From the NCBI RefSeq assembly GCF_000739715.2, contig NZ_BBJC02000002.1, positions 336,731-400,730 on the forward strand: a DNA stretch of 64,000 bases, written 5' to 3'. Shown one piece after another: positions 1 through 64,000 of the stretch. The first letter of the stretch is position 1, and every line of letters begins with the position of its first letter. The translations under genes and the position numbers were made by a program. A model generated the notes under the pieces. The model made no database searches. It was not told the origin of the DNA and was given only the letters and a program-made list of their open reading frames with translations. Origin of the DNA: Falsirhodobacter sp. alg1 (GTDB lineage: Bacteria > Pseudomonadota > Alphaproteobacteria > Rhodobacterales > Rhodobacteraceae).

Positions 1-520
1 ACTTCCACAAATGGGTTCCGGACCCGACCCGCTCTCCGCGGAAATAGCCGTTCAGCATCGGACCGCCCGTCACGACGATGGAAGGGATATCGCAACTGGC
101 GGCCCCCATCATCAGGCTGGGCGTGGTCTTGTCACAGCCGACCAGCAGCACGCAGCCATCCATCGGCTGCCCGCGGATCACCTCCTCTACCGCCATGGCC
201 GCCAGATTGCGGTACATCATTGCCGTGGGGCGAAAGCTGGATTCCGCAGCAGAAAAGACCGGAACCTCTACCGGAAAGCCCCCGGCTTCGTAGATACCGT
301 GCTTCACCCGTTCGGCCAGATCACGCAGATGGGCGTTGCACGGCGTCAGTTCCGACCATGTGTTGAGGATACCGATCACCGGACGCCCATCGAATACATC
401 CCCGGGGAACCCTTGGTTCTTCATCCAGCTGCGATGGTAGATGTGATCGCGTGATGTGCCGCCGAACCATTCCTGCGACCGCAGCTTACGTGGCCATTCC
501 TTCGGAACGAATCCCGTCAT
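1..520 (-). CDS. IlvD/Edd-family sugar-acid dehydratase (partial, 3' end beyond window)
   Basis: The N-terminal ~173 residues are visible; the gene runs off the left edge. The product begins MTGFVPKEWPRKLRSQEWF and carries the family's Fe-S cysteine contexts ELTPCNAHLRDL and LVGCDKTTPSLMMGAAS, plus GGPMLNGYFRG. Members dehydrate dihydroxy acids or aldonates (IlvD, L-arabinonate, D-xylonate or gluconate dehydratase). The opening RSQEWFGG and the divergent LysR regulator favour a sugar-acid (arabinonate-type) dehydratase over biosynthetic IlvD, but the substrate cannot be read here. Start chosen at 520 because GGGAG lies just upstream on the minus strand. Confidence 0.85.
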   Translation of the reverse strand, partial: MTGFVPKEWPRKLRSQEWFGGTSRDHIYHRSWMKNQGFPGDVFDGRPVIGILNTWSELTPCNAHLRDLAERVKHGIYEAGGFPVEVPVFSAAESSFRPTAMMYRNLAAMAVEEVIRGQPMDGCVLLVGCDKTTPSLMMGAASCDIPSIVVTGGPMLNGYFRGERVGSGTHLWK

Positions 521-738
521 TTGAAACTCCCGCCCTTTTTTACCGGAAGTCGCCACCAAACCCCGTACGTCCCTTGGGCATGACCTCATGATCATACCGG
601 AAACGTCATATCACGGCGCAGGGTCGGCCTCCCGAAGCACGCCAACCCTCCCCGGCTGGCGGTTGCAGGAAACACCAAAGCTTGTGCCTGCTGCAAATTA
701 CATTGATGGTGATCCATATACCAAAACGGGTAACCCAA

Positions 739-1680
739 ATGTTCGATGCAACGCTCAACCTGAAATTGACGCATTTCCGGCTGATTTCTGCGGTGGCCGA
801 ACATGGGCAGTTACAGCTTGCCGCCTCGACGCTGGCAATCACCCAGCCTGCTGCTTCCCGGATGCTGGGAGAAATAGAGCGGATTGTCGGCCTGCCGTTA
901 TTTGATCGCAATCCACGCGGCATGGTCCCGACCGAAATGGGGCGTATTCTGGTCCATCGTGCTCAGGCAATGACGGTGGGAATGCAGGATCTGACGCGCG
1001 AGGTGCAGGATCTGCGGCACGGGCGCGGCGGCAGCCTGCGTGTCGGCTCTGTGACCGGGCCCGCCGTGGGATGTCTGGTTCCCGCCCTGCGCAAGCTGAA
1101 GGCCAACGCCCCGGATGTGCAGGTGGCAATAGAGGTTGCTCCCTCGGCCCGTCTGGTTCAGGGGCTTCTGGGCGGCGAGTTCGATTTCATCATCAGCCGC
1201 CTTCCCCCCGACATGTCCCGCGCGGATTTTGCGATGCACGCAGCGGGGGTGGAAGTCGTCAAATTCCTTGCCCATCGTGACCACCCGCTCGCGGGTGCAA
1301 AAAAAGTACCGCTGACGGCGCTGGGCGGCTATGAGTGGATCATTCAGGATCAGGGCAGTCCCATCCGCCAGGCGGTGGAGGAGGAGTTGGCCCGTATCGG
1401 GGCTTTGCGTCCACCGGGCGTGGTTACCACCAGCTCCCTCATCCTGATGCTGGCACTTTTGGGCGGCTCCACCGCCGTTGCCCCTATGGCCGAAGAAGTC
1501 GCAACCTTAGTCGACACCACCACGGATAATGGCCGCTACACGGTCCTGAATGTGGAGGGGGCTATCGTCCTGCCGCATTATTACATCATCGAGGCGCAGG
1601 GGCGCATGCTGTCAGCGGTTGCGCAACGGCTCAGGACGCTTGTGATGGCGGAATTGGCAGAGACATATGCAATAGAATGA
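739..1680 (+). CDS. LysR-family transcriptional regulator (GbpR-like)
   Basis: A protein of 313 residues if started at the ATG MFDATLNLKLTHFRL; an upstream in-frame ATG at 682 would add 19 atypical residues. The N-terminus is a LysR winged HTH (LAASTLAITQPAASRMLGEIE, then GLPLFDRNPRGMVPTEMG). The rest is a LysR substrate-binding domain (LRVGSVTGPAVGCLVPALRKLK). The sequence style resembles GbpR-type regulators that control sugar or sugar-acid catabolism. It is divergent from the IlvD/Edd dehydratase, with 218 bases between them, so it probably controls that gene in response to a sugar or aldonate. The effector is an inference. Confidence 0.85.
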   Translation: MFDATLNLKLTHFRLISAVAEHGQLQLAASTLAITQPAASRMLGEIERIVGLPLFDRNPRGMVPTEMGRILVHRAQAMTVGMQDLTREVQDLRHGRGGSLRVGSVTGPAVGCLVPALRKLKANAPDVQVAIEVAPSARLVQGLLGGEFDFIISRLPPDMSRADFAMHAAGVEVVKFLAHRDHPLAGAKKVPLTALGGYEWIIQDQGSPIRQAVEEELARIGALRPPGVVTTSSLILMLALLGGSTAVAPMAEEVATLVDTTTDNGRYTVLNVEGAIVLPHYYIIEAQGRMLSAVAQRLRTLVMAELAETYAIE

Positions 1681-1715
1681 TCGGGGCCGCCAATCCGGCG
1701 ACCCCGCAAGGTTTC

Positions 1716-2822
1716 TCAGACCAGATCCTGCAGATCCGATGCCGAAAAATCTTCCAGCTTGTCCATCTGGCCCTGATGGACCCGCTGGACCCAGTCGGGG
1801 TTGGAGATCATCGCACGACCAACCGCGATCAGGTCGAATTCGTCCCGCTCCATCCGGCCCGTCAGATTGTCCAACGGGGTCGATTTGGAGCTTTCGCCCG
1901 CGAATGCCCCCATGAAATCGGAGCTTAGCCCGACCGAGCCCACACTGATCGTGGTGGCCCCCGTCAGTTTCTTTGCCCAACCGGCAAAGTTCAGGCCCTC
2001 GGCCCCGTCCAGCTCGGGGAATTCGGCTTCCCAGAAGCGGCGTTGCGAACAGTGCAGAACATCCGCACCCGCCTCGACCAGCGGCAACAGCCAGTCGGTC
2101 ATCTCGTCCGGTGTATTGGCGAGGCGTGATGTGTAATCCTGCTGCTTCCATTGGCTGACACGCAGGATCAACGGGAAATCGGGACCAACGGCCTTGCGGA
2201 TCTCGCGCATGACTTCGGCGGCAAAGCGCGAGCGGTCACGGATTGTCTCACCCCCATAGGCATCTTCGCGCAGGTTCGTCGCCGACCAGAAGAACTGGTC
2301 GATCAGATAGCCGTGCGCGCCATGCACTTCGACAGTATCGAACCCGAGGTTCTTGGCATCAGCCGCCGCGCGGGCAAAGGCGGCAACGGTATCAGCGATG
2401 TTTTCCTCGGTCATGGCCACACCGCGCGGATCCCCCGGGCCGACCAGCCCGGACGGGCTTTCGACCGGTGCATCCGGCTCCCAATCTCCACTGCGGGTGG
2501 AGCCTGTGTGCCAGATCTGCGGACCGATGCGGCCACCTGCCTCATGCACGGCCTTGGCCACGTCGGCCCAGCCATCCAGGGCCTGCGGGCCGTGGAAAAA
2601 TGGAATACCCGGCAGGTTGCGCGATGCAGGGCGGTCGATCACGGTTCCTTCGGTCAGGATCAGCCCGACCTCTCCCACAGCGCGGCGGCGGTAATATTCG
2701 GCGTTGGCAGGACCGGGAACCCCGCCGGTCGCCATTCCACGTGTCATCGGCGCCATGACGATCCGGTTTTTCAGATCCAGACCCTTCAGGGAAAACGGCC
2801 GGAATAAAGCGTCAACGCTCAT
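1716..2822 (-). CDS. NADH:flavin oxidoreductase, Old Yellow Enzyme family
   Basis: A 368-residue FMN-dependent TIM-barrel ene-reductase, soluble. It starts MSVDALFRPFSLKGLDLKNR; a longer in-frame start at 2876 would place the N-terminus inside the operator region. Seen: MAPMTRGMATGG (FMN phosphate side), GGRIGPQIWHTGS, HGAHGYLIDQFFW with the catalytic H..H pair, FPLILRVSQWKQQDY, and a C-terminal DLIAVGRAMISNPDWV. OYE enzymes reduce activated C=C bonds, often in xenobiotic or electrophile detoxification. It is divergent from an HxlR repressor, the usual arrangement for electrophile-induced OYE genes. Confidence 0.9.
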   Translation of the reverse strand: MSVDALFRPFSLKGLDLKNRIVMAPMTRGMATGGVPGPANAEYYRRRAVGEVGLILTEGTVIDRPASRNLPGIPFFHGPQALDGWADVAKAVHEAGGRIGPQIWHTGSTRSGDWEPDAPVESPSGLVGPGDPRGVAMTEENIADTVAAFARAAADAKNLGFDTVEVHGAHGYLIDQFFWSATNLREDAYGGETIRDRSRFAAEVMREIRKAVGPDFPLILRVSQWKQQDYTSRLANTPDEMTDWLLPLVEAGADVLHCSQRRFWEAEFPELDGAEGLNFAGWAKKLTGATTISVGSVGLSSDFMGAFAGESSKSTPLDNLTGRMERDEFDLIAVGRAMISNPDWVQRVHQGQMDKLEDFSASDLQDLV

Positions 2823-2846
2823 AACAATCTCCAATAATGTCGGGCA

Positions 2847-2889
2847 TGCAGGTATATGTTGAATACCAAGTGTCAATAAGATACCTGCA
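2847..2889. promoter_or_regulatory. candidate HxlR operator between OYE and hxlR
   Basis: A perfect 9-bp inverted repeat lies in the divergent intergenic region: TGCAGGTAT at 2847-2855 and its reverse complement ATACCTGCA at 2881-2889. A further internal ATACC at 2863-2867 forms a tighter GGTAT-N7-ATACC pair. It sits just upstream of the OYE start at 2822 and the regulator start at 2916, so one bound dimer could repress both. Binding is an inference. Confidence 0.6.
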
Positions 2890-2915
2890 CATCACTAGGT
2901 TACCGGAGAGATACC

Positions 2916-3278
2916 CTGAACACCGCCTGCGCCTTTCATGTCGATTGCCCGTCCCGCGTTCTGTTCGACCAGATCGCCGACAAATGGTCGATGATGGTGC
3001 TGACAGTGCTGGATGGTGCCCCTGCCCGGTTCAACGAACTGAAACGGCAGCTTCAGGGTATCTCCCAGAAATCGCTTTCGATGACATTAAGGCGGCTGGA
3101 ACGTAACGGTCTTGTGACCCGCAAAGTGCTGATGGGAACGCCGGTAGGGGTCGAATATACCCTCAGCCCCCTGGGTGCCACCTTGCTGGAACCGATGCGC
3201 GCGCTTTACCGCTGGACCTACGAGAAGATGGACGAGGTAGAGGCCGCCCGCGCCGCTTTTGATGCCATCGCCGCCTGA
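2916..3278 (+). CDS. HxlR-family winged-helix regulator with apparent CTG start
   Basis: A 120-residue protein in which the HxlR domain fills the whole chain. The family hallmark CPSRVLFDQIADKWSMMVL begins upstream of the first ATG (2991), so the start must lie earlier. Between the in-frame stop at 2877 and 2991 there is no ATG, GTG or TTG in frame. The CTG at 2916 is preceded by GGAGAG (2905-2910) with a 5-base spacer and gives NTACAFHVDCPSR, which matches family N-termini in length. Later motifs: FNELKRQLQGISQKSLSMTLRRLERNGLV (recognition helix) and VEYTLSPLG (wing). It probably represses itself and the divergent OYE gene. Either a genuine CTG start or a sequence error or start-codon mutation would explain the reading. 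Confidence 0.85.
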   Translation: MNTACAFHVDCPSRVLFDQIADKWSMMVLTVLDGAPARFNELKRQLQGISQKSLSMTLRRLERNGLVTRKVLMGTPVGVEYTLSPLGATLLEPMRALYRWTYEKMDEVEAARAAFDAIAA

Positions 3279-3305
3279 AGAAGTCTCCGCGGATCATGCT
3301 GACGG

Positions 3306-3908
3306 TCAGGCACCTTCTGCCCCGCGTCTGGCCATATCCCGGGCCGTATCGAGATCGGCCGGATGGTTGATGTTGAAAAAGGCATCATCCTGCGCGAACA
3401 GTACCGGCACTGCCCCGCATAGGGCTGCAAAGCCCGAGACGCGCCGCCCCCCCGCCTGCAGAAAGGCCCTTAGTGCAGCCTCCTGGTCCACCGGCCACAG
3501 CGCAAAGGTCGGATGCGGCCCGCGCGGGCTGGTTGCAAGCGCCGCCTGCCCCGCCGCAGCCAGACGCACTACCAGATCCTGCGGAAAAAATGGCGTATCA
3601 ACGGCAGCGGTCACAAGGAAATCAGCGCCTTCGGCACGTGCATGAATCATTCCGGCCAGAACGCCCGCCAGCGGTCCTGCATAACCCCCCACCGCATCGG
3701 GTAGGACCGGCAGCCCACCATCTGCGAAACGGGCCGGATCGCCGTTGCCGCTGATCGCCATGCCCCGCACCTGCGGCCCCAGACGGGCCACTGCCCGCAA
3801 CAGCAGCGTCGCATTCCCCAGCCGAAGCAGCGCCTTGTCCTGCCCGCCCATGCGCCGTGACTGGCCACCCGCAAGGATCAACCCATATACACTTTCTGGA
3901 TCCGTCAT
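3306..3908 (-). CDS. mobA: molybdenum cofactor guanylyltransferase MobA
   Basis: About 200 residues. The N-terminus GLILAGGQSRRMGGQDKALL is the nucleotide-binding signature of MobA, which transfers GMP from GTP to Mo-molybdopterin to give MGD for DMSO-reductase-type enzymes. The later segment LVTAAVDTPFFPQDLVVRL carries the metal-binding acidic motif. The start at 3908 (MTDPESVYG) follows GGAGGG; an upstream ATG at 3911 is also possible. It is divergent from the DUF2478 gene, whose family is often linked to molybdenum metabolism. Confidence 0.92.
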   Translation of the reverse strand: MTDPESVYGLILAGGQSRRMGGQDKALLRLGNATLLLRAVARLGPQVRGMAISGNGDPARFADGGLPVLPDAVGGYAGPLAGVLAGMIHARAEGADFLVTAAVDTPFFPQDLVVRLAAAGQAALATSPRGPHPTFALWPVDQEAALRAFLQAGGRRVSGFAALCGAVPVLFAQDDAFFNINHPADLDTARDMARRGAEGA

Positions 3909-3988
3909 CATCCCTCCGGTCGATGCCACATCAACATTCCGGCGGTTAAAACGGTTTCCTGCGGATCACGTCAATGCCGGGTGCCTGA

Positions 3989-4498
3989 ATGTCCATTGCC
4001 TATATCACCTCTGCCCTTCGTGGCGAAAACGACCGTGTGCTGCGCGAAACGGCAACGCGGTTCATGGCAGAGGGCCTGCGCCTGTCCGGCGCGGTGGAAA
4101 CCGATCGCACAACGGACGCGGGGCGCATTTGCGACATGCAGCTGCATGTGCTGCCCGATGGGCCGGTCATCCCCATTTCCCAGCCATTGGGGGCCGATGC
4201 CCGCGGATGCCGCCTTGATCCCGGTGCGCTGGAGTCGGCAGTTGCCGCCGTGGAGGCCACCCTGCACGCCGGAACCGATCTGCTGATCATCAACAAGTTC
4301 GGCAAGCATGAACTGGACGGGCGCGGCTTCTGCCAGACCATCGCCCAAGCGCTGGAGCTGGGGGTACCTGTCCTTCTGGGCCTGAATGCGGCAAACCTGG
4401 CACCCTTTCAGGCATGGGTCGGCGGAATGGCAAAGGCGCTGCCCCCCGATCCGGATGCCGTGAACATATGGTTCCGGGGCCTGCGAAACGCCCCCTGA
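3989..4498 (+). CDS. DUF2478 family protein (molybdenum-associated, NTPase-like)
   Basis: A 169-residue protein. It starts SIAYITSALRGENDRVLRET and contains DLLIINKFGKHELDGRGFCQ and a later VPVLLGLNAANLAPF, an arrangement typical of DUF2478, which recalls THEP1-like nucleoside triphosphatases without a clear P-loop. In Rhodobacterales the family often occurs near molybdate transport or cofactor genes, and here it is divergent from mobA with 80 bases between. No enzymatic activity can be assigned from sequence. A role in molybdenum handling is inferred from context. Confidence 0.75.
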   Translation: MSIAYITSALRGENDRVLRETATRFMAEGLRLSGAVETDRTTDAGRICDMQLHVLPDGPVIPISQPLGADARGCRLDPGALESAVAAVEATLHAGTDLLIINKFGKHELDGRGFCQTIAQALELGVPVLLGLNAANLAPFQAWVGGMAKALPPDPDAVNIWFRGLRNAP

Positions 4499-4573
4499 TT
4501 TGCGGGATTGCAAGACCGGATACATCCCGACATTCTGACCGGTGGCACAGATGCGTTATCGGGGGGATCCGGC

Positions 4574-7500
4574 ATGAAACCGTTCAATAAAATTCTTGTT
4601 GCGAACAGGGGTGAGATTGCCATCCGCATCATGCGGGCCGCAAACGAGATGGGCAAGAAAACGGTTGCCGTCTATGCCGAGGAAGACAAGCTCAGCCTTC
4701 ACCGCTTCAAATCCGATGAGGCCTATCTGATCGGGGAAGGCCTGTCGCCCGTGGGCGCGTATCTGAGCATCCCCGAAATCATCCGCGTGGCCACGATGGC
4801 GGGGGCGGATGCGATCCACCCCGGATACGGCCTCCTGTCCGAAAACCCGGATTTCGTGGACGCCTGTACGGCTGCCGGAATCACGTTCATCGGGCCCAAG
4901 GCCGCGACCATGCGCGCTCTGGGCGACAAGGCCAGCGCCCGCCATGTGGCGATCGAGGCGGGCGTTCCTGTCGTGCCGGCAACCGACGTGCTGGGTGACG
5001 ATTGGGATGCCATCAAGAAAGAGGCGGCAGAGATCGGCTATCCCCTGATGCTCAAGGCATCATGGGGGGGCGGCGGGCGCGGGATGCGCCCGATCCACGG
5101 CCCCGAGGAACTGATCGAGAAGGTGCGGGAAGGACGGCGCGAGGCCGAGGCCGCTTTCGGCAATGGCGAAGGCTATCTGGAAAAGATGGTCCAGCGCGCC
5201 CGCCACGTCGAGGTGCAGATTCTGGGCGACAGCCAGGGTTCCATCTATCACCTGTACGAACGCGACTGCACCGTACAGCGCCGCAACCAGAAGGTGGTGG
5301 AACGGGCGCCCGCCCCCTATCTGACGGATGCCCAACGCGCCGAGGTGTGCGAGCTGGGCCGCCGCATCTGTGCCCATGTTGGCTATGAATGTGCCGGCAC
5401 GGTTGAGTTCCTGATGGATATGGAAAGCGGCAGCTTCTATTTCATCGAGGTGAACCCCCGCGTGCAGGTGGAACATACCGTTACCGAAGAGGTGACGGGT
5501 ATCGACATCGTACAGGCCCAGATCCGCATTGCCGAAGGGGCGACACTGGCCGAGGCCACAGGAGCCGCCTCTCAGGACGATATCCACCTGTCGGGCCACG
5601 CCGTGCAGTGCCGCGTCACCACCGAAGATCCGCAGAACAGCTTCATTCCAGATTACGGCCGGATCACCGCCTACCGCTCGGCCACCGGCATGGGCATCCG
5701 GCTGGACGGCGGCACGGTATATCCGGGCTCTATCGTCACCCGCCATTTCGACTCGCTTCTGGTCAAGGTCACCGCATGGGCACAGACGCCCGAGGCGGCA
5801 ATTGCCCGCATGGACCGGGCACTGCGCGAATTCCGCATCCGCGGGGTTTCCACCAACATTGCCTTTGTCATCAACCTGCTGAAGCATCCGACGTTCCTGT
5901 CGAATACCTATACCACCCGCTTTATCGACACGACGCCTGCCCTGTTCGATTTCCCGCGCGCCAAGGACAGCGCCACGAACCTGCTGACCTATATCGCGGA
6001 CATTACGGTGAACGGGCACCCCGAAACCGTTGGCCGTCCGAAGCCGCCTGCCCGCGCCCGCGCACCCCGCCCCCCCGAACCGATTAGCAAACCTGTGGCG
6101 GGCACCCGCAACCTGCTGGAAGAAAAAGGACCCAAGGCCGTTGCCGACTGGATGCTGGCCCAGCCTCGCCTGTTGATCACCGACACCACGATGCGCGACG
6201 GCCACCAATCGCTGTTGGCCACACGCATGCGTTCCATCGATATGGTGCGCGCGGCCCCCGCCTATGCCGCCAACATGGGCGGACTGTTCAGCGTTGAATG
6301 CTGGGGCGGCGCCACATTCGATGTGGCCTACCGTTTTCTGCAAGAGGATCCGTGGCAGCGCCTGCGCGACATCCGCGCCGGAATGCCCAACATCATGACG
6401 CAGATGCTGCTGCGCTCCTCCAACGGCGTGGGATATACCAATTACCCCGACAATGTCGTCCAGAGCTTCATCGCGCAGGCGGCCACATCGGGCGTGGATC
6501 TGTTCCGCGTCTTCGACAGCCTGAACTGGGTAGAGAACATGCGCGTCGCGATGGATGCCGTGGTCGAGGCAGGCAAGATCTGCGAAGGAACCCTATGCTA
6601 CACCGGTGATCTGCTGGACCCCGATCGTGCCAAGTATGATCTGGCCTATTACGTGGGGCTGGCCAAGGAATTGCGGGATGCCGGTGCCCATGTGCTGGGC
6701 GTGAAGGATATGGCCGGCGTGCTGAAGCCTGCGGCGGCCCGCGTCCTGATCGGCGCGCTGAAGAACGAGGTCGGCCTGCCGGTCCATTTCCACACCCATG
6801 ACACCAGTGGACTGGGCGGGGCCACGATCCTTGCCGCCGCCGAGGCGGGTGTGGATGTCGTCGATGCTGCGATGGATGCATTTGCAGGCGGAACATCCCA
6901 GCCCGCGCTCGGCTCCATTGTCGAGGCGCTGCGCCACACGGAACGGGATACCGGCCTGTCGGTAGAATCGATCCGCGCAATGTCCAACTATTGGGAAGGG
7001 GTCCGGCAGGGATACGCCGCCTTTGAATCCGGCCTGCAGGCGCCCGCGTCCGAGGTCTATCTGCACGAGATGCCGGGGGGGCAGTTCACCAACCTCAAGG
7101 CACAGGCCCGCTCCATGGGGTTGGAGGACCGCTGGCACGAGGTGGCTTTTGCCTATGCCGAAGCGAACCGCATGTTCGGTGATATCGTCAAGGTTACCCC
7201 CTCGTCCAAGGTGGTGGGGGATATGGCCCTGATGATGGTGGCACAGGGGCTGACCCGCGAGCAGGTGGAGGATCCGGCGGTGGAGGTCAGCTTCCCGGAT
7301 TCCGTGGTCGACATGCTAAAGGGCAATCTGGGCCAGCCCCATGGCGGCTGGCCTGAACCGATCCTGAAAAAGGCGTTGAAGGGTGTAATCCCGGACGGCA
7401 CCCGCCCCGGTGCACGAATGGCCCCCGTCGATCTGGAGGCAGAGCGTGCCGCTCTTGCGGCATCCATCGGCACCGAGGACGAACCCTTCGTTCCCACGGA

Positions 7501-8026
7501 TGAGGACCTGCAGGCGCATCTGATGTACCCGAAGGTCTTTGCCGATTACGCGCGCCGCAACCGTACATACGGCCCTGTGCGTCTGCTGCCGACGCAGGTG
7601 TTCTTCTATGGGATGGAGGCCGGTGATGACGTGTCCGTCGAGATGGAAGCCGGCAAGACGCTGGAAATCAGCCTTCAGACGGTGGGAGAGATGACCGAGG
7701 ACGGTCAGGTTCGCGTATTCTTCGAACTGAACGGCCAGCCACGGGTCATCAAGGTTCCGAACCGCGCCGCCAGCGGCACCAGCGCCGCGCGTCCAAAGGC
7801 GGATCCGGCGAATGCCAACCACATCGGCGCGCCCATGCCCGGTGCGATTGCAGCCCTCGGGGTTACTGTCGGGGCGACGGTCCAACCCGGTGATCTGCTG
7901 CTGACGATCGAGGCGATGAAGATGGAAACAGCCATCCACGCCGATCGCAAGGCGGTGGTAAAGGCAATCCATGTGACCCCCGGTGCCCAGATCGACGCCA
8001 AGGATTTGCTGATCGAACTGGAATGA
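4574..8026 (+). CDS. pyc: pyruvate carboxylase
   Basis: A 1150-residue single-chain enzyme, the usual length for Pyc. Order: biotin carboxylase (MKPFNKILVANRGEIAIRIM, ATP-grasp loop KASWGGGGRGMR, FIEVNPRVQVEHTVTEEVTG); carboxyltransferase (LITDTTMRDGHQSLLATRM, FHTHDTSGLGG); PC allosteric region; and the C-terminal biotinyl domain with EAMKMET, whose lysine is biotinylated. It converts pyruvate, bicarbonate and ATP to oxaloacetate (anaplerosis). Start chosen at 4574 after GGGGGGAT; an earlier in-frame ATG at 4508 adds 22 atypical residues. It stands 75 bases after DUF2478, with no obvious functional link. Confidence 0.97.
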   Translation: MKPFNKILVANRGEIAIRIMRAANEMGKKTVAVYAEEDKLSLHRFKSDEAYLIGEGLSPVGAYLSIPEIIRVATMAGADAIHPGYGLLSENPDFVDACTAAGITFIGPKAATMRALGDKASARHVAIEAGVPVVPATDVLGDDWDAIKKEAAEIGYPLMLKASWGGGGRGMRPIHGPEELIEKVREGRREAEAAFGNGEGYLEKMVQRARHVEVQILGDSQGSIYHLYERDCTVQRRNQKVVERAPAPYLTDAQRAEVCELGRRICAHVGYECAGTVEFLMDMESGSFYFIEVNPRVQVEHTVTEEVTGIDIVQAQIRIAEGATLAEATGAASQDDIHLSGHAVQCRVTTEDPQNSFIPDYGRITAYRSATGMGIRLDGGTVYPGSIVTRHFDSLLVKVTAWAQTPEAAIARMDRALREFRIRGVSTNIAFVINLLKHPTFLSNTYTTRFIDTTPALFDFPRAKDSATNLLTYIADITVNGHPETVGRPKPPARARAPRPPEPISKPVAGTRNLLEEKGPKAVADWMLAQPRLLITDTTMRDGHQSLLATRMRSIDMVRAAPAYAANMGGLFSVECWGGATFDVAYRFLQEDPWQRLRDIRAGMPNIMTQMLLRSSNGVGYTNYPDNVVQSFIAQAATSGVDLFRVFDSLNWVENMRVAMDAVVEAGKICEGTLCYTGDLLDPDRAKYDLAYYVGLAKELRDAGAHVLGVKDMAGVLKPAAARVLIGALKNEVGLPVHFHTHDTSGLGGATILAAAEAGVDVVDAAMDAFAGGTSQPALGSIVEALRHTERDTGLSVESIRAMSNYWEGVRQGYAAFESGLQAPASEVYLHEMPGGQFTNLKAQARSMGLEDRWHEVAFAYAEANRMFGDIVKVTPSSKVVGDMALMMVAQGLTREQVEDPAVEVSFPDSVVDMLKGNLGQPHGGWPEPILKKALKGVIPDGTRPGARMAPVDLEAERAALAASIGTEDEPFVPTDEDLQAHLMYPKVFADYARRNRTYGPVRLLPTQVFFYGMEAGDDVSVEMEAGKTLEISLQTVGEMTEDGQVRVFFELNGQPRVIKVPNRAASGTSAARPKADPANANHIGAPMPGAIAALGVTVGATVQPGDLLLTIEAMKMETAIHADRKAVVKAIHVTPGAQIDAKDLLIELE

Positions 8027-8194
8027 GCAAGCTACGGGGCCGCAGAATACCACCTTCGGCCCCCACCCCCGCAGCGCCTCAGAAAACCTCGTGAAAATTG
8101 ATGCGGTTGTGGAACCAAACCACCCCTGCCAACGCTATTACACCGAAGGCGGGCACCATCTACGACCGCCACAAAGTTATGTAAGGAGATTTCC

Positions 8195-8677
8195 ATGCGT
8201 GAACGTTTTGCAAGCGGACTGAACGATAAGGCAGCCAAAACCTCGATCGAGGCGCTGAACGATAACCTGAGCCTGGTGATCGACCTGTCCATGTCGGTGA
8301 AACAGGCACATTGGAACATGCGCGGCAACAACTTCATCGGCGTCCACGAATTGCTGGACAAGGCGAATGCGAACCTGCGCGAAATTCTTGATACGATCGC
8401 CGAGCGCGCTGTGATTCTCGGCGGAACGCCGGTTGGAACCTCGCACTACGTGGCCGAGAACACCAAGCTGCCCGCCTATCCGACAGATATCGAGCTGGTG
8501 AAGGACCACGTCAAGGAGCTGACAGAACGCTACAAGATGGTCGCAGCCTCGTTGCGCGAAGCCATTGATGTCACCGAGGATGCAGGCGATGCCGATACGG
8601 CGGATCTGTTTACCGAAGCAAGCCGTATCGTTGACAAGGATGCCTGGTTCATCGGTTCGAACTCCGAAGGCAACTGA
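8195..8677 (+). CDS. dps: Dps ferritin-like DNA-binding stress protein
   Basis: 160 residues, the normal Dps length. The ferroxidase region KQAHWNMRGNNFIGVHELLDK and the helix ERAVILGGTPVGT are diagnostic. Dps dodecamers oxidise and store Fe(II) with peroxide and protect DNA. AAGGAG lies 6-10 bases before the ATG. The gene stands alone behind a 168-base upstream region and ends in a strong bidirectional terminator. The window also holds oxyR and katA, so a peroxide-stress role fits, although no OxyR site is shown here. Confidence 0.95.
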   Translation: MRERFASGLNDKAAKTSIEALNDNLSLVIDLSMSVKQAHWNMRGNNFIGVHELLDKANANLREILDTIAERAVILGGTPVGTSHYVAENTKLPAYPTDIELVKDHVKELTERYKMVAASLREAIDVTEDAGDADTADLFTEASRIVDKDAWFIGSNSEGN

Positions 8678-8681
8678 TTTG

Positions 8682-8711
8682 AAAAAGGCCACCATTACGG
8701 TGGCCTTTTTT
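8682..8711. terminator. bidirectional terminator between dps and guaB
   Basis: Hairpin with arms AAAAAGGCCACC and GGTGGCCTTTTT around a short loop, flanked by an A-run on one side and a T-run on the other. It can end both dps (plus) and guaB (minus), whose stop codons lie within 5 bases of it. Confidence 0.9.
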
Positions 8712-8713
8712 AT

Positions 8714-11189
<2,476 letters not shown>

Positions 11190-11391
11190 GGATAGTCCCC
11201 TTTGCGGCAAGTCTGATTGCACATAGGCCGTCTGGCGGCTCTGTGCAACCACGGGCAATGCTTGTCCTTACCCTGGGCGTTGACTAATTCGCGCCGCGGA
11301 GAGAAGCGGATGATCCGACAGGATCAGTGCTTCCAGAGACCGAGATATGTAAACGGGTGTAAACCTTCCTCGTGCCAATTTTCAGGCGCGG

Positions 11392-11723
11392 GTGCGCGAC
11401 AAGGCCATTGGCGGTCCGAATCCCGATTGCCGGGAAAGGAAAACGACCGGCGATTGCTTGGCAGGTAAGCGTTTGGTGCTGCTCGCCCTGTCTGGGGCAT
11501 TTACCCCCACATGCTCCAAATATCAGCTTTCAGGTGTCAAAAAGGTTTTGCCGAAACGGGAACTGACGAGATCTACTGCCTGTCGGCCAACGACGTCTTT
11601 GTCATGAACCAATAGACCAAGGCGCAAGGGCTGGAAAACGTGAAGGCCATTCCTGATGGTCCTAATGAATTCGCATGGCTGATCGGAATACCGGTTCTGA
11701 AGAACAACCTCGGAGTCGGCTGA
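11392..11723 (+). pseudogene. decayed peroxiredoxin (Prx5-like) gene
   Basis: The first part reads, in one frame, GKRLVLLALSGAFTPTCSKYQ, which matches the GKRVVLFA-PGAFTPTCS active site of Prx5-type peroxiredoxins, including the peroxidatic cysteine. About 45 bases later homology continues in another frame as DEIYCLSANDVFVMNQ, then a TAG (11613-11615) where the family has Trp, then TKAQGLENVKAIPDGPNEF, and it stops at 11721-11723 as LKNNLGVG. A frameshift with a small deletion, a nonsense codon and loss of the last ~25 residues make it a pseudogene. No convincing N-terminus or start is seen. It lies beside oxyR, where a peroxide-induced reductase would be expected. Confidence 0.82.
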
Positions 11724-11761
11724 CATTCGGGCCGCCATGCCGCCAGAAAGAAGCTGCCTGA

Positions 11762-12667
11762 TCAGATCCGGGCGCGAGCCGTGGCGATGATTTCTTCCCC
11801 CACCGCACCCAGATTTTCCGCCAGCTCGGCAAACCACGGCTCCGCCCCTGTTGAGGCGCGTCCCACCAGCAGCACCTCCCGCGCGGGTTCGGGGGAGGCA
11901 AAGCGGGTCAGGCGCAATTCGGGATGCGCCGCGGTTTCACTTGCGATCGCGAGTTCCGGCAGAAACGTATAGCCCACGCCCTGCCCCACCAGCCCGGCCA
12001 GCGTCGAGAGCGAGGACGCCCCCAGATCCATCCGCAGGCGGCGCCGTTCCAGCCCGCAAACCTCCAGCGCTTGGTCCGCAAGGCAATGTCCCTCTTCCAG
12101 CAACAACAGCTGGTCCGGGTCCAATGTGGCCGGGCGCAACCCCTCCACATCCCCCATCCGGCCAAGACGGGCATCGTTTGTGGCCAGCAGGAAATGGTCA
12201 CTGAACAACGGTCGGGTCACGGTGCCTGCGGCAGATACGCTGCTGGCGATCACGATTGCATCCAGGCGCCCCTCTTCCATCTCGGCCAGAATCGTCTCGG
12301 TTGCGGCCTCCCGGACAGCCAGATCCATCGTCAACCGTGGGAGGAGTTTCGGAAGCAGATAGGGGGCAATCGTCGGAATGACCCCGAGGTGGACGCGGCC
12401 CGCAGTGGATTTGCGCCGGGCCATCCCCTCGATTTCGGCCACATCGGCCAGTACACGGCGCGCCTGCTGCGCCACCTCCCGCCCCGCTGGCGTCAGGCGG
12501 ATGTCGCGGCCCCGCTCCATAAGGGTCAGCCCGAGGGTGATTTCCATATCCCGAATCTGCATGGACAGCGCGGGCTGGCTGACATGCACACGTGCAGCGG
12601 CACGACCGAAGTGGCGCTCTTCGGATAGGGCAACGAAATAAGAAAGCTGTTTGAGTGTAAGCGGCAT
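11762..12667 (-). CDS. oxyR: hydrogen peroxide sensor/regulator OxyR (LysR family)
   Basis: 301 residues from the ATG at 12667 (MPLTLKQLSYFVALSEERHF); an in-frame ATG at 12688 is an alternative. The N-terminal LysR HTH is SQPALSMQIRDMEITLG. The regulatory domain has LLLLEEGHCLADQALEVC, with the two redox cysteines 9 residues apart as in OxyR (C199/C208 of E. coli), which separates it from ordinary LysR proteins. It is divergent from katA with about 100 bases shared, so it very likely activates katA on peroxide oxidation. Confidence 0.92.
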   Translation of the reverse strand: MPLTLKQLSYFVALSEERHFGRAAARVHVSQPALSMQIRDMEITLGLTLMERGRDIRLTPAGREVAQQARRVLADVAEIEGMARRKSTAGRVHLGVIPTIAPYLLPKLLPRLTMDLAVREAATETILAEMEEGRLDAIVIASSVSAAGTVTRPLFSDHFLLATNDARLGRMGDVEGLRPATLDPDQLLLLEEGHCLADQALEVCGLERRRLRMDLGASSLSTLAGLVGQGVGYTFLPELAIASETAAHPELRLTRFASPEPAREVLLVGRASTGAEPWFAELAENLGAVGEEIIATARARI

Positions 12668-12767
12668 CCGATAAGAATAACTGATCATACTGGAAAGTAA
12701 ATTAGATTTCCCTTTATTCGTTTCTCCGTAGATGATGCACTCAACTTGCCACCTACGGAGGAAGCAG
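12668..12767. promoter_or_regulatory. shared oxyR-katA control region
   Basis: A 100-base divergent region, clearly richer in A+T than its surroundings. It should carry both promoters and the OxyR site typical of oxyR-katA pairs. It includes ATAAGAATAACTGATCATAC near the oxyR start, but I cannot place the tetrameric OxyR half-sites with confidence. The katA ribosome-binding site GGAGGAAGCAG is clear. Confidence 0.5.
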
Positions 12768-14276
12768 ATGACCGATCCGAATAAACCGCGCCTGACGACA
12801 ACGGCCGGCGCGCCCGTTCCAACCAACAACACCACCTATACCGCCGGTGAGCGTGGCCCAGCACTGCTGCAAGATTATCAGCTGATCGAGAAACTGGCCC
12901 ACCAGAACCGTGAGCGTATCCCGGAGCGTGTCGTGCACGCCAAGGGCTGGGGTGCATTCGGCACCTTCACCGTGACCCACGACATCTCGCACCTGAGCTG
13001 CGCCAAGGTATTCGACACCGTCGGCAAGAAAACCGAAGTGCTGACACGCTTCTCCACCGTTGCGGGTGAACAGGGCGCAGCCGACGCCGAGCGTGACGTG
13101 CGCGGATTCTCGGTGAAATTCTACACCGAAGAAGGCAACTGGGATATCGTTGGCAACAACACCCCGATCTTCTTTATCCGTGACGGCTACAAGTTCCCCG
13201 ACTTCATCCGCACGCAAAAGCGTCACCCGAAGACGAACCTGCGTTCGCCCGAAGCGATGTTCGACTTCTGGGCAGGCCACCCGGAATCGGTACACCAGGT
13301 CACGATCCTGATGTCCGACCGCGGTATCCCGGTCAACCCGATGCACATGCACGGCTACGGTAGCCACACGTTCAGCATGTGGAATGCCGATGGCGTTCGT
13401 CACTGGGTGAAATTCCACTGGCGCTGCCAGCAGGACGTCAAGAACTACACCAACGCGCAGGCACAGAAGCTGATCGGTGAAACCCGTGAAAGCTATCAGG
13501 AAGACCTGTACAATGCCGTGGACGAAGGCCGTTTCCCGAAATGGAAACTGTGCATTCAGGCAATGCCGGAAGAAGACGCCCTGACGGTTCCCTACAACCC
13601 GTTCGACCTGACCAAAGTCTGGCCACACGCCGATTACCCGCTGATCGAAGTGGGTGAGATGGAGCTGAACCGGAACCCCGAGAACTATTTTGTCTTCGTG
13701 GAAAACGCGGCTTACAGCCCGTCGAACGTCGTACCGGGTATCGGCTTCTCGCCGGACAAGATGCTGCAGGCACGGATCTTCTCCTATGCCGATGCACACC
13801 GTTACCGTCTGGGCACGCACTACGAAGCGCTCCCTGCGAACGCGCCCAAGAATGCGCCGGTAAACCACTACCACAAAGACGGCCCGATGCGTTTCTTCAC
13901 GAACGATTTCGGGAACCCGGACGCATATTACGAACCGAACCAGTACAACGGCCCCGTTGCCGACGAGACGGTGCAAGAGCCGCCGATGAAAATCTCGGGC
14001 GATGCGACGCGCTACGTACAGGAAGATGCGGATGCGGATTACGTTCAACCGCGCGCCCTGTTCAACCTGCTGCCGCAGGATGAAAAGCAGCGTCTGTTCG
14101 CGAACTTTGCCGCGGCGATGGGCCCATGCTCGGAATCCGTGACCGAGCGCTGGCTGGCCGTTCTGAAGCGCGTACATCCCGACTATGAAGCGGGTGTTCG
14201 TAACGCGCTGAAGGTTGACAGCGATGTGAACGCCATTCCGGTTACGGATGAAACCAAGGTCGAAGCCGACCAGTAA
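12768..14276 (+). CDS. katA: monofunctional heme catalase (clade 3, small subunit)
   Basis: 502 residues. Seen: distal heme side [48 protein letters not shown], and proximal heme segment [17 protein letters not shown] with the heme-ligand tyrosine. It disproportionates H2O2 and also binds NADPH in this clade. Start at 12768 follows GGAGGAAGC; the upstream ATG at 12732 lies within the shared control region. Codon use is biased toward common codons (many CGT and CTG), suggesting high expression. Confidence 0.97.
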
Positions 14277-14286
14277 GACAGCAAAA

Positions 14287-14316
14287 AAAGGGGGGCGGAA
14301 TAACCGCCCCCCTTTC
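14287..14316 (+). terminator. intrinsic terminator of katA
   Basis: Perfect GC stem GGGGGGCGG (14290-14298) and CCGCCCCCC (14304-14312) with loop AATAA and a following T-rich stretch. The A-run on the other side makes it usable for the converging DUF6456 gene too. Confidence 0.9.
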
Positions 14317-14318
14317 CC

Positions 14319-15332
14319 TTATCCGATCATCGGGCCGCGCCCGTGATGTTCGGCATAGTGCCTGCGCAGCCGCTCCAGCCCGATCCGCAGCACCACCTTT
14401 CCCGATCGTGCAGCCCAGCCCATGCGGCGCTCGCACACCTCCAGTCCCTCCAGATAGCAGCAGACCCGAAGCACCACGTCCCCCAGGCCGGGGCCAAGGT
14501 CACGCAAGGCGGTTACAACCCTGTCACGCGCCGCCGCGGGGCCTCGATCCGTACCGCCGAAGGGTGTGCTACGAACCCCGCCATCCAGAAACCGCTCCCA
14601 GTTCTGCGTCATTCCGGGCACCATCTGGGCTAGCTCGAAATCCTCGCGCAGGCGTTCGGCCGCGATCACCAGCTCCGGGGGGAGAAACGGCTTGCCATCC
14701 TTGTCCCGACGCCGCCCCATCGCCGCTACAGGCGTTTCAACCGTGCCGTATCGCGGGGTCCGATCCGCAGCGGTGGCACCTGCCCAACCGAATCCGGCAG
14801 CCGCCTCTGCCATACCTCCGGACTGGCGGATATAGGCACGGCCGGCAGCCGTGATGACATAGGTGCTGATACGGCCAGCCGTGCGGCAGCTGATCCATTC
14901 CCGCAGCGCGAATGCTTCGGCAATCACACCATCCACCACCGCAAGCCGCGCCGTCTCTCCTGCGGCCAATTCGCGCAATACCACTGCTTTTTCCATGGCA
15001 GGTGCATAGGCCAGCACGGTGTTGGGTTCAGCCATCCGCCGCAGGATACGCTGCGCCTCCATTTCCACCTTCGGATCAGGGGCGATAGTCGTGGAAATGC
15101 TGGTCATCACATCATCTTTCGTGGAAAGCGCCGCTTCAAGGCGCGTCAGGGCAGCATTGATCAGGGGATCATCGCGACGGTTTTCGTATCGGCGGACCTG
15201 CCGCATTACCGTGGAAGGGTGCACACCTTCCCGCCGCGCCAATGCGCGCAACGACAGGCCTGCATCGACATGATCAAGATACAGCCGCAACCCATCGGGC
15301 AAGGTCCGGGGGAACACTGGAATACATCCCAT
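14319..15332 (-). CDS. DUF6456 protein with N-terminal HTH (candidate GafA-like GTA regulator)
   Basis: 337 residues from the ATG at 15332; an in-frame ATG at 15365 is possible. The N-terminal ~60 residues hold an HTH (SLRALARREGVHPSTVMRQV). The C-terminal half matches the DUF6456 pattern (AAERLREDFELAQMVPGMTQ, then ARDRVVTALRDLGPGLGDVVLRVCC and LEGLEVCERRMGWAARSGKVVLRIGLERL). Together with the divergent DUF6477 gene this is a conserved Rhodobacterales neighbourhood. From memory, this type of locus corresponds to the GTA activator gene gafA and its small neighbour in Rhodobacter capsulatus; I am not certain of that equivalence. A DNA-binding regulator is well supported, control of the GTA cluster is an inference. 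Confidence 0.7.
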   Translation of the reverse strand: MGCIPVFPRTLPDGLRLYLDHVDAGLSLRALARREGVHPSTVMRQVRRYENRRDDPLINAALTRLEAALSTKDDVMTSISTTIAPDPKVEMEAQRILRRMAEPNTVLAYAPAMEKAVVLRELAAGETARLAVVDGVIAEAFALREWISCRTAGRISTYVITAAGRAYIRQSGGMAEAAAGFGWAGATAADRTPRYGTVETPVAAMGRRRDKDGKPFLPPELVIAAERLREDFELAQMVPGMTQNWERFLDGGVRSTPFGGTDRGPAAARDRVVTALRDLGPGLGDVVLRVCCYLEGLEVCERRMGWAARSGKVVLRIGLERLRRHYAEHHGRGPMIG

Positions 15333-15398
15333 GATCGACAATCCTTTGCCGCACATGGCGGACACCTTTATGACACATTTGTAATCACGCAGGTATGG

Positions 15399-15413
15399 TT
15401 ACTTGTTTGTTAA
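15399..15413. promoter_or_regulatory. CtrA-like box between DUF6456 and DUF6477 genes
   Basis: TTAC-N7-TTAA, one mismatch from the CtrA consensus TTAA-N7-TTAA, in the A+T-rich divergent region (15333-15544). CtrA controls motility and GTA activation in Rhodobacterales. A single near-match can arise by chance, so this is suggestive only. Confidence 0.45.
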
Positions 15414-15544
15414 AATTTCGACATTTCGTAAAATTTGCCTAGATTTTATTAATTATGGCCCTAAGGAGCGTTCGGCGGGACGCAGATGTGCGCAACAGCC
15501 CCAGTGGATGTGCAAGATGCAATTGCCACATTGGAGACACAATT

Positions 15545-15829
15545 ATGACTGATTTCCGCGCCGCCCTTGCCGAACTCCGGCGCCCCCGCCTGCTAATCCG
15601 TACCGCGCGGCTCGGGATCAACGACTATCGGCGCGAACGGGATCTTCGTCGGTTGACCGACACGCCCAATCCCGAATCGGCCCTGCCCCGGCTGCTGGCA
15701 CAAGAAGAAAATCTGGAGCAGACGCGGTTGGCCGGTGACGCAAGCTATTCCGTAACCCGCCATATCGAGGTGCTAATTGCGCTGATGGCCGAAGTCCGCC
15801 TGCTGCCACGGCTTGTTCTTGTCACGTAG
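15545..15829 (+). CDS. DUF6477 small protein
   Basis: A soluble, arginine- and leucine-rich protein of 94 residues (MTDFRAALAELRRPRLLIRT, then HIEVLIALMAEVRLLP). It matches the DUF6477 size and layout, a small Rhodobacterales family usually found beside DUF6456. GGAGACACAATT precedes the ATG at 15545; an earlier in-frame ATG at 15455 adds 30 unlikely residues. Function is unknown. Its conserved position next to the putative GTA activator suggests it belongs to the same regulatory unit. It is 39 bases before guaA. Confidence 0.8.
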   Translation: MTDFRAALAELRRPRLLIRTARLGINDYRRERDLRRLTDTPNPESALPRLLAQEENLEQTRLAGDASYSVTRHIEVLIALMAEVRLLPRLVLVT

Positions 15830-15868
15830 CCCCTTGCGCAAAAGGGGGATTGTGCATAATGGGCGGAC

Positions 15869-17431
15869 ATGACCCAGCATGACCGCCTACTCATCATCGA
15901 CTTCGGTTCGCAGGTAACGCAATTGATCGCGCGTCGCCTGCGGGAATTGAACGTCTATTGCGAAATCCACCCGTTCCAGAAGGTAACGGATGCATTTTTG
16001 GCGGAATATGCGCCAAAGGCAGTCATTCTATCCGGCGGACCGGCTTCGGTTTTTGCCGAAGGTGCGCCGATGCCGCCGCAAGGCGTGTTCGATCTGGGCG
16101 TTCCGGTGCTTGGCATCTGCTATGGCCAACAGGTGATGATGCATTGCCTGGGCGGCAAGGTGGAACGCGGGCACAACACCGCCGAATTCGGTCGGGCCTT
16201 CGTCACCCCGTCCGAGCAGCGGATCGAACTGCTCGAGGGCTGGTTCACGGCTGCCGACGGGCGCGAACAGGTGTGGATGAGCCACGGGGACCACGTTTCG
16301 GCGATTGCTCCCGGGTTTGCGGTCTACGGAACCTCGCCGAATGCGCCATTCGCGATCACGGCCGATCTGGAACGCAAATTTTTTGCCGTGCAGTTCCACC
16401 CCGAGGTGCACCACACCCCGCGTGGCGCGAAACTGTACGAGAATTTCGTCCGCCTGGCCGGATTCACCGGCGACTGGACGATGGAAGCCTATCGCGATGA
16501 GGCTATCCGCAAGATCCGCGAACAGGTAGGGGACCAGAAGGTCATCTGCGGCCTGTCCGGCGGGGTAGATTCTTCTGTCGCGGCCGTGCTGATCCATGAG
16601 GCGATCGGTGACCAGCTGACCTGCGTGTTCGTGGACCACGGTCTGCTGCGTCAGGGTGAGGCTGAACAGGTTGTGACCATGTTCCGCGATCATTACCACA
16701 TGCCCCTGATCCACGCGGATGAGGCCGAACTGTTCCTTGGTGCACTTGACGGCGTTTCCGATCCGGAAACCAAGCGCAAGATCATCGGCAAACTTTTCAT
16801 CGACGTGTTCCAGAAGCACGCGGCAGAAGTGGGCGGCGCGACCTTCCTTGCGCAGGGCACCCTTTATCCCGACGTGATCGAATCCGTCTCGTTCAGCGGC
16901 GGCCCTTCGGTCACCATCAAATCGCACCACAATGTCGGCGGCTTGCCCGAGAAAATGGGTCTGAAGCTGGTCGAACCGCTTCGTGAACTGTTCAAGGACG
17001 AGGTTCGCGCCCTTGGCCGCGAGCTGGGCCTTCCCGAAAGCTTCATCGGGCGGCACCCCTTCCCCGGTCCGGGGCTGGCCATCCGCTGCCCGGGCGAAAT
17101 CACCCGTGAAAAGCTGGAAATCCTGCGCAAAGCCGATGCGGTCTATATCGACCAGATCCGCCGCCATGGTCTTTATGATGAAATCTGGCAGGCGTTTGTC
17201 GCGATCCTTCCCGTGCGGACTGTCGGGGTGATGGGTGACGGGCGGACATATGATTTCGCATGTGCCCTGCGGGCTGTAACCTCGGTTGATGGGATGACTG
17301 CGGATTATTATCCCTTCTCGCATGATTTCCTGGGTGAAACGGCAACACGCATCATCAATGAGGTGCAGGGGATCAACCGCGTTACCTATGACATCACGTC
17401 GAAACCGCCCGGCACGATCGAGTGGGAATAG
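15869..17431 (+). CDS. guaA: GMP synthase (glutamine-hydrolysing)
   Basis: 520 residues. The class I glutamine amidotransferase domain has ILSGGPASV, catalytic Cys in [10 protein letters not shown] and His/Glu in [10 protein letters not shown]. The ATP-pyrophosphatase domain has [16 protein letters not shown], and the C-terminal dimer domain ends KPPGTIEWE. It aminates XMP to GMP. It pairs functionally with guaB upstream. Start ATG at 15869 has only a weak purine-rich site. Confidence 0.97.
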
Positions 17432-17471
17432 AACGGCAGGCCTCGGCCTGCCCATGATGCAAGAAAGCGGA

Positions 17472-17505
17472 ACGGGGTATGCGATGATCGCATACCCCGT
17501 TTTTC
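17472..17505 (+). terminator. intrinsic terminator of guaA
   Basis: Stem ACGGGGTATGCGA (17472-17484) and TCGCATACCCCGT (17488-17500) with a TGA loop, followed by TTTTTCC. A weaker GGCAGGC/GCCTGCC hairpin lies just upstream, immediately after the guaA stop. Confidence 0.88.
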
Positions 17506-17590
17506 CATTTGGCCCAACCGACAAGACGGATGTTTTCCCCCTGCCATTCCTGCGCTACACAAAGGGGCAACAGCGCCAGCCGGAGGTCCC

Positions 17591-19606
17591 ATGACAGCAG
17601 ATTTTGCATCCATCCATCGCCATGGTTTTGTGCGTGTGGCTACCTGCACCCCTGCGGTCCGTCCTGCCGACGTCACTTTCAACCGCGATGCGGTGCTGGA
17701 GCAGATGGAAAAGGCGGACGCCGCGCGTGTCGATCTTCTGATTTGCCCCGAACTTTGCATTTCTGCCTATGCGATCGATGACCTCTTGCTTCAATCCGCC
17801 CTGCTGGATGCGGTGGAGGATGCGCTGGCGGATCTGGCGAAGGCCACGGTCGGGCTCAGCCCCGTGGTGCTAGTCGGCGCACCGCTGCGGCGGGATGGGA
17901 GGCTCTATAATTGCGCGGTGGTTCTGTCCAAGGGCATGGTTCTGGGTGTCGTTCCCAAGTCATATCTGCCGAACTACCGTGAATATTACGAGAAGCGCTG
18001 GTTCGCCTCTGGCCGGAATAGTACCGGTGAAATCACGATTGCAGGCGACGCGGTACCATTCGGGGCCGACCTCATATTCGAAGCCGAAGATTTGCCGGGG
18101 TTTTTGCTCCATGCCGAAATCTGCGAGGATTTCTGGGCCCCCACGCCGCCCTCCACAGCGGCAGCGTTGGCGGGGGCGGTCATTCTTGCCAATCTTTCGG
18201 CCTCTAATATCGTGATCGGCAAATCGGATGATCGCCACGTCCTCTGTCGCGCACAATCCATGCGCGCCGTTGCCGCTTATGCCTATTCTGCGGCGGGGTC
18301 CGGCGAAAGCACCACCGATCTTGCATGGGATGGTCAGGGGGCCATCTATGAACTGGGCGATCTGCTGGCCGAATCCAAACGCTTTGCCATGGAGCCTGAC
18401 CTGTGCATTGCCGATGTGGATACGGGTCGCATCCTCTCCGAACGGATGCGTACCGGTACATTCAATGATGCGGGCCAGCCCAATTTCCGCCGGATAAGGT
18501 TCCGCCACAGCCCTGACAGCAACGATATCGGTTTCCATCGCAAGCTGCGCCGTTTTCCCTACATCCCCGACCGCGCCGAAAACATCGATCAGGATTGCTA
18601 CGAGGCGTTCAATATCCAGATCGACGGCCTGCGGCGACGGTTCGAGGCAACGGGTGGCGGCCGTATGGTTATCGGCATCTCGGGGGGGCTGGATTCCACT
18701 CATGCCCTGATTGTTGCAGCCAAGGTTTGCGACCGGCTGGGCCTGCCCCGCTCTACCATTCTGGGCTATACGATGCCCGGCTTCGCCACGGGTGAAGAGA
18801 CGAAGGGGAATGCGTGGGCGCTGATGCGGGCCTTGGGCATCGAGGCAGCAGAGATCGATATCCGGCCAGCGGCCACACAGATGCTGGCGGACATGGGCCA
18901 CCCATTTGCCGATGGCAAACCGCAATACGACATCACGTTTGAAAATGTGCAGGCTGGTCTGCGGACGGATTACCTGTTCCGTCTGGCCAATCATCACCGC
19001 GGTTTCGTCGTTGGAACAGGGGATCTTTCCGAACTGGCGCTCGGGTGGTGCACCTATGGCGTGGGCGACCAGATGAGCCATTATGGCGTTAACTCCGGTG
19101 TCCCGAAAACGCTCATCCAATATCTCATCCGGTGGGCAATCTCCTCTAACCAGTTCGATGAGGCCACCGATGCGATCCTGAGCGCGATCTTAGAAACAGA
19201 AATTTCGCCCGAACTTGTTCCCGGCGCAGAACTGCAGGGAACCGAAGCTACCATTGGCCCGTACGAATTACACGATTTCTTCCTGTTCCACATTTTGCGC
19301 TACGGGTTTTCCCCGTCCAAAGTGGCGTTTCTGGCACAGCGCGCGTGGGGCGATATCGAAAAAGGCAATTGGCCCGCGGAGTTCCCGCAGGCCAAGAAGA
19401 ATGAGTATGATCTTGCCACGATCAAGAAATGGCTTCGGGGGTTCGTCAATCGGTTCTTTGCCACCAGCCAATTCAAACGCTCTGCCATGCCAAACGGTCC
19501 GAAGGTGTCGGCCGGCGGTTCATTGAGCCCGCGCGGAGATTGGCGGGCACCGTCCGATTCCGTAGCGACCGTCTGGCTGAACGATCTGGAAAACGTTCCG
19601 GATTAA
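17591..19606 (+). CDS. nadE: glutamine-dependent NAD+ synthetase
   Basis: 671 residues, the long two-domain type. The N-terminal nitrilase-like amidase has the catalytic triad contexts [14 protein letters not shown] (Glu), [16 protein letters not shown] (Lys) and [12 protein letters not shown] (Cys). The C-terminal synthetase has the pyrophosphatase loop [12 protein letters not shown] and [13 protein letters not shown]. It amidates nicotinate adenine dinucleotide to NAD+. GGAGG precedes the ATG. The last codons overlap the end of the convergent 28-residue ORF by 4 bases. Confidence 0.96.
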
Positions 19607-19689
19607 AAGATCAGTTTCAGAAGCAGGATCACTACGACCAGACCGATCAGAAAGATAACGCCTACAGTGCCGCCGATGAACTTGAGCAT
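19603..19689 (-). CDS. 28-residue single-pass membrane miniprotein
   Basis: A short [19 protein letters not shown] then [12 protein letters not shown], with an excellent ribosome-binding site: AAAGGAG ends 6 bases before the ATG. After a 4-residue start with one Lys, the chain is one uninterrupted hydrophobic helix with small residues (GGTVG) and a Lys near the end. It would be a membrane peptide. It lies downstream of the pntB terminator in the same direction, converges on nadE and overlaps its stop by 4 bases. No homologue is recalled with confidence. The strong SD and TM-like composition argue that it is translated. Confidence 0.6.
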
Positions 19690-19742
19690 GATATTCTCCT
19701 TTCCATCATAACGCGCCGGTGATGAACCCGTTCCCCAATTAA

Positions 19743-19769
19743 AAAACGCCCCGCAGTGCGGGGCGTTTT
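19743..19769 (-). terminator. intrinsic terminator of pntAB
   Basis: Stem AAAACGCCCCGCA / TGCGGGGCGTTTT, followed in the minus direction by TTTTTT. It begins immediately after the pntB stop. Confidence 0.9.
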
Positions 19770-19770
19770 C

Positions 19771-21195
19771 CTATTCGATCATCGGCAGCAGTTCTGAGAT
19801 TGACTGCTTGGCATCACCATAGAACATCCGCGTATTTTCCTTGAAGAAAAGCGGGTTCTCAATCCCCGAATATCCAGTCCCTTGCCCGCGCTTGGACACG
19901 AAAACCTGCTTCGCCTCCCATACGCGCAGAACCGGCATTCCGGCGATGGGGCTGTTCGGATCTTCCTGCGCTGCGGGATTTACAATGTCGTTGGAGCCGA
20001 TAACGATGACCACATCGGTGCTGGCGAAATCATCATTGATCTCGTCCATTTCCAGCACGATGTCATAAGGCACCTTCGCCTCGGCCAGCAGCACGTTCAT
20101 ATGCCCCGGCAGGCGGCCGGCAACGGGATGGATCCCGAAGCGGACAGTCTTGCCCTTTGCCCGAAGCTTCCGCGTCAGTTCGCTGACGGATTGCTGGGCC
20201 TGTGCCACCGCCATGCCATAGCCGGGCACGATGATGATGCTGTCGGCATCATTCAGGGCATTCGCGACCCCGGTGGAATCGATGGCAACCTGCTCCCCCT
20301 CGATTTCCATCGCGGGTCCGGTCGTACCGCCAAAACCCCCAAGGATCACGCTGACAAAGCTGCGGTTCATTGCCTTGCACATGATATAGGACAGGATCGC
20401 CCCCGAGGAACCGACCAGCGCCCCCGTCACGATCAGCAGATCATTCGACAGCGAGAAACCGATCGCAGATGCCGCCCAGCCCGAATAGCTGTTCAGCATG
20501 GAAACGACGACAGGCATATCCGCCCCGCCGATCCCCATGATCAGATGATATCCGATGAACAGCGCGCAAACGGTCATCAGCAGCAGTGCCCATGCGCCCG
20601 CCCCGTTCAGATAGGCGATCAGCAACACCAGCGACAGGATTGCGGCACCTGCATTCAGCACATGGCCGCCCGGAAGTTTCTTTGCCTTGCCGTCAATACG
20701 GCCCGACAGCTTGGCGAAGGCCACGATGGAGCCGGTAAAGGTTACCGCGCCGACAAATACGCCGACAAATGTCTCGACCTTCAGGATTGCCAGTTCGACC
20801 GGGGTCTTGAAGCCGATCAGCGCCTCGAACCCGACCAGATCGAACGGGTCCACCCCTGCCACACGGGTCATGACGATATGCGTGTTGAACCCGATGAAGA
20901 CCGCCGCCAGACCGACAAAACTGTGCAGTGCAGCCACCAGCTGCGGCATGGCTGTCATCTCGACCGTCCGTGCCAGATACCAGCCGATGGCCGCCCCGAT
21001 CAGGATCGCCAGAAGGACCAGCGGCATATACCCCATTCCGGGGCCGAACAGCGTGGCCAGAACCGCCAGCGCCATGCCGGCAATTCCGTACCACACCGCC
21101 CGCTTTGCGCTTTCCTGCCCCGACAATCCGCCAAGGCACAGGATGAACAGGATGGCCGCCGCGATATAGGCTGCCAAGATCAATGAGATGTCCAT
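19771..21195 (-). CDS. pntB: NAD(P)+ transhydrogenase subunit beta (PntB)
   Basis: 474 residues. The N-terminal half has about 8-9 membrane helices ([18 protein letters not shown], then [17 protein letters not shown]). The C-terminal cytoplasmic NADP-binding domain III has [36 protein letters not shown] and [15 protein letters not shown]. With PntA it couples proton entry to hydride transfer from NADH to NADP+. It follows pntA at 10 bases, clearly co-transcribed. Start at 21195; the frame to 21228 overlaps the end of pntA. Confidence 0.96.
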
Positions 21196-21205
21196 TCCCG
21201 CCCCC

Positions 21206-22780
21206 TTACGATTTCTGGAACATGCCAAGCATGCGCCGCGTGACTAGGAAGCCGCCAACAATGTTGATGGATGCGATGAGGATGGCGATGAACGACAGCA
21301 GGACCAGCAGGAAGCCGCCCGATCCGATCTGGACCAATGATCCCAGAATGATGATTCCCGATACGGCATTCGTCACGGCCATCAGCGGGGTATGCAGCGA
21401 ATGGCTGACCCCCCAGATAACCTGGAACCCTATGAAGCAGGCCAGCGCGAATACCACGAAATGCGACATGAAGCTGGGCGGTGCCACGGTGCCGACCAGC
21501 AGCAGCACCAGCGTTCCCACGACCAGCAGGCCTACCTGCATCTTGGTCTGTGCCTTGAATGCGGCCACCTCGGCGGCCTTCTTTTCCTCGGCGGTCGGCA
21601 ACTTGGTCTTTTCCCGCAGTTTCTGTGCCGCGATCGCCTTTACCCTGGGCGGCGGTGGCGGGTAGGTGATTTCCCCCGCATGGGCCACCGTGCTGCCACG
21701 GATGACATCGTCTTCCATGTTCTGGTCGATCACACCGTCTTTCTTCGGTGTCAGATCGGTCAGCATATGGCGGATGTTGTTGGAATAGAGTGTCGAGGAC
21801 TGGGACGCCATGCGGCTTGGGAAATCCGTGTACCCCACAACCGTTACGCCATTTTCCGTCACGATCTTCTCGTCCGGCACCGTCAGATCGCAGTTGCCGC
21901 CACGTTCGGCGGCAAGATCCACGATTACCGAGCCGGGCTTCATTGCCGCCACCATCTCTGCCGTCCACAATTTGGGGGCCGGCCGCCCGGGGATCAGGGC
22001 CGTGGTGATGACGATGTCGATGTCCGGTGCCAGTTCCTGAAATTTCTTCAGCTGTGCCTCGCGGAACTCGGGCGAGGAAGGGGCCGCGTAGCCCCCTGTC
22101 GCCGCGCCATCCTGCGTCGCTTCATCGAAGTCGAGAAAGACGAACTCTGCCCCCATCGATTCAATCTGTTCCGACACCTCGGGCCGAACGTCAAAGGCAA
22201 GCGTGATCGCCCCAAGGCTGGTGGATGTACCGATGGCCGCCAGACCCGCCACCCCTGCGCCGATCACCAGCACTTTGGCCGGTGGCACCTTGCCCGCCGC
22301 GGTGACCTGACCTGTAAAGAAACGGCCAAAATTGCTGCCGGCTTCGATCACCGCGCGATATCCGGCAATATTGGCCATGGATGATAGCGCATCCATTTTC
22401 TGCGCGCGGCTGATACGGGGCACCATATCCATCGCGATGACGGTCGCCCCCTTGGCGCGAACAGCCTCCAGCGCCTCGGCATTCTGGGCGGGCCAGAAGA
22501 AGGAAATCAGGGTCTGCCCCTCCCGAAGCAGATCGATTTCCGCGGCCTCGGGCCCACGGACCTTGATGATGATATCGGACGCTGCATAAAGCGCTGCGGC
22601 ATCGGGCACGACAGTTATGCCGGCCTTGGCATAGGCCTCGTCGGCGAAACCGGCTTCCTCTCCCGCCCCGGCTTCGATCAGGCATTCATGGCCCAGTTTT
22701 ACGATCTGTGCTGCGCTTTCGGGCGTCATCGCGACGCGCGCCTCACCCGGATATCTTTCTTTCGCTGCTCCAACCTTCAA
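21206..22780 (-). CDS. pntA: NAD(P)+ transhydrogenase subunit alpha (PntA)
   Basis: About 524 residues. NAD-binding domain [65 protein letters not shown]. The C-terminal part has four hydrophobic stretches ([37 protein letters not shown]), so this is the fused alpha form. The TTG at 22780, behind GGGGGA, gives the family-typical N-terminus; in-frame ATGs at 22807 or 22849 are alternatives that add 9 or 23 residues. First gene of the pntAB operon. Confidence 0.94.
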
Positions 22781-22876
22781 GCGACGGTCCCCCTTCTCGT
22801 CTTGCATTCCCAGTGCTGCGCCAAGGTAAGCACACAGCTTTGTGTTCATGCAAGGCTACGGGGGCAAATCAGGATA

Positions 22877-23656
22877 CTAGTCGCCCATCAGTCGAAGGCG
22901 GGTTCCCCAAGGGCCATCGAGAGTTTCGGTACGCCCGTCGGTCCGCAACTCTATTTCCGCCAGGCCCGTCACGGTACGGTCGCGCGGCACACTTCCCCGA
23001 CTGTTCCAGATATTTGCCGCAAAATGGTGATGGTAATCCCCCCATGCGAAAAAGGACGCACCGGGATAGCGGCTGGTCACATGGGCGCCCAGTTCAGCCA
23101 TGAATTCTTCGGCCGGCTGCAACGCGCCGACCTGCAGATGCAGATGGCCGATGATCGTGCCGACAGGGGCATCCGTCCAGCGTTCGCGGGCCGCACGGGC
23201 CAGATCCTCCAGATCCAGACCATAGCTGCCCATGCGGACCAGGCCGTTTTTCCAGACCCAGTCCGCCCGGGGCCGATCGGCATAAACCTCGATACCGTTT
23301 CCTTCCGGATCGCGCAGATAGATCGATTCCGATACATCATGATCGCAAGAGGCGACAAGCTGCAGGCGCCTCCGCGTGGCCTCGAGCAACCATCCAGCCA
23401 GATCCGCACGGGAGGGAAGAAGGAATGCCAGATGGAACAGCCCCGTTTCGGTCTGGGCCGGGCGGCGCGCCAAGGGATCGGCCCGCAGCCTCAGCAGCGG
23501 ATCTTCGGCAACACCCAGCACGGTTTCCGCCCTGTCCTGCCGCAATACCACCAGCCCCATCGCACCCACATAGAAGGCCGTCATCATGGGCAGATTGTTC
23601 ACGGTCAGCGTCACGAGGCCGATACGGCGTTCAGGGGGCATCACGGAATCCTGCAT
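22877..23656 (-). CDS. VOC (glyoxalase/dioxygenase) superfamily protein
   Basis: 259 residues (or 254 from the ATG at 23641). Two vicinal-oxygen-chelate modules: IGLVTLTVNNLPMMTAFYVGAMGL and GTIIGHLHLQVGALQPAEEF. Metal-ligand contexts: ETGLFHLAFLLPSR, YLRDPEGNGIEVYADRPR and the His of GDYHHHFAANIW. This layout resembles CatE-like catechol 2,3-dioxygenases, but the substrate is not predictable. It lies upstream of pntA on the same strand with 96 bases between; no functional link is obvious. Confidence 0.88.
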   Translation of the reverse strand: MQDSVMPPERRIGLVTLTVNNLPMMTAFYVGAMGLVVLRQDRAETVLGVAEDPLLRLRADPLARRPAQTETGLFHLAFLLPSRADLAGWLLEATRRRLQLVASCDHDVSESIYLRDPEGNGIEVYADRPRADWVWKNGLVRMGSYGLDLEDLARAARERWTDAPVGTIIGHLHLQVGALQPAEEFMAELGAHVTSRYPGASFFAWGDYHHHFAANIWNSRGSVPRDRTVTGLAEIELRTDGRTETLDGPWGTRLRLMGD

Positions 23657-23681
23657 CTGTCATGAACGGGCGCACAATATG

Positions 23682-23709
23682 AAAAGACCGCCCCAAAGGA
23701 GCGGCCTTT
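23682..23709 (-). terminator. intrinsic terminator of ndk
   Basis: In the minus direction AAAGGCCGC is followed by a 9-base loop, GCGGTCTTTT and an AT-rich tail. It lies 20 bases after the ndk stop. Confidence 0.75.
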
Positions 23710-23730
23710 GTCGTGTCAAAGAAAGGTGGC

Positions 23731-24153
23731 TTAGCCGACCAGTTCAAGACCCGAGAAGAAGAACGAGATTTCTTCTTTTGCAGTTTCCGGAGCATCCGAC
23801 CCGTGAACCGAGTTTTCGCCGACGGACAGGGCGAAATCCTTGCGGATAGTGCCGGCATCGGCGTTTGCCGGGTTGGTTGCGCCCATGACTTCGCGGTTCT
23901 TCGCAATCGCGCCTTCACCTTCCAGAACCTGCACGACAACAGGCTCCGACGCCATGAATTCTACCAGTTCGCCATAGAACGGACGGTCCTTGTGAACTTC
24001 GTAGAATTTACCGGCTTGTGCGGTCGACAGGTGAAGACGCTTCTGGGCGACGATACGCAGACCTGCTTCTTCGAACTTGGCGTTAATCTTGCCGGTCAGG
24101 TTGCGGCGGGTTGCGTCGGGTTTGATGATCGACAGGGTGCGTTCGATGGCCAT
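23731..24153 (-). CDS. ndk: nucleoside diphosphate kinase
   Basis: 140 residues, full length. [56 protein letters not shown], and the phosphorylated histidine in [13 protein letters not shown]. It equilibrates nucleoside di- and triphosphates via phospho-His. The minus-strand context GAGAGTCTCCC gives GGGAGACTC upstream of the ATG. Single gene with its own terminator. Confidence 0.97.
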
Positions 24154-24290
24154 GGGAGACTCTCTTCATAAGCTGGTCGGGCGCATTGCCCGAAGGTTTC
24201 GGGCGTTGTGCTAACACGGTCCGCGACGGTTGGGAAGCGGGGGCGAAAGCCGGACAGGATTAACCGCATGGCAGGCGAAGGGGGGGCACA

Positions 24291-25229
24291 TCAATGGCCG
24301 TGTGCATCGCCGCACAGGGAACATCCATTGGCCTGCCCCGACCAGTCTATCTCTACGGTGGAATGGGCAATGCCAAAGCCATGGGCCAGCCGGTGCTTTA
24401 TCCGCCCCACGGTTGCACCCGGATCGGCCCCCGCCTGCAATGACAGATGCAGCGTGGCGCTATTCTGCCCCGAGGTGATTGCCCAGATATGCAGATGGCG
24501 GATATTGGCCACCCCTTCCTCGTCCATCAGGCAATTTCGGGCCTGATCCGGGTCGATTCCCTCTGGCACCCCCTCCATCAGAATATTCATGGAGCTTTGC
24601 AGAAGGCCCCAGGCGCTGCGCAGAATCATCGCGGCCAGCAATACCGAAAGGATCGGGTCCGCAGCCAGCCAGCCCGTTGCCCAGATGATCGCGGCCGCCA
24701 ATAGCGCTGCGACAGACCCCAGAAAATCGCTTGCGACATGCAGCATCGCCCCGCGGATATTCACATGGCCGGTATCCCCCCGGTGCAGCAGCCAGAACAC
24801 GAACGCATTCACCAACAGGCCCAGAAACGCCACCGTCGCCATTGATCCCGCATAGACGGGCGCCGGATCGATCAAGCGCATCACCGCTTCATACGCGATC
24901 CAGATGACCAGCAGAAACAGAACGACCGCATTGACGAACCCGGCCAGCACCTCGAACCGCCGGTTTCCGAAGCTGCGGTGCTGCGAAGCCGCACGTCGCC
25001 CGAAGCGGAAGCCCGCCCATGCCAGCATCAGCGCCAACGCATCGGTCAGCATATGCCCCGCATCCGCCACCAGCGCGAGAGATCCGGACAAAAGCCCCCC
25101 AACCAGTTCCACCAGCATGAATCCTGCGGTGACCAGCGCGGCCGTCAGAACAACGCGTTCGTTCGCATGGCCCACCTCGGGCGCGTGGGCATGATTATGG
25201 GTATGATCGTGGTCATGGTCGTGCGGCAT
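24291..25229 (-). CDS. cation diffusion facilitator metal exporter (zinc-type)
   Basis: 312 residues. The N-terminus is His/Asp-rich (MPHDHDHDHTHNHAHAPEVG), then about six membrane helices. The metal-site motifs ADAGHMLTDALAL (helix 2) and LHVASDFLGS (helix 5) have the HxxxD pairs of Zn-CDF proteins. The cytoplasmic C-terminal domain has IRHLHIWAITSGQ, and the tail NGCSLCGDAHGH is another metal-binding cluster. It exports Zn2+ (possibly Cd or Co) in exchange for protons. It is divergent from metH. Confidence 0.92.
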   Translation of the reverse strand: MPHDHDHDHTHNHAHAPEVGHANERVVLTAALVTAGFMLVELVGGLLSGSLALVADAGHMLTDALALMLAWAGFRFGRRAASQHRSFGNRRFEVLAGFVNAVVLFLLVIWIAYEAVMRLIDPAPVYAGSMATVAFLGLLVNAFVFWLLHRGDTGHVNIRGAMLHVASDFLGSVAALLAAAIIWATGWLAADPILSVLLAAMILRSAWGLLQSSMNILMEGVPEGIDPDQARNCLMDEEGVANIRHLHIWAITSGQNSATLHLSLQAGADPGATVGRIKHRLAHGFGIAHSTVEIDWSGQANGCSLCGDAHGH

Positions 25230-25255
25230 GGATCCCTCCGTATGCCTGATTACAT

Positions 25256-25359
25256 ATGAGCCGGACGGCCGGAGTTAAGCGCAAACCTGCATCCGGCTCA
25301 TGTTTTTCATGAGCAGCATCCATTTCCCCTTTTGATCGGGGTGGCCTATAACGGCGCTT
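25256..25359 (+). promoter_or_regulatory. metH leader with mutually exclusive hairpins (possible riboswitch/attenuator)
   Basis: ATGAGCCGGA (25256-25265) is the exact complement of TCCGGCTCAT (25292-25301), followed by GTTTTTC. Alternatively GCTCATG (25296-25302) pairs with CATGAGC (25308-25314) around TTTTT. The two helices share bases, so only one can form. AAGCGC (25277-25282), in the first loop, is complementary to GCGCTT (25354-25359) near the start site, a possible pseudoknot. Such a design suggests regulation of metH by a metabolite, but no known riboswitch consensus fits. Confidence 0.5.
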
Positions 25360-25376
25360 CGTCTCAGGAGATGCCG

Positions 25377-28300
25377 ATGCCCAGCCCGATCCGTTCCGAA
25401 GTTTTTGCCCGTTTGGAAGCCGCCGCCCGCGAGCGTATCCTGATCCTTGACGGGGCTATGGGCACGCAGATCCAGGATCTGGGTTTCGGAGAAGAACATT
25501 TCACCGGCCATGGCGGCTGCGGTTGCCATCACCATTCCGAACATCCCCAGCAGGGCAACAACGATCTGCTGATCCTGACCCAGCCCGAGGCGATTGAGGA
25601 AATCCACTATCGCTATGCGAAGGCCGGCGCAGATATCGTTGAAACAAATACGTTTTCTTCCACCACCATCGCGCAGGCCGACTATGGCATGGAAGCGGCT
25701 GTTCATGATCTGAACGTAGAGGGTGCGCGGATCGTGCGCCGCGCTCTGGATCGCGCCACCGCCGAAGACGGACGGCCGCGGTTCGTGGCAGGCGCACTTG
25801 GACCGACCAACCGGACCGCCTCCATAAGCCCTGATGTGAACAACCCCGGTTACCGCGCTGTTTCCTTTGATGATTTGCGGATCGCCTATGCCCAGCAGAT
25901 CCATGGTTTGATGGAGGGTGGCGCCGACATCATCCTGATCGAGACGATCTTTGACACGCTGAACGCCAAGGCCGCTATTTTCGCCTGCGAAGAGGTGTTT
26001 ATCGAACGGAATCTGCGCCTTCCGGTCATGATTTCGGGTACGATCACAGATCTGTCGGGCCGGACACTTTCGGGCCAGACGCCGACTGCGTTCTGGAACT
26101 CGGTCCGCCACGCAAATCCGTTCACCATCGGGCTGAACTGTGCGCTAGGCGCTGCGGCAATGCGCGAGCATCTGGCCGAAATTTCGGGCGTGGCGGATAC
26201 GTTCACCTGTGCCTATCCGAACGCTGGCCTGCCCAATGAAATGGGCCAGTACGACGAATCGCCGGAATCGATGGCCGCACAAATCGAAGATTTTGCCCGT
26301 GACGGACTGCTGAACGTCGTTGGCGGCTGCTGTGGCTCTACCCCGGATCATATTCGTGCCATTGCCGAGGTCGTGGCGAAATACCCCCCGCGCGCCATTC
26401 CGGAACTGGAACCGCTGATGCGCCTGTCGGGGCTGGAACCGTTCGCGCTGACCAAAGACATTCCCTTCGTCAACGTCGGAGAGAGAACGAACGTCACCGG
26501 TTCTGCCCGTTTCCGCAAGCTGATCACCAACGGGGATTATGCAACCGCGCTGGAAGTGGCGCGGGATCAGGTGGAGAATGGCGCCCAGATCATCGACATC
26601 AACATGGACGAAGGCCTGATTGATTCCAAACAGGCCATGATCGAATACCTGAACCTGATTGCCGCCGAGCCGGACATCGCCCGCGTTCCCGTCATGATCG
26701 ACAGCTCGAAGTGGGAGGTGATCGAGGCCGGTCTGAAGTGTGTCCAGGGTAAACCGATCGTCAACTCTATCAGCATGAAAGAGGGGGAAGAGCAGTTCCT
26801 GCATCAGGCTCGCCTGTGCCGCGCCTATGGTGCTGCTGTCGTGGTGATGGCGTTCGACGAAGTGGGTCAGGCCGATACCGAAGACCGCAAGGTGGAGATC
26901 TGCACCCGCGCCTACAAACTGCTGACCGAGGAAGTCGGCTTTCCGCCCGAAGACATCATTTTCGACCCCAACGTCTTCGCCGTGGCGACCGGCATCGAAG
27001 AGCATGACAATTACGGCGTGGATTTCATCAATGCCACGCGGCGGATCATCGAAACCCTGCCCCATGTGCATGTTTCGGGCGGTGTTTCGAACCTGTCGTT
27101 CTCTTTCCGCGGGAACGAGCCCGTGCGCGAGGCGATGCATGCGGTCTTCCTGTATCATGCGATTCAGGTCGGCATGGACATGGGCATCGTGAATGCCGGG
27201 CAGCTGGCGGTATATTCGGAAATCGACGCGGATCTTCGCGAAGCCTGTGAGGATGTGGTCCAGAACCGCCGCACGGATTCGACGGAACGGATGCTGGAGA
27301 TTGCCGAACGCTATCGCGGGACCGGGGCCAAGGAGGCCAAGGAGCGGGATCTGCGCTGGCGTGAATGGCCCGTCGAAAAGCGGCTGGAGCATGCGCTGGT
27401 CAACGGCATTACCGAATTCATCGATGCCGATACCGAAGAAGCGCGGCAGTCCGCAGCCCGCCCGCTGCATGTGATCGAAGGGCCGTTGATGGCCGGCATG
27501 AACGTGGTGGGCGATCTGTTCGGATCGGGCAAGATGTTCCTGCCGCAGGTGGTCAAATCCGCGCGGGTGATGAAACAGGCCGTGGCGGTTCTGCTTCCCT
27601 ACATGGAAGAGGAAAAGCGCCTCAATGGCGGAGAGGGTCGCCAATCCGCGGGCAAGATCCTGATGGCAACGGTGAAGGGCGATGTGCATGACATCGGCAA
27701 GAACATCGTTGGCGTCGTTCTGGCCTGCAACAATTACGAGATCGTCGATCTGGGCGTGATGGTTCCGGCCACCAAGATTCTGGAAACGGCCAAGGCCGAG
27801 GGATGCGATATCATCGGGCTGTCGGGCCTTATCACCCCCTCGCTGGACGAAATGGTGCATGTTGCCAATGAAATGGAGCGGGCCGGCTTCGACATTCCCC
27901 TGCTGATCGGCGGTGCGACCACCAGCCGCGTGCATACGGCCGTAAAGATCCATCCCCGCTATGAACGCGGTCAGGCGATCTATGTCACCGACGCCAGCCG
28001 CGCGGTGGGCGTGGTGGGGGCACTTCTGTCCGAATCGCAAAAACCGGAATACATCGCCGCGATCCGTGAGGAATATGCAAAGGTTGCCGAAAACCATGCG
28101 CGGGCGGAACGCGAGAAGAAACGTCTGCCCCTTTCATCGGCCCGTGCAAACGCGTTGAAGGTGGACTGGACGGGGTACGAGGTTGCGAAGCCCTCGTTTC
28201 TTGGCCTGCGCCATTGGGAAGACTGGGATCTGGCAGAGCTTGCCCGCTATATCGACTGGACCCCGTTCTTCCAGACATGGGAGTTGAAAGGCGTCTATCC

Positions 28301-29120
28301 GAAAATTCTGGATGACCCGAAACAGGGTGAGGCTGCGCGCGCGCTGTTTGCCGATGCCAAGGCCATGCTGGACCGTATCATTGCCGAAAAATGGTTCCGC
28401 CCTGCCGCTGTGGTCGGCTTCTGGCCCGCGAACGCTGTGGGCGATGACATCCGCCTGTGGAAGGACGATACCCGCCAAGAGGAACTGGACACCCTGCACA
28501 CCCTGCGTCAGCAGGTTTCAAAGCGTGACGGACGGCCCAATGTGGCCATGTCCGACTTTGTAGCCCCCGAGGGCGTGGTGGATTACGTGGGCGGCTTCGT
28601 CGTCACCTCTGGCGCCGAAGAGGTCGCGATTGCCAAGAACTACGAGGATGCGGGCGACGATTATTCCGCGATTCTGGTGAAGGCGCTGGCCGACCGCTTT
28701 GCCGAGGCCTTTGCCGAGCGGATGCATGAATATGTCCGCAAGGAACTGTGGGGATATGCCCCGGACGAAACCTATGAACCGCATGAATTGATCGGAGAGC
28801 CCTATCGCGGGCTGCGGCCTGCCCCGGGCTATCCGGCGCAGCCCGACCATACGGAAAAGACAACGCTGTTCCGCCTGCTGGAGGCCGAAGCCCGTACGGG
28901 CGTGCATCTGACCGAGTCGCTTGCGATGTGGCCCGGATCGTCCGTTTCGGGAATATATCTCGGTTCCCCGGACAGCTATTACTTCGGTGTGGCAAAAGTG
29001 GAACGGGACCAGGTCGAGGATTACGCCGCGCGCAAAAAAATGAGCGTGGAAGAAACCGAACGCTGGCTGGCGCCAATTCTCAATTATATTCCGGCACCTG
29101 TCAGCGAACCTGCAGAATAA
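25377..29120 (+). CDS. metH: cobalamin-dependent methionine synthase
   Basis: 1247 residues, four modules. Homocysteine domain: [17 protein letters not shown], zinc cysteine pair in [13 protein letters not shown]. Pterin domain: [31 protein letters not shown]-like segment. B12 domain: [14 protein letters not shown] with the cobalt-ligand His. C-terminal SAM-activation domain: [19 protein letters not shown]. It methylates homocysteine from methyl-THF. An insertion after residue ~40 is rich in His, Cys and Gly. Start at 25377 because AGGAG lies 6 bases upstream; ATGs at 25371 and 25332 are less suited. Confidence 0.97.
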
Positions 29121-29142
29121 CCCTGAGCTTATCCACAGAAGC

Positions 29143-29193
29143 GCCCCCCGGAAATATCCCCCGGCCCCTCGGAAGTTTTTCCGGGGGGCTTTA
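29143..29193 (+). terminator. intrinsic terminator of metH
   Basis: Perfect 12-bp arms GCCCCCCGGAAA (29143-29154) and TTTCCGGGGGGC (29178-29189), followed by TTT, 23 bases after the metH stop. The loop is 23 bases. Confidence 0.82.
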
Positions 29194-29481
29194 CAAGCGG
29201 CCCGATCTCCCGAAAAACACGGCCTTGCCTGGGCACTAGATGGTTGATCTCTGCAAAACACAGCGCTACATATAGAGGCGAAGCAGCCATACATACGCTA
29301 CTTGTGGGGTTGACGCCGGAAAACTGCCGAAAAACAACGGCCAAGACCCTCCTGAACCGACTGCTGTTTGCCATAAGGCAGATGTGGGGGTTTCCGGGGT
29401 GAAAATGACAACGGGCCTTGCCCGGTGACCGGTCAGATATGGCCGATGCCGGAGGGGTTCAGACGAATTGGGATAAACGCG
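29194..29481 (+). promoter_or_regulatory. nrdHIEF upstream region
   Basis: A 288-base non-coding stretch before nrdH. It holds two CGCTAC repeats (29264-29269 and 29296-29301) exactly 32 bases apart, near ACACA on the left and TTGTG on the right, which recalls the pair of boxes bound by NrdR. A -35-like TTGACG lies at 29309-29314. No ORF with support is seen. NrdR binding is only a suggestion, as neither box matches the consensus fully. Confidence 0.35.
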
Positions 29482-29703
29482 ATGACCGTGACCGTATACA
29501 GCAAACCCGCCTGCGTGCAGTGCACAGCAACCTACCGTGCGCTGGACAGCAAGGGCATTTCCTACAGCGTCATTGATCTGTCCGAAGATGCGGATGCGCT
29601 GGCCCGCGTGACCGAGCTTGGTTATCGTCAGGTGCCTGTCGTCGTGGCCGGATCCGACCATTGGGCGGGCTTTCGCCCTGACAAGATCGGCGCTCTGGCG
29701 TGA
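29482..29703 (+). CDS. nrdH: glutaredoxin-like electron donor NrdH
   Basis: 73 residues, the normal NrdH length. MTVTVYSKPACVQCTATYRA has the CVQC redox pair, and GYRQVPVVVAGSDHWAGFRPD is the diagnostic C-terminal segment. It reduces class Ib ribonucleotide reductase using thioredoxin reductase. Start at the ATG 29482; in-frame extension to 29425 is unlike the family. First gene of nrdHI-E-F. Confidence 0.95.
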   Translation: MTVTVYSKPACVQCTATYRALDSKGISYSVIDLSEDADALARVTELGYRQVPVVVAGSDHWAGFRPDKIGALA

Positions 29704-29706
29704 CGC

Positions 29707-30108
29707 ATGTCAGGGCTGATATACTTTAGCTCTGCCACCAATAATACGCAGCGATTTGTGGAACGGCTAGGTTTGCCAGCCACACGGATCGTAAAGAACA
29801 CGGTCGCGACGGTCCCTTATGTGCTGATCGTGCCCAGTTATTCCGATGGTGAAGGGCGCGGCGCAGTTGCCAAGCCTGTGATCCATTTCCTGAACGACCC
29901 GTCTAATCGGGCCCTGATCCGTGGCGTCATAGGCACGGGTAACCTCAATTTCGGAATATATTTCGCCCAAGCAGGCAAGATCATTGCCGCAAAATGTCAG
30001 GTCCCGTTGCTCTACAAGTTCGAGCTTTCGGGGACCGATGTTGACGTGGCCCGTGTGCGACAAGGATTGGATAAGTTTTGGACACAGCAACGCTCGATCG
30101 CCCCGTAG
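29707..30108 (+). CDS. nrdI: flavodoxin-like NrdI
   Basis: 133 residues. [19 protein letters not shown] is the FMN phosphate loop, [20 protein letters not shown] and [18 protein letters not shown] are characteristic of NrdI. It supplies superoxide or oxidant for assembly of the Mn(III)2-Y cofactor of NrdF. It starts 3 bases after nrdH and its last ~31 bases overlap the proposed start of nrdE. Confidence 0.95.
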
Positions 30109-32225
30109 AACAGCCGTCGCTCGACTATCATGCGTTGAACGCGATGCTGAACCTCTATGATGCTGAGGGAAACATCCGTTTTGACGCAGACCGCAAGGCT
30201 GCCAAGGAATACTTCCTTCAGCACGTGAACCAGAACACAGTGTTCTTCCATTCGCTGGAGGAGAAGCTGGGGTATCTGGTCCGCGAGGGCTATTACGAGA
30301 TCGAGGTGCTGGACCAGTATTCCCGCCCTTTCATTCGCGGTATCTGGGATGCGGCCTATGCCCACAAGTTCCGTTTTCCGACGTTCCTGGGCGCGTTCAA
30401 ATACTACACCAGCTACACACTGAAGACGAAGGACGGCAAACGCTATCTGGAGCGTTATGAGGACCGCGTCTGCATGCTGGCCCTGACGCTGGCCAATGGT
30501 GACGAAGATCTGGCCATGCGGATGATGCATGAGGTCATGGATGGCCGCTTCCAGCCCGCTACCCCCACCTTCCTGAACGCGGGCAAGAAACAGCGCGGAG
30601 AATTGATCTCCTGCTTCCTGCTGCGGCTGGAAGACAACATGGAATCCATCGGCCGGTCGATCAACTCGGCGCTGCAACTGTCCAAGCGTGGCGGTGGCGT
30701 TGCCCTGATGCTGACCAACCTGCGCGAGGCCGGTGCGCCGATCAAGGGGATCGAGAACCAGTCCTCGGGCGTGATTCCGGTGATGAAACTCCTGGAAGAC
30801 AGCTTCAGCTATGCCAACCAGCTGGGGGCGCGTCAGGGCGCCGGCGCGGTCTATCTGAACTGCCACCACCCCGACATCCTGAAATTCCTTGATACCAAGC
30901 GCGAGAATGCGGACGAGAAGATCCGCATCAAGACCCTGTCCCTGGGTGTGGTGATTCCGGACATCACCTTTGAGCTGGCGAAAAAGAACGAGGATATGTA
31001 CCTCTTCTCGCCGCATGACATCCAGAAGGTCTATGGCGTTCCCTTCTCCGAAATCTCGGTCACCGAGAAGTACCGCGAGATGGTGGACAACCCGCGCATC
31101 AAGAAAAAGAAGATCAAGGCACGCGACTTTTTCCAGATCATTGCCGAGATCCAGTTCGAGAGCGGCTATCCCTATATCATGTACGAGGATACCGTGAACC
31201 GCGCCAACCCGGTTGCGGGCCGGATCACAATGTCGAACCTCTGCTCCGAGATCCTGCAGGTGAATGAGGCATCGGAATTCAACGATGACCTGTCCTACAA
31301 ACATCTGGGCACGGATATTTCGTGCAATCTCGGTTCGCTGAACATTGCCAAGACGATGGATGGCCCGGATCTGGGCGCCACGGTTGAAATTGCCGTGCGT
31401 GCGCTGACGGCCGTTTCCGTCATGTCGGCAATCAACTCGGTGCCTTCGATCCGCCGCGGGAATGACGAATCCCATGCCATCGGTCTGGGTCAGATGAACC
31501 TGCACGGGTTCCTGGCGCGGGAGCGTATCCAATACGGCAGCCCCGAAGGCATCGATTTCACGCGCGTCTATTTTGCGGCAATCGCCTATCACGCGATCCG
31601 CGCCTCCAACATGCTGGCGGTTGAACGCAACGAGAGCTTCAAGGGCTTCGAGAACTCCAAATACGCGAGTGGTGAGTTCTTTGACAAATATACCGAACAG
31701 GACTGGCTGCCTGAGACCGACGGCGTAACCGCATTGTTCGAAAAATTTGGTATCGATCTGCCAACCCGTGAGGATTGGGCAGAATTGAAGACCAAGGTCA
31801 TGGCAACCGGTTTGTACAACCGGAACCTGCAGGCCGTACCGCCGACCGGATCGATCAGCTACATCAACAACTCGACATCCTCGATCCACCCGATCGTATC
31901 AAAGATCGAGATCCGCAAGGAAGGCAAGATCGGCCGCGTCTATTATCCCGCGCCGTTCATGTCGAACGATAATCTTGAATACTATCAGGATGCCTATGAA
32001 ATCGGGCCGGACAAGATCATCGATACCTATGCGGCCGCGACCGAGCATGTGGATCAGGGCCTGTCGCTGACGCTGTTCTTCAAGGATACGGCAACGACAC
32101 GCGACATCAACCGTGCCCAGATCTACGCGTGGAAAAAGGGCATCAAGACGATTTATTACATCCGTCTGCGCCAATTGGCGCTGGAAGGAACCGAGGTTCA
32201 GGGCTGCGTAAGCTGCTCTTTGTAA
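30078..32225 (+). CDS. nrdE: class Ib ribonucleotide reductase large subunit NrdE
   Basis: 715 residues from a TTG at 30078, with AAGGA about 11 bases upstream. The opening [21 protein letters not shown] matches other NrdE N-termini closely, and the length is standard. Later: [20 protein letters not shown] (active-site Cys region), [18 protein letters not shown], and the C-terminal redox CVSCSL. It reduces NDPs to dNDPs with NrdF. The start overlaps nrdI, implying translational coupling. Confidence 0.96.
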
Positions 32226-33373
<1,148 letters not shown>

Positions 33374-33379
33374 TATGGA

Positions 33380-33410
33380 AAGGGCCGCATGAAGCGGCCC
33401 TTTTTTATTT
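33380..33410. terminator. bidirectional terminator between nrdF and BrkB gene
   Basis: AAGGGCCGC (33380-33388) and GCGGCCCTT (33394-33402) with loop ATGAA, then TTTTTATTTT. It overlaps the stop codon of the converging BrkB gene. Confidence 0.88.
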
Positions 33411-34385
33411 TGCGACCAGATCCGCAGCACGGGCGTTGCGATCGCCCATCGGCTTCGGTTTACCGGTGGTGCTGTCATGATTGGTCTGCATCTCTGCCTC
33501 GGAATTGATCTCGGCACCGACCAACACAATGACTGACGACAGCCAGAGCCACATCAACAGGCCCATCAGGGCGCCGAGTGATCCGTAGGTTTCGTTGAAA
33601 TTGGCGAAGTTGCCCGCGTAAAGCGAGAACGCCATCGAAAACAGGATCAACGCAATGGATGCAAAAATCGCGCCGGGGCTGATCCAGCGCCAGCGGGCCG
33701 CATCGCGGCTGGGGCCGAAACGGTACAGACAGGCCAAGGATACCAACATCACAATGAATATGACGGGCCAGCGGATCAGCAAGGCGGCCACGAAATCATT
33801 TCCGGTCCGGATCGAGAGGAATGACAGGACAGCAGGTAGAACGGCAACTGCCCCGATCATGACAAGGATCAGCGCCACCCCGCCGAACATCATGACAAGC
33901 GACACAAGATTCAGGAAAATGAAGGAACGTTTTTCCCGTTCGTTATAGGCAACGTTCAACGCCTCGATCATCGCCTTCACGCCACCATTCGCAGACCAGA
34001 TGGCCACAAGCAGCGAAAAAATGGAGGCAAAGGTCATCGTCGTGGAATTGGTGGATGCAATGCGGACCACCTGGTCATTCACCACGCCAAGCGCATCGGG
34101 TGGAAGCATTTCCCCCAGCAGGCTCAGATGCTCGGCAACCGTCTCACGGTTTGCGAACAGGCCATAGATCGACACGAATGCGGTTATGGCCGGCACGAAC
34201 GCCAGCAGAAGAAAGAATGTCACCCCTGCGGCCACTGCCAGCACCCGATCCTCGAACACCGCCTTGAACGAGCGTTGGAGGATCTGCATCCAGCCGCGAC
34301 GGGGAATTTGTATGGGCGACTGCGCGTTGCGCCCAACAGGCGGTTGTGTTTCAGGCACCGGATCCTGCGCCAGGTCTCGATCCAT
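33405..34385 (-). CDS. YihY/BrkB family inner-membrane protein
   Basis: 326 residues from the ATG at 34385, which has GAGGAGAG just upstream. About six membrane helices: LAVAAGVTFFLLLAFVPAITAFVS, LVMMFGGVALILVMIGAVAVLPAV, VIFIVMLVSLACLYRFGPS, IFASIALILFSMAFSLYAGNFA. The family motif NFNETYGSLGALMGLLMWLW is present. The family was once called RNase BN, but that role is not supported; its transport function is unknown. The frame stays open to an ATG at 34499, which would add a 38-residue hydrophobic, signal-like N-terminus. Confidence 0.9.
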   Translation of the reverse strand: MDRDLAQDPVPETQPPVGRNAQSPIQIPRRGWMQILQRSFKAVFEDRVLAVAAGVTFFLLLAFVPAITAFVSIYGLFANRETVAEHLSLLGEMLPPDALGVVNDQVVRIASTNSTTMTFASIFSLLVAIWSANGGVKAMIEALNVAYNEREKRSFIFLNLVSLVMMFGGVALILVMIGAVAVLPAVLSFLSIRTGNDFVAALLIRWPVIFIVMLVSLACLYRFGPSRDAARWRWISPGAIFASIALILFSMAFSLYAGNFANFNETYGSLGALMGLLMWLWLSSVIVLVGAEINSEAEMQTNHDSTTGKPKPMGDRNARAADLVAK

Positions 34386-34561
34386 TCGTCTCTCCTCGGA
34401 TTGGGCAGAGGATGCTGCTGTAACTGCGGGACGAAGCAGTGACAGAAGTGCGGTGCCCAACAAAAGGGCCGCCCAAGAACGCAATCCTCTTTTGTACATG
34501 CCGCCCCCTATTTCACGATACCATGATCAACACCTTATGCCGCATCCCGTTCCCGCAAAAC

Positions 34562-34598
34562 GAAAAAACCGCACCCCCCGTGGGGGGATGCGGCATTT
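34562..34598 (-). terminator. intrinsic terminator of rpsF-rpsR-rplI
   Basis: In the minus direction GCCGCATCCCCCC is followed by a short loop, GGGGGGTGCGG and TTTTTTCG. It lies 20 bases after the rplI stop. Confidence 0.85.
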
Positions 34599-34618
34599 GA
34601 ACCACAATGATCGCAGGA

Positions 34619-35194
34619 TCAGTTGTCGTCGTCGTCCTGGGCTGCGCCCATTTCGTCGAACAGTTCGGAGATCTCGAACTCGGCTGCAGCTTCTTCTTCT
34701 GCGGCCAGTTCCTGGATCGATTTGCCCGATGCCTGAAGCTCTGCTTCTTCTTTCGAACGTGCAACGTTGATCGTTACTTTGACCGAAACCTCGGGGTGCA
34801 GAACGATCGTTACCGGGTGCAGGCCCAGATCCTTGATCGGACGATCAAGAACAACCAGATTGCGATCAACGGTAAAGCCGGCTTCGGTTGCAGCTTCGGC
34901 AACGTCACGTGTCGTGACCGAACCGTAAAGTGCGCCCGAATCCGAAGCCGAACGGATCACGATGAACTGCTGTCCATCGAGCTTCTGTCCGACAACTTCC
35001 GCTTCTTTGCGGGTTTCGAGGTTTTCGGTTTCCAGCTGTGCCTTGCGTGCTTCGAACGACTTGATGTTCATGTCGTTGGCGCGCAGTGCCTTGCCTTGCG
35101 GCAGCAGGAAGTTCCGTGCGTAGCCGTCCTTGACGGATACGACTTCGCCCATTTGGCCCAGTTTGGCCACGCGTTGGAGCAGGATAACTTTCAT
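34619..35194 (-). CDS. rplI: 50S ribosomal protein bL9
   Basis: 191 residues. [30 protein letters not shown] is the L9 signature N-domain that binds 23S rRNA. The C-domain is followed by an acidic tail ([20 protein letters not shown], then DDDDN), making it longer than the ~149 residues of E. coli, as is common in alphaproteobacteria. Third gene of rpsF-rpsR-rplI, 10 bases after rpsR. Confidence 0.97.
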
Positions 35195-35204
35195 CGGTCT
35201 ACCC

Positions 35205-35432
35205 TCACTTCACTGCGTAGGGCAGCAGCGCCAGAAAGCGTGCGCGCTTGATCGCGATGGCCAGCTTGCGCTGGTTCTTGGCCGAAACGGCCGTGATACG
35301 CGACGGAACGATCTTGCCACGCTCGGAGATGTAGCGCTGCAGGGTGCGTGTGTCTTTGTAGTCGATCGCAGGAGCGTTGTCGCCCCCGAACGGATCAACC
35401 TTGCGACGACGGAAAAACGGTTTGTTCGCCAT
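35205..35432 (-). CDS. rpsR: 30S ribosomal protein bS18
   Basis: 75 residues. [20 protein letters not shown], then [28 protein letters not shown]. Full length. It binds S6 in the platform of the 30S subunit and is encoded next to it, 18 bases after rpsF. Confidence 0.98.
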
Positions 35433-35450
35433 GGGTCAGTTCCTTTCAGA

Positions 35451-35834
35451 TCAACGACGGAAGCCGCCGCGGTCACCACCGCGATCGCGGTCGCCCCGGC
35501 TCTCACGCTCGTCACGCTTTTGCATCTGGACGGACGGGCCATCCTCGTGGGCATCGACCTTGATGGTCAGAATGCGCATGACATCGTCATGCAAGCGCAT
35601 CAGGCGCTCCATTTCCTGAACGGCGGCCGACGGCGCGTCCGTTTTCAGGAAGGCATAGTGCCCCTTGCGGTTCTTGTTGATCTTGTAGGCCATCGTCTTG
35701 ACGCCCCAATACTCGCTCTCGACGACTTTGCCGCCGTTGTCTGCAAGTACCGTGGTGAAATGTTCGACCAGACCTTCGGCCTGCGCGCTGGAAAGATCCT
35801 GACGCGAAATAAAGACATGCTCGTAAAGCGGCAT
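35451..35834 (-). CDS. rpsF: 30S ribosomal protein bS6
   Basis: 127 residues from the ATG at 35834, with AGGAG 5 bases upstream; the GTG at 35840 overlaps that site and is unlikely. MPLYEHVFISRQDLSSAQAEG, then NRKGHYAFLKTDAPS. The C-terminus ends in a charged, low-complexity tail rich in Arg, Asp and Gly (ERESRGDRDRGGDRGGFRR), typical of alphaproteobacteria. First gene of the operon, behind ~190 non-coding bases shared with purB. Confidence 0.97.
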   Translation of the reverse strand: MPLYEHVFISRQDLSSAQAEGLVEHFTTVLADNGGKVVESEYWGVKTMAYKINKNRKGHYAFLKTDAPSAAVQEMERLMRLHDDVMRILTIKVDAHEDGPSVQMQKRDERESRGDRDRGGDRGGFRR

Positions 35835-36033
35835 GTTCACTCCTGTTCAAGCGCATTTCATAGGACGGGTTTGCGCCTTTCCACGCCCGTCCACGAGAGG
35901 CTGCGCCGGTTTCGTGATTGCGGAAAGGATGGGGCCTTATACAGAACATGCCGCGTAACGCAACGGGAAAACCTTGCCCTTCACGGTTCTGGCACGTATG
36001 AAAACCGCGTCCAAGGATGCGAAAGGCCTGCCG

Positions 36034-37335
36034 ATGATCCCCCGTTATTCCCGCCCCGACATGGTTGCCATCTGGTCACCCGAGACGAAGTTCCGCATCT
36101 GGTACGAGATCGAGGCACATGCCTGCGATGCGCAGGCCGATCTGGGCGTCATCCCGCGCGCCAATGCCGAGGCCGTATGGCGCGCCAAGGATGTGGAGTT
36201 CGACGTGGCCCGCATCGACGAGATCGAAGCCGTCACCAAACATGACGTCATCGCCTTTCTGACCCATCTGGCCGAACATGTCGGCTCCGAGGATGCGCGC
36301 TTCATCCATCAGGGCATGACCAGTTCCGATGTGCTGGACACGACGCTCAATGTCCAGCTGGTGCGCGCCTCCGATCTTTTGCTGGCCGGCATGGACCGTG
36401 TACTTGCGGCGCTGAAGGCCCGCGCGATGGAACACAAGGACACGGTCCGTATCGGCCGCAGCCATGGCATTCACGCCGAGCCTACGACGATGGGCCTGAC
36501 CTTCGCGCGTTTCTATGCCGAAATGGCACGTGGCAAAAAGCGGCTGGAAGCTGCCCGTGAGGAAATCCGCACCGGCGCCATTTCCGGCGCTGTCGGCACG
36601 TTCGCAAATATCGACCCCGCTGTCGAAGAGCATGTCTGCGAGAAGATGGGCCTGTTGCCCGAGACGATCAGCACACAGGTCATTCCACGTGATCGCCATG
36701 CAATGTTCTTTGCCACCCTGGGCGTCATCGCCAGCAGCATGGAAAACATCGCCACCGAGGTGCGCCACATGCAGCGGACCGAGGTTCTGGAAGCCGAGGA
36801 GTTCTTCTCTCCGGGGCAGAAGGGTTCGTCCGCGATGCCCCACAAACGCAACCCGGTCCTGACCGAGAACCTGACCGGCCTCGCCCGTCTGGTCCGGATG
36901 TCGGTGATCCCGGCGCTGGAAAACGTGACCCTGTGGCACGAGCGGGACATCAGCCATTCCTCGGTTGAACGGGCGATTGGCCCCGATACCACCATCACGC
37001 TGGATTTCGCCCTGCACCGTCTGGCCGGGATGATCGAGAAACTGGTCATCTACCCCGAGAACATGCTGGCGAACATGAACAAGTTCCGCGGTCTGGTCAT
37101 GAGCCAGCGCGTGCTATTGGCGTTGACGCAGGCCGGTGTGTCGCGTGAGGACAGCTACCGTCTGGTCCAGCGGAATGCCATGAAGGTTTGGGAAAAGGGT
37201 GCGGACTTCAAAACCGAACTGCTGGCCGACGCCGAGGTGACTGCGGCACTCTCCCCTGCCGAGGTCGAGGAGAAATTCGATCTGGGCTATCACACCAAGC
37301 ATGTGGACACGATTTTCAAACGTGTTTTCGGCTAA
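36034..37335 (+). CDS. purB: adenylosuccinate lyase
   Basis: 433 residues from the ATG at 36034 (MIPRYSRPDMVAIWSPETKF); in-frame ATGs at 35998 and 35974 add 12 or 20 unlikely residues. Catalytic segments: HQGMTSSDVLDTTL, RSHGIHAEPTTMGL (general acid His) and the flexible signature GQKGSSAMPHKRNPV. It cleaves SAICAR and adenylosuccinate in purine synthesis. The stop overlaps a CtrA-like box for the next gene. Confidence 0.97.
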   Translation: MIPRYSRPDMVAIWSPETKFRIWYEIEAHACDAQADLGVIPRANAEAVWRAKDVEFDVARIDEIEAVTKHDVIAFLTHLAEHVGSEDARFIHQGMTSSDVLDTTLNVQLVRASDLLLAGMDRVLAALKARAMEHKDTVRIGRSHGIHAEPTTMGLTFARFYAEMARGKKRLEAAREEIRTGAISGAVGTFANIDPAVEEHVCEKMGLLPETISTQVIPRDRHAMFFATLGVIASSMENIATEVRHMQRTEVLEAEEFFSPGQKGSSAMPHKRNPVLTENLTGLARLVRMSVIPALENVTLWHERDISHSSVERAIGPDTTITLDFALHRLAGMIEKLVIYPENMLANMNKFRGLVMSQRVLLALTQAGVSREDSYRLVQRNAMKVWEKGADFKTELLADAEVTAALSPAEVEEKFDLGYHTKHVDTIFKRVFG

Positions 37336-37346
37336 CCCCGCATTAA
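37332..37346. promoter_or_regulatory. CtrA-like box upstream of the FliG-like gene
   Basis: CTAA-N7-TTAA, on the minus strand TTAA-N7-TTAG, one mismatch from the CtrA consensus. It lies 40-54 bases before the FliG-like ATG, a suitable distance for a promoter. CtrA drives flagellar genes in Rhodobacterales. Binding is an inference. Confidence 0.45.
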
Positions 37347-37385
37347 CCCGCCACTGACATTCTTCCCCTCAACAAAGGGGGTAGA

Positions 37386-38420
37386 ATGTCTCAGGCACTG
37401 GCACAGATCCAGCCGGCGCAACGTGTTGTTCGTGTTGCGCCAGCCCCCCTTTCCCGTCCGCAGAAAGCTGCCGTCATCGTGCGGTTGCTGTTGTCTGAGG
37501 GAAGCCCGATCCCCATTGATGCCCTGCCCGAGGATATGCAGGCCGATCTGACCGCCGAAATGGGCAGTCTGCGGCTTATCGATCGTAAAACGCTGCAGGC
37601 GGTTGTCGCCGAATTCCTGTCGGAACTTGAAAGTGTTGGACTTGCCTTTCCGGGTGGGATGGAAGGCGCACTAAAGGTGATGGACGGACATATATCGGCC
37701 GAGGCGGCCAATATCCTGCGCCGCGCGGGGGCCGGACCTGCCGATCCATGGCAACGTCTGGCAGCAGTGAACATCGAAAAACTGGCGCAGGCCCTTCAGG
37801 CTGAGGCGGCAGAGGTCGCTGCGGTCGTGATTTCCAAATTGCCGGTATCCCGTTCGGCCGAGGTTCTGGGAAAGATGCCGGGCGAACGGGCACGCCGCAT
37901 CGCTTTTGCCATGTCACATACGGGGCAGGCTGATCCGGCCATCGTCCGGCGGATCGGGATGACGCTGTCGCATCAACTGGAGGCCGAACCGCCAAAGGCG
38001 TTCGACAGCCCGGCAGGCGAACGGGTAGGCGCCATCTTGAACGTATCGGGCAGCCAGATGCGAGATGCGGTACTGGAAGGTCTGGATGCCGAAGATGCCG
38101 CCTTTTCCGCCGAGGTGCGAAAGGCAATCTTCACTTTCGCACATATCCCGCACAGGGTGTCGCCTGCCGATGTTCCGAAAATTATACGTATTGTGGAGCC
38201 TGCCTCCCTGATAACCGCGCTGTTGTCCGACGGCGATACGGCAGATTTCCTTCTATCGAATCTGTCCCAACGCATGGCCCAGACATTACGGGATGAAATG
38301 GCAGAACGCGGCCCCGCAAATGCAAAGGAAACGGATCAGGCACATACCAAGGTCATCGAGGCGATACGGCAACTGGAAGATAGCGGCGAATTAAAGTTGA
38401 CCCGCCCAAGCGATGCCTGA
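37386..38420 (+). CDS. orphan FliG-like protein
   Basis: 344 residues with a FliG-like layout. The N-terminal part LSRPQKAAVIVRLLLSEGSPIP recalls the FliG N-domain. The middle has AAVVISKLPVSRSAEVLGKMP. The C-terminal half contains GSQMRDAVLEGLDAEDAAFSAEVRKAIFTF, matching the FliG segment SRRTRENVLSGLEE...AEEVRKRMFVF. FliG forms the rotor torque ring, but this copy has no flagellar neighbours and a shorter, divergent motor domain. AAAGGGGG precedes the ATG. It converges on the GTA cluster, 12 bases away. It may be a diverged paralogue or the only copy, placed apart. Confidence 0.72.
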   Translation: MSQALAQIQPAQRVVRVAPAPLSRPQKAAVIVRLLLSEGSPIPIDALPEDMQADLTAEMGSLRLIDRKTLQAVVAEFLSELESVGLAFPGGMEGALKVMDGHISAEAANILRRAGAGPADPWQRLAAVNIEKLAQALQAEAAEVAAVVISKLPVSRSAEVLGKMPGERARRIAFAMSHTGQADPAIVRRIGMTLSHQLEAEPPKAFDSPAGERVGAILNVSGSQMRDAVLEGLDAEDAAFSAEVRKAIFTFAHIPHRVSPADVPKIIRIVEPASLITALLSDGDTADFLLSNLSQRMAQTLRDEMAERGPANAKETDQAHTKVIEAIRQLEDSGELKLTRPSDA

Positions 38421-38432
38421 GCGGGTCGTCCT

Positions 38433-41400
38433 TTACACCAGAACGGAACGGAATGGCCCCGGTCCGAACCTGTCGGACAATTGCGCCACGGCGACGCGGC
38501 AGGTTCCGGAAATCTGGTCTGCAGCACGCATTGCCGCGGTATAGGTCCATGAGGGCGTGGTCACCGTCGTTTCGCGCCGCACTGTGGTGCCATCCATCAC
38601 ACGCACCACATAGGCCTCGCGATCCTCTCCCAGCGGTACCTCATAGGACTGCCAGCTATCGCCATCCACACGACTGCGCCGAATCCAGTCCAGCTGGACA
38701 GTGCTCGAACCACTGGCCTTCAGATGCACCGGCGCGAAAGGCCGCAGCCCGACACCCGCAAATGCCTCGGCCTGGTGTACCACCGCCTGATCGTCATAAC
38801 CCCGCGTGGCGGGCCCAATCCGATAATGCCGCACAAGATTCCGGGCGCTCAGCGCCAGATCGATCTGACCGACAGCCCCGTTCAGCAGGACGACATAGCT
38901 GCCAACAGGCCATCCTTCTTCGGGAATGATGGCGTCGGTACCGCCCTGCCCCCGAAGACGCATCCGCAGATCGTACAGGCCGTCACCCACCAGCTGCGCC
39001 TCGGCGAACTGGAACACTTCCCACCCGTCAGGTGTCCCGTCGCCAATGGCCATGGCATTGGCACCATTGAAGACCTGCGTCTCTGACGCCGAGGCGAGAT
39101 TGCCGCCAAATACCTTGACCCGAAGCGCGGCCCCCCGGTCCCATATGCCCACCGGGCCGGGCAGAAGCGGCGTTTCACAGACCCCGATCACCGCGCTTTG
39201 TTCCACCAGCCGATTCAACGCATACCCTGCATCCTCGGCCGCACTCCAGACAGCAACAGGACCAGGCCATGGCGTTGCGGTAACCGCCAGATGCGGCGCA
39301 TGCGGCACCTCATCCCCCTTGAGCAACGGCAGATCCAGAAACAGGGGAAATGTCGGCACGGCAGCAACGAATGCACGCGGAACGGCACGCTCCTCCACGG
39401 CATCCGAGGGGACATAGACCGCCGGATCTACCCGTACCGCCTCGATCAGCACGACATCGCCGCGTTCAGCCTTGTCGATCCGCCAGTGCAGACCTGCCAA
39501 AGTCACCACATCCCCCGCGCCCACATCCACGGACAGCGGAAGGGCAAAGCGGGCCGTATCCCGCGCCAGACGTGATTCAGCCAACCAGCGCTCGGCAATT
39601 CCCCGCGCCTCTACAGTCGTCAGCACCATATCGATGTCGGTCTGCGAGATGGATCGGGTTGCCTCGTCAGGAAAAATCGCATCGGCCTGACAGGCTTCAT
39701 AGTCGGCCTCCGCCCCGATATAGTTCACCCGGATATGCCCTGCCGTTTCCGCTTCCGGCAAGCGTACGGTTTCCATCGCCCCGTCCAGATCCGCGCTCAG
39801 CGCCAAGCGATCAGCGTCCAGCGCAAGGCGGCTCAACCCGTCGCGCATGCGGAATTTCAATATCCCGTCGCGCTCTATCGCCTCAAACCCATAGGCCAGC
39901 ATCAGGTTTTGCAAGGCCGCCCGCGCTGTGCCTGTCTGTGACCGCGTATATCCGCGAACCAGACCATACAGACCGTCCACATCCACCTGTGTCAGCCCCG
40001 AGCGTTCGCAGATCTCGCGTACCACCGAAGAAAGCGGCTGCGCCGAGGCACGCCCGTTCAGCCAGTGACCGCGGGAATAGTTATCGCCGTCGCTCCATAA
40101 ATCGGTCAGATTCGGGAAATACGGAAAGGGCCGTGAGTCCCACGCCCAGACATGTGCCCGCGTCATGTCGATCATGGAGCCGCCATAAAGCTCCGATTTC
40201 GGGTTCTGCGTACCGTCGCTCCAGTAGGCCCGCATCGCCCGCAGATATTGCATTTGCATCAGGTCATCACGCCGCCCGTTCGAGGCACGCGGCAGTACGG
40301 ATTCCGATGATTTCGGATCAAGAAACTTGTTCGGCTCATTCGTACCACGGTCAATCGCGGCACAGCCATATTCCGTGAACCTTATCGGTTTCGACTGGGG
40401 TTCCCATGCCGTAGGCGCTGCCAGGCGAACGCCGGAACGCCGTTCGTGATGCGGATTGCTCCACCAGTTCCGGATGTCCTTGTAACGAAACACCCATGGT
40501 TCGTCATGGGCCCCATCGGTAATCGGGCGCCGGTTTTGCGCTGCAATCCCCTCGGCGCCATCATAATACCAATCATACCCCTCACCGCCGGCCACATTCG
40601 CCTTCAGATATTCAAGGTTGTAGATGGACCCCCAGCCTGCATCCGCATGATCGCTGCCATCCCGCCAATCCGACAGCGGCATGTAATTGTCGATACCGAC
40701 GAAATCGATCGCCGGATGGGCCCACAGCGGATCCAGGTGGAAATATACGTCCCCATCGGCATGATAACCAAAATATTCCGACCAATCCGCCGCATAGCTG
40801 ATCTTCGCATCCGGCAGGATCTGACGCACCTCTGCGGCCAGTTGGCAAAGAGCTTCCACCGCCGGAAAGCTGTCATCCTCCCCGCGGATCTGTGTCAGCC
40901 CCCGCATCTCGGACCCGATACAAAAGGCATCCACCCCTCCGGCCAGGGCACAAAGATGCGCATAATGCAGGATGAACCGGCGGTACCGCCATTCAGCCGG
41001 CCCGTTGTAATTGACGCCGCTGAAATCGCTGGCCGCAGCCTTGCCGAAAAACGCATCAACCTCGACCCGTGCCGCAGCGCTGCGATCCGTGGTGCCCGCC
41101 TGACCGGGGGCCAGATCGGTCGTTATCCGTCCGCGCCATGGCAGCACAGCCTGTCCGTCCTCACCGCCCCATGGGTCGGGCAGCGTATTACCCTGCATCT
41201 GTTCCATCAGAATGAACGGATAGAACATGACCTCCCGCCCGGAGGCACGGGTTGCCCGAATGCCCTGCACCACGGACAGATCCGACGGCGTTCCTCCGTA
41301 AACCGGGCGCCCCGCGGTTGACGGAACGGTATGCGCCACATGCCGCGTTACCCCCGCCACCGTCCAGGGCATGTTGTCCCCATCAATCGCTGTCTGCTCG

Positions 41401-42281
41401 ACCTTCGGCTGCACGTCGCAATGACCGCAGCGCAGATCGTTGCCGAACCATGAAACAACCATCGACACCGATCGGGCCTGTGGAAGTTCGGTCCCCAGCT
41501 GATCCAGAGAGGTTTCCAGATCCGATTTCCCCGAAGGGGAGTTTACATTCGCAGTACCATAAACGCCCAAGCCGTATTTCTGGCGCACCTGTGTCGTGGC
41601 CAGCGCATACTCCCCCGTTCCGGGGATCATCGCAACCGCATGAACGGCATCCTGCAATGTCAGGCCGGTCGAAGGGCGCATCACCTCGAACGTAAATTGC
41701 GGAATACGGTTGCCATAGGCGGATAGCTCCAGATCCTCCAGCACGACATAGGCTATCCCGCGATAGGCAGGGGCCATTCCCTGCCCCTCCACCGCCTCGA
41801 TCTTGGGGTCCGGCTGCTGCGTGGCGCTTCCCGTATACAGCCGCAGGTTCAGATCGTCCGTCGATACCTCGATCCCGTCGGCCCACACACGACCGATGCT
41901 CGCAATCTCGCCTTCGCACAGCGCAACCGCAAGGCTGACCGAATAACTGTATTCCGTAACCTTCGGCTTCGAACCCTTTCCTCCACCCGAAGTTTCCGTA
42001 TTTTCGAAAAATCGCGTTGCCCAGATCACCTGTCCGGCAATCCGCGTACGTCCATACACCTGCGGAATGGCGGTACCTTCACTTGCACCCATGATCCGGT
42101 AGCGTTCCAGCTTTCCGGTCTCGACCGTTTCCGATCCCCCTCCCAGCAGCCGCTGGTCGATGACCTGCCCCAACGTCGCACCGGCAGCCCGCCCCAGCAC
42201 AGCACCGGACAGCCCCAGAAACGTGCCACCCAAACCGCCGCCGATGGCAGCACCGGCCGAGGCCAGAAGAAGCGTCGCCAT
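38433..42281 (-). CDS. GTA g15: baseplate megatron protein with TIM-barrel domain
   Basis: 1282 residues. The N-terminus is a glycine-rich hydrophobic segment (MATLLLASAGAAIGGGLGG). The middle is a glycoside-hydrolase TIM-barrel-like region (FCIGSEMRGLTQIRGEDDSF, DFVGIDNYMPLSDWRDG, IRFTEYGCAAIDRGTNEPN), then phage-tail Ig/hub repeats, ending RFGPGPFRSVLV. In RcGTA this protein is the long tail-tip component that contacts the host and may cut the wall. It is the last gene of the cluster. Start at 42281 (an in-frame ATG at 42317 overlaps g14). Confidence 0.95.
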   Translation of the reverse strand: MATLLLASAGAAIGGGLGGTFLGLSGAVLGRAAGATLGQVIDQRLLGGGSETVETGKLERYRIMGASEGTAIPQVYGRTRIAGQVIWATRFFENTETSGGGKGSKPKVTEYSYSVSLAVALCEGEIASIGRVWADGIEVSTDDLNLRLYTGSATQQPDPKIEAVEGQGMAPAYRGIAYVVLEDLELSAYGNRIPQFTFEVMRPSTGLTLQDAVHAVAMIPGTGEYALATTQVRQKYGLGVYGTANVNSPSGKSDLETSLDQLGTELPQARSVSMVVSWFGNDLRCGHCDVQPKVEQTAIDGDNMPWTVAGVTRHVAHTVPSTAGRPVYGGTPSDLSVVQGIRATRASGREVMFYPFILMEQMQGNTLPDPWGGEDGQAVLPWRGRITTDLAPGQAGTTDRSAAARVEVDAFFGKAAASDFSGVNYNGPAEWRYRRFILHYAHLCALAGGVDAFCIGSEMRGLTQIRGEDDSFPAVEALCQLAAEVRQILPDAKISYAADWSEYFGYHADGDVYFHLDPLWAHPAIDFVGIDNYMPLSDWRDGSDHADAGWGSIYNLEYLKANVAGGEGYDWYYDGAEGIAAQNRRPITDGAHDEPWVFRYKDIRNWWSNPHHERRSGVRLAAPTAWEPQSKPIRFTEYGCAAIDRGTNEPNKFLDPKSSESVLPRASNGRRDDLMQMQYLRAMRAYWSDGTQNPKSELYGGSMIDMTRAHVWAWDSRPFPYFPNLTDLWSDGDNYSRGHWLNGRASAQPLSSVVREICERSGLTQVDVDGLYGLVRGYTRSQTGTARAALQNLMLAYGFEAIERDGILKFRMRDGLSRLALDADRLALSADLDGAMETVRLPEAETAGHIRVNYIGAEADYEACQADAIFPDEATRSISQTDIDMVLTTVEARGIAERWLAESRLARDTARFALPLSVDVGAGDVVTLAGLHWRIDKAERGDVVLIEAVRVDPAVYVPSDAVEERAVPRAFVAAVPTFPLFLDLPLLKGDEVPHAPHLAVTATPWPGPVAVWSAAEDAGYALNRLVEQSAVIGVCETPLLPGPVGIWDRGAALRVKVFGGNLASASETQVFNGANAMAIGDGTPDGWEVFQFAEAQLVGDGLYDLRMRLRGQGGTDAIIPEEGWPVGSYVVLLNGAVGQIDLALSARNLVRHYRIGPATRGYDDQAVVHQAEAFAGVGLRPFAPVHLKASGSSTVQLDWIRRSRVDGDSWQSYEVPLGEDREAYVVRVMDGTTVRRETTVTTPSWTYTAAMRAADQISGTCRVAVAQLSDRFGPGPFRSVLV

Positions 42282-42282
42282 A

Positions 42283-42711
42283 TCAGATCCTTTCAGGGAA
42301 AGCGTAACGTGCCGCAATGCGGCTTTGCCACGGGGCGGACAGCGGACTTTCCGTCACACCGTGCCCCGTATATGCGTGAATAAATCTACCGGGACCGCTG
42401 ACGATCCCCAGGTGCTTTGCCACACCGCTGCTGCGCATGCGGAACAGCAGGACGTCGCCCGAACCCGGCTCGCCCCCGGATTGCCGCAGCAGCCAACGAT
42501 CCGCCGCCCGCATCAGAACTTCATCCCCCGAGGGCTCGGACCAATCGGCCGTGTAGGCAGGCACCGTCTCCGGTTCCTGCCCCAGCACTTCGCGCCAAAC
42601 GCCGCGCAGCAGGCCCAAACAATCCGTTCCGGCCCCGCGTACATCAGCCTGATGGACATAGGGCGTGCCGATCCATCGGCGCGCCGCCATTACAAACTCC
42701 TCACCGCTCAT
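42283..42711 (-). CDS. GTA g14: NlpC/P60-type cell-wall peptidase
   Basis: 142 residues. WIGTPYVHQADVRGAGTDCLGLLRGVW has the catalytic cysteine of NlpC/P60, and KHLGIVSGPGRFIHAYTGHGV carries the catalytic histidine. It likely opens recipient peptidoglycan during DNA entry. The start overlaps the g13 stop by 4 bases (ATGA-type coupling). Confidence 0.94.
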   Translation of the reverse strand: MSGEEFVMAARRWIGTPYVHQADVRGAGTDCLGLLRGVWREVLGQEPETVPAYTADWSEPSGDEVLMRAADRWLLRQSGGEPGSGDVLLFRMRSSGVAKHLGIVSGPGRFIHAYTGHGVTESPLSAPWQSRIAARYAFPERI

Positions 42712-43583
42712 GCAAACAGGCTCCCGCCGTTGTTCACCCCACGCGATGTCGGATAGGAAGACAGCCAGTCCTCTCCGGGAATATGCGGAAATCCCTGATA
42801 GTTCTCGATGTTCAGAAATTTCAGACGACAGGTATCGACGCGCCGGTCACACCCCGCTTCCAGCCGGACCATATCACCACTCAGAATATCGGGCCCCAAG
42901 GGTTCCCATAGTTCGACCGTGCGGCCATTCGCCGATAAACGGTCGTTCTTGATGATACCGATCATCCCCGCCGCCGTGCCGGACAGTACCCTCAGGCGGC
43001 CCCGCTCGAACCACCGATCATCGAACCCGTTCAACGGGTCAAAAGTGAATATGCGACGATCCTGCATTTGCTGCACCATCACCTCGGCGGAATATCCCGG
43101 CAGCGTCAGATCGAACCCACAGGCGGCATCCCCCAGCACAGCCGCACAGTTGCGCTGGAACACACGCCCCTGCGGCTGGTTCAGAACCTCGGCCAATCCG
43201 CGCAGTTCCGCCTGAAATGCCCCCCCTGACCGCGAGATAGAGCCGATCGTCCCGCTGAAACGCAGCACCCGTTCCGAAGGAGTCGCCCAGTTTACCTGCC
43301 AGCACCGCACCCCGGCCCCATCAAAACGGCCCGCAATGATATCGGCCTCGTTTATACCCGCATCGGTCAGGGCCCCCACCGCCTCGGTGTTATCCACCGA
43401 CAAGCCGGTCGATTGCTGCAATGCGCGGGCGGTCAGGCCGGAATTGGCATGAAACACAATCCCCATGAACTTCAGATCCACATCGTGGTCGGTGAACCCC
43501 AGAACCACACCATCCGTGCGGGTCAATGCCCAGGCGTGGCAGGTCGTCGTCACTCCTCCGGCCAAATGTTCCGCAAGGCTCAT
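42708..43583 (-). CDS. GTA g13: DUF2163 hub protein
   Basis: 291 residues. MSLAEHLAGGVTTTCHAWALTRTDGVVLGFTDHDVDLKF is the DUF2163 opening. Cysteines in VFQRNCAAVLGDAACGFDL and RLEAGCDRRVDTCRLKFLN match the four-Cys cluster reported for the RcGTA hub, which may bind a metal. The family also has a phage BR0599-type C-terminal domain. Overlaps g12 and g14 by 4 bases each. Confidence 0.94.
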   Translation of the reverse strand: MSLAEHLAGGVTTTCHAWALTRTDGVVLGFTDHDVDLKFMGIVFHANSGLTARALQQSTGLSVDNTEAVGALTDAGINEADIIAGRFDGAGVRCWQVNWATPSERVLRFSGTIGSISRSGGAFQAELRGLAEVLNQPQGRVFQRNCAAVLGDAACGFDLTLPGYSAEVMVQQMQDRRIFTFDPLNGFDDRWFERGRLRVLSGTAAGMIGIIKNDRLSANGRTVELWEPLGPDILSGDMVRLEAGCDRRVDTCRLKFLNIENYQGFPHIPGEDWLSSYPTSRGVNNGGSLFA

Positions 43584-44212
43584 ATCCGCACCTCCACCAC
43601 CGGCACATCCGGCACATCACCGGCCTGGAACGAGGATACAGAAGTCTGGATCTGGTCCGTATCGAACCGCACCGGTACATCGAATTCAAACCCTGACCGG
43701 ATCTCGGCGTTCTTCGAGGGCGCCGTGGCAAAAGTGATCATCCCCGTCGATGTATCAACAAAGAACTCAATGTCCGCCACCTTGGGATCGCCGCCAACTG
43801 CAACCAGCACGGTACCTGCCACAGGCTTGGCGATCGGCCGCAAATACGTCTCGTTTCCCGAACGATACAACTTGGTCAGTGCGAATGTGCGGGTTACCCC
43901 GTCACCACGCCCCACGAATTGGTCCGCAGGCGATACGGTGGCGGACGGCAGGCAAGATTTGTAATCCGACCAGTCCTTCCAGCGAAAGGCGTGCAGTCGC
44001 CCTCGCCGCGCCTCGAAAAAGGCGATCAGCGCGTCCACATCATTCAGGGATCGCAACCCCACGCCCGCGTCATAGCTGCGGCGCGAATGCGCCCAGGGGC
44101 TGTTCCGCTCCTCGTAACCATTGGCCAGTGTAACGATATCGGTCTTCAGCTCCGGGCCACCTACCGAACCGAACGACAGGTTGGCGGGAAATCTGATGTC
44201 GTGAAATGCCAT
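43580..44212 (-). CDS. GTA g12: distal tail protein (DUF2460)
   Basis: 210 residues. MAFHDIRFPANLSFGSVGGPE, then ELKTDIVTLANGYEERNSPW and HAFRWKDWSDYKSC, all typical of the TIGR02217/DUF2460 tail family. It connects tail tube and baseplate. Start at 44212; the in-frame ATG at 44263 overlaps g11 and is unlikely. Confidence 0.95.
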   Translation of the reverse strand: MAFHDIRFPANLSFGSVGGPELKTDIVTLANGYEERNSPWAHSRRSYDAGVGLRSLNDVDALIAFFEARRGRLHAFRWKDWSDYKSCLPSATVSPADQFVGRGDGVTRTFALTKLYRSGNETYLRPIAKPVAGTVLVAVGGDPKVADIEFFVDTSTGMITFATAPSKNAEIRSGFEFDVPVRFDTDQIQTSVSSFQAGDVPDVPVVEVRI

Positions 44213-44213
44213 C

Positions 44214-44867
44214 TCATTTATTCCTTTGGCCACGTGACAAAGCGCGACTGACCTGTGCCGCAATCTGGCTCTGGCTGCGCTGGAAACCCTGCACGTCGGG
44301 GCTGGACACGTTCATCACGATGTTCACCGCCCTGCCGCCGCCTGCGGATTGCACACCCAGACGTCCGTCGGCTCCGCGCGTCAGCGGCATGATCGCCTCC
44401 GGTCCGGCTTCCCCCATCAGCCCGGTCGCACCCCGCATCGGAAACGTAACGGGAGAGGATACGACCCCCCCTTTGGCAAACGGCATCACCCGCCCCTGGG
44501 TAAAGGCGCCCCCCTTGGCAAAGGGCATCGCCCCGCCCATCAAGGCCCCCAATCCGCTGGTGACCAGGGAACCCAAGGCATTCTCGACCGGCTTCATCGC
44601 TGTCTTGTAGATTGCCTGTGTCACGGATTCGCCCAATGACCGCATGGAATCCGACAGGCGCGTGCCGTCAAAGATCACGCCGTCAAATGCCCGCCGCACA
44701 CCGCCACCAATGTTGGTGGACAGCTTTTCGGCCTCACGCCCCGTAAAGGTCATGGTATCGCGCATCCGGCCCAGCTCGCTTTCGAATGCGCCCACCATGG
44801 TGGTCACGGACCCAAGGGTAGTCTCCAATGCAGAGACCTGATCATCCAGATCCTCAACTTCCGACAA
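44214..44867 (-). CDS. GTA g11: short tape measure protein
   Basis: 217 residues from a TTG at 44867 with AAAGGAG about 7 bases upstream; the open frame continues to 44921 but overlaps g10.1. N-terminal heptad-like region (SEVEDLDDQVSALETTLGSV), glycine-rich middle (GALMGGAMPFAKGGAFTQGR, repeated AKGG), and a tail-tape style C-terminus (RGATGLMGEAGPEAIMPLTR). It sets the short tail length of the particle; size close to RcGTA g11. Confidence 0.92.
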   Translation of the reverse strand: MSEVEDLDDQVSALETTLGSVTTMVGAFESELGRMRDTMTFTGREAEKLSTNIGGGVRRAFDGVIFDGTRLSDSMRSLGESVTQAIYKTAMKPVENALGSLVTSGLGALMGGAMPFAKGGAFTQGRVMPFAKGGVVSSPVTFPMRGATGLMGEAGPEAIMPLTRGADGRLGVQSAGGGRAVNIVMNVSSPDVQGFQRSQSQIAAQVSRALSRGQRNK

Positions 44868-45054
44868 GGCTTTCTCCTTTGATATCGGGGAAGGCGCGCG
44901 CCAGCTCTTCCAGCCGCGCACGATTCAGAGGGGTGCCCGCGGCTTCGGCCCCCAGCATCACCCGCAATTCCACAGGTGTCAGGCGCCAGAAATCCTCTGG
45001 CCGAAGACGCAAATGGAACAGCCCTGCCCGCAACAGGCCCGGCCAATCGATCAT
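44854..45054 (-). CDS. GTA g10.1: phage tail assembly chaperone-like small protein
   Basis: 66 residues. MIDWPGLLRAGLFHLRLRPEDFWRLTPVEL is the TIGR02216 pattern found between g10 and g11 in GTAs. It is likely a chaperone for tape measure assembly. It overlaps g10 by 4 bases and g11 by 14 bases. Confidence 0.9.
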   Translation of the reverse strand: MIDWPGLLRAGLFHLRLRPEDFWRLTPVELRVMLGAEAAGTPLNRARLEELARAFPDIKGESLVGS

Positions 45055-45368
45055 ACGGCCTCCGGCACGGAAAAGGCCCGTGCCAGAAGCTGCGCCGCCA
45101 CACGCGCCGCCTCCATCGGCCCGCCCGCAATATCGACGCTGCGCAGATCATCCGCACTGCCCGACCAGCCCCCACCCCGCAGCCCCGCCACAATCAGCGC
45201 CAGAACATCACGGGTGGTAAACCGGCTTTCCTCGAACCGCTGGATCAGCGCCATCAGGCTGTCCGCCTTCATTGCCGCTTCCAGTTCCGCCAAGGACCCG
45301 AGGGTCAGCCTGGCCACATGCCGCTGGCCATCCAAGGTCAGCGCCACTTCTCCGGCCCAGGGGTTCAT
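45051..45368 (-). CDS. GTA g10: gene transfer agent family protein
   Basis: 105 residues (MNPWAGEVALTLDGQRHVARLTLGSLAELE). The beta-rich N-terminus and the helical MALIQRFEESRFTTRDVLALIVAGLRGGGW match the GTA-gp10 family, probably a tail assembly chaperone similar to phage gpG-type proteins. Overlaps g9 by 4 bases and g10.1 by 4. Confidence 0.92.
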   Translation of the reverse strand: MNPWAGEVALTLDGQRHVARLTLGSLAELEAAMKADSLMALIQRFEESRFTTRDVLALIVAGLRGGGWSGSADDLRSVDIAGGPMEAARVAAQLLARAFSVPEAV

Positions 45369-45781
45369 GCCAGCGCCGTAAAGCTCAGGGGCCCCGCCGA
45401 GGCCATCGTCAGCTCGTATGTCGCCTCTCCGTTATATGACCCTGCATATTCGATTGCGGTGATCATGAAGGCTCCCTGGACGACGCCAAAATCCGGGATG
45501 ATCACCTGAAATTGCGGCACCTCGTTCTCGAAGAAGATCTGTCGGGCCCGCTCGTCCGTGCCGGCATCCCGAAATACGCCGGACCCGGAAATCGAGGCCG
45601 ATTTCACCCCCGCGCCGCCCAGCAGTTCGCGCCACCCTCCCTGGCTCTCAAGGCTGGTCACATCCACCGTCTCGGCGTTAAAGCTGATCCGCGTGGCTCT
45701 CAGCCCCGCAATCGTCTCGAACTGCCCGTCATTTGTCATGTCCAGCTTGATCAGCAGGTCTTTTCCGTTCTGAACAGCCAT
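45365..45781 (-). CDS. GTA g9: major tail tube protein
   Basis: 138 residues. MAVQNGKDLLIKLDMTNDGQFETIAGLRATRISFNAETVDVT is the TP901-1-type major tail protein opening; the end EYAGSYNGEATYELTMASAG is also typical. It stacks in hexameric rings to form the tail tube. Confidence 0.95.
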   Translation of the reverse strand: MAVQNGKDLLIKLDMTNDGQFETIAGLRATRISFNAETVDVTSLESQGGWRELLGGAGVKSASISGSGVFRDAGTDERARQIFFENEVPQFQVIIPDFGVVQGAFMITAIEYAGSYNGEATYELTMASAGPLSFTALA

Positions 45782-45784
45782 CGC

Positions 45785-46186
45785 TTAACCCTTACTTTCC
45801 TGAATATCCTCGACCCGCACGTAAAAGCTCAGGTCGATCCGCCGTGTCCGCCCTGCCGATAACCGCTGTGCAACCGCCCGCTGGAACCACAGCCCCACCA
45901 CCCGCCCGCGCGCCAATGGCATCGGCACGTCCAGCGCGTCGCAAATCTGCGATGCCACTCCCTTGGCTGCCTGGAACCCTTCGGAATCCGAAATCACGCT
46001 GATCACCAACCGATGCTCGGCCCCGCGCCCCGTCTTGTCCGAGCGGTCGCGCACATCCTCCGGCCCGACCAGTACCCATGTGCCCGCAGTCCCGTCCGGA
46101 ACCGAATCCAGCACCGGAACGGTCAGCGCCGCCGACAGACGGGCAAATATCGCAGCCTGCAGGGCCGCCGCCGCGCCATAACTCAT
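45785..46186 (-). CDS. GTA g8: tail terminator (DUF3168)
   Basis: 133 residues from the ATG at 46186, behind AGGAGG. AAALQAAIFARLSAALTVPVLDSVP and ARGRVVGLWFQRAVAQRLSAGRTRRIDL are DUF3168 features. It closes the tail at the head-proximal end. ATGA overlap with g7. Confidence 0.93.
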   Translation of the reverse strand: MSYGAAAALQAAIFARLSAALTVPVLDSVPDGTAGTWVLVGPEDVRDRSDKTGRGAEHRLVISVISDSEGFQAAKGVASQICDALDVPMPLARGRVVGLWFQRAVAQRLSAGRTRRIDLSFYVRVEDIQESKG

Positions 46187-46500
46187 ATGTCCTCCTGACA
46201 ATGACAGGTCAGATACCGCTCTCCGGCATCCACCACCGCAATGATGCGCAGGATGCGGTCCCCGTCACGAAACCGCTGTCCGGCTACAGGCCGCGATGGG
46301 GCCCCCGGGGCGGCGGCACGTACCGTCACCTTCAAAGAAATGACCGGGGTCACCGCCTCCACACCGCTTACCTCACGGGGCGATCCCGGCCGCACATCGG
46401 CCCATAACACACCCAAGGATGACCAGTCGCGTCGTACGCCACCCGCACCATCCGGCGCAGATACCGACCGTTCCAGAACCAATCTGCGCGTCAGCCGCAT
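46183..46500 (-). CDS. GTA g7: head-tail adaptor / head closure protein
   Basis: 105 residues. MRLTRRLVLERSVSAPDGAGGVRRDWSSLG, then AGQRFRDGDRILRIIAVVDAGERYLTCHC, the SPP1 gp16-like head-tail joining fold. Start at 46500; overlaps g6 by 10 bases. Confidence 0.92.
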   Translation of the reverse strand: MRLTRRLVLERSVSAPDGAGGVRRDWSSLGVLWADVRPGSPREVSGVEAVTPVISLKVTVRAAAPGAPSRPVAGQRFRDGDRILRIIAVVDAGERYLTCHCQEDI

Positions 46501-47072
46501 GGCGCACCTCCCAGCAGACGCACCGTGCGCCACCGTTCGATCAGCACCGCCACCTGCACCGGCAAGGCCGAAGGGCGCAGCCCGGCTTCATGGCGCACTT
46601 CGTAATATTCCGACGCCAGCAACAGAACGGCGTGCTGCAAATCTGCCGGAACCGCCGTCCAATCCCCAAAGCCTGCCTCAAAGACAATCTCCGCAGCAGC
46701 CCCCTCACCCAGCACCGGCAAACCGTTCCGTCCCACGATCCGTGGGCGATGCATGTCCTCAACCAGCCAATATCGGTCCGTCGAAACAGCCAGCCCCCCT
46801 ACCTTCATCGACACGATCGCCGTGACGGGTGCCGTCGGCAGGGCCTGACTCATCCCGCCGCGCCAGCGGTCCAGCACGAAACGGTACCGACGCGTCAACA
46901 GCGTCTTGCCGATCCGCCCCTCGATGGTCGCCAGCGCTGCACGCAAATAGCTTTCCAGCAAACCGTCCTGCAAACCGTCATCGGAAAATCCGCTGCCCAT
47001 CCGCAAACGGGTGCGCAACTCCGAAACCGGCAAGGACGCTGCCGGAACCTTCGTCTCCTCGATCAGGTTCAT
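46491..47072 (-). CDS. GTA g6: head-tail connector
   Basis: 193 residues from the ATG at 47072 (AAGGAG 6 bases upstream; the GTG at 47078 is less suited). MNLIEETKVPAASLPVSELR, LLESYLRAALATIEGRIGK, YRFVLDRWRGG, LQHAVLLLASEYYEVRHEAG. Matches the gp6-like connector family that docks under the portal. Confidence 0.93.
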   Translation of the reverse strand: MNLIEETKVPAASLPVSELRTRLRMGSGFSDDGLQDGLLESYLRAALATIEGRIGKTLLTRRYRFVLDRWRGGMSQALPTAPVTAIVSMKVGGLAVSTDRYWLVEDMHRPRIVGRNGLPVLGEGAAAEIVFEAGFGDWTAVPADLQHAVLLLASEYYEVRHEAGLRPSALPVQVAVLIERWRTVRLLGGAPCG

Positions 47073-47171
47073 CGCCACTCCTTGAAAACCGTTGGGAAAA
47101 ACGCCGCCACCTGCTGCCCGCGCGGGGGGAAAACAGCTGGATCACAGGCGGCGGCGCATCATCCGCGCCTC

Positions 47172-48362
47172 TTACGAGGTGGCGAATTTCAGCAGCTTGA
47201 TCGCTGCATAATCGGTCACGTCACCGCCAACGCGTTTGGTCGCGTAAAATAGTACATGCGGCTTGGCCGAAAAGGGGTCGCGCAGCAGACGCAGATCCGG
47301 GCGTTCAGCAATCGTGTACCCAGCGCTGAAATCGCCAAAGGCCATCGCATAGGCATTGGCGGCAATATCGGGCATATCCTCGCAGATCAGCACCGGATAC
47401 CCCATCAGCACCGCAGGCTGCCCTGCCGCCAGGCCGTCCGACCACAGGAAGCGGCCATCCGCGTCCTTCATCTTGCGCACGGCACCCGCCGTCTTGGAGT
47501 TCATCACAAAGCTTGCGTTCGCCCGGTATTGCGCCTGCAACGAATACACGAGGTTCACGATGCAATCGGCAGGGTTGGTCGAAGCGAAATCGGATGCGGC
47601 ACCCGACGTCACATACCCCAGGCTGCCCCACGCCCAGCTTGCGTTCGCAACCTTCGTCGTCGTCAAGAAGCCCTTCGGCTTGTCCACACCGTCCCCGTTC
47701 ACAAAGGCCGAGGATTCGGCACGCATGAATCGCGTCGCGATCTTGCCGGCCAGCCAGTTCTCGATATCGAAGGCGCTGTCATCCAGCAGACGCTGGCTCG
47801 CCTTCGGCATGGCCGACAGTTCGTGCAGGCGGATGGAAATGCGTTCGATCGTCGGCGTCGCACTCTCGGTCAAGGTGGCGGTCTCGCTGGCCCAGCCCGA
47901 ACCGACCTCGCTGCGGTCGATCAGCACATCATACGATGTGGCATCCACGTTCACCACATTCGCAATCGCGCGGACCGATGCCGTGGACACCAGCATCGAA
48001 CGGATCGCATCCGCCGTCTGCGGCGCCACCAGATAGCCGCCATCCGCCGAAACCGCGGTGCTCATCGCCTTGCCTTCCAGCGGCAAACCACGCAGACCAT
48101 CATCATCACCCGAACGCAAATAGGCGTTGAAGGCCTTCTGATGGGGCACCTCCACCTCGGCAGCAGTCGAAAGCGCGGGGCGGCCATAGGTCATTGTCTT
48201 GCGATCCAGCATGGTAAAACGGTCTTCCTGTTTTTTCAGTGTTTTCGAAATGTCGGCCTGAAAGTCCTTGAACTCTTTCACGAACCCCCCCATCGCAGCG
48301 GCCACATCAGCCACCGGATCATCCGGCATGCCTTCTCCGGTCCGCGACTTTGTCTCGGTCAT
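47172..48362 (-). CDS. GTA g5: HK97-type major capsid protein
   Basis: 396 residues. The first ~100 residues (VKEFKDFQADISKTLKKQED, ending before GRPALSTAAEVE) form a charged delta/scaffold region that the g4 protease should remove. Then AVSADGGYLVAPQTADAIRS, IANVVNVDATSYDVLIDRSEVG, AMPKASQRLLDDSAFDIENW and LLRDPFSAKPHVLFYATKRVGG, all standard for HK97 capsids. It builds the small GTA head. Confidence 0.96.
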   Translation of the reverse strand: MTETKSRTGEGMPDDPVADVAAAMGGFVKEFKDFQADISKTLKKQEDRFTMLDRKTMTYGRPALSTAAEVEVPHQKAFNAYLRSGDDDGLRGLPLEGKAMSTAVSADGGYLVAPQTADAIRSMLVSTASVRAIANVVNVDATSYDVLIDRSEVGSGWASETATLTESATPTIERISIRLHELSAMPKASQRLLDDSAFDIENWLAGKIATRFMRAESSAFVNGDGVDKPKGFLTTTKVANASWAWGSLGYVTSGAASDFASTNPADCIVNLVYSLQAQYRANASFVMNSKTAGAVRKMKDADGRFLWSDGLAAGQPAVLMGYPVLICEDMPDIAANAYAMAFGDFSAGYTIAERPDLRLLRDPFSAKPHVLFYATKRVGGDVTDYAAIKLLKFATS

Positions 48363-48386
48363 TCCATCCTCCGGTCGTTGAAAATA

Positions 48387-48923
48387 TTAGCGGGCGGCAA
48401 TCGCGGCAGTCATGCCGCGGATCATCTCGGCAATGTGCCGCATGCCACCCAGTTCTTCATTCTTGGTCTGCACCCGCGCCTCGACCTGCATCGGAAACGT
48501 CACCAGCGACACCTCCCACAGATCCAGTTCCGCAAGTTGCCGTCCCTTGGCATCCCGTTCGGCACGCACGGTGCGATACCCGATCGAAAGTCCGTCGATC
48601 GCTCCCGCATCCAGCAGGGCGATCGCCTCGCGCCCCCTTGCCACATCGGGCAGAATGCGTCCTTTCACGAACAACCCCGCAGCATCCTCACGAACCTCGT
48701 CCCATACACCGATCGGTTCGCTCGCATCATGCTGCCACAGCATCTTCACCCGGCGGTCGCCCAGCGCGGCCAGGCTCGCGCCATAGGCGCCGGGGCGTAC
48801 AACATCACCGCCCTGATCCCGTTGCCCGAACAGCGAGGCATATCCCTCGATCGCCCCGCCCCGCACCTCAAGCGTGCCGGTCGCGTGGAACTTGCGCTCC
48901 GGCGCTCCATAAACTCCGCCCAT
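48387..48923 (-). CDS. GTA g4: prohead maturation protease
   Basis: 178 residues. FHATGTLEVRGGAIEGYASLFGQRDQGGDVV and VKMLWQHDASEPIGVWDEVRED (catalytic His region) and AGAIDGLSIGYRTVRA (catalytic Ser) are typical of the HK97 U35 protease. It cleaves the capsid delta region. 24 bases before g5. Confidence 0.95.
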   Translation of the reverse strand: MGGVYGAPERKFHATGTLEVRGGAIEGYASLFGQRDQGGDVVRPGAYGASLAALGDRRVKMLWQHDASEPIGVWDEVREDAAGLFVKGRILPDVARGREAIALLDAGAIDGLSIGYRTVRAERDAKGRQLAELDLWEVSLVTFPMQVEARVQTKNEELGGMRHIAEMIRGMTAAIAAR

Positions 48924-48925
48924 CC

Positions 48926-49165
48926 CTACCTCATTGCCGTATTGATCAATGCCTCGACACCCTGCGTCAGCAAAAATGCCGCAGCCCCGTACACCCCCAG
49001 CCAGATGCGCCGTTCCAGCCGGTCCAATGTGCTCTCGATCTGGCCAAGCCGGTACTCCAGCCCGTTCCAGCGTTCTTCATGCACACGCTCGTTCGCCTCG
49101 ATCCTCGCAGTGGCCGCATCGAAACTGTCATAGAGGAAGCGAGAACCCGTCTCGCCGCCCCTCAT
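48926..49165 (-). CDS. GTA g3.5: head formation protein
   Basis: 79 residues. A coiled-coil-like stretch (EERWNGLEYRLGQIESTLDR) is followed by a C-terminal hydrophobic helix (RRIWLGVYGAAAFLLTQGVE). It matches the RCAP_rcc01685 family in position and size, needed for RcGTA head formation. Overlaps the portal gene stop by 4 bases. Confidence 0.88.
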   Translation of the reverse strand: MRGGETGSRFLYDSFDAATARIEANERVHEERWNGLEYRLGQIESTLDRLERRIWLGVYGAAAFLLTQGVEALINTAMR

Positions 49166-50322
49166 GCGTCGGGCACGCGCGGCAGCCCCAGCAGCACCCG
49201 CTTTTCGGCGTCAGTCAGAAAATCCGCAGCTCCCACACGGGCCCACTGCTGGTCGCGCTCCGCAGCCAGCGCGGGCACCTGATCCAGATCCGGTCGCAGG
49301 TCCACCACCTCCCCCGCAAAGGATGAAAGCCAATGTCCGACCGCCGCCGTCACCTTCGTCGCCAACGGCAGAACCGTCAGACGATAGAATGCCCGGTTCG
49401 CCTCTTGGTAGTTGGCATAGGTCGCATCCCCCGGAATGCCCAGAATCATTGGCGGCACCCCAAATGCGATCGCGATTTCCCGCGCTGCGGCCTCCTTTGT
49501 CTTCTGGAATTCCATATCCGAAGGCGAAAACCCCATCGGCTTCCAGTCCAGCCCGCCCTCCAGCAGCATCGGCCGGCCGGCATTGCGCGCACCCTGGTGG
49601 TTCGCCTCGATCTCGGTCACCAACCGATCATATTGATCTGGTGAAAGCTGCCCTTGGCCATCCACTCCCTTGTAGACGATCGCCCCCGAAGGCCGCGCGG
49701 CATTATCCAGCAGCGCTTTTGACCAGCGAGAGGCCGCCCCATGCACATCCAGCGCAACCGCCGCCGCCTGCATCGGTGACAACCCGTAATGGTCATCCTG
49801 CGGGTGAAAGCTCTTGATATGGCAGATCGGCTGAAAATCCCCGGTCATGTCAAACCGCAAACTCCGCCCGCCGACCGTATAGTCATAGGCGACAGGCCAA
49901 CCATCCGCTCCGGGAACAAGGCTCATCCGGTCCGACCGCAGCACATGCAGTTCCGCCGGCAGCCGTCCTCCCGGCACCGCCTCCAGATAGGCGTTTCCGG
50001 AAAGCAGCAATTGCGCGTAAACCGCCTCGAACCATTCGGCCCGCCCCTGCGCCCCATTCGGCCGCCGCACCAGATCCAGCACAGGATGCGTATCATAACG
50101 CCGCTCCGCATCCTGCAGCACCACCGGCATCGCCGCAGCCGCTTCCGCAATCAGCCGCACGGCGCGAAACCCGACCGGATTTCCCAAAAACCCCGCGCGG
50201 GTCAGGCTGACCGTATCCCGCGGGCTCCACGCCACACGCCCCGAACTCTGATACGAGATCACCGGCCCCGTGGCCGAGGCTTTCACCTCCGGCGGCTGGC
50301 CCCGCTTCAGAAAATCGAACAT
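49162..50322 (-). CDS. GTA g3: HK97-type portal protein
   Basis: 386 residues from the ATG at 50322; the in-frame ATG at 50367 would add 15 residues. MFDFLKRGQPPEVKASATGP, VYAQLLLSGNAYLEAVPGGR, HIKSFHPQDDHYGLSPMQAAAVALDVH, GIPGDATYANYQEANRAFYRLTVLPL, all HK97 portal features. It forms the DNA entry ring. Confidence 0.96.
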   Translation of the reverse strand: MFDFLKRGQPPEVKASATGPVISYQSSGRVAWSPRDTVSLTRAGFLGNPVGFRAVRLIAEAAAAMPVVLQDAERRYDTHPVLDLVRRPNGAQGRAEWFEAVYAQLLLSGNAYLEAVPGGRLPAELHVLRSDRMSLVPGADGWPVAYDYTVGGRSLRFDMTGDFQPICHIKSFHPQDDHYGLSPMQAAAVALDVHGAASRWSKALLDNAARPSGAIVYKGVDGQGQLSPDQYDRLVTEIEANHQGARNAGRPMLLEGGLDWKPMGFSPSDMEFQKTKEAAAREIAIAFGVPPMILGIPGDATYANYQEANRAFYRLTVLPLATKVTAAVGHWLSSFAGEVVDLRPDLDQVPALAAERDQQWARVGAADFLTDAEKRVLLGLPRVPDA

Positions 50323-50456
50323 CCGCACCTCCCATCCGGCTCCCGCTTCCCTACAGGGCGCATTCACCGTCGTTGTCGCAACCGGACCGCTCGTCCGTTG
50401 AAATGCACATTACGCAACAACGGTTAATGCTGCTTAACCTCTCCGCACGGTGCCTC

Positions 50457-51800
50457 TCACAACCCCCTAACCTGCGGTCGCGCCCAAACCGAAGACGGCT
50501 CGATCATCAATTCCCACAGCCCCCAGACCAGTGCATCCACACGATCCGGCGATCCCTTACCTTCGTAACCACCCATGGTCATGCGGCACATCTGGTCCTC
50601 CAGCTTTGCAAGCCCCCGCAGGTGCCGCACACGTCCCTGTTCATAAAGCGCGGCAATGGGCTCCGCTCTCGCAACCTTCCCCTTGCTTGCCCGAACAGCC
50701 CGAAACGGCACCAGAGGATCAATTCCCCGAATGACCGTCTCCACCAGATCCCCCCCCTGGTTTACCTCCGCAACCAGCCGGTCGGCCCCGTGCCGCGCCA
50801 TCGCCGCCAAGGCGGCCCGCGCCCATTGGTCCGGGCTTGCGGCCTTCACGCTCGCATCTTCCAGCACCACCGCGCGCCATGTATGGGGCGGCCCGTCCGT
50901 CACGGCTCCGACTACGACAATGCCGCATTCATCCGACCCGGCATGTCCGGTCACGGGCGGGTCAACCGCCACCACGATCCGGTTCAGCGCGGGCGCGGCA
51001 TCCATACGCCCCGCTTCCAATGCAGGCGTCGTCCACATCGCACCCTCGACATCCTCCAGCAGAACGCCATCCAGTTCCTGCGCCCCCAACCGGGTTCCCT
51101 CGTACCGAGCACGAACCTCCGCTAGAAAGCTGGCCGCAAGATAGGCACGGTTCGCCTCGGTCGGCGCATGGGTCACCACCGTCGACGGATTCTTCAGAAT
51201 GGTCTTCAGCACTCCCACGTTGCGCGGCGTGGTGGTAATGACCTGCCGCGGGTTCTCGCCCAGACGCAGCGCGAATTGAAGCATGTCCCAGGTTTCCTCG
51301 GCCTTCTTCCACTTGGCCAGCTCATCCACCCAGGCGGCATCGAATTGCGGCCCGCGCAGGCTCTCGGGCTCATGCGCCGAGAATACCTGTGCAATCGCAC
51401 CGTTCGGCCACACCAGCCGCCGCCGTCCCGCCTCCCATTCAGGCCTCCTGTCCGGAGGAGAGCAGGCAAGTATCCCGCTCTCCCCGAAAACCATCACTTC
51501 CCTCACCTGGTCGATCGTCTCCCCAACCAAGGCCACACGGCGCGACCGGCCATTGTCCAAGGGTCGCGCCCCTTCAACTTCGGCCCGAACCCACTCCGAA
51601 CCGGCGCGGGTCTTGCCCGCCCCCCGCCCGCCCATGATGACCCAGCTTTTCCACACCCCATCGGGCGGCAGCTGATGCGGCAATGCCCAGAATTCGAACA
51701 GCCAAGGCAACGCCAACAGCGCATTCGTCCCCAGACCATCCAGAAACGCATCGACATCAGCCTGCGTCGCGGAGGCGAGCCAACCTGCGCCCGATCTCAT
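50457..51800 (-). CDS. GTA g2: large terminase (packaging ATPase)
   Basis: 447 residues from the ATG at 51800 (MRSGAGWLASATQADVDAFL); in-frame ATGs at 51827 and 51869 are alternatives. Walker A WVIMGGRGAGKTRAGSEWV, Walker B-like QFDAAWVDELAKW, nuclease-domain acid RIVVAVDPPVTGHAGSDECG. GTA terminases package host DNA without sequence specificity. It overlaps g1 by 44 bases; the stop lies 134 bases from the portal start. Confidence 0.95.
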   Translation of the reverse strand: MRSGAGWLASATQADVDAFLDGLGTNALLALPWLFEFWALPHQLPPDGVWKSWVIMGGRGAGKTRAGSEWVRAEVEGARPLDNGRSRRVALVGETIDQVREVMVFGESGILACSPPDRRPEWEAGRRRLVWPNGAIAQVFSAHEPESLRGPQFDAAWVDELAKWKKAEETWDMLQFALRLGENPRQVITTTPRNVGVLKTILKNPSTVVTHAPTEANRAYLAASFLAEVRARYEGTRLGAQELDGVLLEDVEGAMWTTPALEAGRMDAAPALNRIVVAVDPPVTGHAGSDECGIVVVGAVTDGPPHTWRAVVLEDASVKAASPDQWARAALAAMARHGADRLVAEVNQGGDLVETVIRGIDPLVPFRAVRASKGKVARAEPIAALYEQGRVRHLRGLAKLEDQMCRMTMGGYEGKGSPDRVDALVWGLWELMIEPSSVWARPQVRGL

Positions 51801-52074
51801 CTCGCGCAAGCTCAAGGTCGACTGCATAGTCGTTGACGACGCCGGCAACCTGTTTCCGAAGTTTTTCAACCCGTGTCCTTTCGTCCATCACCATCTGAAA
51901 AGCGGCGCGAAGGTCTTTCACCGCCCGCACCGCCCCCGTCACATCCGCCAGATCACCCGCACTCACCCGACGCGTCGCCAGCGCCAGTTCCTCGGCCACC
52001 TCGCGATAAAGCCTCTCCGTCTCCGCAAGCAGATCCACCTGCGCAGCTTCCTTGAACGAGAGTTCCATTTTCAT
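51757..52074 (-). CDS. GTA g1: small terminase
   Basis: 105 residues, largely helical with heptad-like repeats (LLAETERLYREVAEELALATRR; RTRVEKLRKQVAGVVNDYAV). g1 of R. capsulatus was shown to be the small terminase lacking cos/pac-specific DNA binding. The ATG at 52074 and one at 52068 are both possible. First gene of the cluster, behind a terminator-containing leader. Confidence 0.9.
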   Translation of the reverse strand: MKMELSFKEAAQVDLLAETERLYREVAEELALATRRVSAGDLADVTGAVRAVKDLRAAFQMVMDERTRVEKLRKQVAGVVNDYAVDLELARDEIGRRLARLRDAG

Positions 52075-52119
52075 TTCTGCCTGTCCCGCCTTCTCGTGCC
52101 CCGCACAAGCGAATGCAAA

Positions 52120-52150
52120 AACGGCCCGAAGGGCAGCGCCCCGGGCCGTT
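52120..52150 (-). terminator. intrinsic terminator inside the GTA leader (candidate attenuator)
   Basis: AACGGCCCG (52120-52128) and CGGGCCGTT (52142-52150) form a perfect 9-bp stem; in the minus direction the second arm is followed by TTTTGC. It lies 46 bases before g1 and 26 bases after a candidate promoter, so transcripts from that promoter would meet it. It could also serve mltG, 100 bases upstream. Confidence 0.8.
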
Positions 52151-52175
52151 CGTACATTCTTCCAGCATGCATGAA

Positions 52176-52204
52176 TCCCTATCAGGGACCGCGCGCAAAG
52201 TCAA
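52176..52204 (-). promoter_or_regulatory. candidate GTA cluster promoter with overlapping palindrome
   Basis: On the minus strand TTGACT (52199-52204) as -35, 17-base spacer, TAGGGA (52176-52181) as a poor -10. The -10 overlaps a 13-base palindrome TCCCTGATAGGGA, and GTTAACAT lies upstream. A weak -10 under a palindrome would suit an activator- or repressor-controlled promoter. No transcript data support it. Confidence 0.45.
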
Positions 52205-52249
52205 GCAAATACAATATGTTAACCGATCGCATGCTTTACGATCCGTTCA

Positions 52250-53431
52250 TCATTCGCGCGTTTGCACTCCGCCCTCGGGCAGCTCGCCCTTGGCACGCTC
52301 GATCTCGCGCCACTTCGCAACATTGGCGTTATGCTCGTCCAGCGTCCGTGCAAACGCATGCCCGCCCGATCCATCCGCCACGAAGAACAGATAATCGGAA
52401 TCCGCCGGATGCAACGTCGCCTCAATGCTCAACCGCCCCGGATTGGCAATCGGCGTCGGCGGCAAACCGTCGATGACATATGTATTGTAGGGCGTCCGCG
52501 CCCGAAGCTCCGATGCCCGCAGGCCACGACCCAATGTGCCCTCACCCTTGGTCACGCCATAGATCACCGTCGGATCCGTCTGCAGACGCATGCCCTGACG
52601 CAGCCGGTTCACAAAGACACTCGCCACCATCGGCCGCTCGTCCGCAATCCCCGTTTCCTTCTCCACGATAGAGGCCATGACAAGGGCTTCTGCCATCGTT
52701 TCATAGGGCAGACCTTCCTCACGTCCGGCCCACATATCATTCAAAATCCGCTGTTGGCGCGCTGCCATCAGCAGCAGCAACTCCGAGCGGTTGTCCCCCT
52801 TGGAAACCTCGTAGCTGTCGGGCGCCAGCGTTCCTTCATCCGGCACTTCGGCCACATCGCCGTTCAGGAAATCGGCCCGCTTCAGGCTGTCCACAACCTG
52901 CCAGCTCGTCACACCTTCCGCCAGTGTCACCCGCAGGCGCAGGTCGTCATCCGCCTCGGCTTCCGCCAGCGCTTCGGGCATCTCGCCCGCCTGCGGATCA
53001 TACTTCACGATTTCCTCGAACCGTCCCGTTGCCGGGTTCAGATCACGCAGCACCATCTGCGATGAGGCTACGCCGATCTGATAGTTGATCTCGCGCCCGC
53101 AGGTCGATTGCCCGCCCGCCGTCACGATATCCAGAATCTGCGGCATGGAGGCAGAGGTCGGGATCAGATAGCTTCCGAACTTTTCCTGCCCGCCCTTGCC
53201 AGAGTAATTCGCCCCGATCCGGTAAACGGTACCGCTGCTGATCGCTCCCTGCTTCTCCAGCGTGGCTGCGATCGTTCTCGTGTTCTCGCCGCGTTCGATC
53301 CGCAAACAGATCGGCTGCGCCAACGGCCCGGGTTCATAGAAAGTCTGTCGCCCCCAAGCGATCAGGCCCGCTGCCAGAACCAGCAGCACGATGAACATCG
53401 TCAACGTGTTGGAGGCGATTGATTTCCACAT
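52250..53431 (-). CDS. mltG: endolytic murein transglycosylase MltG
   Basis: 393 residues. One N-terminal membrane anchor (MWKSIASNTLTMFIVLLVLAAGLIAWG), a LysM-like region (RGENTRTIAATLEKQGAISSG), and the YceG catalytic domain with EALVMASIVEKETGIADERPMVASVF, including the catalytic Glu, and PYNTYVIDGLPPTPIANPG. It cuts nascent glycan strands in the periplasm. Start codon overlaps the fabF stop (TGATG). Confidence 0.96.
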   Translation of the reverse strand: MWKSIASNTLTMFIVLLVLAAGLIAWGRQTFYEPGPLAQPICLRIERGENTRTIAATLEKQGAISSGTVYRIGANYSGKGGQEKFGSYLIPTSASMPQILDIVTAGGQSTCGREINYQIGVASSQMVLRDLNPATGRFEEIVKYDPQAGEMPEALAEAEADDDLRLRVTLAEGVTSWQVVDSLKRADFLNGDVAEVPDEGTLAPDSYEVSKGDNRSELLLLMAARQQRILNDMWAGREEGLPYETMAEALVMASIVEKETGIADERPMVASVFVNRLRQGMRLQTDPTVIYGVTKGEGTLGRGLRASELRARTPYNTYVIDGLPPTPIANPGRLSIEATLHPADSDYLFFVADGSGGHAFARTLDEHNANVAKWREIERAKGELPEGGVQTRE

Positions 53432-54693
53432 CAGTCAGTCACCCGCCCCAGAACCAGGCTGGCATTCGTCCCGCCGAACCCGAAAGAGTTCGACAGAACG
53501 TAATCGATCTTCCGCTTCACCGCCGCATTCGGCGCCAGGTCCAGCTTGGTCTCGACAGCCGGCGTATCAAGGTTGATCGTCGGCGGGGCAATCTGGTCCC
53601 GGATGGCCAACACACAGAAAATCGCCTCGGTCGATCCCGCTGCCCCCAACAGATGCCCGATGGAGGATTTGGTCGAGCTCATGGTCGCATTCGCCGCAGC
53701 GTCGCCCAACAGCCGCTCCACAGCCCCCAGCTCGATGGTATCCGCCATCGTCGAGGTGCCGTGCGCGTTGATGTAATCAATCTGCGAGGGGCTGATGTTT
53801 GCCCGGGCCAAGGCCGCCTGCATCGCACGGAACCCGCCATTGCCATCCTCGGAGGGCGCCGTGATGTGATAGGCATCCCCCGACATCCCGTACCCCAGAA
53901 CCTCGGCATAGATCTTGGCGCCACGGGCCTTTGCGTGTTCGTATTCCTCCAGAACCACGATACCCGCACCTTCACCCATCACGAACCCGTCGCGATCAGC
54001 GTCATAGGGGCGGCTCGCCTTCTTGGGATCATCTCCGCGCTTGGTTGACAGTGCCTTGCAGGCATTGAACCCCGCGATCCCGATTTCCGAGATCGGGCTC
54101 TCCGCCCCACCGGCGACCATCACATCGGCATCACCGAATGCAATCAGCCGTGCCGCATCGCCAATCGCATGCGCCCCAGTGGAACAGGCCGTCACCACCG
54201 AATGGTTCGGCCCCTTGAACCCGAAACGGATCGAGACCTGACCGGAAACAAGGTTGATCAGCGCACTTGGAATAAAGAACGGCGAAACCCGCTTCGGCCC
54301 CTTTTCCTTGATCAGCACAGCCGTATCGGCGATCGCCGAAAGTCCGCCGATCCCGGACCCGATCATGACCCCAGTCCGCTCGCGGCTGGCCTCGTCCTCG
54401 GGTTCCCATCCGGCATCCCGGACGGCCTGCACCGCAGCAGCCATTCCGTACAGGATGAACTCATCAACCTTGCGCTGGTCTTTCGGCTCCATCCACTCAT
54501 CGGGATTGAACGTTCCGTTGGTGCCATCACCCCGCGGAACCTCGCAGGCATATTTCGTGGCCACATTCGATGTATCGAACCGCGTGATCGGCCCCGCGCC
54601 GGATTCACCAGCCAACAGGCGTTTCCAAGTTTCCTCGACACCCGATGCCAACGGTGTGACCAGCCCCAAACCCGTAACGACGACACGACGCAT
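53431..54693 (-). CDS. fabF: 3-oxoacyl-ACP synthase II
   Basis: 420 residues from the ATG at 54693, preceded by GGAGGAAG; an upstream ATG at 54807 adds 38 unlikely residues. MRRVVVTGLGLVTPLASGVE, catalytic Cys in SVVTACSTGAHAIGD, His in INAHGTSTMADTIE and KSSIGHLLGAAGS. It condenses malonyl-ACP with acyl-ACP. Coupled to mltG; other fab genes lie at 58-60 kb on the same strand, separated by the opposite-strand phytochrome operon. Confidence 0.97.
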   Translation of the reverse strand: MRRVVVTGLGLVTPLASGVEETWKRLLAGESGAGPITRFDTSNVATKYACEVPRGDGTNGTFNPDEWMEPKDQRKVDEFILYGMAAAVQAVRDAGWEPEDEASRERTGVMIGSGIGGLSAIADTAVLIKEKGPKRVSPFFIPSALINLVSGQVSIRFGFKGPNHSVVTACSTGAHAIGDAARLIAFGDADVMVAGGAESPISEIGIAGFNACKALSTKRGDDPKKASRPYDADRDGFVMGEGAGIVVLEEYEHAKARGAKIYAEVLGYGMSGDAYHITAPSEDGNGGFRAMQAALARANISPSQIDYINAHGTSTMADTIELGAVERLLGDAAANATMSSTKSSIGHLLGAAGSTEAIFCVLAIRDQIAPPTINLDTPAVETKLDLAPNAAVKRKIDYVLSNSFGFGGTNASLVLGRVTD

Positions 54694-54827
54694 ATGCGAC
54701 TTCCTCCAACAAATCTTTATGCCTGATACACGCGCCGCCGCACTGCTGCAACACGACGCCCGCGTATCAAGGGCAAACCACCGCAAGAACCCTTGCACAT
54801 TGGCCACTTCCCGCTACGTTTCAACCG

Positions 54828-55364
54828 ATGAACCGCCCCACCCGCCCCTCCGAACGTCGCTGGCAGTTGCGTGACGCAACGGCATCCGCCCATATGATCC
54901 TCGACACGGGTATCGGTCTCTTCACCACACGTGCCGCCTATGCGGAATATCTGTTGGGCATCCACCGCTTCCGTGCGCAGGTCGAGCCTTCGGTCAGCGG
55001 CTTTCGCATGGCCGACTGGCAGCCCCTCTGCCTGCTGCAGGACATGGCGCAGGATCTGGCGGATCTGTCGCTTGTCCCCCGCACCACCACACCGGACCGC
55101 CCCGCCCATGACAGTGCGGCGCTCGGCATCCTCTATGTGCTCGAAGGGTCGGCCCTCGGCGGGCAGCTCCTGCGCAAGCAGGCGGCCAGGCTTGGCCTTG
55201 ATGAAACCTTCGGCGCACGGCACCTGCGGCACGGCCCTGCGCATTGGCAGGCCTTCCTGTCCGTATTGGACGCGGCTACCCCCTATGATCCGGACATGGC
55301 CATCGCTGCGGCAAGGGCAACATTCGAACGCGCAACCTCCGCCTTCCAACTCAAAACCGCCTGA
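54828..55364 (+). CDS. biliverdin-producing heme oxygenase (BphO type)
   Basis: 178 residues. RWQLRDATASAHMILDTGIG carries the proximal His candidate, and GILYVLEGSALGGQLLRKQA is the distal-helix glycine motif (GSxLGG) of bacterial heme oxygenases. It makes biliverdin, the chromophore of the phytochrome encoded 5 bases downstream, so the two form a light-sensing operon. Ribosome-binding site is weak. Divergent from fabF. Confidence 0.9.
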   Translation: MNRPTRPSERRWQLRDATASAHMILDTGIGLFTTRAAYAEYLLGIHRFRAQVEPSVSGFRMADWQPLCLLQDMAQDLADLSLVPRTTTPDRPAHDSAALGILYVLEGSALGGQLLRKQAARLGLDETFGARHLRHGPAHWQAFLSVLDAATPYDPDMAIAAARATFERATSAFQLKTA

Positions 55365-55369
55365 TCATC

Positions 55370-57880
55370 ATGCCCGACACAAATCTCTCGAACTGTGATC
55401 GTGAACCGATCCACATTCCCGGCGCAATCCAGACGCATGGCGTCCTGTTCGCCTTTGATGAACAGATGCAGATGCTGCAACAGCATTCCGCCAACTGCAG
55501 CAGCCTCCTCGGCATCCCCCTCTCCGAAACTGCCGACGGCATCTTCGGAGAGGCGCTGACCGATCAGCTCCGTAACGCCCTTGTCACGGACCAGCCCAAG
55601 AACCGCCCGACACTGTTCTTCGCAGAGCGGCTTCCATCGGGGGCGGTGGTCGACATAGCCATCCACCAGAATGGCGGCACCACGATCGCCGAACTGGAAC
55701 CGGCGCCCGAAACCACGGAATCTCCGCTGCGGCTGACACGCAGCATGACCGACGCCATCAGTGATTGCACATCCGTCCGCGATATCGTCGCGCAGGTCAC
55801 CCGCACCATCCGCGGCAAACTCGGCTATGATCGTGTGATGGTCTATGAATTCGCCACGAACGGCTCCGGCAAGGTGATCGCCGAAGATCGCAGCGAAGGT
55901 CTGGAAAGCTTTCTCGGCCAGCACTTTCCGGCCACCGACATTCCGGTACAGGCACGTCGGCTTTACCGCGCAAATACGATCCGGCTGATCACGGATGCCT
56001 CGAACGCCCGCAGCGCCCTGGTGCCCGAAACCCACCACGGCCTTCCGCTGGACCTGTCACACGCGCATCTGCGCGCCGTTTCCCCCATCCATTGCGAATA
56101 CCTGCGCAACATGGGCGTTGCCGCATCCATGTCTATCTCCATTCTGGTGGATGGAGAGCTGTGGGGGCTGATCGCCTGCCATCACTACAGTCCGCGCACC
56201 CTGTCGATGTATCAGCGCGTCGCGGCCGAGATGTTCGGAGAATTCCTGTCCCTGCACATCGGCGCCCTGATCCACAAGGCCGCACTCGACTCCGCCTCCG
56301 AAGCCCGCCGCCGGCTTGAAAATCTGGCAGGTCTCGGCGCCGGAACGGATGTCGCAGGGATGCTGCGCTCCGGCATGAATGACCTCTGCGCGCTCATTCC
56401 CTGCGACGGAGTGGCCCTTGTGCTGGAGGATGAGCTTCTGGTGCAGGGTGCCGTACCTCCGAATGCCGCCATCCGCAATCTGGCCGCTGACATCCCGCCC
56501 GATCCGCATGACCTGATCTGGAAAACCGACAGCCTTGTAACCCATACAGCCGATGCAGAAAATTACGCCGAACGTGCCGCAGGCGTTCTGGCCGTTCAGG
56601 TGTCACAGCAACCGCAGGATTGGGTGATGTTCTTCCGGCGGGAGCAGGTGCAGAAGCTCGAATGGGCGGGCAACCCGGAAAAGTCCTACACAAGCGGCCC
56701 GATGGGTGATCGCCTTACTCCCCGCAAAAGCTTCGCCCTGTGGAAAGAGGACGTTCACCGCCATTCCGACCCATGGACGAAGGCCGACATGGAAACTGTC
56801 CGCATGCTGCGCACCTCTCTAGTGGAGCCAATTTTGCGGCAGACCGAGGCGATGGCCGAAGAGCGTGCACGGGCAGATCTTCGCCAGCGTGTCCTGAATG
56901 ATGAATTGAACCACCGCGTCAAAAACATCCTCGCCGTCATCAAATCGGTTATCGGCCACCCGGTCGAAGAGGGCCGGACGCTGGAATCCTACGTCCAATC
57001 GCTCAAGGGACGGATACAGGCCCTGTCCCTGGCCCACGATCAGGTAATGCGAGGCGATGGTGGCGGTTCTCTCGGCGCATTGCTGGCAGCCGAGCTGGCC
57101 CCCTACGGCGATGCCGCCGAAATTTGGATCGAGGGGCAGGATGCCCTTCTGGACAGTCGTGGCTTTTCGGTCATGGCACAGGTCCTGCACGAATTGGCCA
57201 CCAATGCCGCCAAATATGGTGCCCTGTCCGCCCCCGATGGTGCCTTGCAGGTCACATGGTACAGAACCAGTGAAGGGGATTGCCACCTGACATGGATCGA
57301 AACCGGTGGACCTGCCGTCATAGCTCCCGACCATACCGGGTTCGGCTCCTTGCTGCTGAAACGCTCGCTGCCCTTTGATCTCGGCGGCAGCAGCCACATC
57401 GAATATCTGCCTACCGGCGTCAAAGCCGAATTCACCCTTCCAGCCCGCCACGTCCGTTTCAAGGAAATCCAAATGTCCGCAACCACATCCGCCACATCCG
57501 GCACAGACAGCCCGACCCTGCCGGAACAGGCCCATGTCATGCTGCTCGAAGATCAGTTGCTGATTGCAATGGATGTAGAGGCTATGCTCGAAGAATCCGG
57601 GTTCCAGCGCATTTCGCTGGCCCGCAACGTCGCGCAGGCAATGGATCTGATCAAGGGTGAGGGAATCGAACTCGCGATGCTCGACGTCAATCTGGGTCAG
57701 GAAACATCGATTCCCGTCGCCGAGGAATTGCGCGCACGCGGCATCCCCTTTGTTTTCGCAACTGGCTACGACGAAGGGTCGGCCCTGCCCGAAGGGATGC
57801 GGGATGTCACCATCGTGCGCAAACCGTATGACATCGACAATCTCGTACAGGCCCTGACGTCGGCCTTTCACCGAACATAA
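55370..57880 (+). CDS. bacteriophytochrome HWE histidine kinase with C-terminal receiver
   Basis: 836 residues. PAS with Cys in LSNCDREPIHIPGAIQTHGVL (biliverdin attachment), GAF with FLGQHFPATDIPVQARRLYRANT and LRAVSPIHCEYLRNMGVAAS, PHY with the tongue motif LTPRKSFALWKED, HWE kinase (NDELNHRVKNILAVIKSVIG; ELATNAAKYGAL; TWIETGGP), and receiver (MLLEDQLLIAMDVEAMLEE; Asp in AMLDVNLG; Lys in IVRKPYD). It senses red/far-red light. A receiver fused behind the kinase suggests intramolecular phosphotransfer. The PASDIP Ser is Thr here, a mild variation. Confidence 0.95.
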   Translation: MPDTNLSNCDREPIHIPGAIQTHGVLFAFDEQMQMLQQHSANCSSLLGIPLSETADGIFGEALTDQLRNALVTDQPKNRPTLFFAERLPSGAVVDIAIHQNGGTTIAELEPAPETTESPLRLTRSMTDAISDCTSVRDIVAQVTRTIRGKLGYDRVMVYEFATNGSGKVIAEDRSEGLESFLGQHFPATDIPVQARRLYRANTIRLITDASNARSALVPETHHGLPLDLSHAHLRAVSPIHCEYLRNMGVAASMSISILVDGELWGLIACHHYSPRTLSMYQRVAAEMFGEFLSLHIGALIHKAALDSASEARRRLENLAGLGAGTDVAGMLRSGMNDLCALIPCDGVALVLEDELLVQGAVPPNAAIRNLAADIPPDPHDLIWKTDSLVTHTADAENYAERAAGVLAVQVSQQPQDWVMFFRREQVQKLEWAGNPEKSYTSGPMGDRLTPRKSFALWKEDVHRHSDPWTKADMETVRMLRTSLVEPILRQTEAMAEERARADLRQRVLNDELNHRVKNILAVIKSVIGHPVEEGRTLESYVQSLKGRIQALSLAHDQVMRGDGGGSLGALLAAELAPYGDAAEIWIEGQDALLDSRGFSVMAQVLHELATNAAKYGALSAPDGALQVTWYRTSEGDCHLTWIETGGPAVIAPDHTGFGSLLLKRSLPFDLGGSSHIEYLPTGVKAEFTLPARHVRFKEIQMSATTSATSGTDSPTLPEQAHVMLLEDQLLIAMDVEAMLEESGFQRISLARNVAQAMDLIKGEGIELAMLDVNLGQETSIPVAEELRARGIPFVFATGYDEGSALPEGMRDVTIVRKPYDIDNLVQALTSAFHRT

Positions 57881-57884
57881 AAAA

Positions 57885-57904
57885 GAGCGCCCGCAAGGGC
57901 GCTC
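57885..57904. terminator. terminator between phytochrome gene and acpP
   Basis: GAGCGCCC / GGGCGCTC around GCAA. In the minus direction it is followed by TTTTTT (strong, for acpP); in the plus direction the tail is CTTTC, weaker, for the phytochrome gene. Confidence 0.85.
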
Positions 57905-57928
57905 CTTTCAAATCGGTCTTCAAAGCGA

Positions 57929-58162
57929 TCAAACAGCTTCGGAGATGAATTTTACTGCGTCACCAAAGGTTTGGATCGTTTCAGCAGCGTCGTCCGGGAT
58001 CTCGATGCCGAACTCTTCCTCAAAAGCCATCACCAGCTCGACGGTATCGAGGCTGTCGGCACCCAGATCGTCGATGAACGAAGCATTCTCGGTCACTTTT
58101 TCTTCTTCGACGCCAAGATGCTCGACGACGATCTTTTTCACACGATCAGCGATGTCGCTCAT
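57929..58162 (-). CDS. acpP: acyl carrier protein
   Basis: 77 residues, acidic. [20 protein letters not shown] and the phosphopantetheine Ser in [20 protein letters not shown]. Carries growing acyl chains. Third of fabD-fabG-acpP, with 164 non-coding bases after fabG that likely hold its own promoter, as is common for acpP. Confidence 0.98.
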
Positions 58163-58326
58163 GTTATGTCCTTATTCGTTGCGGGAGCGGTCCCGTCCCA
58201 ATTGTCTTTGCCCGAAGGCGGTTATCCCGACAGTGCGACGGGGTGCCCCGGTGGCGTTGCCGCCCCCGTGGTCTCGAGCGCGCTATAGCAAGGGATATGT
58301 GCCAAGGCAAACGCTTTCAAGCCCTT

Positions 58327-59064
58327 TCAAATCATCGCCATTCCGCCGTTCACATGTAGCGTCGCGCCGGTCACATATCCGGCCTCAACGCTAGCAAGGT
58401 ACAACACGGCTGCGGAGATATCTTCGGGGGTCCCCATCCGGCCTGACGGGATCTGAGCGGAAATCCGCCCTTTCTGGTCTTCGGTCAGCTTGTCGGTCAT
58501 CGGCGTGGCGATGAAACCGGGCGCCACACAGTTCACCGTGATGCCACGGCTTGCCACTTCCGACGCCAAACTCTTGGACATCGCGACCATTCCGGCCTTT
58601 GCAGCGGAATAGTTGACCTGCCCCGGATTGCCCGTCGCTCCGACGATGGAGGAGATGTTGATGATCCGGCCCCACCGCGCCTTCATCATTCCGCGCAACA
58701 CACCACGGCACAAACGGAAGGTCGACGTCAGGTTCACATCGATCACCTGCTGCCAGTCGTCATCGCTCATCCGCATGGCCAGATTGTCGCGTGTCATCCC
58801 GGCATTGTTGACCAGAATATCCAGCGAGCCCATCGCCTCAGCTGCTGCCTTCGGCAGTGCCTCTACCGCCGCCGCATCGGACAGGTTGCAGGTGATGACG
58901 TGAACACGGTCCCCCAGCTCTGCCGCAAGCTCCTGTAGCGGCGCCTCACGGGTTCCCGAAAGCGCGACCGTCGCCCCGGCCCTGTGCAGCCCCCGCGCGA
59001 TATCCGCACCGATGCCACCCGAAGCGCCGGTTACCAGCGCGTTCTTTCCATTCAAGTCAAACAT
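58327..59064 (-). CDS. fabG: 3-oxoacyl-ACP reductase
   Basis: 245 residues from the ATG at 59064, behind AAAGGA; in-frame ATGs at 59082 and 59070 are alternatives. Short-chain dehydrogenase: NADP loop NALVTGASGGIGADIARGL, VNNAGMTRDNLAMR, catalytic INISSIVGATGNPGQVNYSAAKAGM (Ser, Tyr, Lys). Reduces 3-oxoacyl-ACP. 14 bases after fabD. Confidence 0.97.
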   Translation of the reverse strand: MFDLNGKNALVTGASGGIGADIARGLHRAGATVALSGTREAPLQELAAELGDRVHVITCNLSDAAAVEALPKAAAEAMGSLDILVNNAGMTRDNLAMRMSDDDWQQVIDVNLTSTFRLCRGVLRGMMKARWGRIINISSIVGATGNPGQVNYSAAKAGMVAMSKSLASEVASRGITVNCVAPGFIATPMTDKLTEDQKGRISAQIPSGRMGTPEDISAAVLYLASVEAGYVTGATLHVNGGMAMI

Positions 59065-59078
59065 TTGCATTCCTTTGT

Positions 59079-60017
59079 TCACGCACCAAGCGAAGCTTTG
59101 GCCGCCACTACATCCTCGGGCGTTCCGATAGCACGGACATCTGCGCCCTTGATGATCCGCTTGATCATACCCGAAAGTGCCTTACCCGAGCCGATTTCCC
59201 AGAACTCGGTGACACCGGCCGCTTCCATGAACTGCACCGACTCGCGCCAGCGCACAGATCCCGTGACCTGCGCGATCAGCAACGCCCGCAGGCGGTCAGG
59301 CTCGGTCACGGCCTCGGCCCGCACGTTTACCACGACGGGCATGGACGGCGCTTCGACCACGACCGCGGCCAGTGCCTCGGCCATTGCCGCTGCGGCAGGC
59401 TGCATCAGATCGCAGTGGAACGGCGCCGAAACCGGCAGCAACAAGGCCCGCTTGGCCCCGCGCGCCTTGGCAATCTCTACCGCACGATTCACGGCAGCGG
59501 TATGCCCCGACACCACGACCTGTGCCGGATCATTGTCGTTTGCCGCCTGACACACCTCACCATCAGCAGCTTCGACAGCGATCTCGGCAACCGTATCGAA
59601 ATCCAGCCCGAGGATGGCAGCCATCGCCCCCAGACCGACCGGCACCGCCTCTTGCATCGCAGCCCCACGGGCCCGCAACAGGCGGGCCGTATCCGACAAT
59701 GTCAGCGATCCGGCCGCGCAAAGCGCCGAATATTCCCCCAACGAATGCCCCGCAACAAAGGCAGCGGCATCCATAGTGATGCCTTCAGCCTCCATTGCCC
59801 GCAACGCCGCGATAGAGGTCGCCATCAGCGCCGGCTGCGCATTCGTGGTCAACGTCAGTGTTTCGATATCGCCGTTCCAGATCAGGTCCGACAGATTTTC
59901 CTGCAAGGCGTCATCCACCTCGTCAAATACAGCTTTCGCCTCCGGATAGGCCTCGGCAAGGGCACGGCCCATTCCGATGGTCTGGGCACCTTGGCCGGGA
60001 AAAACGAATGCACGCAT
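59079..60017 (-). CDS. fabD: malonyl-CoA:ACP transacylase
   Basis: 312 residues from the ATG at 60017, behind GAAGGAG; the frame to 60074 is unlikely. MRAFVFPGQGAQTIGMGRAL, catalytic Ser in VAGHSLGEYSAL, and His in VSAPFHCDLMQPAA. It loads malonate onto ACP. First of the fabD-fabG-acpP unit. Confidence 0.97.
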   Translation of the reverse strand: MRAFVFPGQGAQTIGMGRALAEAYPEAKAVFDEVDDALQENLSDLIWNGDIETLTLTTNAQPALMATSIAALRAMEAEGITMDAAAFVAGHSLGEYSALCAAGSLTLSDTARLLRARGAAMQEAVPVGLGAMAAILGLDFDTVAEIAVEAADGEVCQAANDNDPAQVVVSGHTAAVNRAVEIAKARGAKRALLLPVSAPFHCDLMQPAAAAMAEALAAVVVEAPSMPVVVNVRAEAVTEPDRLRALLIAQVTGSVRWRESVQFMEAAGVTEFWEIGSGKALSGMIKRIIKGADVRAIGTPEDVVAAKASLGA

Positions 60018-60112
60018 GATGCTGGCTCCTTCAAGGGTTTGATCCGGAATATCCCGCGCCCCCGTCCAGCGCAACCGACGGCACTATTCCGAACGCGAAC
60101 GCGCATGAAAAA

Positions 60113-60163
60113 AGGGCCACGAAAGCGGCCCTGAACGAACAAAGCCGCCCCAGGGGGCGGCTT
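60113..60163 (-). terminator. tandem hairpins after glnA
   Basis: First after the glnA stop in the minus direction: AAGCCGCCC/GGGCGGCTT (60142-60163). Then AGGGCC/GGCCCT (60113-60132), followed by TTTTTTCAT, a proper intrinsic terminator. Two in series should insulate glnA from fabD. Confidence 0.85.
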
Positions 60164-60173
60164 CGACTGCATA

Positions 60174-61580
60174 TCAGCAGCTGTAGTACATCTGGTATTC
60201 GATCGGGTGCGGCGTATGCTCATAGGCATAGACCTCTTCCCATTTCAGCGCCAGATAGCCCTCGATCTGGCTGCGGGTGAACACGTCACCGGCCAGCAGG
60301 AACTCGTGGTCTTTTTCCAGTTCCTCAAGTGCTTCGCGCAGCGAACCACAAACGGTCGGGATAGCGGCCAGTTCTTCGGGCGGCAGATCGTACAGATCCT
60401 TGTCCGAAGCCGCACCCGGATCGATCTTGTTCTTGATACCGTCAAGACCGGCCATCAACAGCGCCGAGAAGCACAGGTAAGGGTTCGCCGACGGATCGGG
60501 GAAGCGGGCCTCGACGCGTTTTGCCTTGGGCGATTCGGTCCACGGAATACGAACACAGCCCGAGCGGTTGCGTGCCGAATACGCGCGCAGAACCGGCGCT
60601 TCGAAACCGGGGATCAACCGTTTGTAGCTGTTGGTCGACGGGTTCGTGATCGCGTTCAGCGCCTTGGCATGCTTCAGGATGCCGCCGATGAACCAAAGGG
60701 CCTCATCCGACAGATCCGCATATTTGTCACCGGCGAACAGCGGCTTGCCGTCCTTCCAGATCGACATGTTCACGTGCATCCCGGTGCCGTTGTCGCCCTT
60801 GATCGGCTTCGGCATGAACGTCGCGGTCTTGCCATAGGCATGCGCAACGTTGTGGATGACATATTTGTACTTCTGGATGTTGTCTGCCTGCTCGGTCAGC
60901 TTACCGAAAATCAGACCCAGTTCGTGCTGTGCCGAGGCCACTTCGTGGTGGTGCTTGTCCACCTTCATGCCCATGCGCTTCATCGTCGACAGCATTTCGC
61001 CACGCAGATCGTGCGAATCGTCAACGGGGTTCACAGGGAAATAACCGCCCTTGACGCCCGCACGGTGGCCGGAGTTGCCGCCTTCATACGTCGTGTCCGT
61101 GTTCCACGATGCGTCGATCGCATCGACCTGGAACGAGACCTTGTTCATCGAGACCGAGTAACGGACATCGTCAAAGATGAAGAATTCCGCTTCGGGGCCG
61201 CAATAGAATGCGTCGCCGATGCCGCTGGACTTCAGATAGGCTTCTGCCTTCTCTGCCGTACCGCGCGGATCGCGATCGTAGGGCTCGTTCGTGTCGGGCT
61301 CGACAACGTTGCAGTGAATGCACAGTGTCTTCTCGGCGTAGAACGGATCGATATAGGCAGACGACGGATCCAGGATCAGTTTCATGTCCGACTGATCGAT
61401 GGATTTCCAGCCCGCAATCGACGAGCCGTCAAACATGAAGCCTTCTTCGAAGAAATCCTCATCGACCAGATCGACAACCAGCGTCACGTGCTGGAGCTTG
61501 CCTTTCGGATCGGTAAAGCGGATGTCGACATATTCGACCTCCTCGTCCTTCATCAGGCTCAGAACTTCTTTGACGTTCAT
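60174..61580 (-). CDS. glnA: type I glutamine synthetase
   Basis: 468 residues. [51 protein letters not shown], metal ligands in [17 protein letters not shown] loop [19 protein letters not shown], and [16 protein letters not shown] with the adenylylation Tyr. It makes glutamine from glutamate and ammonia, regulated by adenylylation and PII. 36 bases after glnB. Confidence 0.98.
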
Positions 61581-61616
61581 ATCTCGTTTTATCCTTCCGT
61601 AAGGTTGGGATGCGGA

Positions 61617-62476
<860 letters not shown>

Positions 62477-63460
62477 GTGAAAAAACTGTTCCTCCACATT
62501 GGACACGGAAAAACCGGTTCCAGCATGCTCCAGACAAGCTTCCGCCTGAGCCGCGAGAATCTCCAGAATTCCGGAATCAGATACCCGGCTGCAGCTGACC
62601 TGAACCCCGCAGACGAGGCAGCCATAACCTCGGGCAATGCTGGCGTGCTCATGAAAAACCCGGAGAGTTTTGCGGCCGGCCTCAGGGAATACTGCACGGG
62701 ACCTGAATCTCACCTCTTTTCCAATGAACTGATGTTCAATGACTGGGTAAAATGGGCCGAGCCCGGTGTGGTCGCCGATCTTGCCAAGGCCGCCGATTTT
62801 GCCCGCGTCGAAGTCCTTTTGTTCATCCGCAATCCGATCAGCCATGCGGCATCCGTATGGCAACAGGGAATCAAGCGAAGCGGGCGTACCGCCTCCATCG
62901 AGGATGTCTTTGCGAACTACAGGGTTCCCAGCCTCGTCGCGCGCCTGATCCGGCGGCTGGAGGGCATTGAAAACCTGACCCTGACGATCAAGAACTATAA
63001 TGCCTGCCGCGCCACCCTGCTGCCCGAGGTGAGCCAGTGGCTGCAAATACCGGAAACCGCCCTGATCAAACCCAAAACGGCAACCATTAACCGGTCGCTG
63101 ACGCGGGGTGAGCTGGAACTGCAGCTCGCGTTCAACCGCGTGTTTGGGAAATCGGGTGACATGCTCAGCGATCCGCTGTGCGAACAGTTGCCCGAAATCA
63201 AAGCGGATAAGGTTCTTCCATCCCTCGACGTGCAAAAAGCCCTATGGGACAACATGCGCAAGGACCGGCGCGTGGTGAACACCTTCGCGGGCCCCACGCA
63301 CGGCTATGCTTTCGACAGCGGTGAGCCCTGCACGCTGGATGACAATATCTCCCTGTCCCGAGAGCAGATACGCGTCATGGTCGAATCCGTTGCCCTGCGC
63401 CTCAAAAGGAACGCGGGCAAAGCCTCGGCGAACAAAGGGTCTGCCACTTCGGACGAATGA
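62477..63460 (+). CDS. sulfotransferase-family protein
   Basis: 327 residues. The N-terminus KKLFLHIGHGKTGSSMLQTSF is the PAPS 5'-phosphosulfate loop (hHxxKTGTTxLQ type) with a Gly-His change, and VEVLLFIRNPISHAASVWQQG is the 3'-phosphate-binding motif. The family sulfates glycans or other small molecules; here no glycan genes are near. Composition is slightly poorer in G+C than its neighbours, and it sits between a long non-coding gap and a tRNA, a place where foreign genes often enter, so transfer is possible. No membrane segment. Confidence 0.82.
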   Translation: MKKLFLHIGHGKTGSSMLQTSFRLSRENLQNSGIRYPAAADLNPADEAAITSGNAGVLMKNPESFAAGLREYCTGPESHLFSNELMFNDWVKWAEPGVVADLAKAADFARVEVLLFIRNPISHAASVWQQGIKRSGRTASIEDVFANYRVPSLVARLIRRLEGIENLTLTIKNYNACRATLLPEVSQWLQIPETALIKPKTATINRSLTRGELELQLAFNRVFGKSGDMLSDPLCEQLPEIKADKVLPSLDVQKALWDNMRKDRRVVNTFAGPTHGYAFDSGEPCTLDDNISLSREQIRVMVESVALRLKRNAGKASANKGSATSDE

Positions 63461-63469
63461 AGATTGATA

Positions 63470-63518
63470 ATCCTCATATCACATATCCCCCGGAAGGGGT
63501 CATATGTGATATGAGGAT
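63470..63518. repeat. perfect 17-bp inverted repeat after the sulfotransferase gene
   Basis: ATCCTCATATCACATAT (63470-63486) and its exact complement (63502-63518), around a CCCC/GGGG-containing loop of 15 bases. No T-run follows on either strand, so it is not a standard intrinsic terminator. It lies 9 bases after the stop codon and 42 bases from the tRNA. Confidence 0.9.
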
Positions 63519-63560
63519 GACCTGTTACTCATAACGCCGACACAATCGCAATTGTTCGAC

Positions 63561-63644
63561 TGGTACGGGCGAAGGGACTCGAACCCCCACACCTTGCGGC
63601 GGCAGGACCTAAACCTGCTGCGTCTACCATTCCGCCACGCCCGC
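63561..63644 (-). tRNA. tRNA-Leu (anticodon UAG)
   Basis: 84 bases with encoded CCA. Acceptor GCGGGCG / CGCCCGT, D-arm GGCGGAATGGTAGACGC, anticodon arm GCAGG-TTTAGGT-CCTGC (anticodon TAG), long variable arm typical of tRNA-Leu, and T-loop GGTTCGAGTCC. Reads CUN leucine codons. Confidence 0.97.
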
Positions 63645-63902
63645 ACTGCGCCCCATCTACCTGCCCTGAATGATCAGGTCAATCCGTCCTGATGCCTTTG
63701 GATGAACGAAGGCCGGATACCTTGGATTACGCACCTGCGGCAGGAACAAACGGCCGCAGACAACCCCCCTTCACACCCCATAGTTTATTGGATAGAACGT
63801 CCGGCGAAGCGGGCGGACACCGGTTTTAGTTTCCGGTGACGTAGGGTGCGTCGGCCAGAATGCCTTCCCCCGTACCATTTAAGGTTTGAGAAGGACGATC
63901 AT

Positions 63903-64000
63903 ATGCAGGTCACCGAGACCCTGAACGAAGGCTTGAAACGCGGCTATAAGATCACCGTTCCGGCGGCAGACCTTGATGCCAAGGTGCAGGAAAAACTGCT
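63903..64000 (+). CDS. tig: trigger factor (partial, continues past window)
   Basis: Only about 32 residues are visible: [20 protein letters not shown], then [13 protein letters not shown]. This is the opening of the ribosome-binding domain of trigger factor, a nascent-chain chaperone. GAAGGA lies upstream at 63890-63895. The 258 bases back to the tRNA hold no gene; a CACCGG/CCGGTG hairpin near 63810-63830 sits in the presumed leader. Confidence 0.9.

Follow-up and report, generated by a model that had tools for sequence, protein, structure and literature searches.

The GTA leader of Rhodobacteraceae as a probable antitermination switch released by GafA

The GTA cluster in much of the Rhodobacteraceae is preceded by a compact leader in which a presumed promoter is followed, at a near-fixed distance, by a covarying hairpin and T-run. 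We consider it probable (roughly 60%) that this leader is a promoter-proximal antitermination switch, similar to those operated by Q, AlpA and GafZ, and that it is released by GafA. The promoter-plus-terminator anatomy is well supported by comparison of leaders from across the family, in which the element keeps its spacing, is restricted to GTA leaders and co-occurs with GafA. Because GTA release kills the producing cell, how the GTA genes stay off matters. An elongation checkpoint is unmentioned in the RcGTA literature examined, and a literature search that excluded most subscription journals found no leader terminator for a Rhodobacteraceae GTA.

Anatomy of the leader

The window analyzed is a 64,000-nt stretch of Falsirhodobacter sp. 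alg1 (contig NZ_BBJC02000002.1); coordinates are window positions, and all features described lie on the minus strand. In gene order, this strand carries a gene that from its sequence is presumably fabF, then mltG, the leader (52075-52249), g1, terL, and the genes for portal, protease, capsid and tail. The YceG-like mltG (52250..53431; PF02618, E 4.7e-77) is the upstream neighbor and stands outside the switch. Downstream, g1 (51757..52074, with its ATG at 52074) gave no Pfam match and was assigned as the small terminase subunit by position and homology, its homologues preceding terL in relatives; g2, or terL (50457..51869), encodes the large terminase (Terminase_6N and Terminase_6C).

The presumed GTA promoter consists of a -35 element, TTGACT (52199..52204), a 17-nt spacer with a conserved CGnnCGnTC (52182..52198), and a weak -10 element, TAGGGA (52176..52181), whose family form is TAnnnn. 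Judged from the position of the -10, transcription would start at about 52168-52170, in a near-invariant block, CA(T/A)GCT(R)GAAGAA (52155..52169), that presumably holds the start site and the first transcribed bases. TTGAC occurred in 55/55 aligned leaders, and TTGA stood at the expected place in 88 of the 89 leaders anchored on the block. Promoter spacing and profiles were derived from 88 leaders: the distance from TTGA to the block was 37 or 38 nt in every one, and the -10 place held TA in 84 and CA in 4, at a fixed 17-nt spacing. Mean information was 0.86 bits per position in the spacer and 0.90 in the -10, compared to 0.17 in the 30 bases before the -35, and reached 1.60 over the 12 positions of the block from CA to GAAGA; the 1.74 bits of the -35 are inflated by construction because rows were aligned on TTGA. 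Counted from the start of TTGAC, the spacer bases G at +10 (99%), C at +13 (100%) and G at +14 (94%) are almost fixed, and the unpaired CA.GCT of the start-site block is held at 97-100%.

Two other promoter placements were considered and rejected. The near-invariant GCTRGAAG in the initially transcribed region resembles GCTANAWC, which we take to be the alphaproteobacterial -10 consensus; as the true -10 it is disfavored by the upstream TA at 17-nt spacing in 84/88 leaders and by its key base (R), which is G in 53% of the 88. By eye, no second promoter was found in the roughly 40 nt between the hairpin and g1. A consensus scan of the window DNA reported neither promoter nor terminator, because the window -10 shares just 2 of its 6 bases with TATAAT and the stem, asymmetric by 2 nt, contains a nested helix; the case for both elements thus rests on conservation.

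Upstream of the -35, full CtrA-like sites (TTAA-N7-TTAA, which we take to be the CtrA motif) occurred within 110 nt in 20/88 leaders, compared to a mean of 0.19 and at most 2 in shuffled sequence. All 20 had a spacing of 7; none was seen at 3-6 or 8-10 and few at 11-12. The window leader has a half site only. In R. capsulatus, the available text reports that CtrA does not bind the GTA promoter (PMC6363796); direct CtrA control of GTA may exist in other genera.

Just downstream of the presumed start site lies the predicted terminator, a GC-rich hairpin (GAACGGCCCG...CGGGCCGTTT, 52119..52151, dG -23.8 kcal/mol) whose inner stem covaries, followed directly by a T5 run (52117..52121). This moderate U-tract is the predicted 3' end of a leader RNA of ~50 nt. 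The initial annotation had placed a 9-bp GC stem with a T-run here, downstream of a promoter-like element. Its coordinates for both features proved right to within a few bases and the hairpin and T-run were borne out, whereas the stem is longer than it had stated: an outer helix (52159-52153 / 52117-52111) extends it past the T-run, its 3' arm (52111..52117) pairing with the first transcribed bases (52153-52159). The segment 52165-52108 folds at -33.8 kcal/mol (z -5.4), a value equaled by 0/200 shuffles. A hairpin plus T-run at dG <= -12 was present in 88/89 anchored leaders, compared to 12/89 dinucleotide shuffles and 0/68 mltG coding windows; the median distance from the anchor to the T-run was 46.5 nt.

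Pairing was assessed in alignment A1, for which eight odd or near-duplicate leaders (L042, L043, L053, L081, L086, L101, L105 and L116) were removed by hand from the 89 anchored ones and the remaining 81 thinned to 55. Over 19 stem pairs, 88.8% of cells pair, and sliding the partner by 1-3 columns lowers this to at most 58.8% (54.5-58.8% for one column). Cells changed on both sides numbered 63, compared to 21.5 in shuffles, and the covariation score was 0.321, compared to 0.202; neither value was reached by any of 500 shuffles. The outer helix is partner-specific as well (-5.63 kcal/mol with its own partner vs -5.07, sd 0.17, with permuted partners; 0/200, n=85), and its pair 49/102 of A1 is AU in 31 leaders, GU in 7, CG in 5, GC in 1 and other in 8.

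A second stem-loop, CTTGTGC-GGG-GCACGAG (52093..52109; arms 52109-52103 / 52099-52093), lies between the T-run and g1, and a stem of the CTCGTGC/GCATGAG type occupies this place in many leaders. It folds modestly better than shuffles (median z -1.25, below -2 in 25/82 leaders); we rejected it as a covarying element, since permutation gave no partner-specific signal (n=51).

Occurrence across the family

We searched 198 family genomes, with few exceptions one per genus, and found TerL in 173. The 115 loci that we compared come from 110 of the 150 genomes among the better-scoring TerL matches listed, plus five congeners, so that the sample leans to good GTA clusters. Comparison of leaders across relatives, by which the initial annotation had proposed to judge the element, upheld it: -35, spacer, -10, block, hairpin and T-run recur upstream of g1/terL in 89/115 loci, each scoring >20 bits with a PWM of 72 positions anchored on GCTRGAAGAA, while the best control scores were -13 (shuffled upstream DNA) and -14 (mltG coding sequence, 84 loci). 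Of the 26 PWM-negative loci, 13 (L006, L015, L032, L037, L057, L064, L066, L072, L082, L097, L102, L103 and L117) have a hairpin plus T-run at dG <= -9 no more than 66 nt from the g1 start, whether that start was found or projected; in the remaining 13 such a structure is absent or lies farther from g1.

The element is specific to GTA loci. Exact matches to the block CAWGCTRGAAGAARTGGGCRARCGG numbered 109 stretches in the genome collection and 25 in the viral one; terL follows within 1.5 kb on the same strand in 124 of these 134, and terL or g1 in 128. The other six carry the same leader, and in five of them the sequence ends within 1 kb; in L142, which has exact block and leader, neither terL nor g1 was detected downstream. 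Phage relatives were considered and rejected: 210/210 phage TerL matches were <60% identical, and 25/25 block matches of the viral collection precede terL or g1.

A covariance model of the leader gave a single match in its own genome at 72 bits (next best 15) and matched 137/198 family genomes, 136 of them once. Of the 138 matches, 115 sit 231-492 nt upstream of a listed terL; the remaining 23 comprise 21 without a terL among the matches listed, one on another contig and one weak second match. Among the 150 genomes whose TerL is listed, 34 gave no match. Among 385 genomes from across the class, both matches of at least 72 bits belong to Rhodobacteraceae and no GTA leader was found outside this family; the same survey lists three Rhodobacteraceae members without a match. 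Seven weak matches outside the family (24-31 bits) were rejected, since their adjoining DNA showed no homologues of terL, g1, mltG or fabF.

We examined the ORF that follows the leader in 20 of the 21 matches without a listed TerL place. In ten loci from ten genera (L280 G043, L281 G055, L283 G070, L284 G079, L285 G092, L286 G104, L288 G137, L289 G139, L290 G140 and L291 G144), this ORF joins TerL residues 1-184 in frame to gp15 from about residue 640-650, the frame having been checked from match coordinates. It is open over 827-878 aa in 8/10 loci (split in G055, cut by the contig end in G139). g1 was detected in 8/10 and DUF6456 in 10/10 of these genomes, one of which is that of the isolate Ruegeria sp. 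HKCCSA071 (L144; the sequences agree throughout 3700 bases). No capsid gene close to the GTA one was found in the ten; five weak capsid matches (29-37% identity) in G070, G092 and G144 were taken to belong to other prophages. Three pairs of fusions gave dN of 0.31-0.43, dS of 1.33-1.76 (near saturation) and dN/dS of about 0.23-0.28. The fusion may have a single origin; a weakly resolved tree of the TerL N-terminal part (51 rows) scatters the ten. These loci look like a maintained GTA remnant, although their retention of the leader is partly a matter of selection, as they were chosen by it.

Different deletions stand behind the leader in L282 (G030), L287 (G111) and L292 (G193): the first keeps TerL to 184 and then a short match to a later part of TerL, the second passes from TerL 154 to gp15 1184 onward, and the third from TerL 185 to the final part of the tail tube gene. 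In L293 (G141, 60 bits) and L294 (G095, 52 bits), the leader matched and none of the 12 GTA proteins searched for was detected in the next 6 kb. Sixteen genomes have TerL matches that score weakly (E 1e-66 to 1e-104); the model matched 13 of them, the exceptions being G017, G045 and G147.

GafA and the proposed switch

A gafA homologue (14319..15365) was found with the PF20057 profile in the same window, 37 kb from the leader. Its 348-aa product joins an N-terminal HTH_23 (31-68, E 1.4e-6) and a C-terminal DUF6456 (205-338, E 2e-56) in one protein, the layout of a GafY-GafZ fusion. From the starts used for alignment (Met at 15332 in the window), the homologue has 337 aa compared to 375-385 aa in aligned relatives, about 20 residues being absent between a beta-rich middle part and DUF6456, and the preceding linker being shorter too. 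Its AlphaFold model was poor (pLDDT 68, pTM 0.40) and gave no PDB match at E <= 0.001.

DUF6456 is present in 178/198 family genomes, and presence alone fails to separate genomes with a listed TerL into those with the element (113/116) and those without it (34/34). Detection of the element does vary with the DUF6456 score. Among 152 genomes with DUF6456 and a TerL match at E < 1e-140, the element was detected in 75/77 with a DUF6456 -log10 E of at least 60, in 31/44 at 54-60 and in 10/31 below that, two of the latter ten (G022 and G087) having very low DUF6456 scores yet strong leaders. In statistics that ignore phylogeny, the Spearman correlation of the element was 0.63 with the DUF6456 score and 0.54 with the TerL score; partial correlations were 0.49 for DUF6456 given TerL and 0.33 for TerL given DUF6456. 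Common descent may lie behind part of this correlation.

Judged by distance from g1, the place at which GafA binds in R. capsulatus corresponds to the conserved promoter and start region. Its C-terminal part is reported to bind 76-125 bp upstream of g1, over -10, -35 and start site, and its N-terminal part on both sides of that stretch (PMC6363796, PMC9638019, in the text available). At equal distance from g1, the window has 52150-52199, just upstream of the hairpin loop. Counting against antitermination, GafA of R. capsulatus is reported to activate via the omega subunit, the available text describes no antitermination for it, and the word 'terminator' is absent from both GafA papers. The authors of the Caulobacter GafZ study raise antitermination by GafA as a possibility (PMC11150451); GafA as an antiterminator has therefore been suggested in print already.

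In the switch that we favor, polymerase would start at ~52168-52170, from a promoter whose -35 is consensus and whose -10 is weak, and would meet the intrinsic terminator within about 50 nt. Without GafA, most transcripts would end as a short leader RNA spanning about 52170 to 52117. GafA would bind the promoter and start region and load onto polymerase there; the modified polymerase would then pass the hairpin and transcribe the whole GTA cluster. The spacer motif would occupy the place of the GafZ, Q and AlpA binding elements of other systems, as judged from the ZBE, QBE and ABE positions given in the accessible parts of PMC11150451, PMC6606751 and PMC7969949. No palindrome like the Caulobacter ZBE was seen by eye in the family spacer consensus.

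As in the Q, AlpA and GafZ switches, a terminator lies downstream of the promoter of the controlled genes, although that promoter is recognized here by sequence only. Caulobacter crescentus offers the closest regulators, GafY and GafZ, which are homologous to GafA; GafZ is reported to be an antiterminator whose binding element in the main cluster promoter falls between -10 and -35 and which lets polymerase pass terminators (PMC11150451, in part). GafZ reportedly has one promoter target there, and here the element is single in 136/137 genomes. The arrangements differ in that the reported Caulobacter terminator follows the first gene (three 150-bp repeats), whereas ours lies within about 50 nt of the presumed start; the Caulobacter leader measures about 250 nt, and the text available reports no terminator within it (PMC11150451); and the Caulobacter -35 is degenerate (AATCAT), whereas here it is TTGAC. 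Given a near-consensus -35, the Caulobacter GTA promoter was reported to be active without GafYZ (PMC11150451, in part). Since TTGAC is invariant in 55/55 aligned leaders, initiation may be less tightly gated in Rhodobacteraceae, and the terminator may carry the block. With no leader found outside the family among the 385 class genomes, the leaders give no sign of common descent with the Caulobacter switch.

The late promoters of lambdoid phages (lambda, 21) have a promoter, a binding element between -35 and -10 (in the GTA leader a candidate one), a special initially transcribed sequence and a downstream intrinsic terminator, as the GTA leader does. They differ in that no Q homologue is involved here, as far as seen, and that the near-invariant GCTRGAAG is at most a candidate for their -10-like pause element, its would-be key A being G in 53% of leaders. 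Reportedly, to go by its title, one paper concerns antitermination in the Bartonella GTA. AlpA of Pseudomonas aeruginosa (alpB promoter, terminator tB) is a Q-like antiterminator used by its host. Its binding element is located in the spacer, and the first gene is immediately preceded by an intrinsic terminator; by eye the AlpA motif, GGGACGN5GGTA, loosely resembles the GTA spacer. The protein is a different one, GafZ being reported to lack similarity to known antiterminators (PMC11150451, in part). GafA/omega activation in R. capsulatus involves the same protein family and the same bound promoter region, but is described, in the portions available, as an initiation mechanism.

Alternative readings and implications

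The hairpin might instead serve as an insulator that stops read-through from mltG or another upstream gene, with GafA acting at initiation only and transcripts leaking past the hairpin. mltG is indeed the upstream neighbor in 88/115 loci, and in the window some 100 nt separate its stop codon from the hairpin. Among 70 mltG-adjacent anchored loci, only 23 were flagged as having another terminator ahead of the -35, some of these calls (the window's included) looking spurious, and for this reason the hairpin probably also ends mltG transcripts in many mltG-adjacent genomes. However, an insulator would need no fixed distance from the promoter and would be best placed upstream of it, whereas the hairpin lies downstream of the presumed start site at a near-fixed distance; it also coexists with separate strong terminators, for example in L013, L060, L068, L083 and L087. 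Moreover, 27 loci lack mltG in the upstream DNA examined, and 19 of them keep the element. Pfam assigned the upstream gene in 14 of these 19: ten are codirectional, as an insulator would have it, but four are divergent (L019, L070, L105 and L011, in the last of which the gene is an IS110 transposase at a distance of 535 nt), leaving nothing upstream to terminate. On these grounds we rejected an mltG terminator as the whole story and consider insulation an unlikely main role; the earlier proposal that the hairpin is a feature of the GTA leader downstream of the presumed promoter, more than a terminator of mltG, is supported by the same 19 and four loci.

It is also rather improbable that the hairpin acts chiefly as RNA, folded at the 5' end of the long GTA mRNA to protect it from 5'-dependent decay or to bind a protein, with termination a minor effect. 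Pairing does begin within about 10 nt of the presumed 5' end, takes in the T-run and is partner-specific in the outer helix, and two leaders (L036 and L092) retain pairing despite a weakened T-run, as would be expected of a structural role more than of termination; the T-run is nonetheless present with the hairpin in 88/89 leaders, and the unpaired CA.GCT shows that the start-site sequence is conserved beyond the needs of pairing. A classical attenuator, in which a ligand or the translation of a leader peptide would exert control and GafA would have no part in elongation, would fit the layout, a structured, conserved leader and terminator ahead of an operon being usual for attenuators. We give it very little credence: a leader peptide was rejected because neither start codon nor frame is conserved (51% of 88 leaders have the T of CATGCT, and in the congeners L004 and L113 the frame closes after a few codons), the leaders showed no evident alternative pairing, and a search of 8 loci against Rfam gave 0 matches at E <= 1. 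Just as slight is the chance that the ~50-nt terminated leader is the main product, a small RNA acting elsewhere. The strongly conserved first transcribed bases and the presence of the leader in ten genera without a GTA-type capsid gene would suit such an RNA, but 128/134 exact block matches lie in cis to GTA genes and the conserved part coincides with the place bound by the C-terminal part of GafA in R. capsulatus.

The antitermination switch thus remains our preferred reading, and under it Rhodobacteraceae appear, unlike Caulobacter, to have moved part of GTA control from initiation to elongation. A more speculative extension, which we put forward as a doubtful possibility, is that a single 100-bp cassette acts as an elongation checkpoint and makes GafA a new class of processive antiterminator. 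This cassette would combine the promoter, a loading site for GafA that extends over the first 20 transcribed bases and a terminator folded from those same bases. Together with GafA it would persist in at least ten genera that have lost the capsid region, driving a remnant (g1 and the TerL-gp15 fusion) that has its own function.

If the switch operates as proposed, host-domesticated phage genes would join the logic of Q and AlpA, and the binding of GafA over the start site would be explained. The GafA binding region, published to 50 bp (PMC6363796 and PMC9638019, in the text available), can now be resolved to specific conserved bases, and the leader terminator offers a simple reporter test of GafA as an antiterminator. 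Conserved across much of the family, this terminator would give GTA silencing a physical site.
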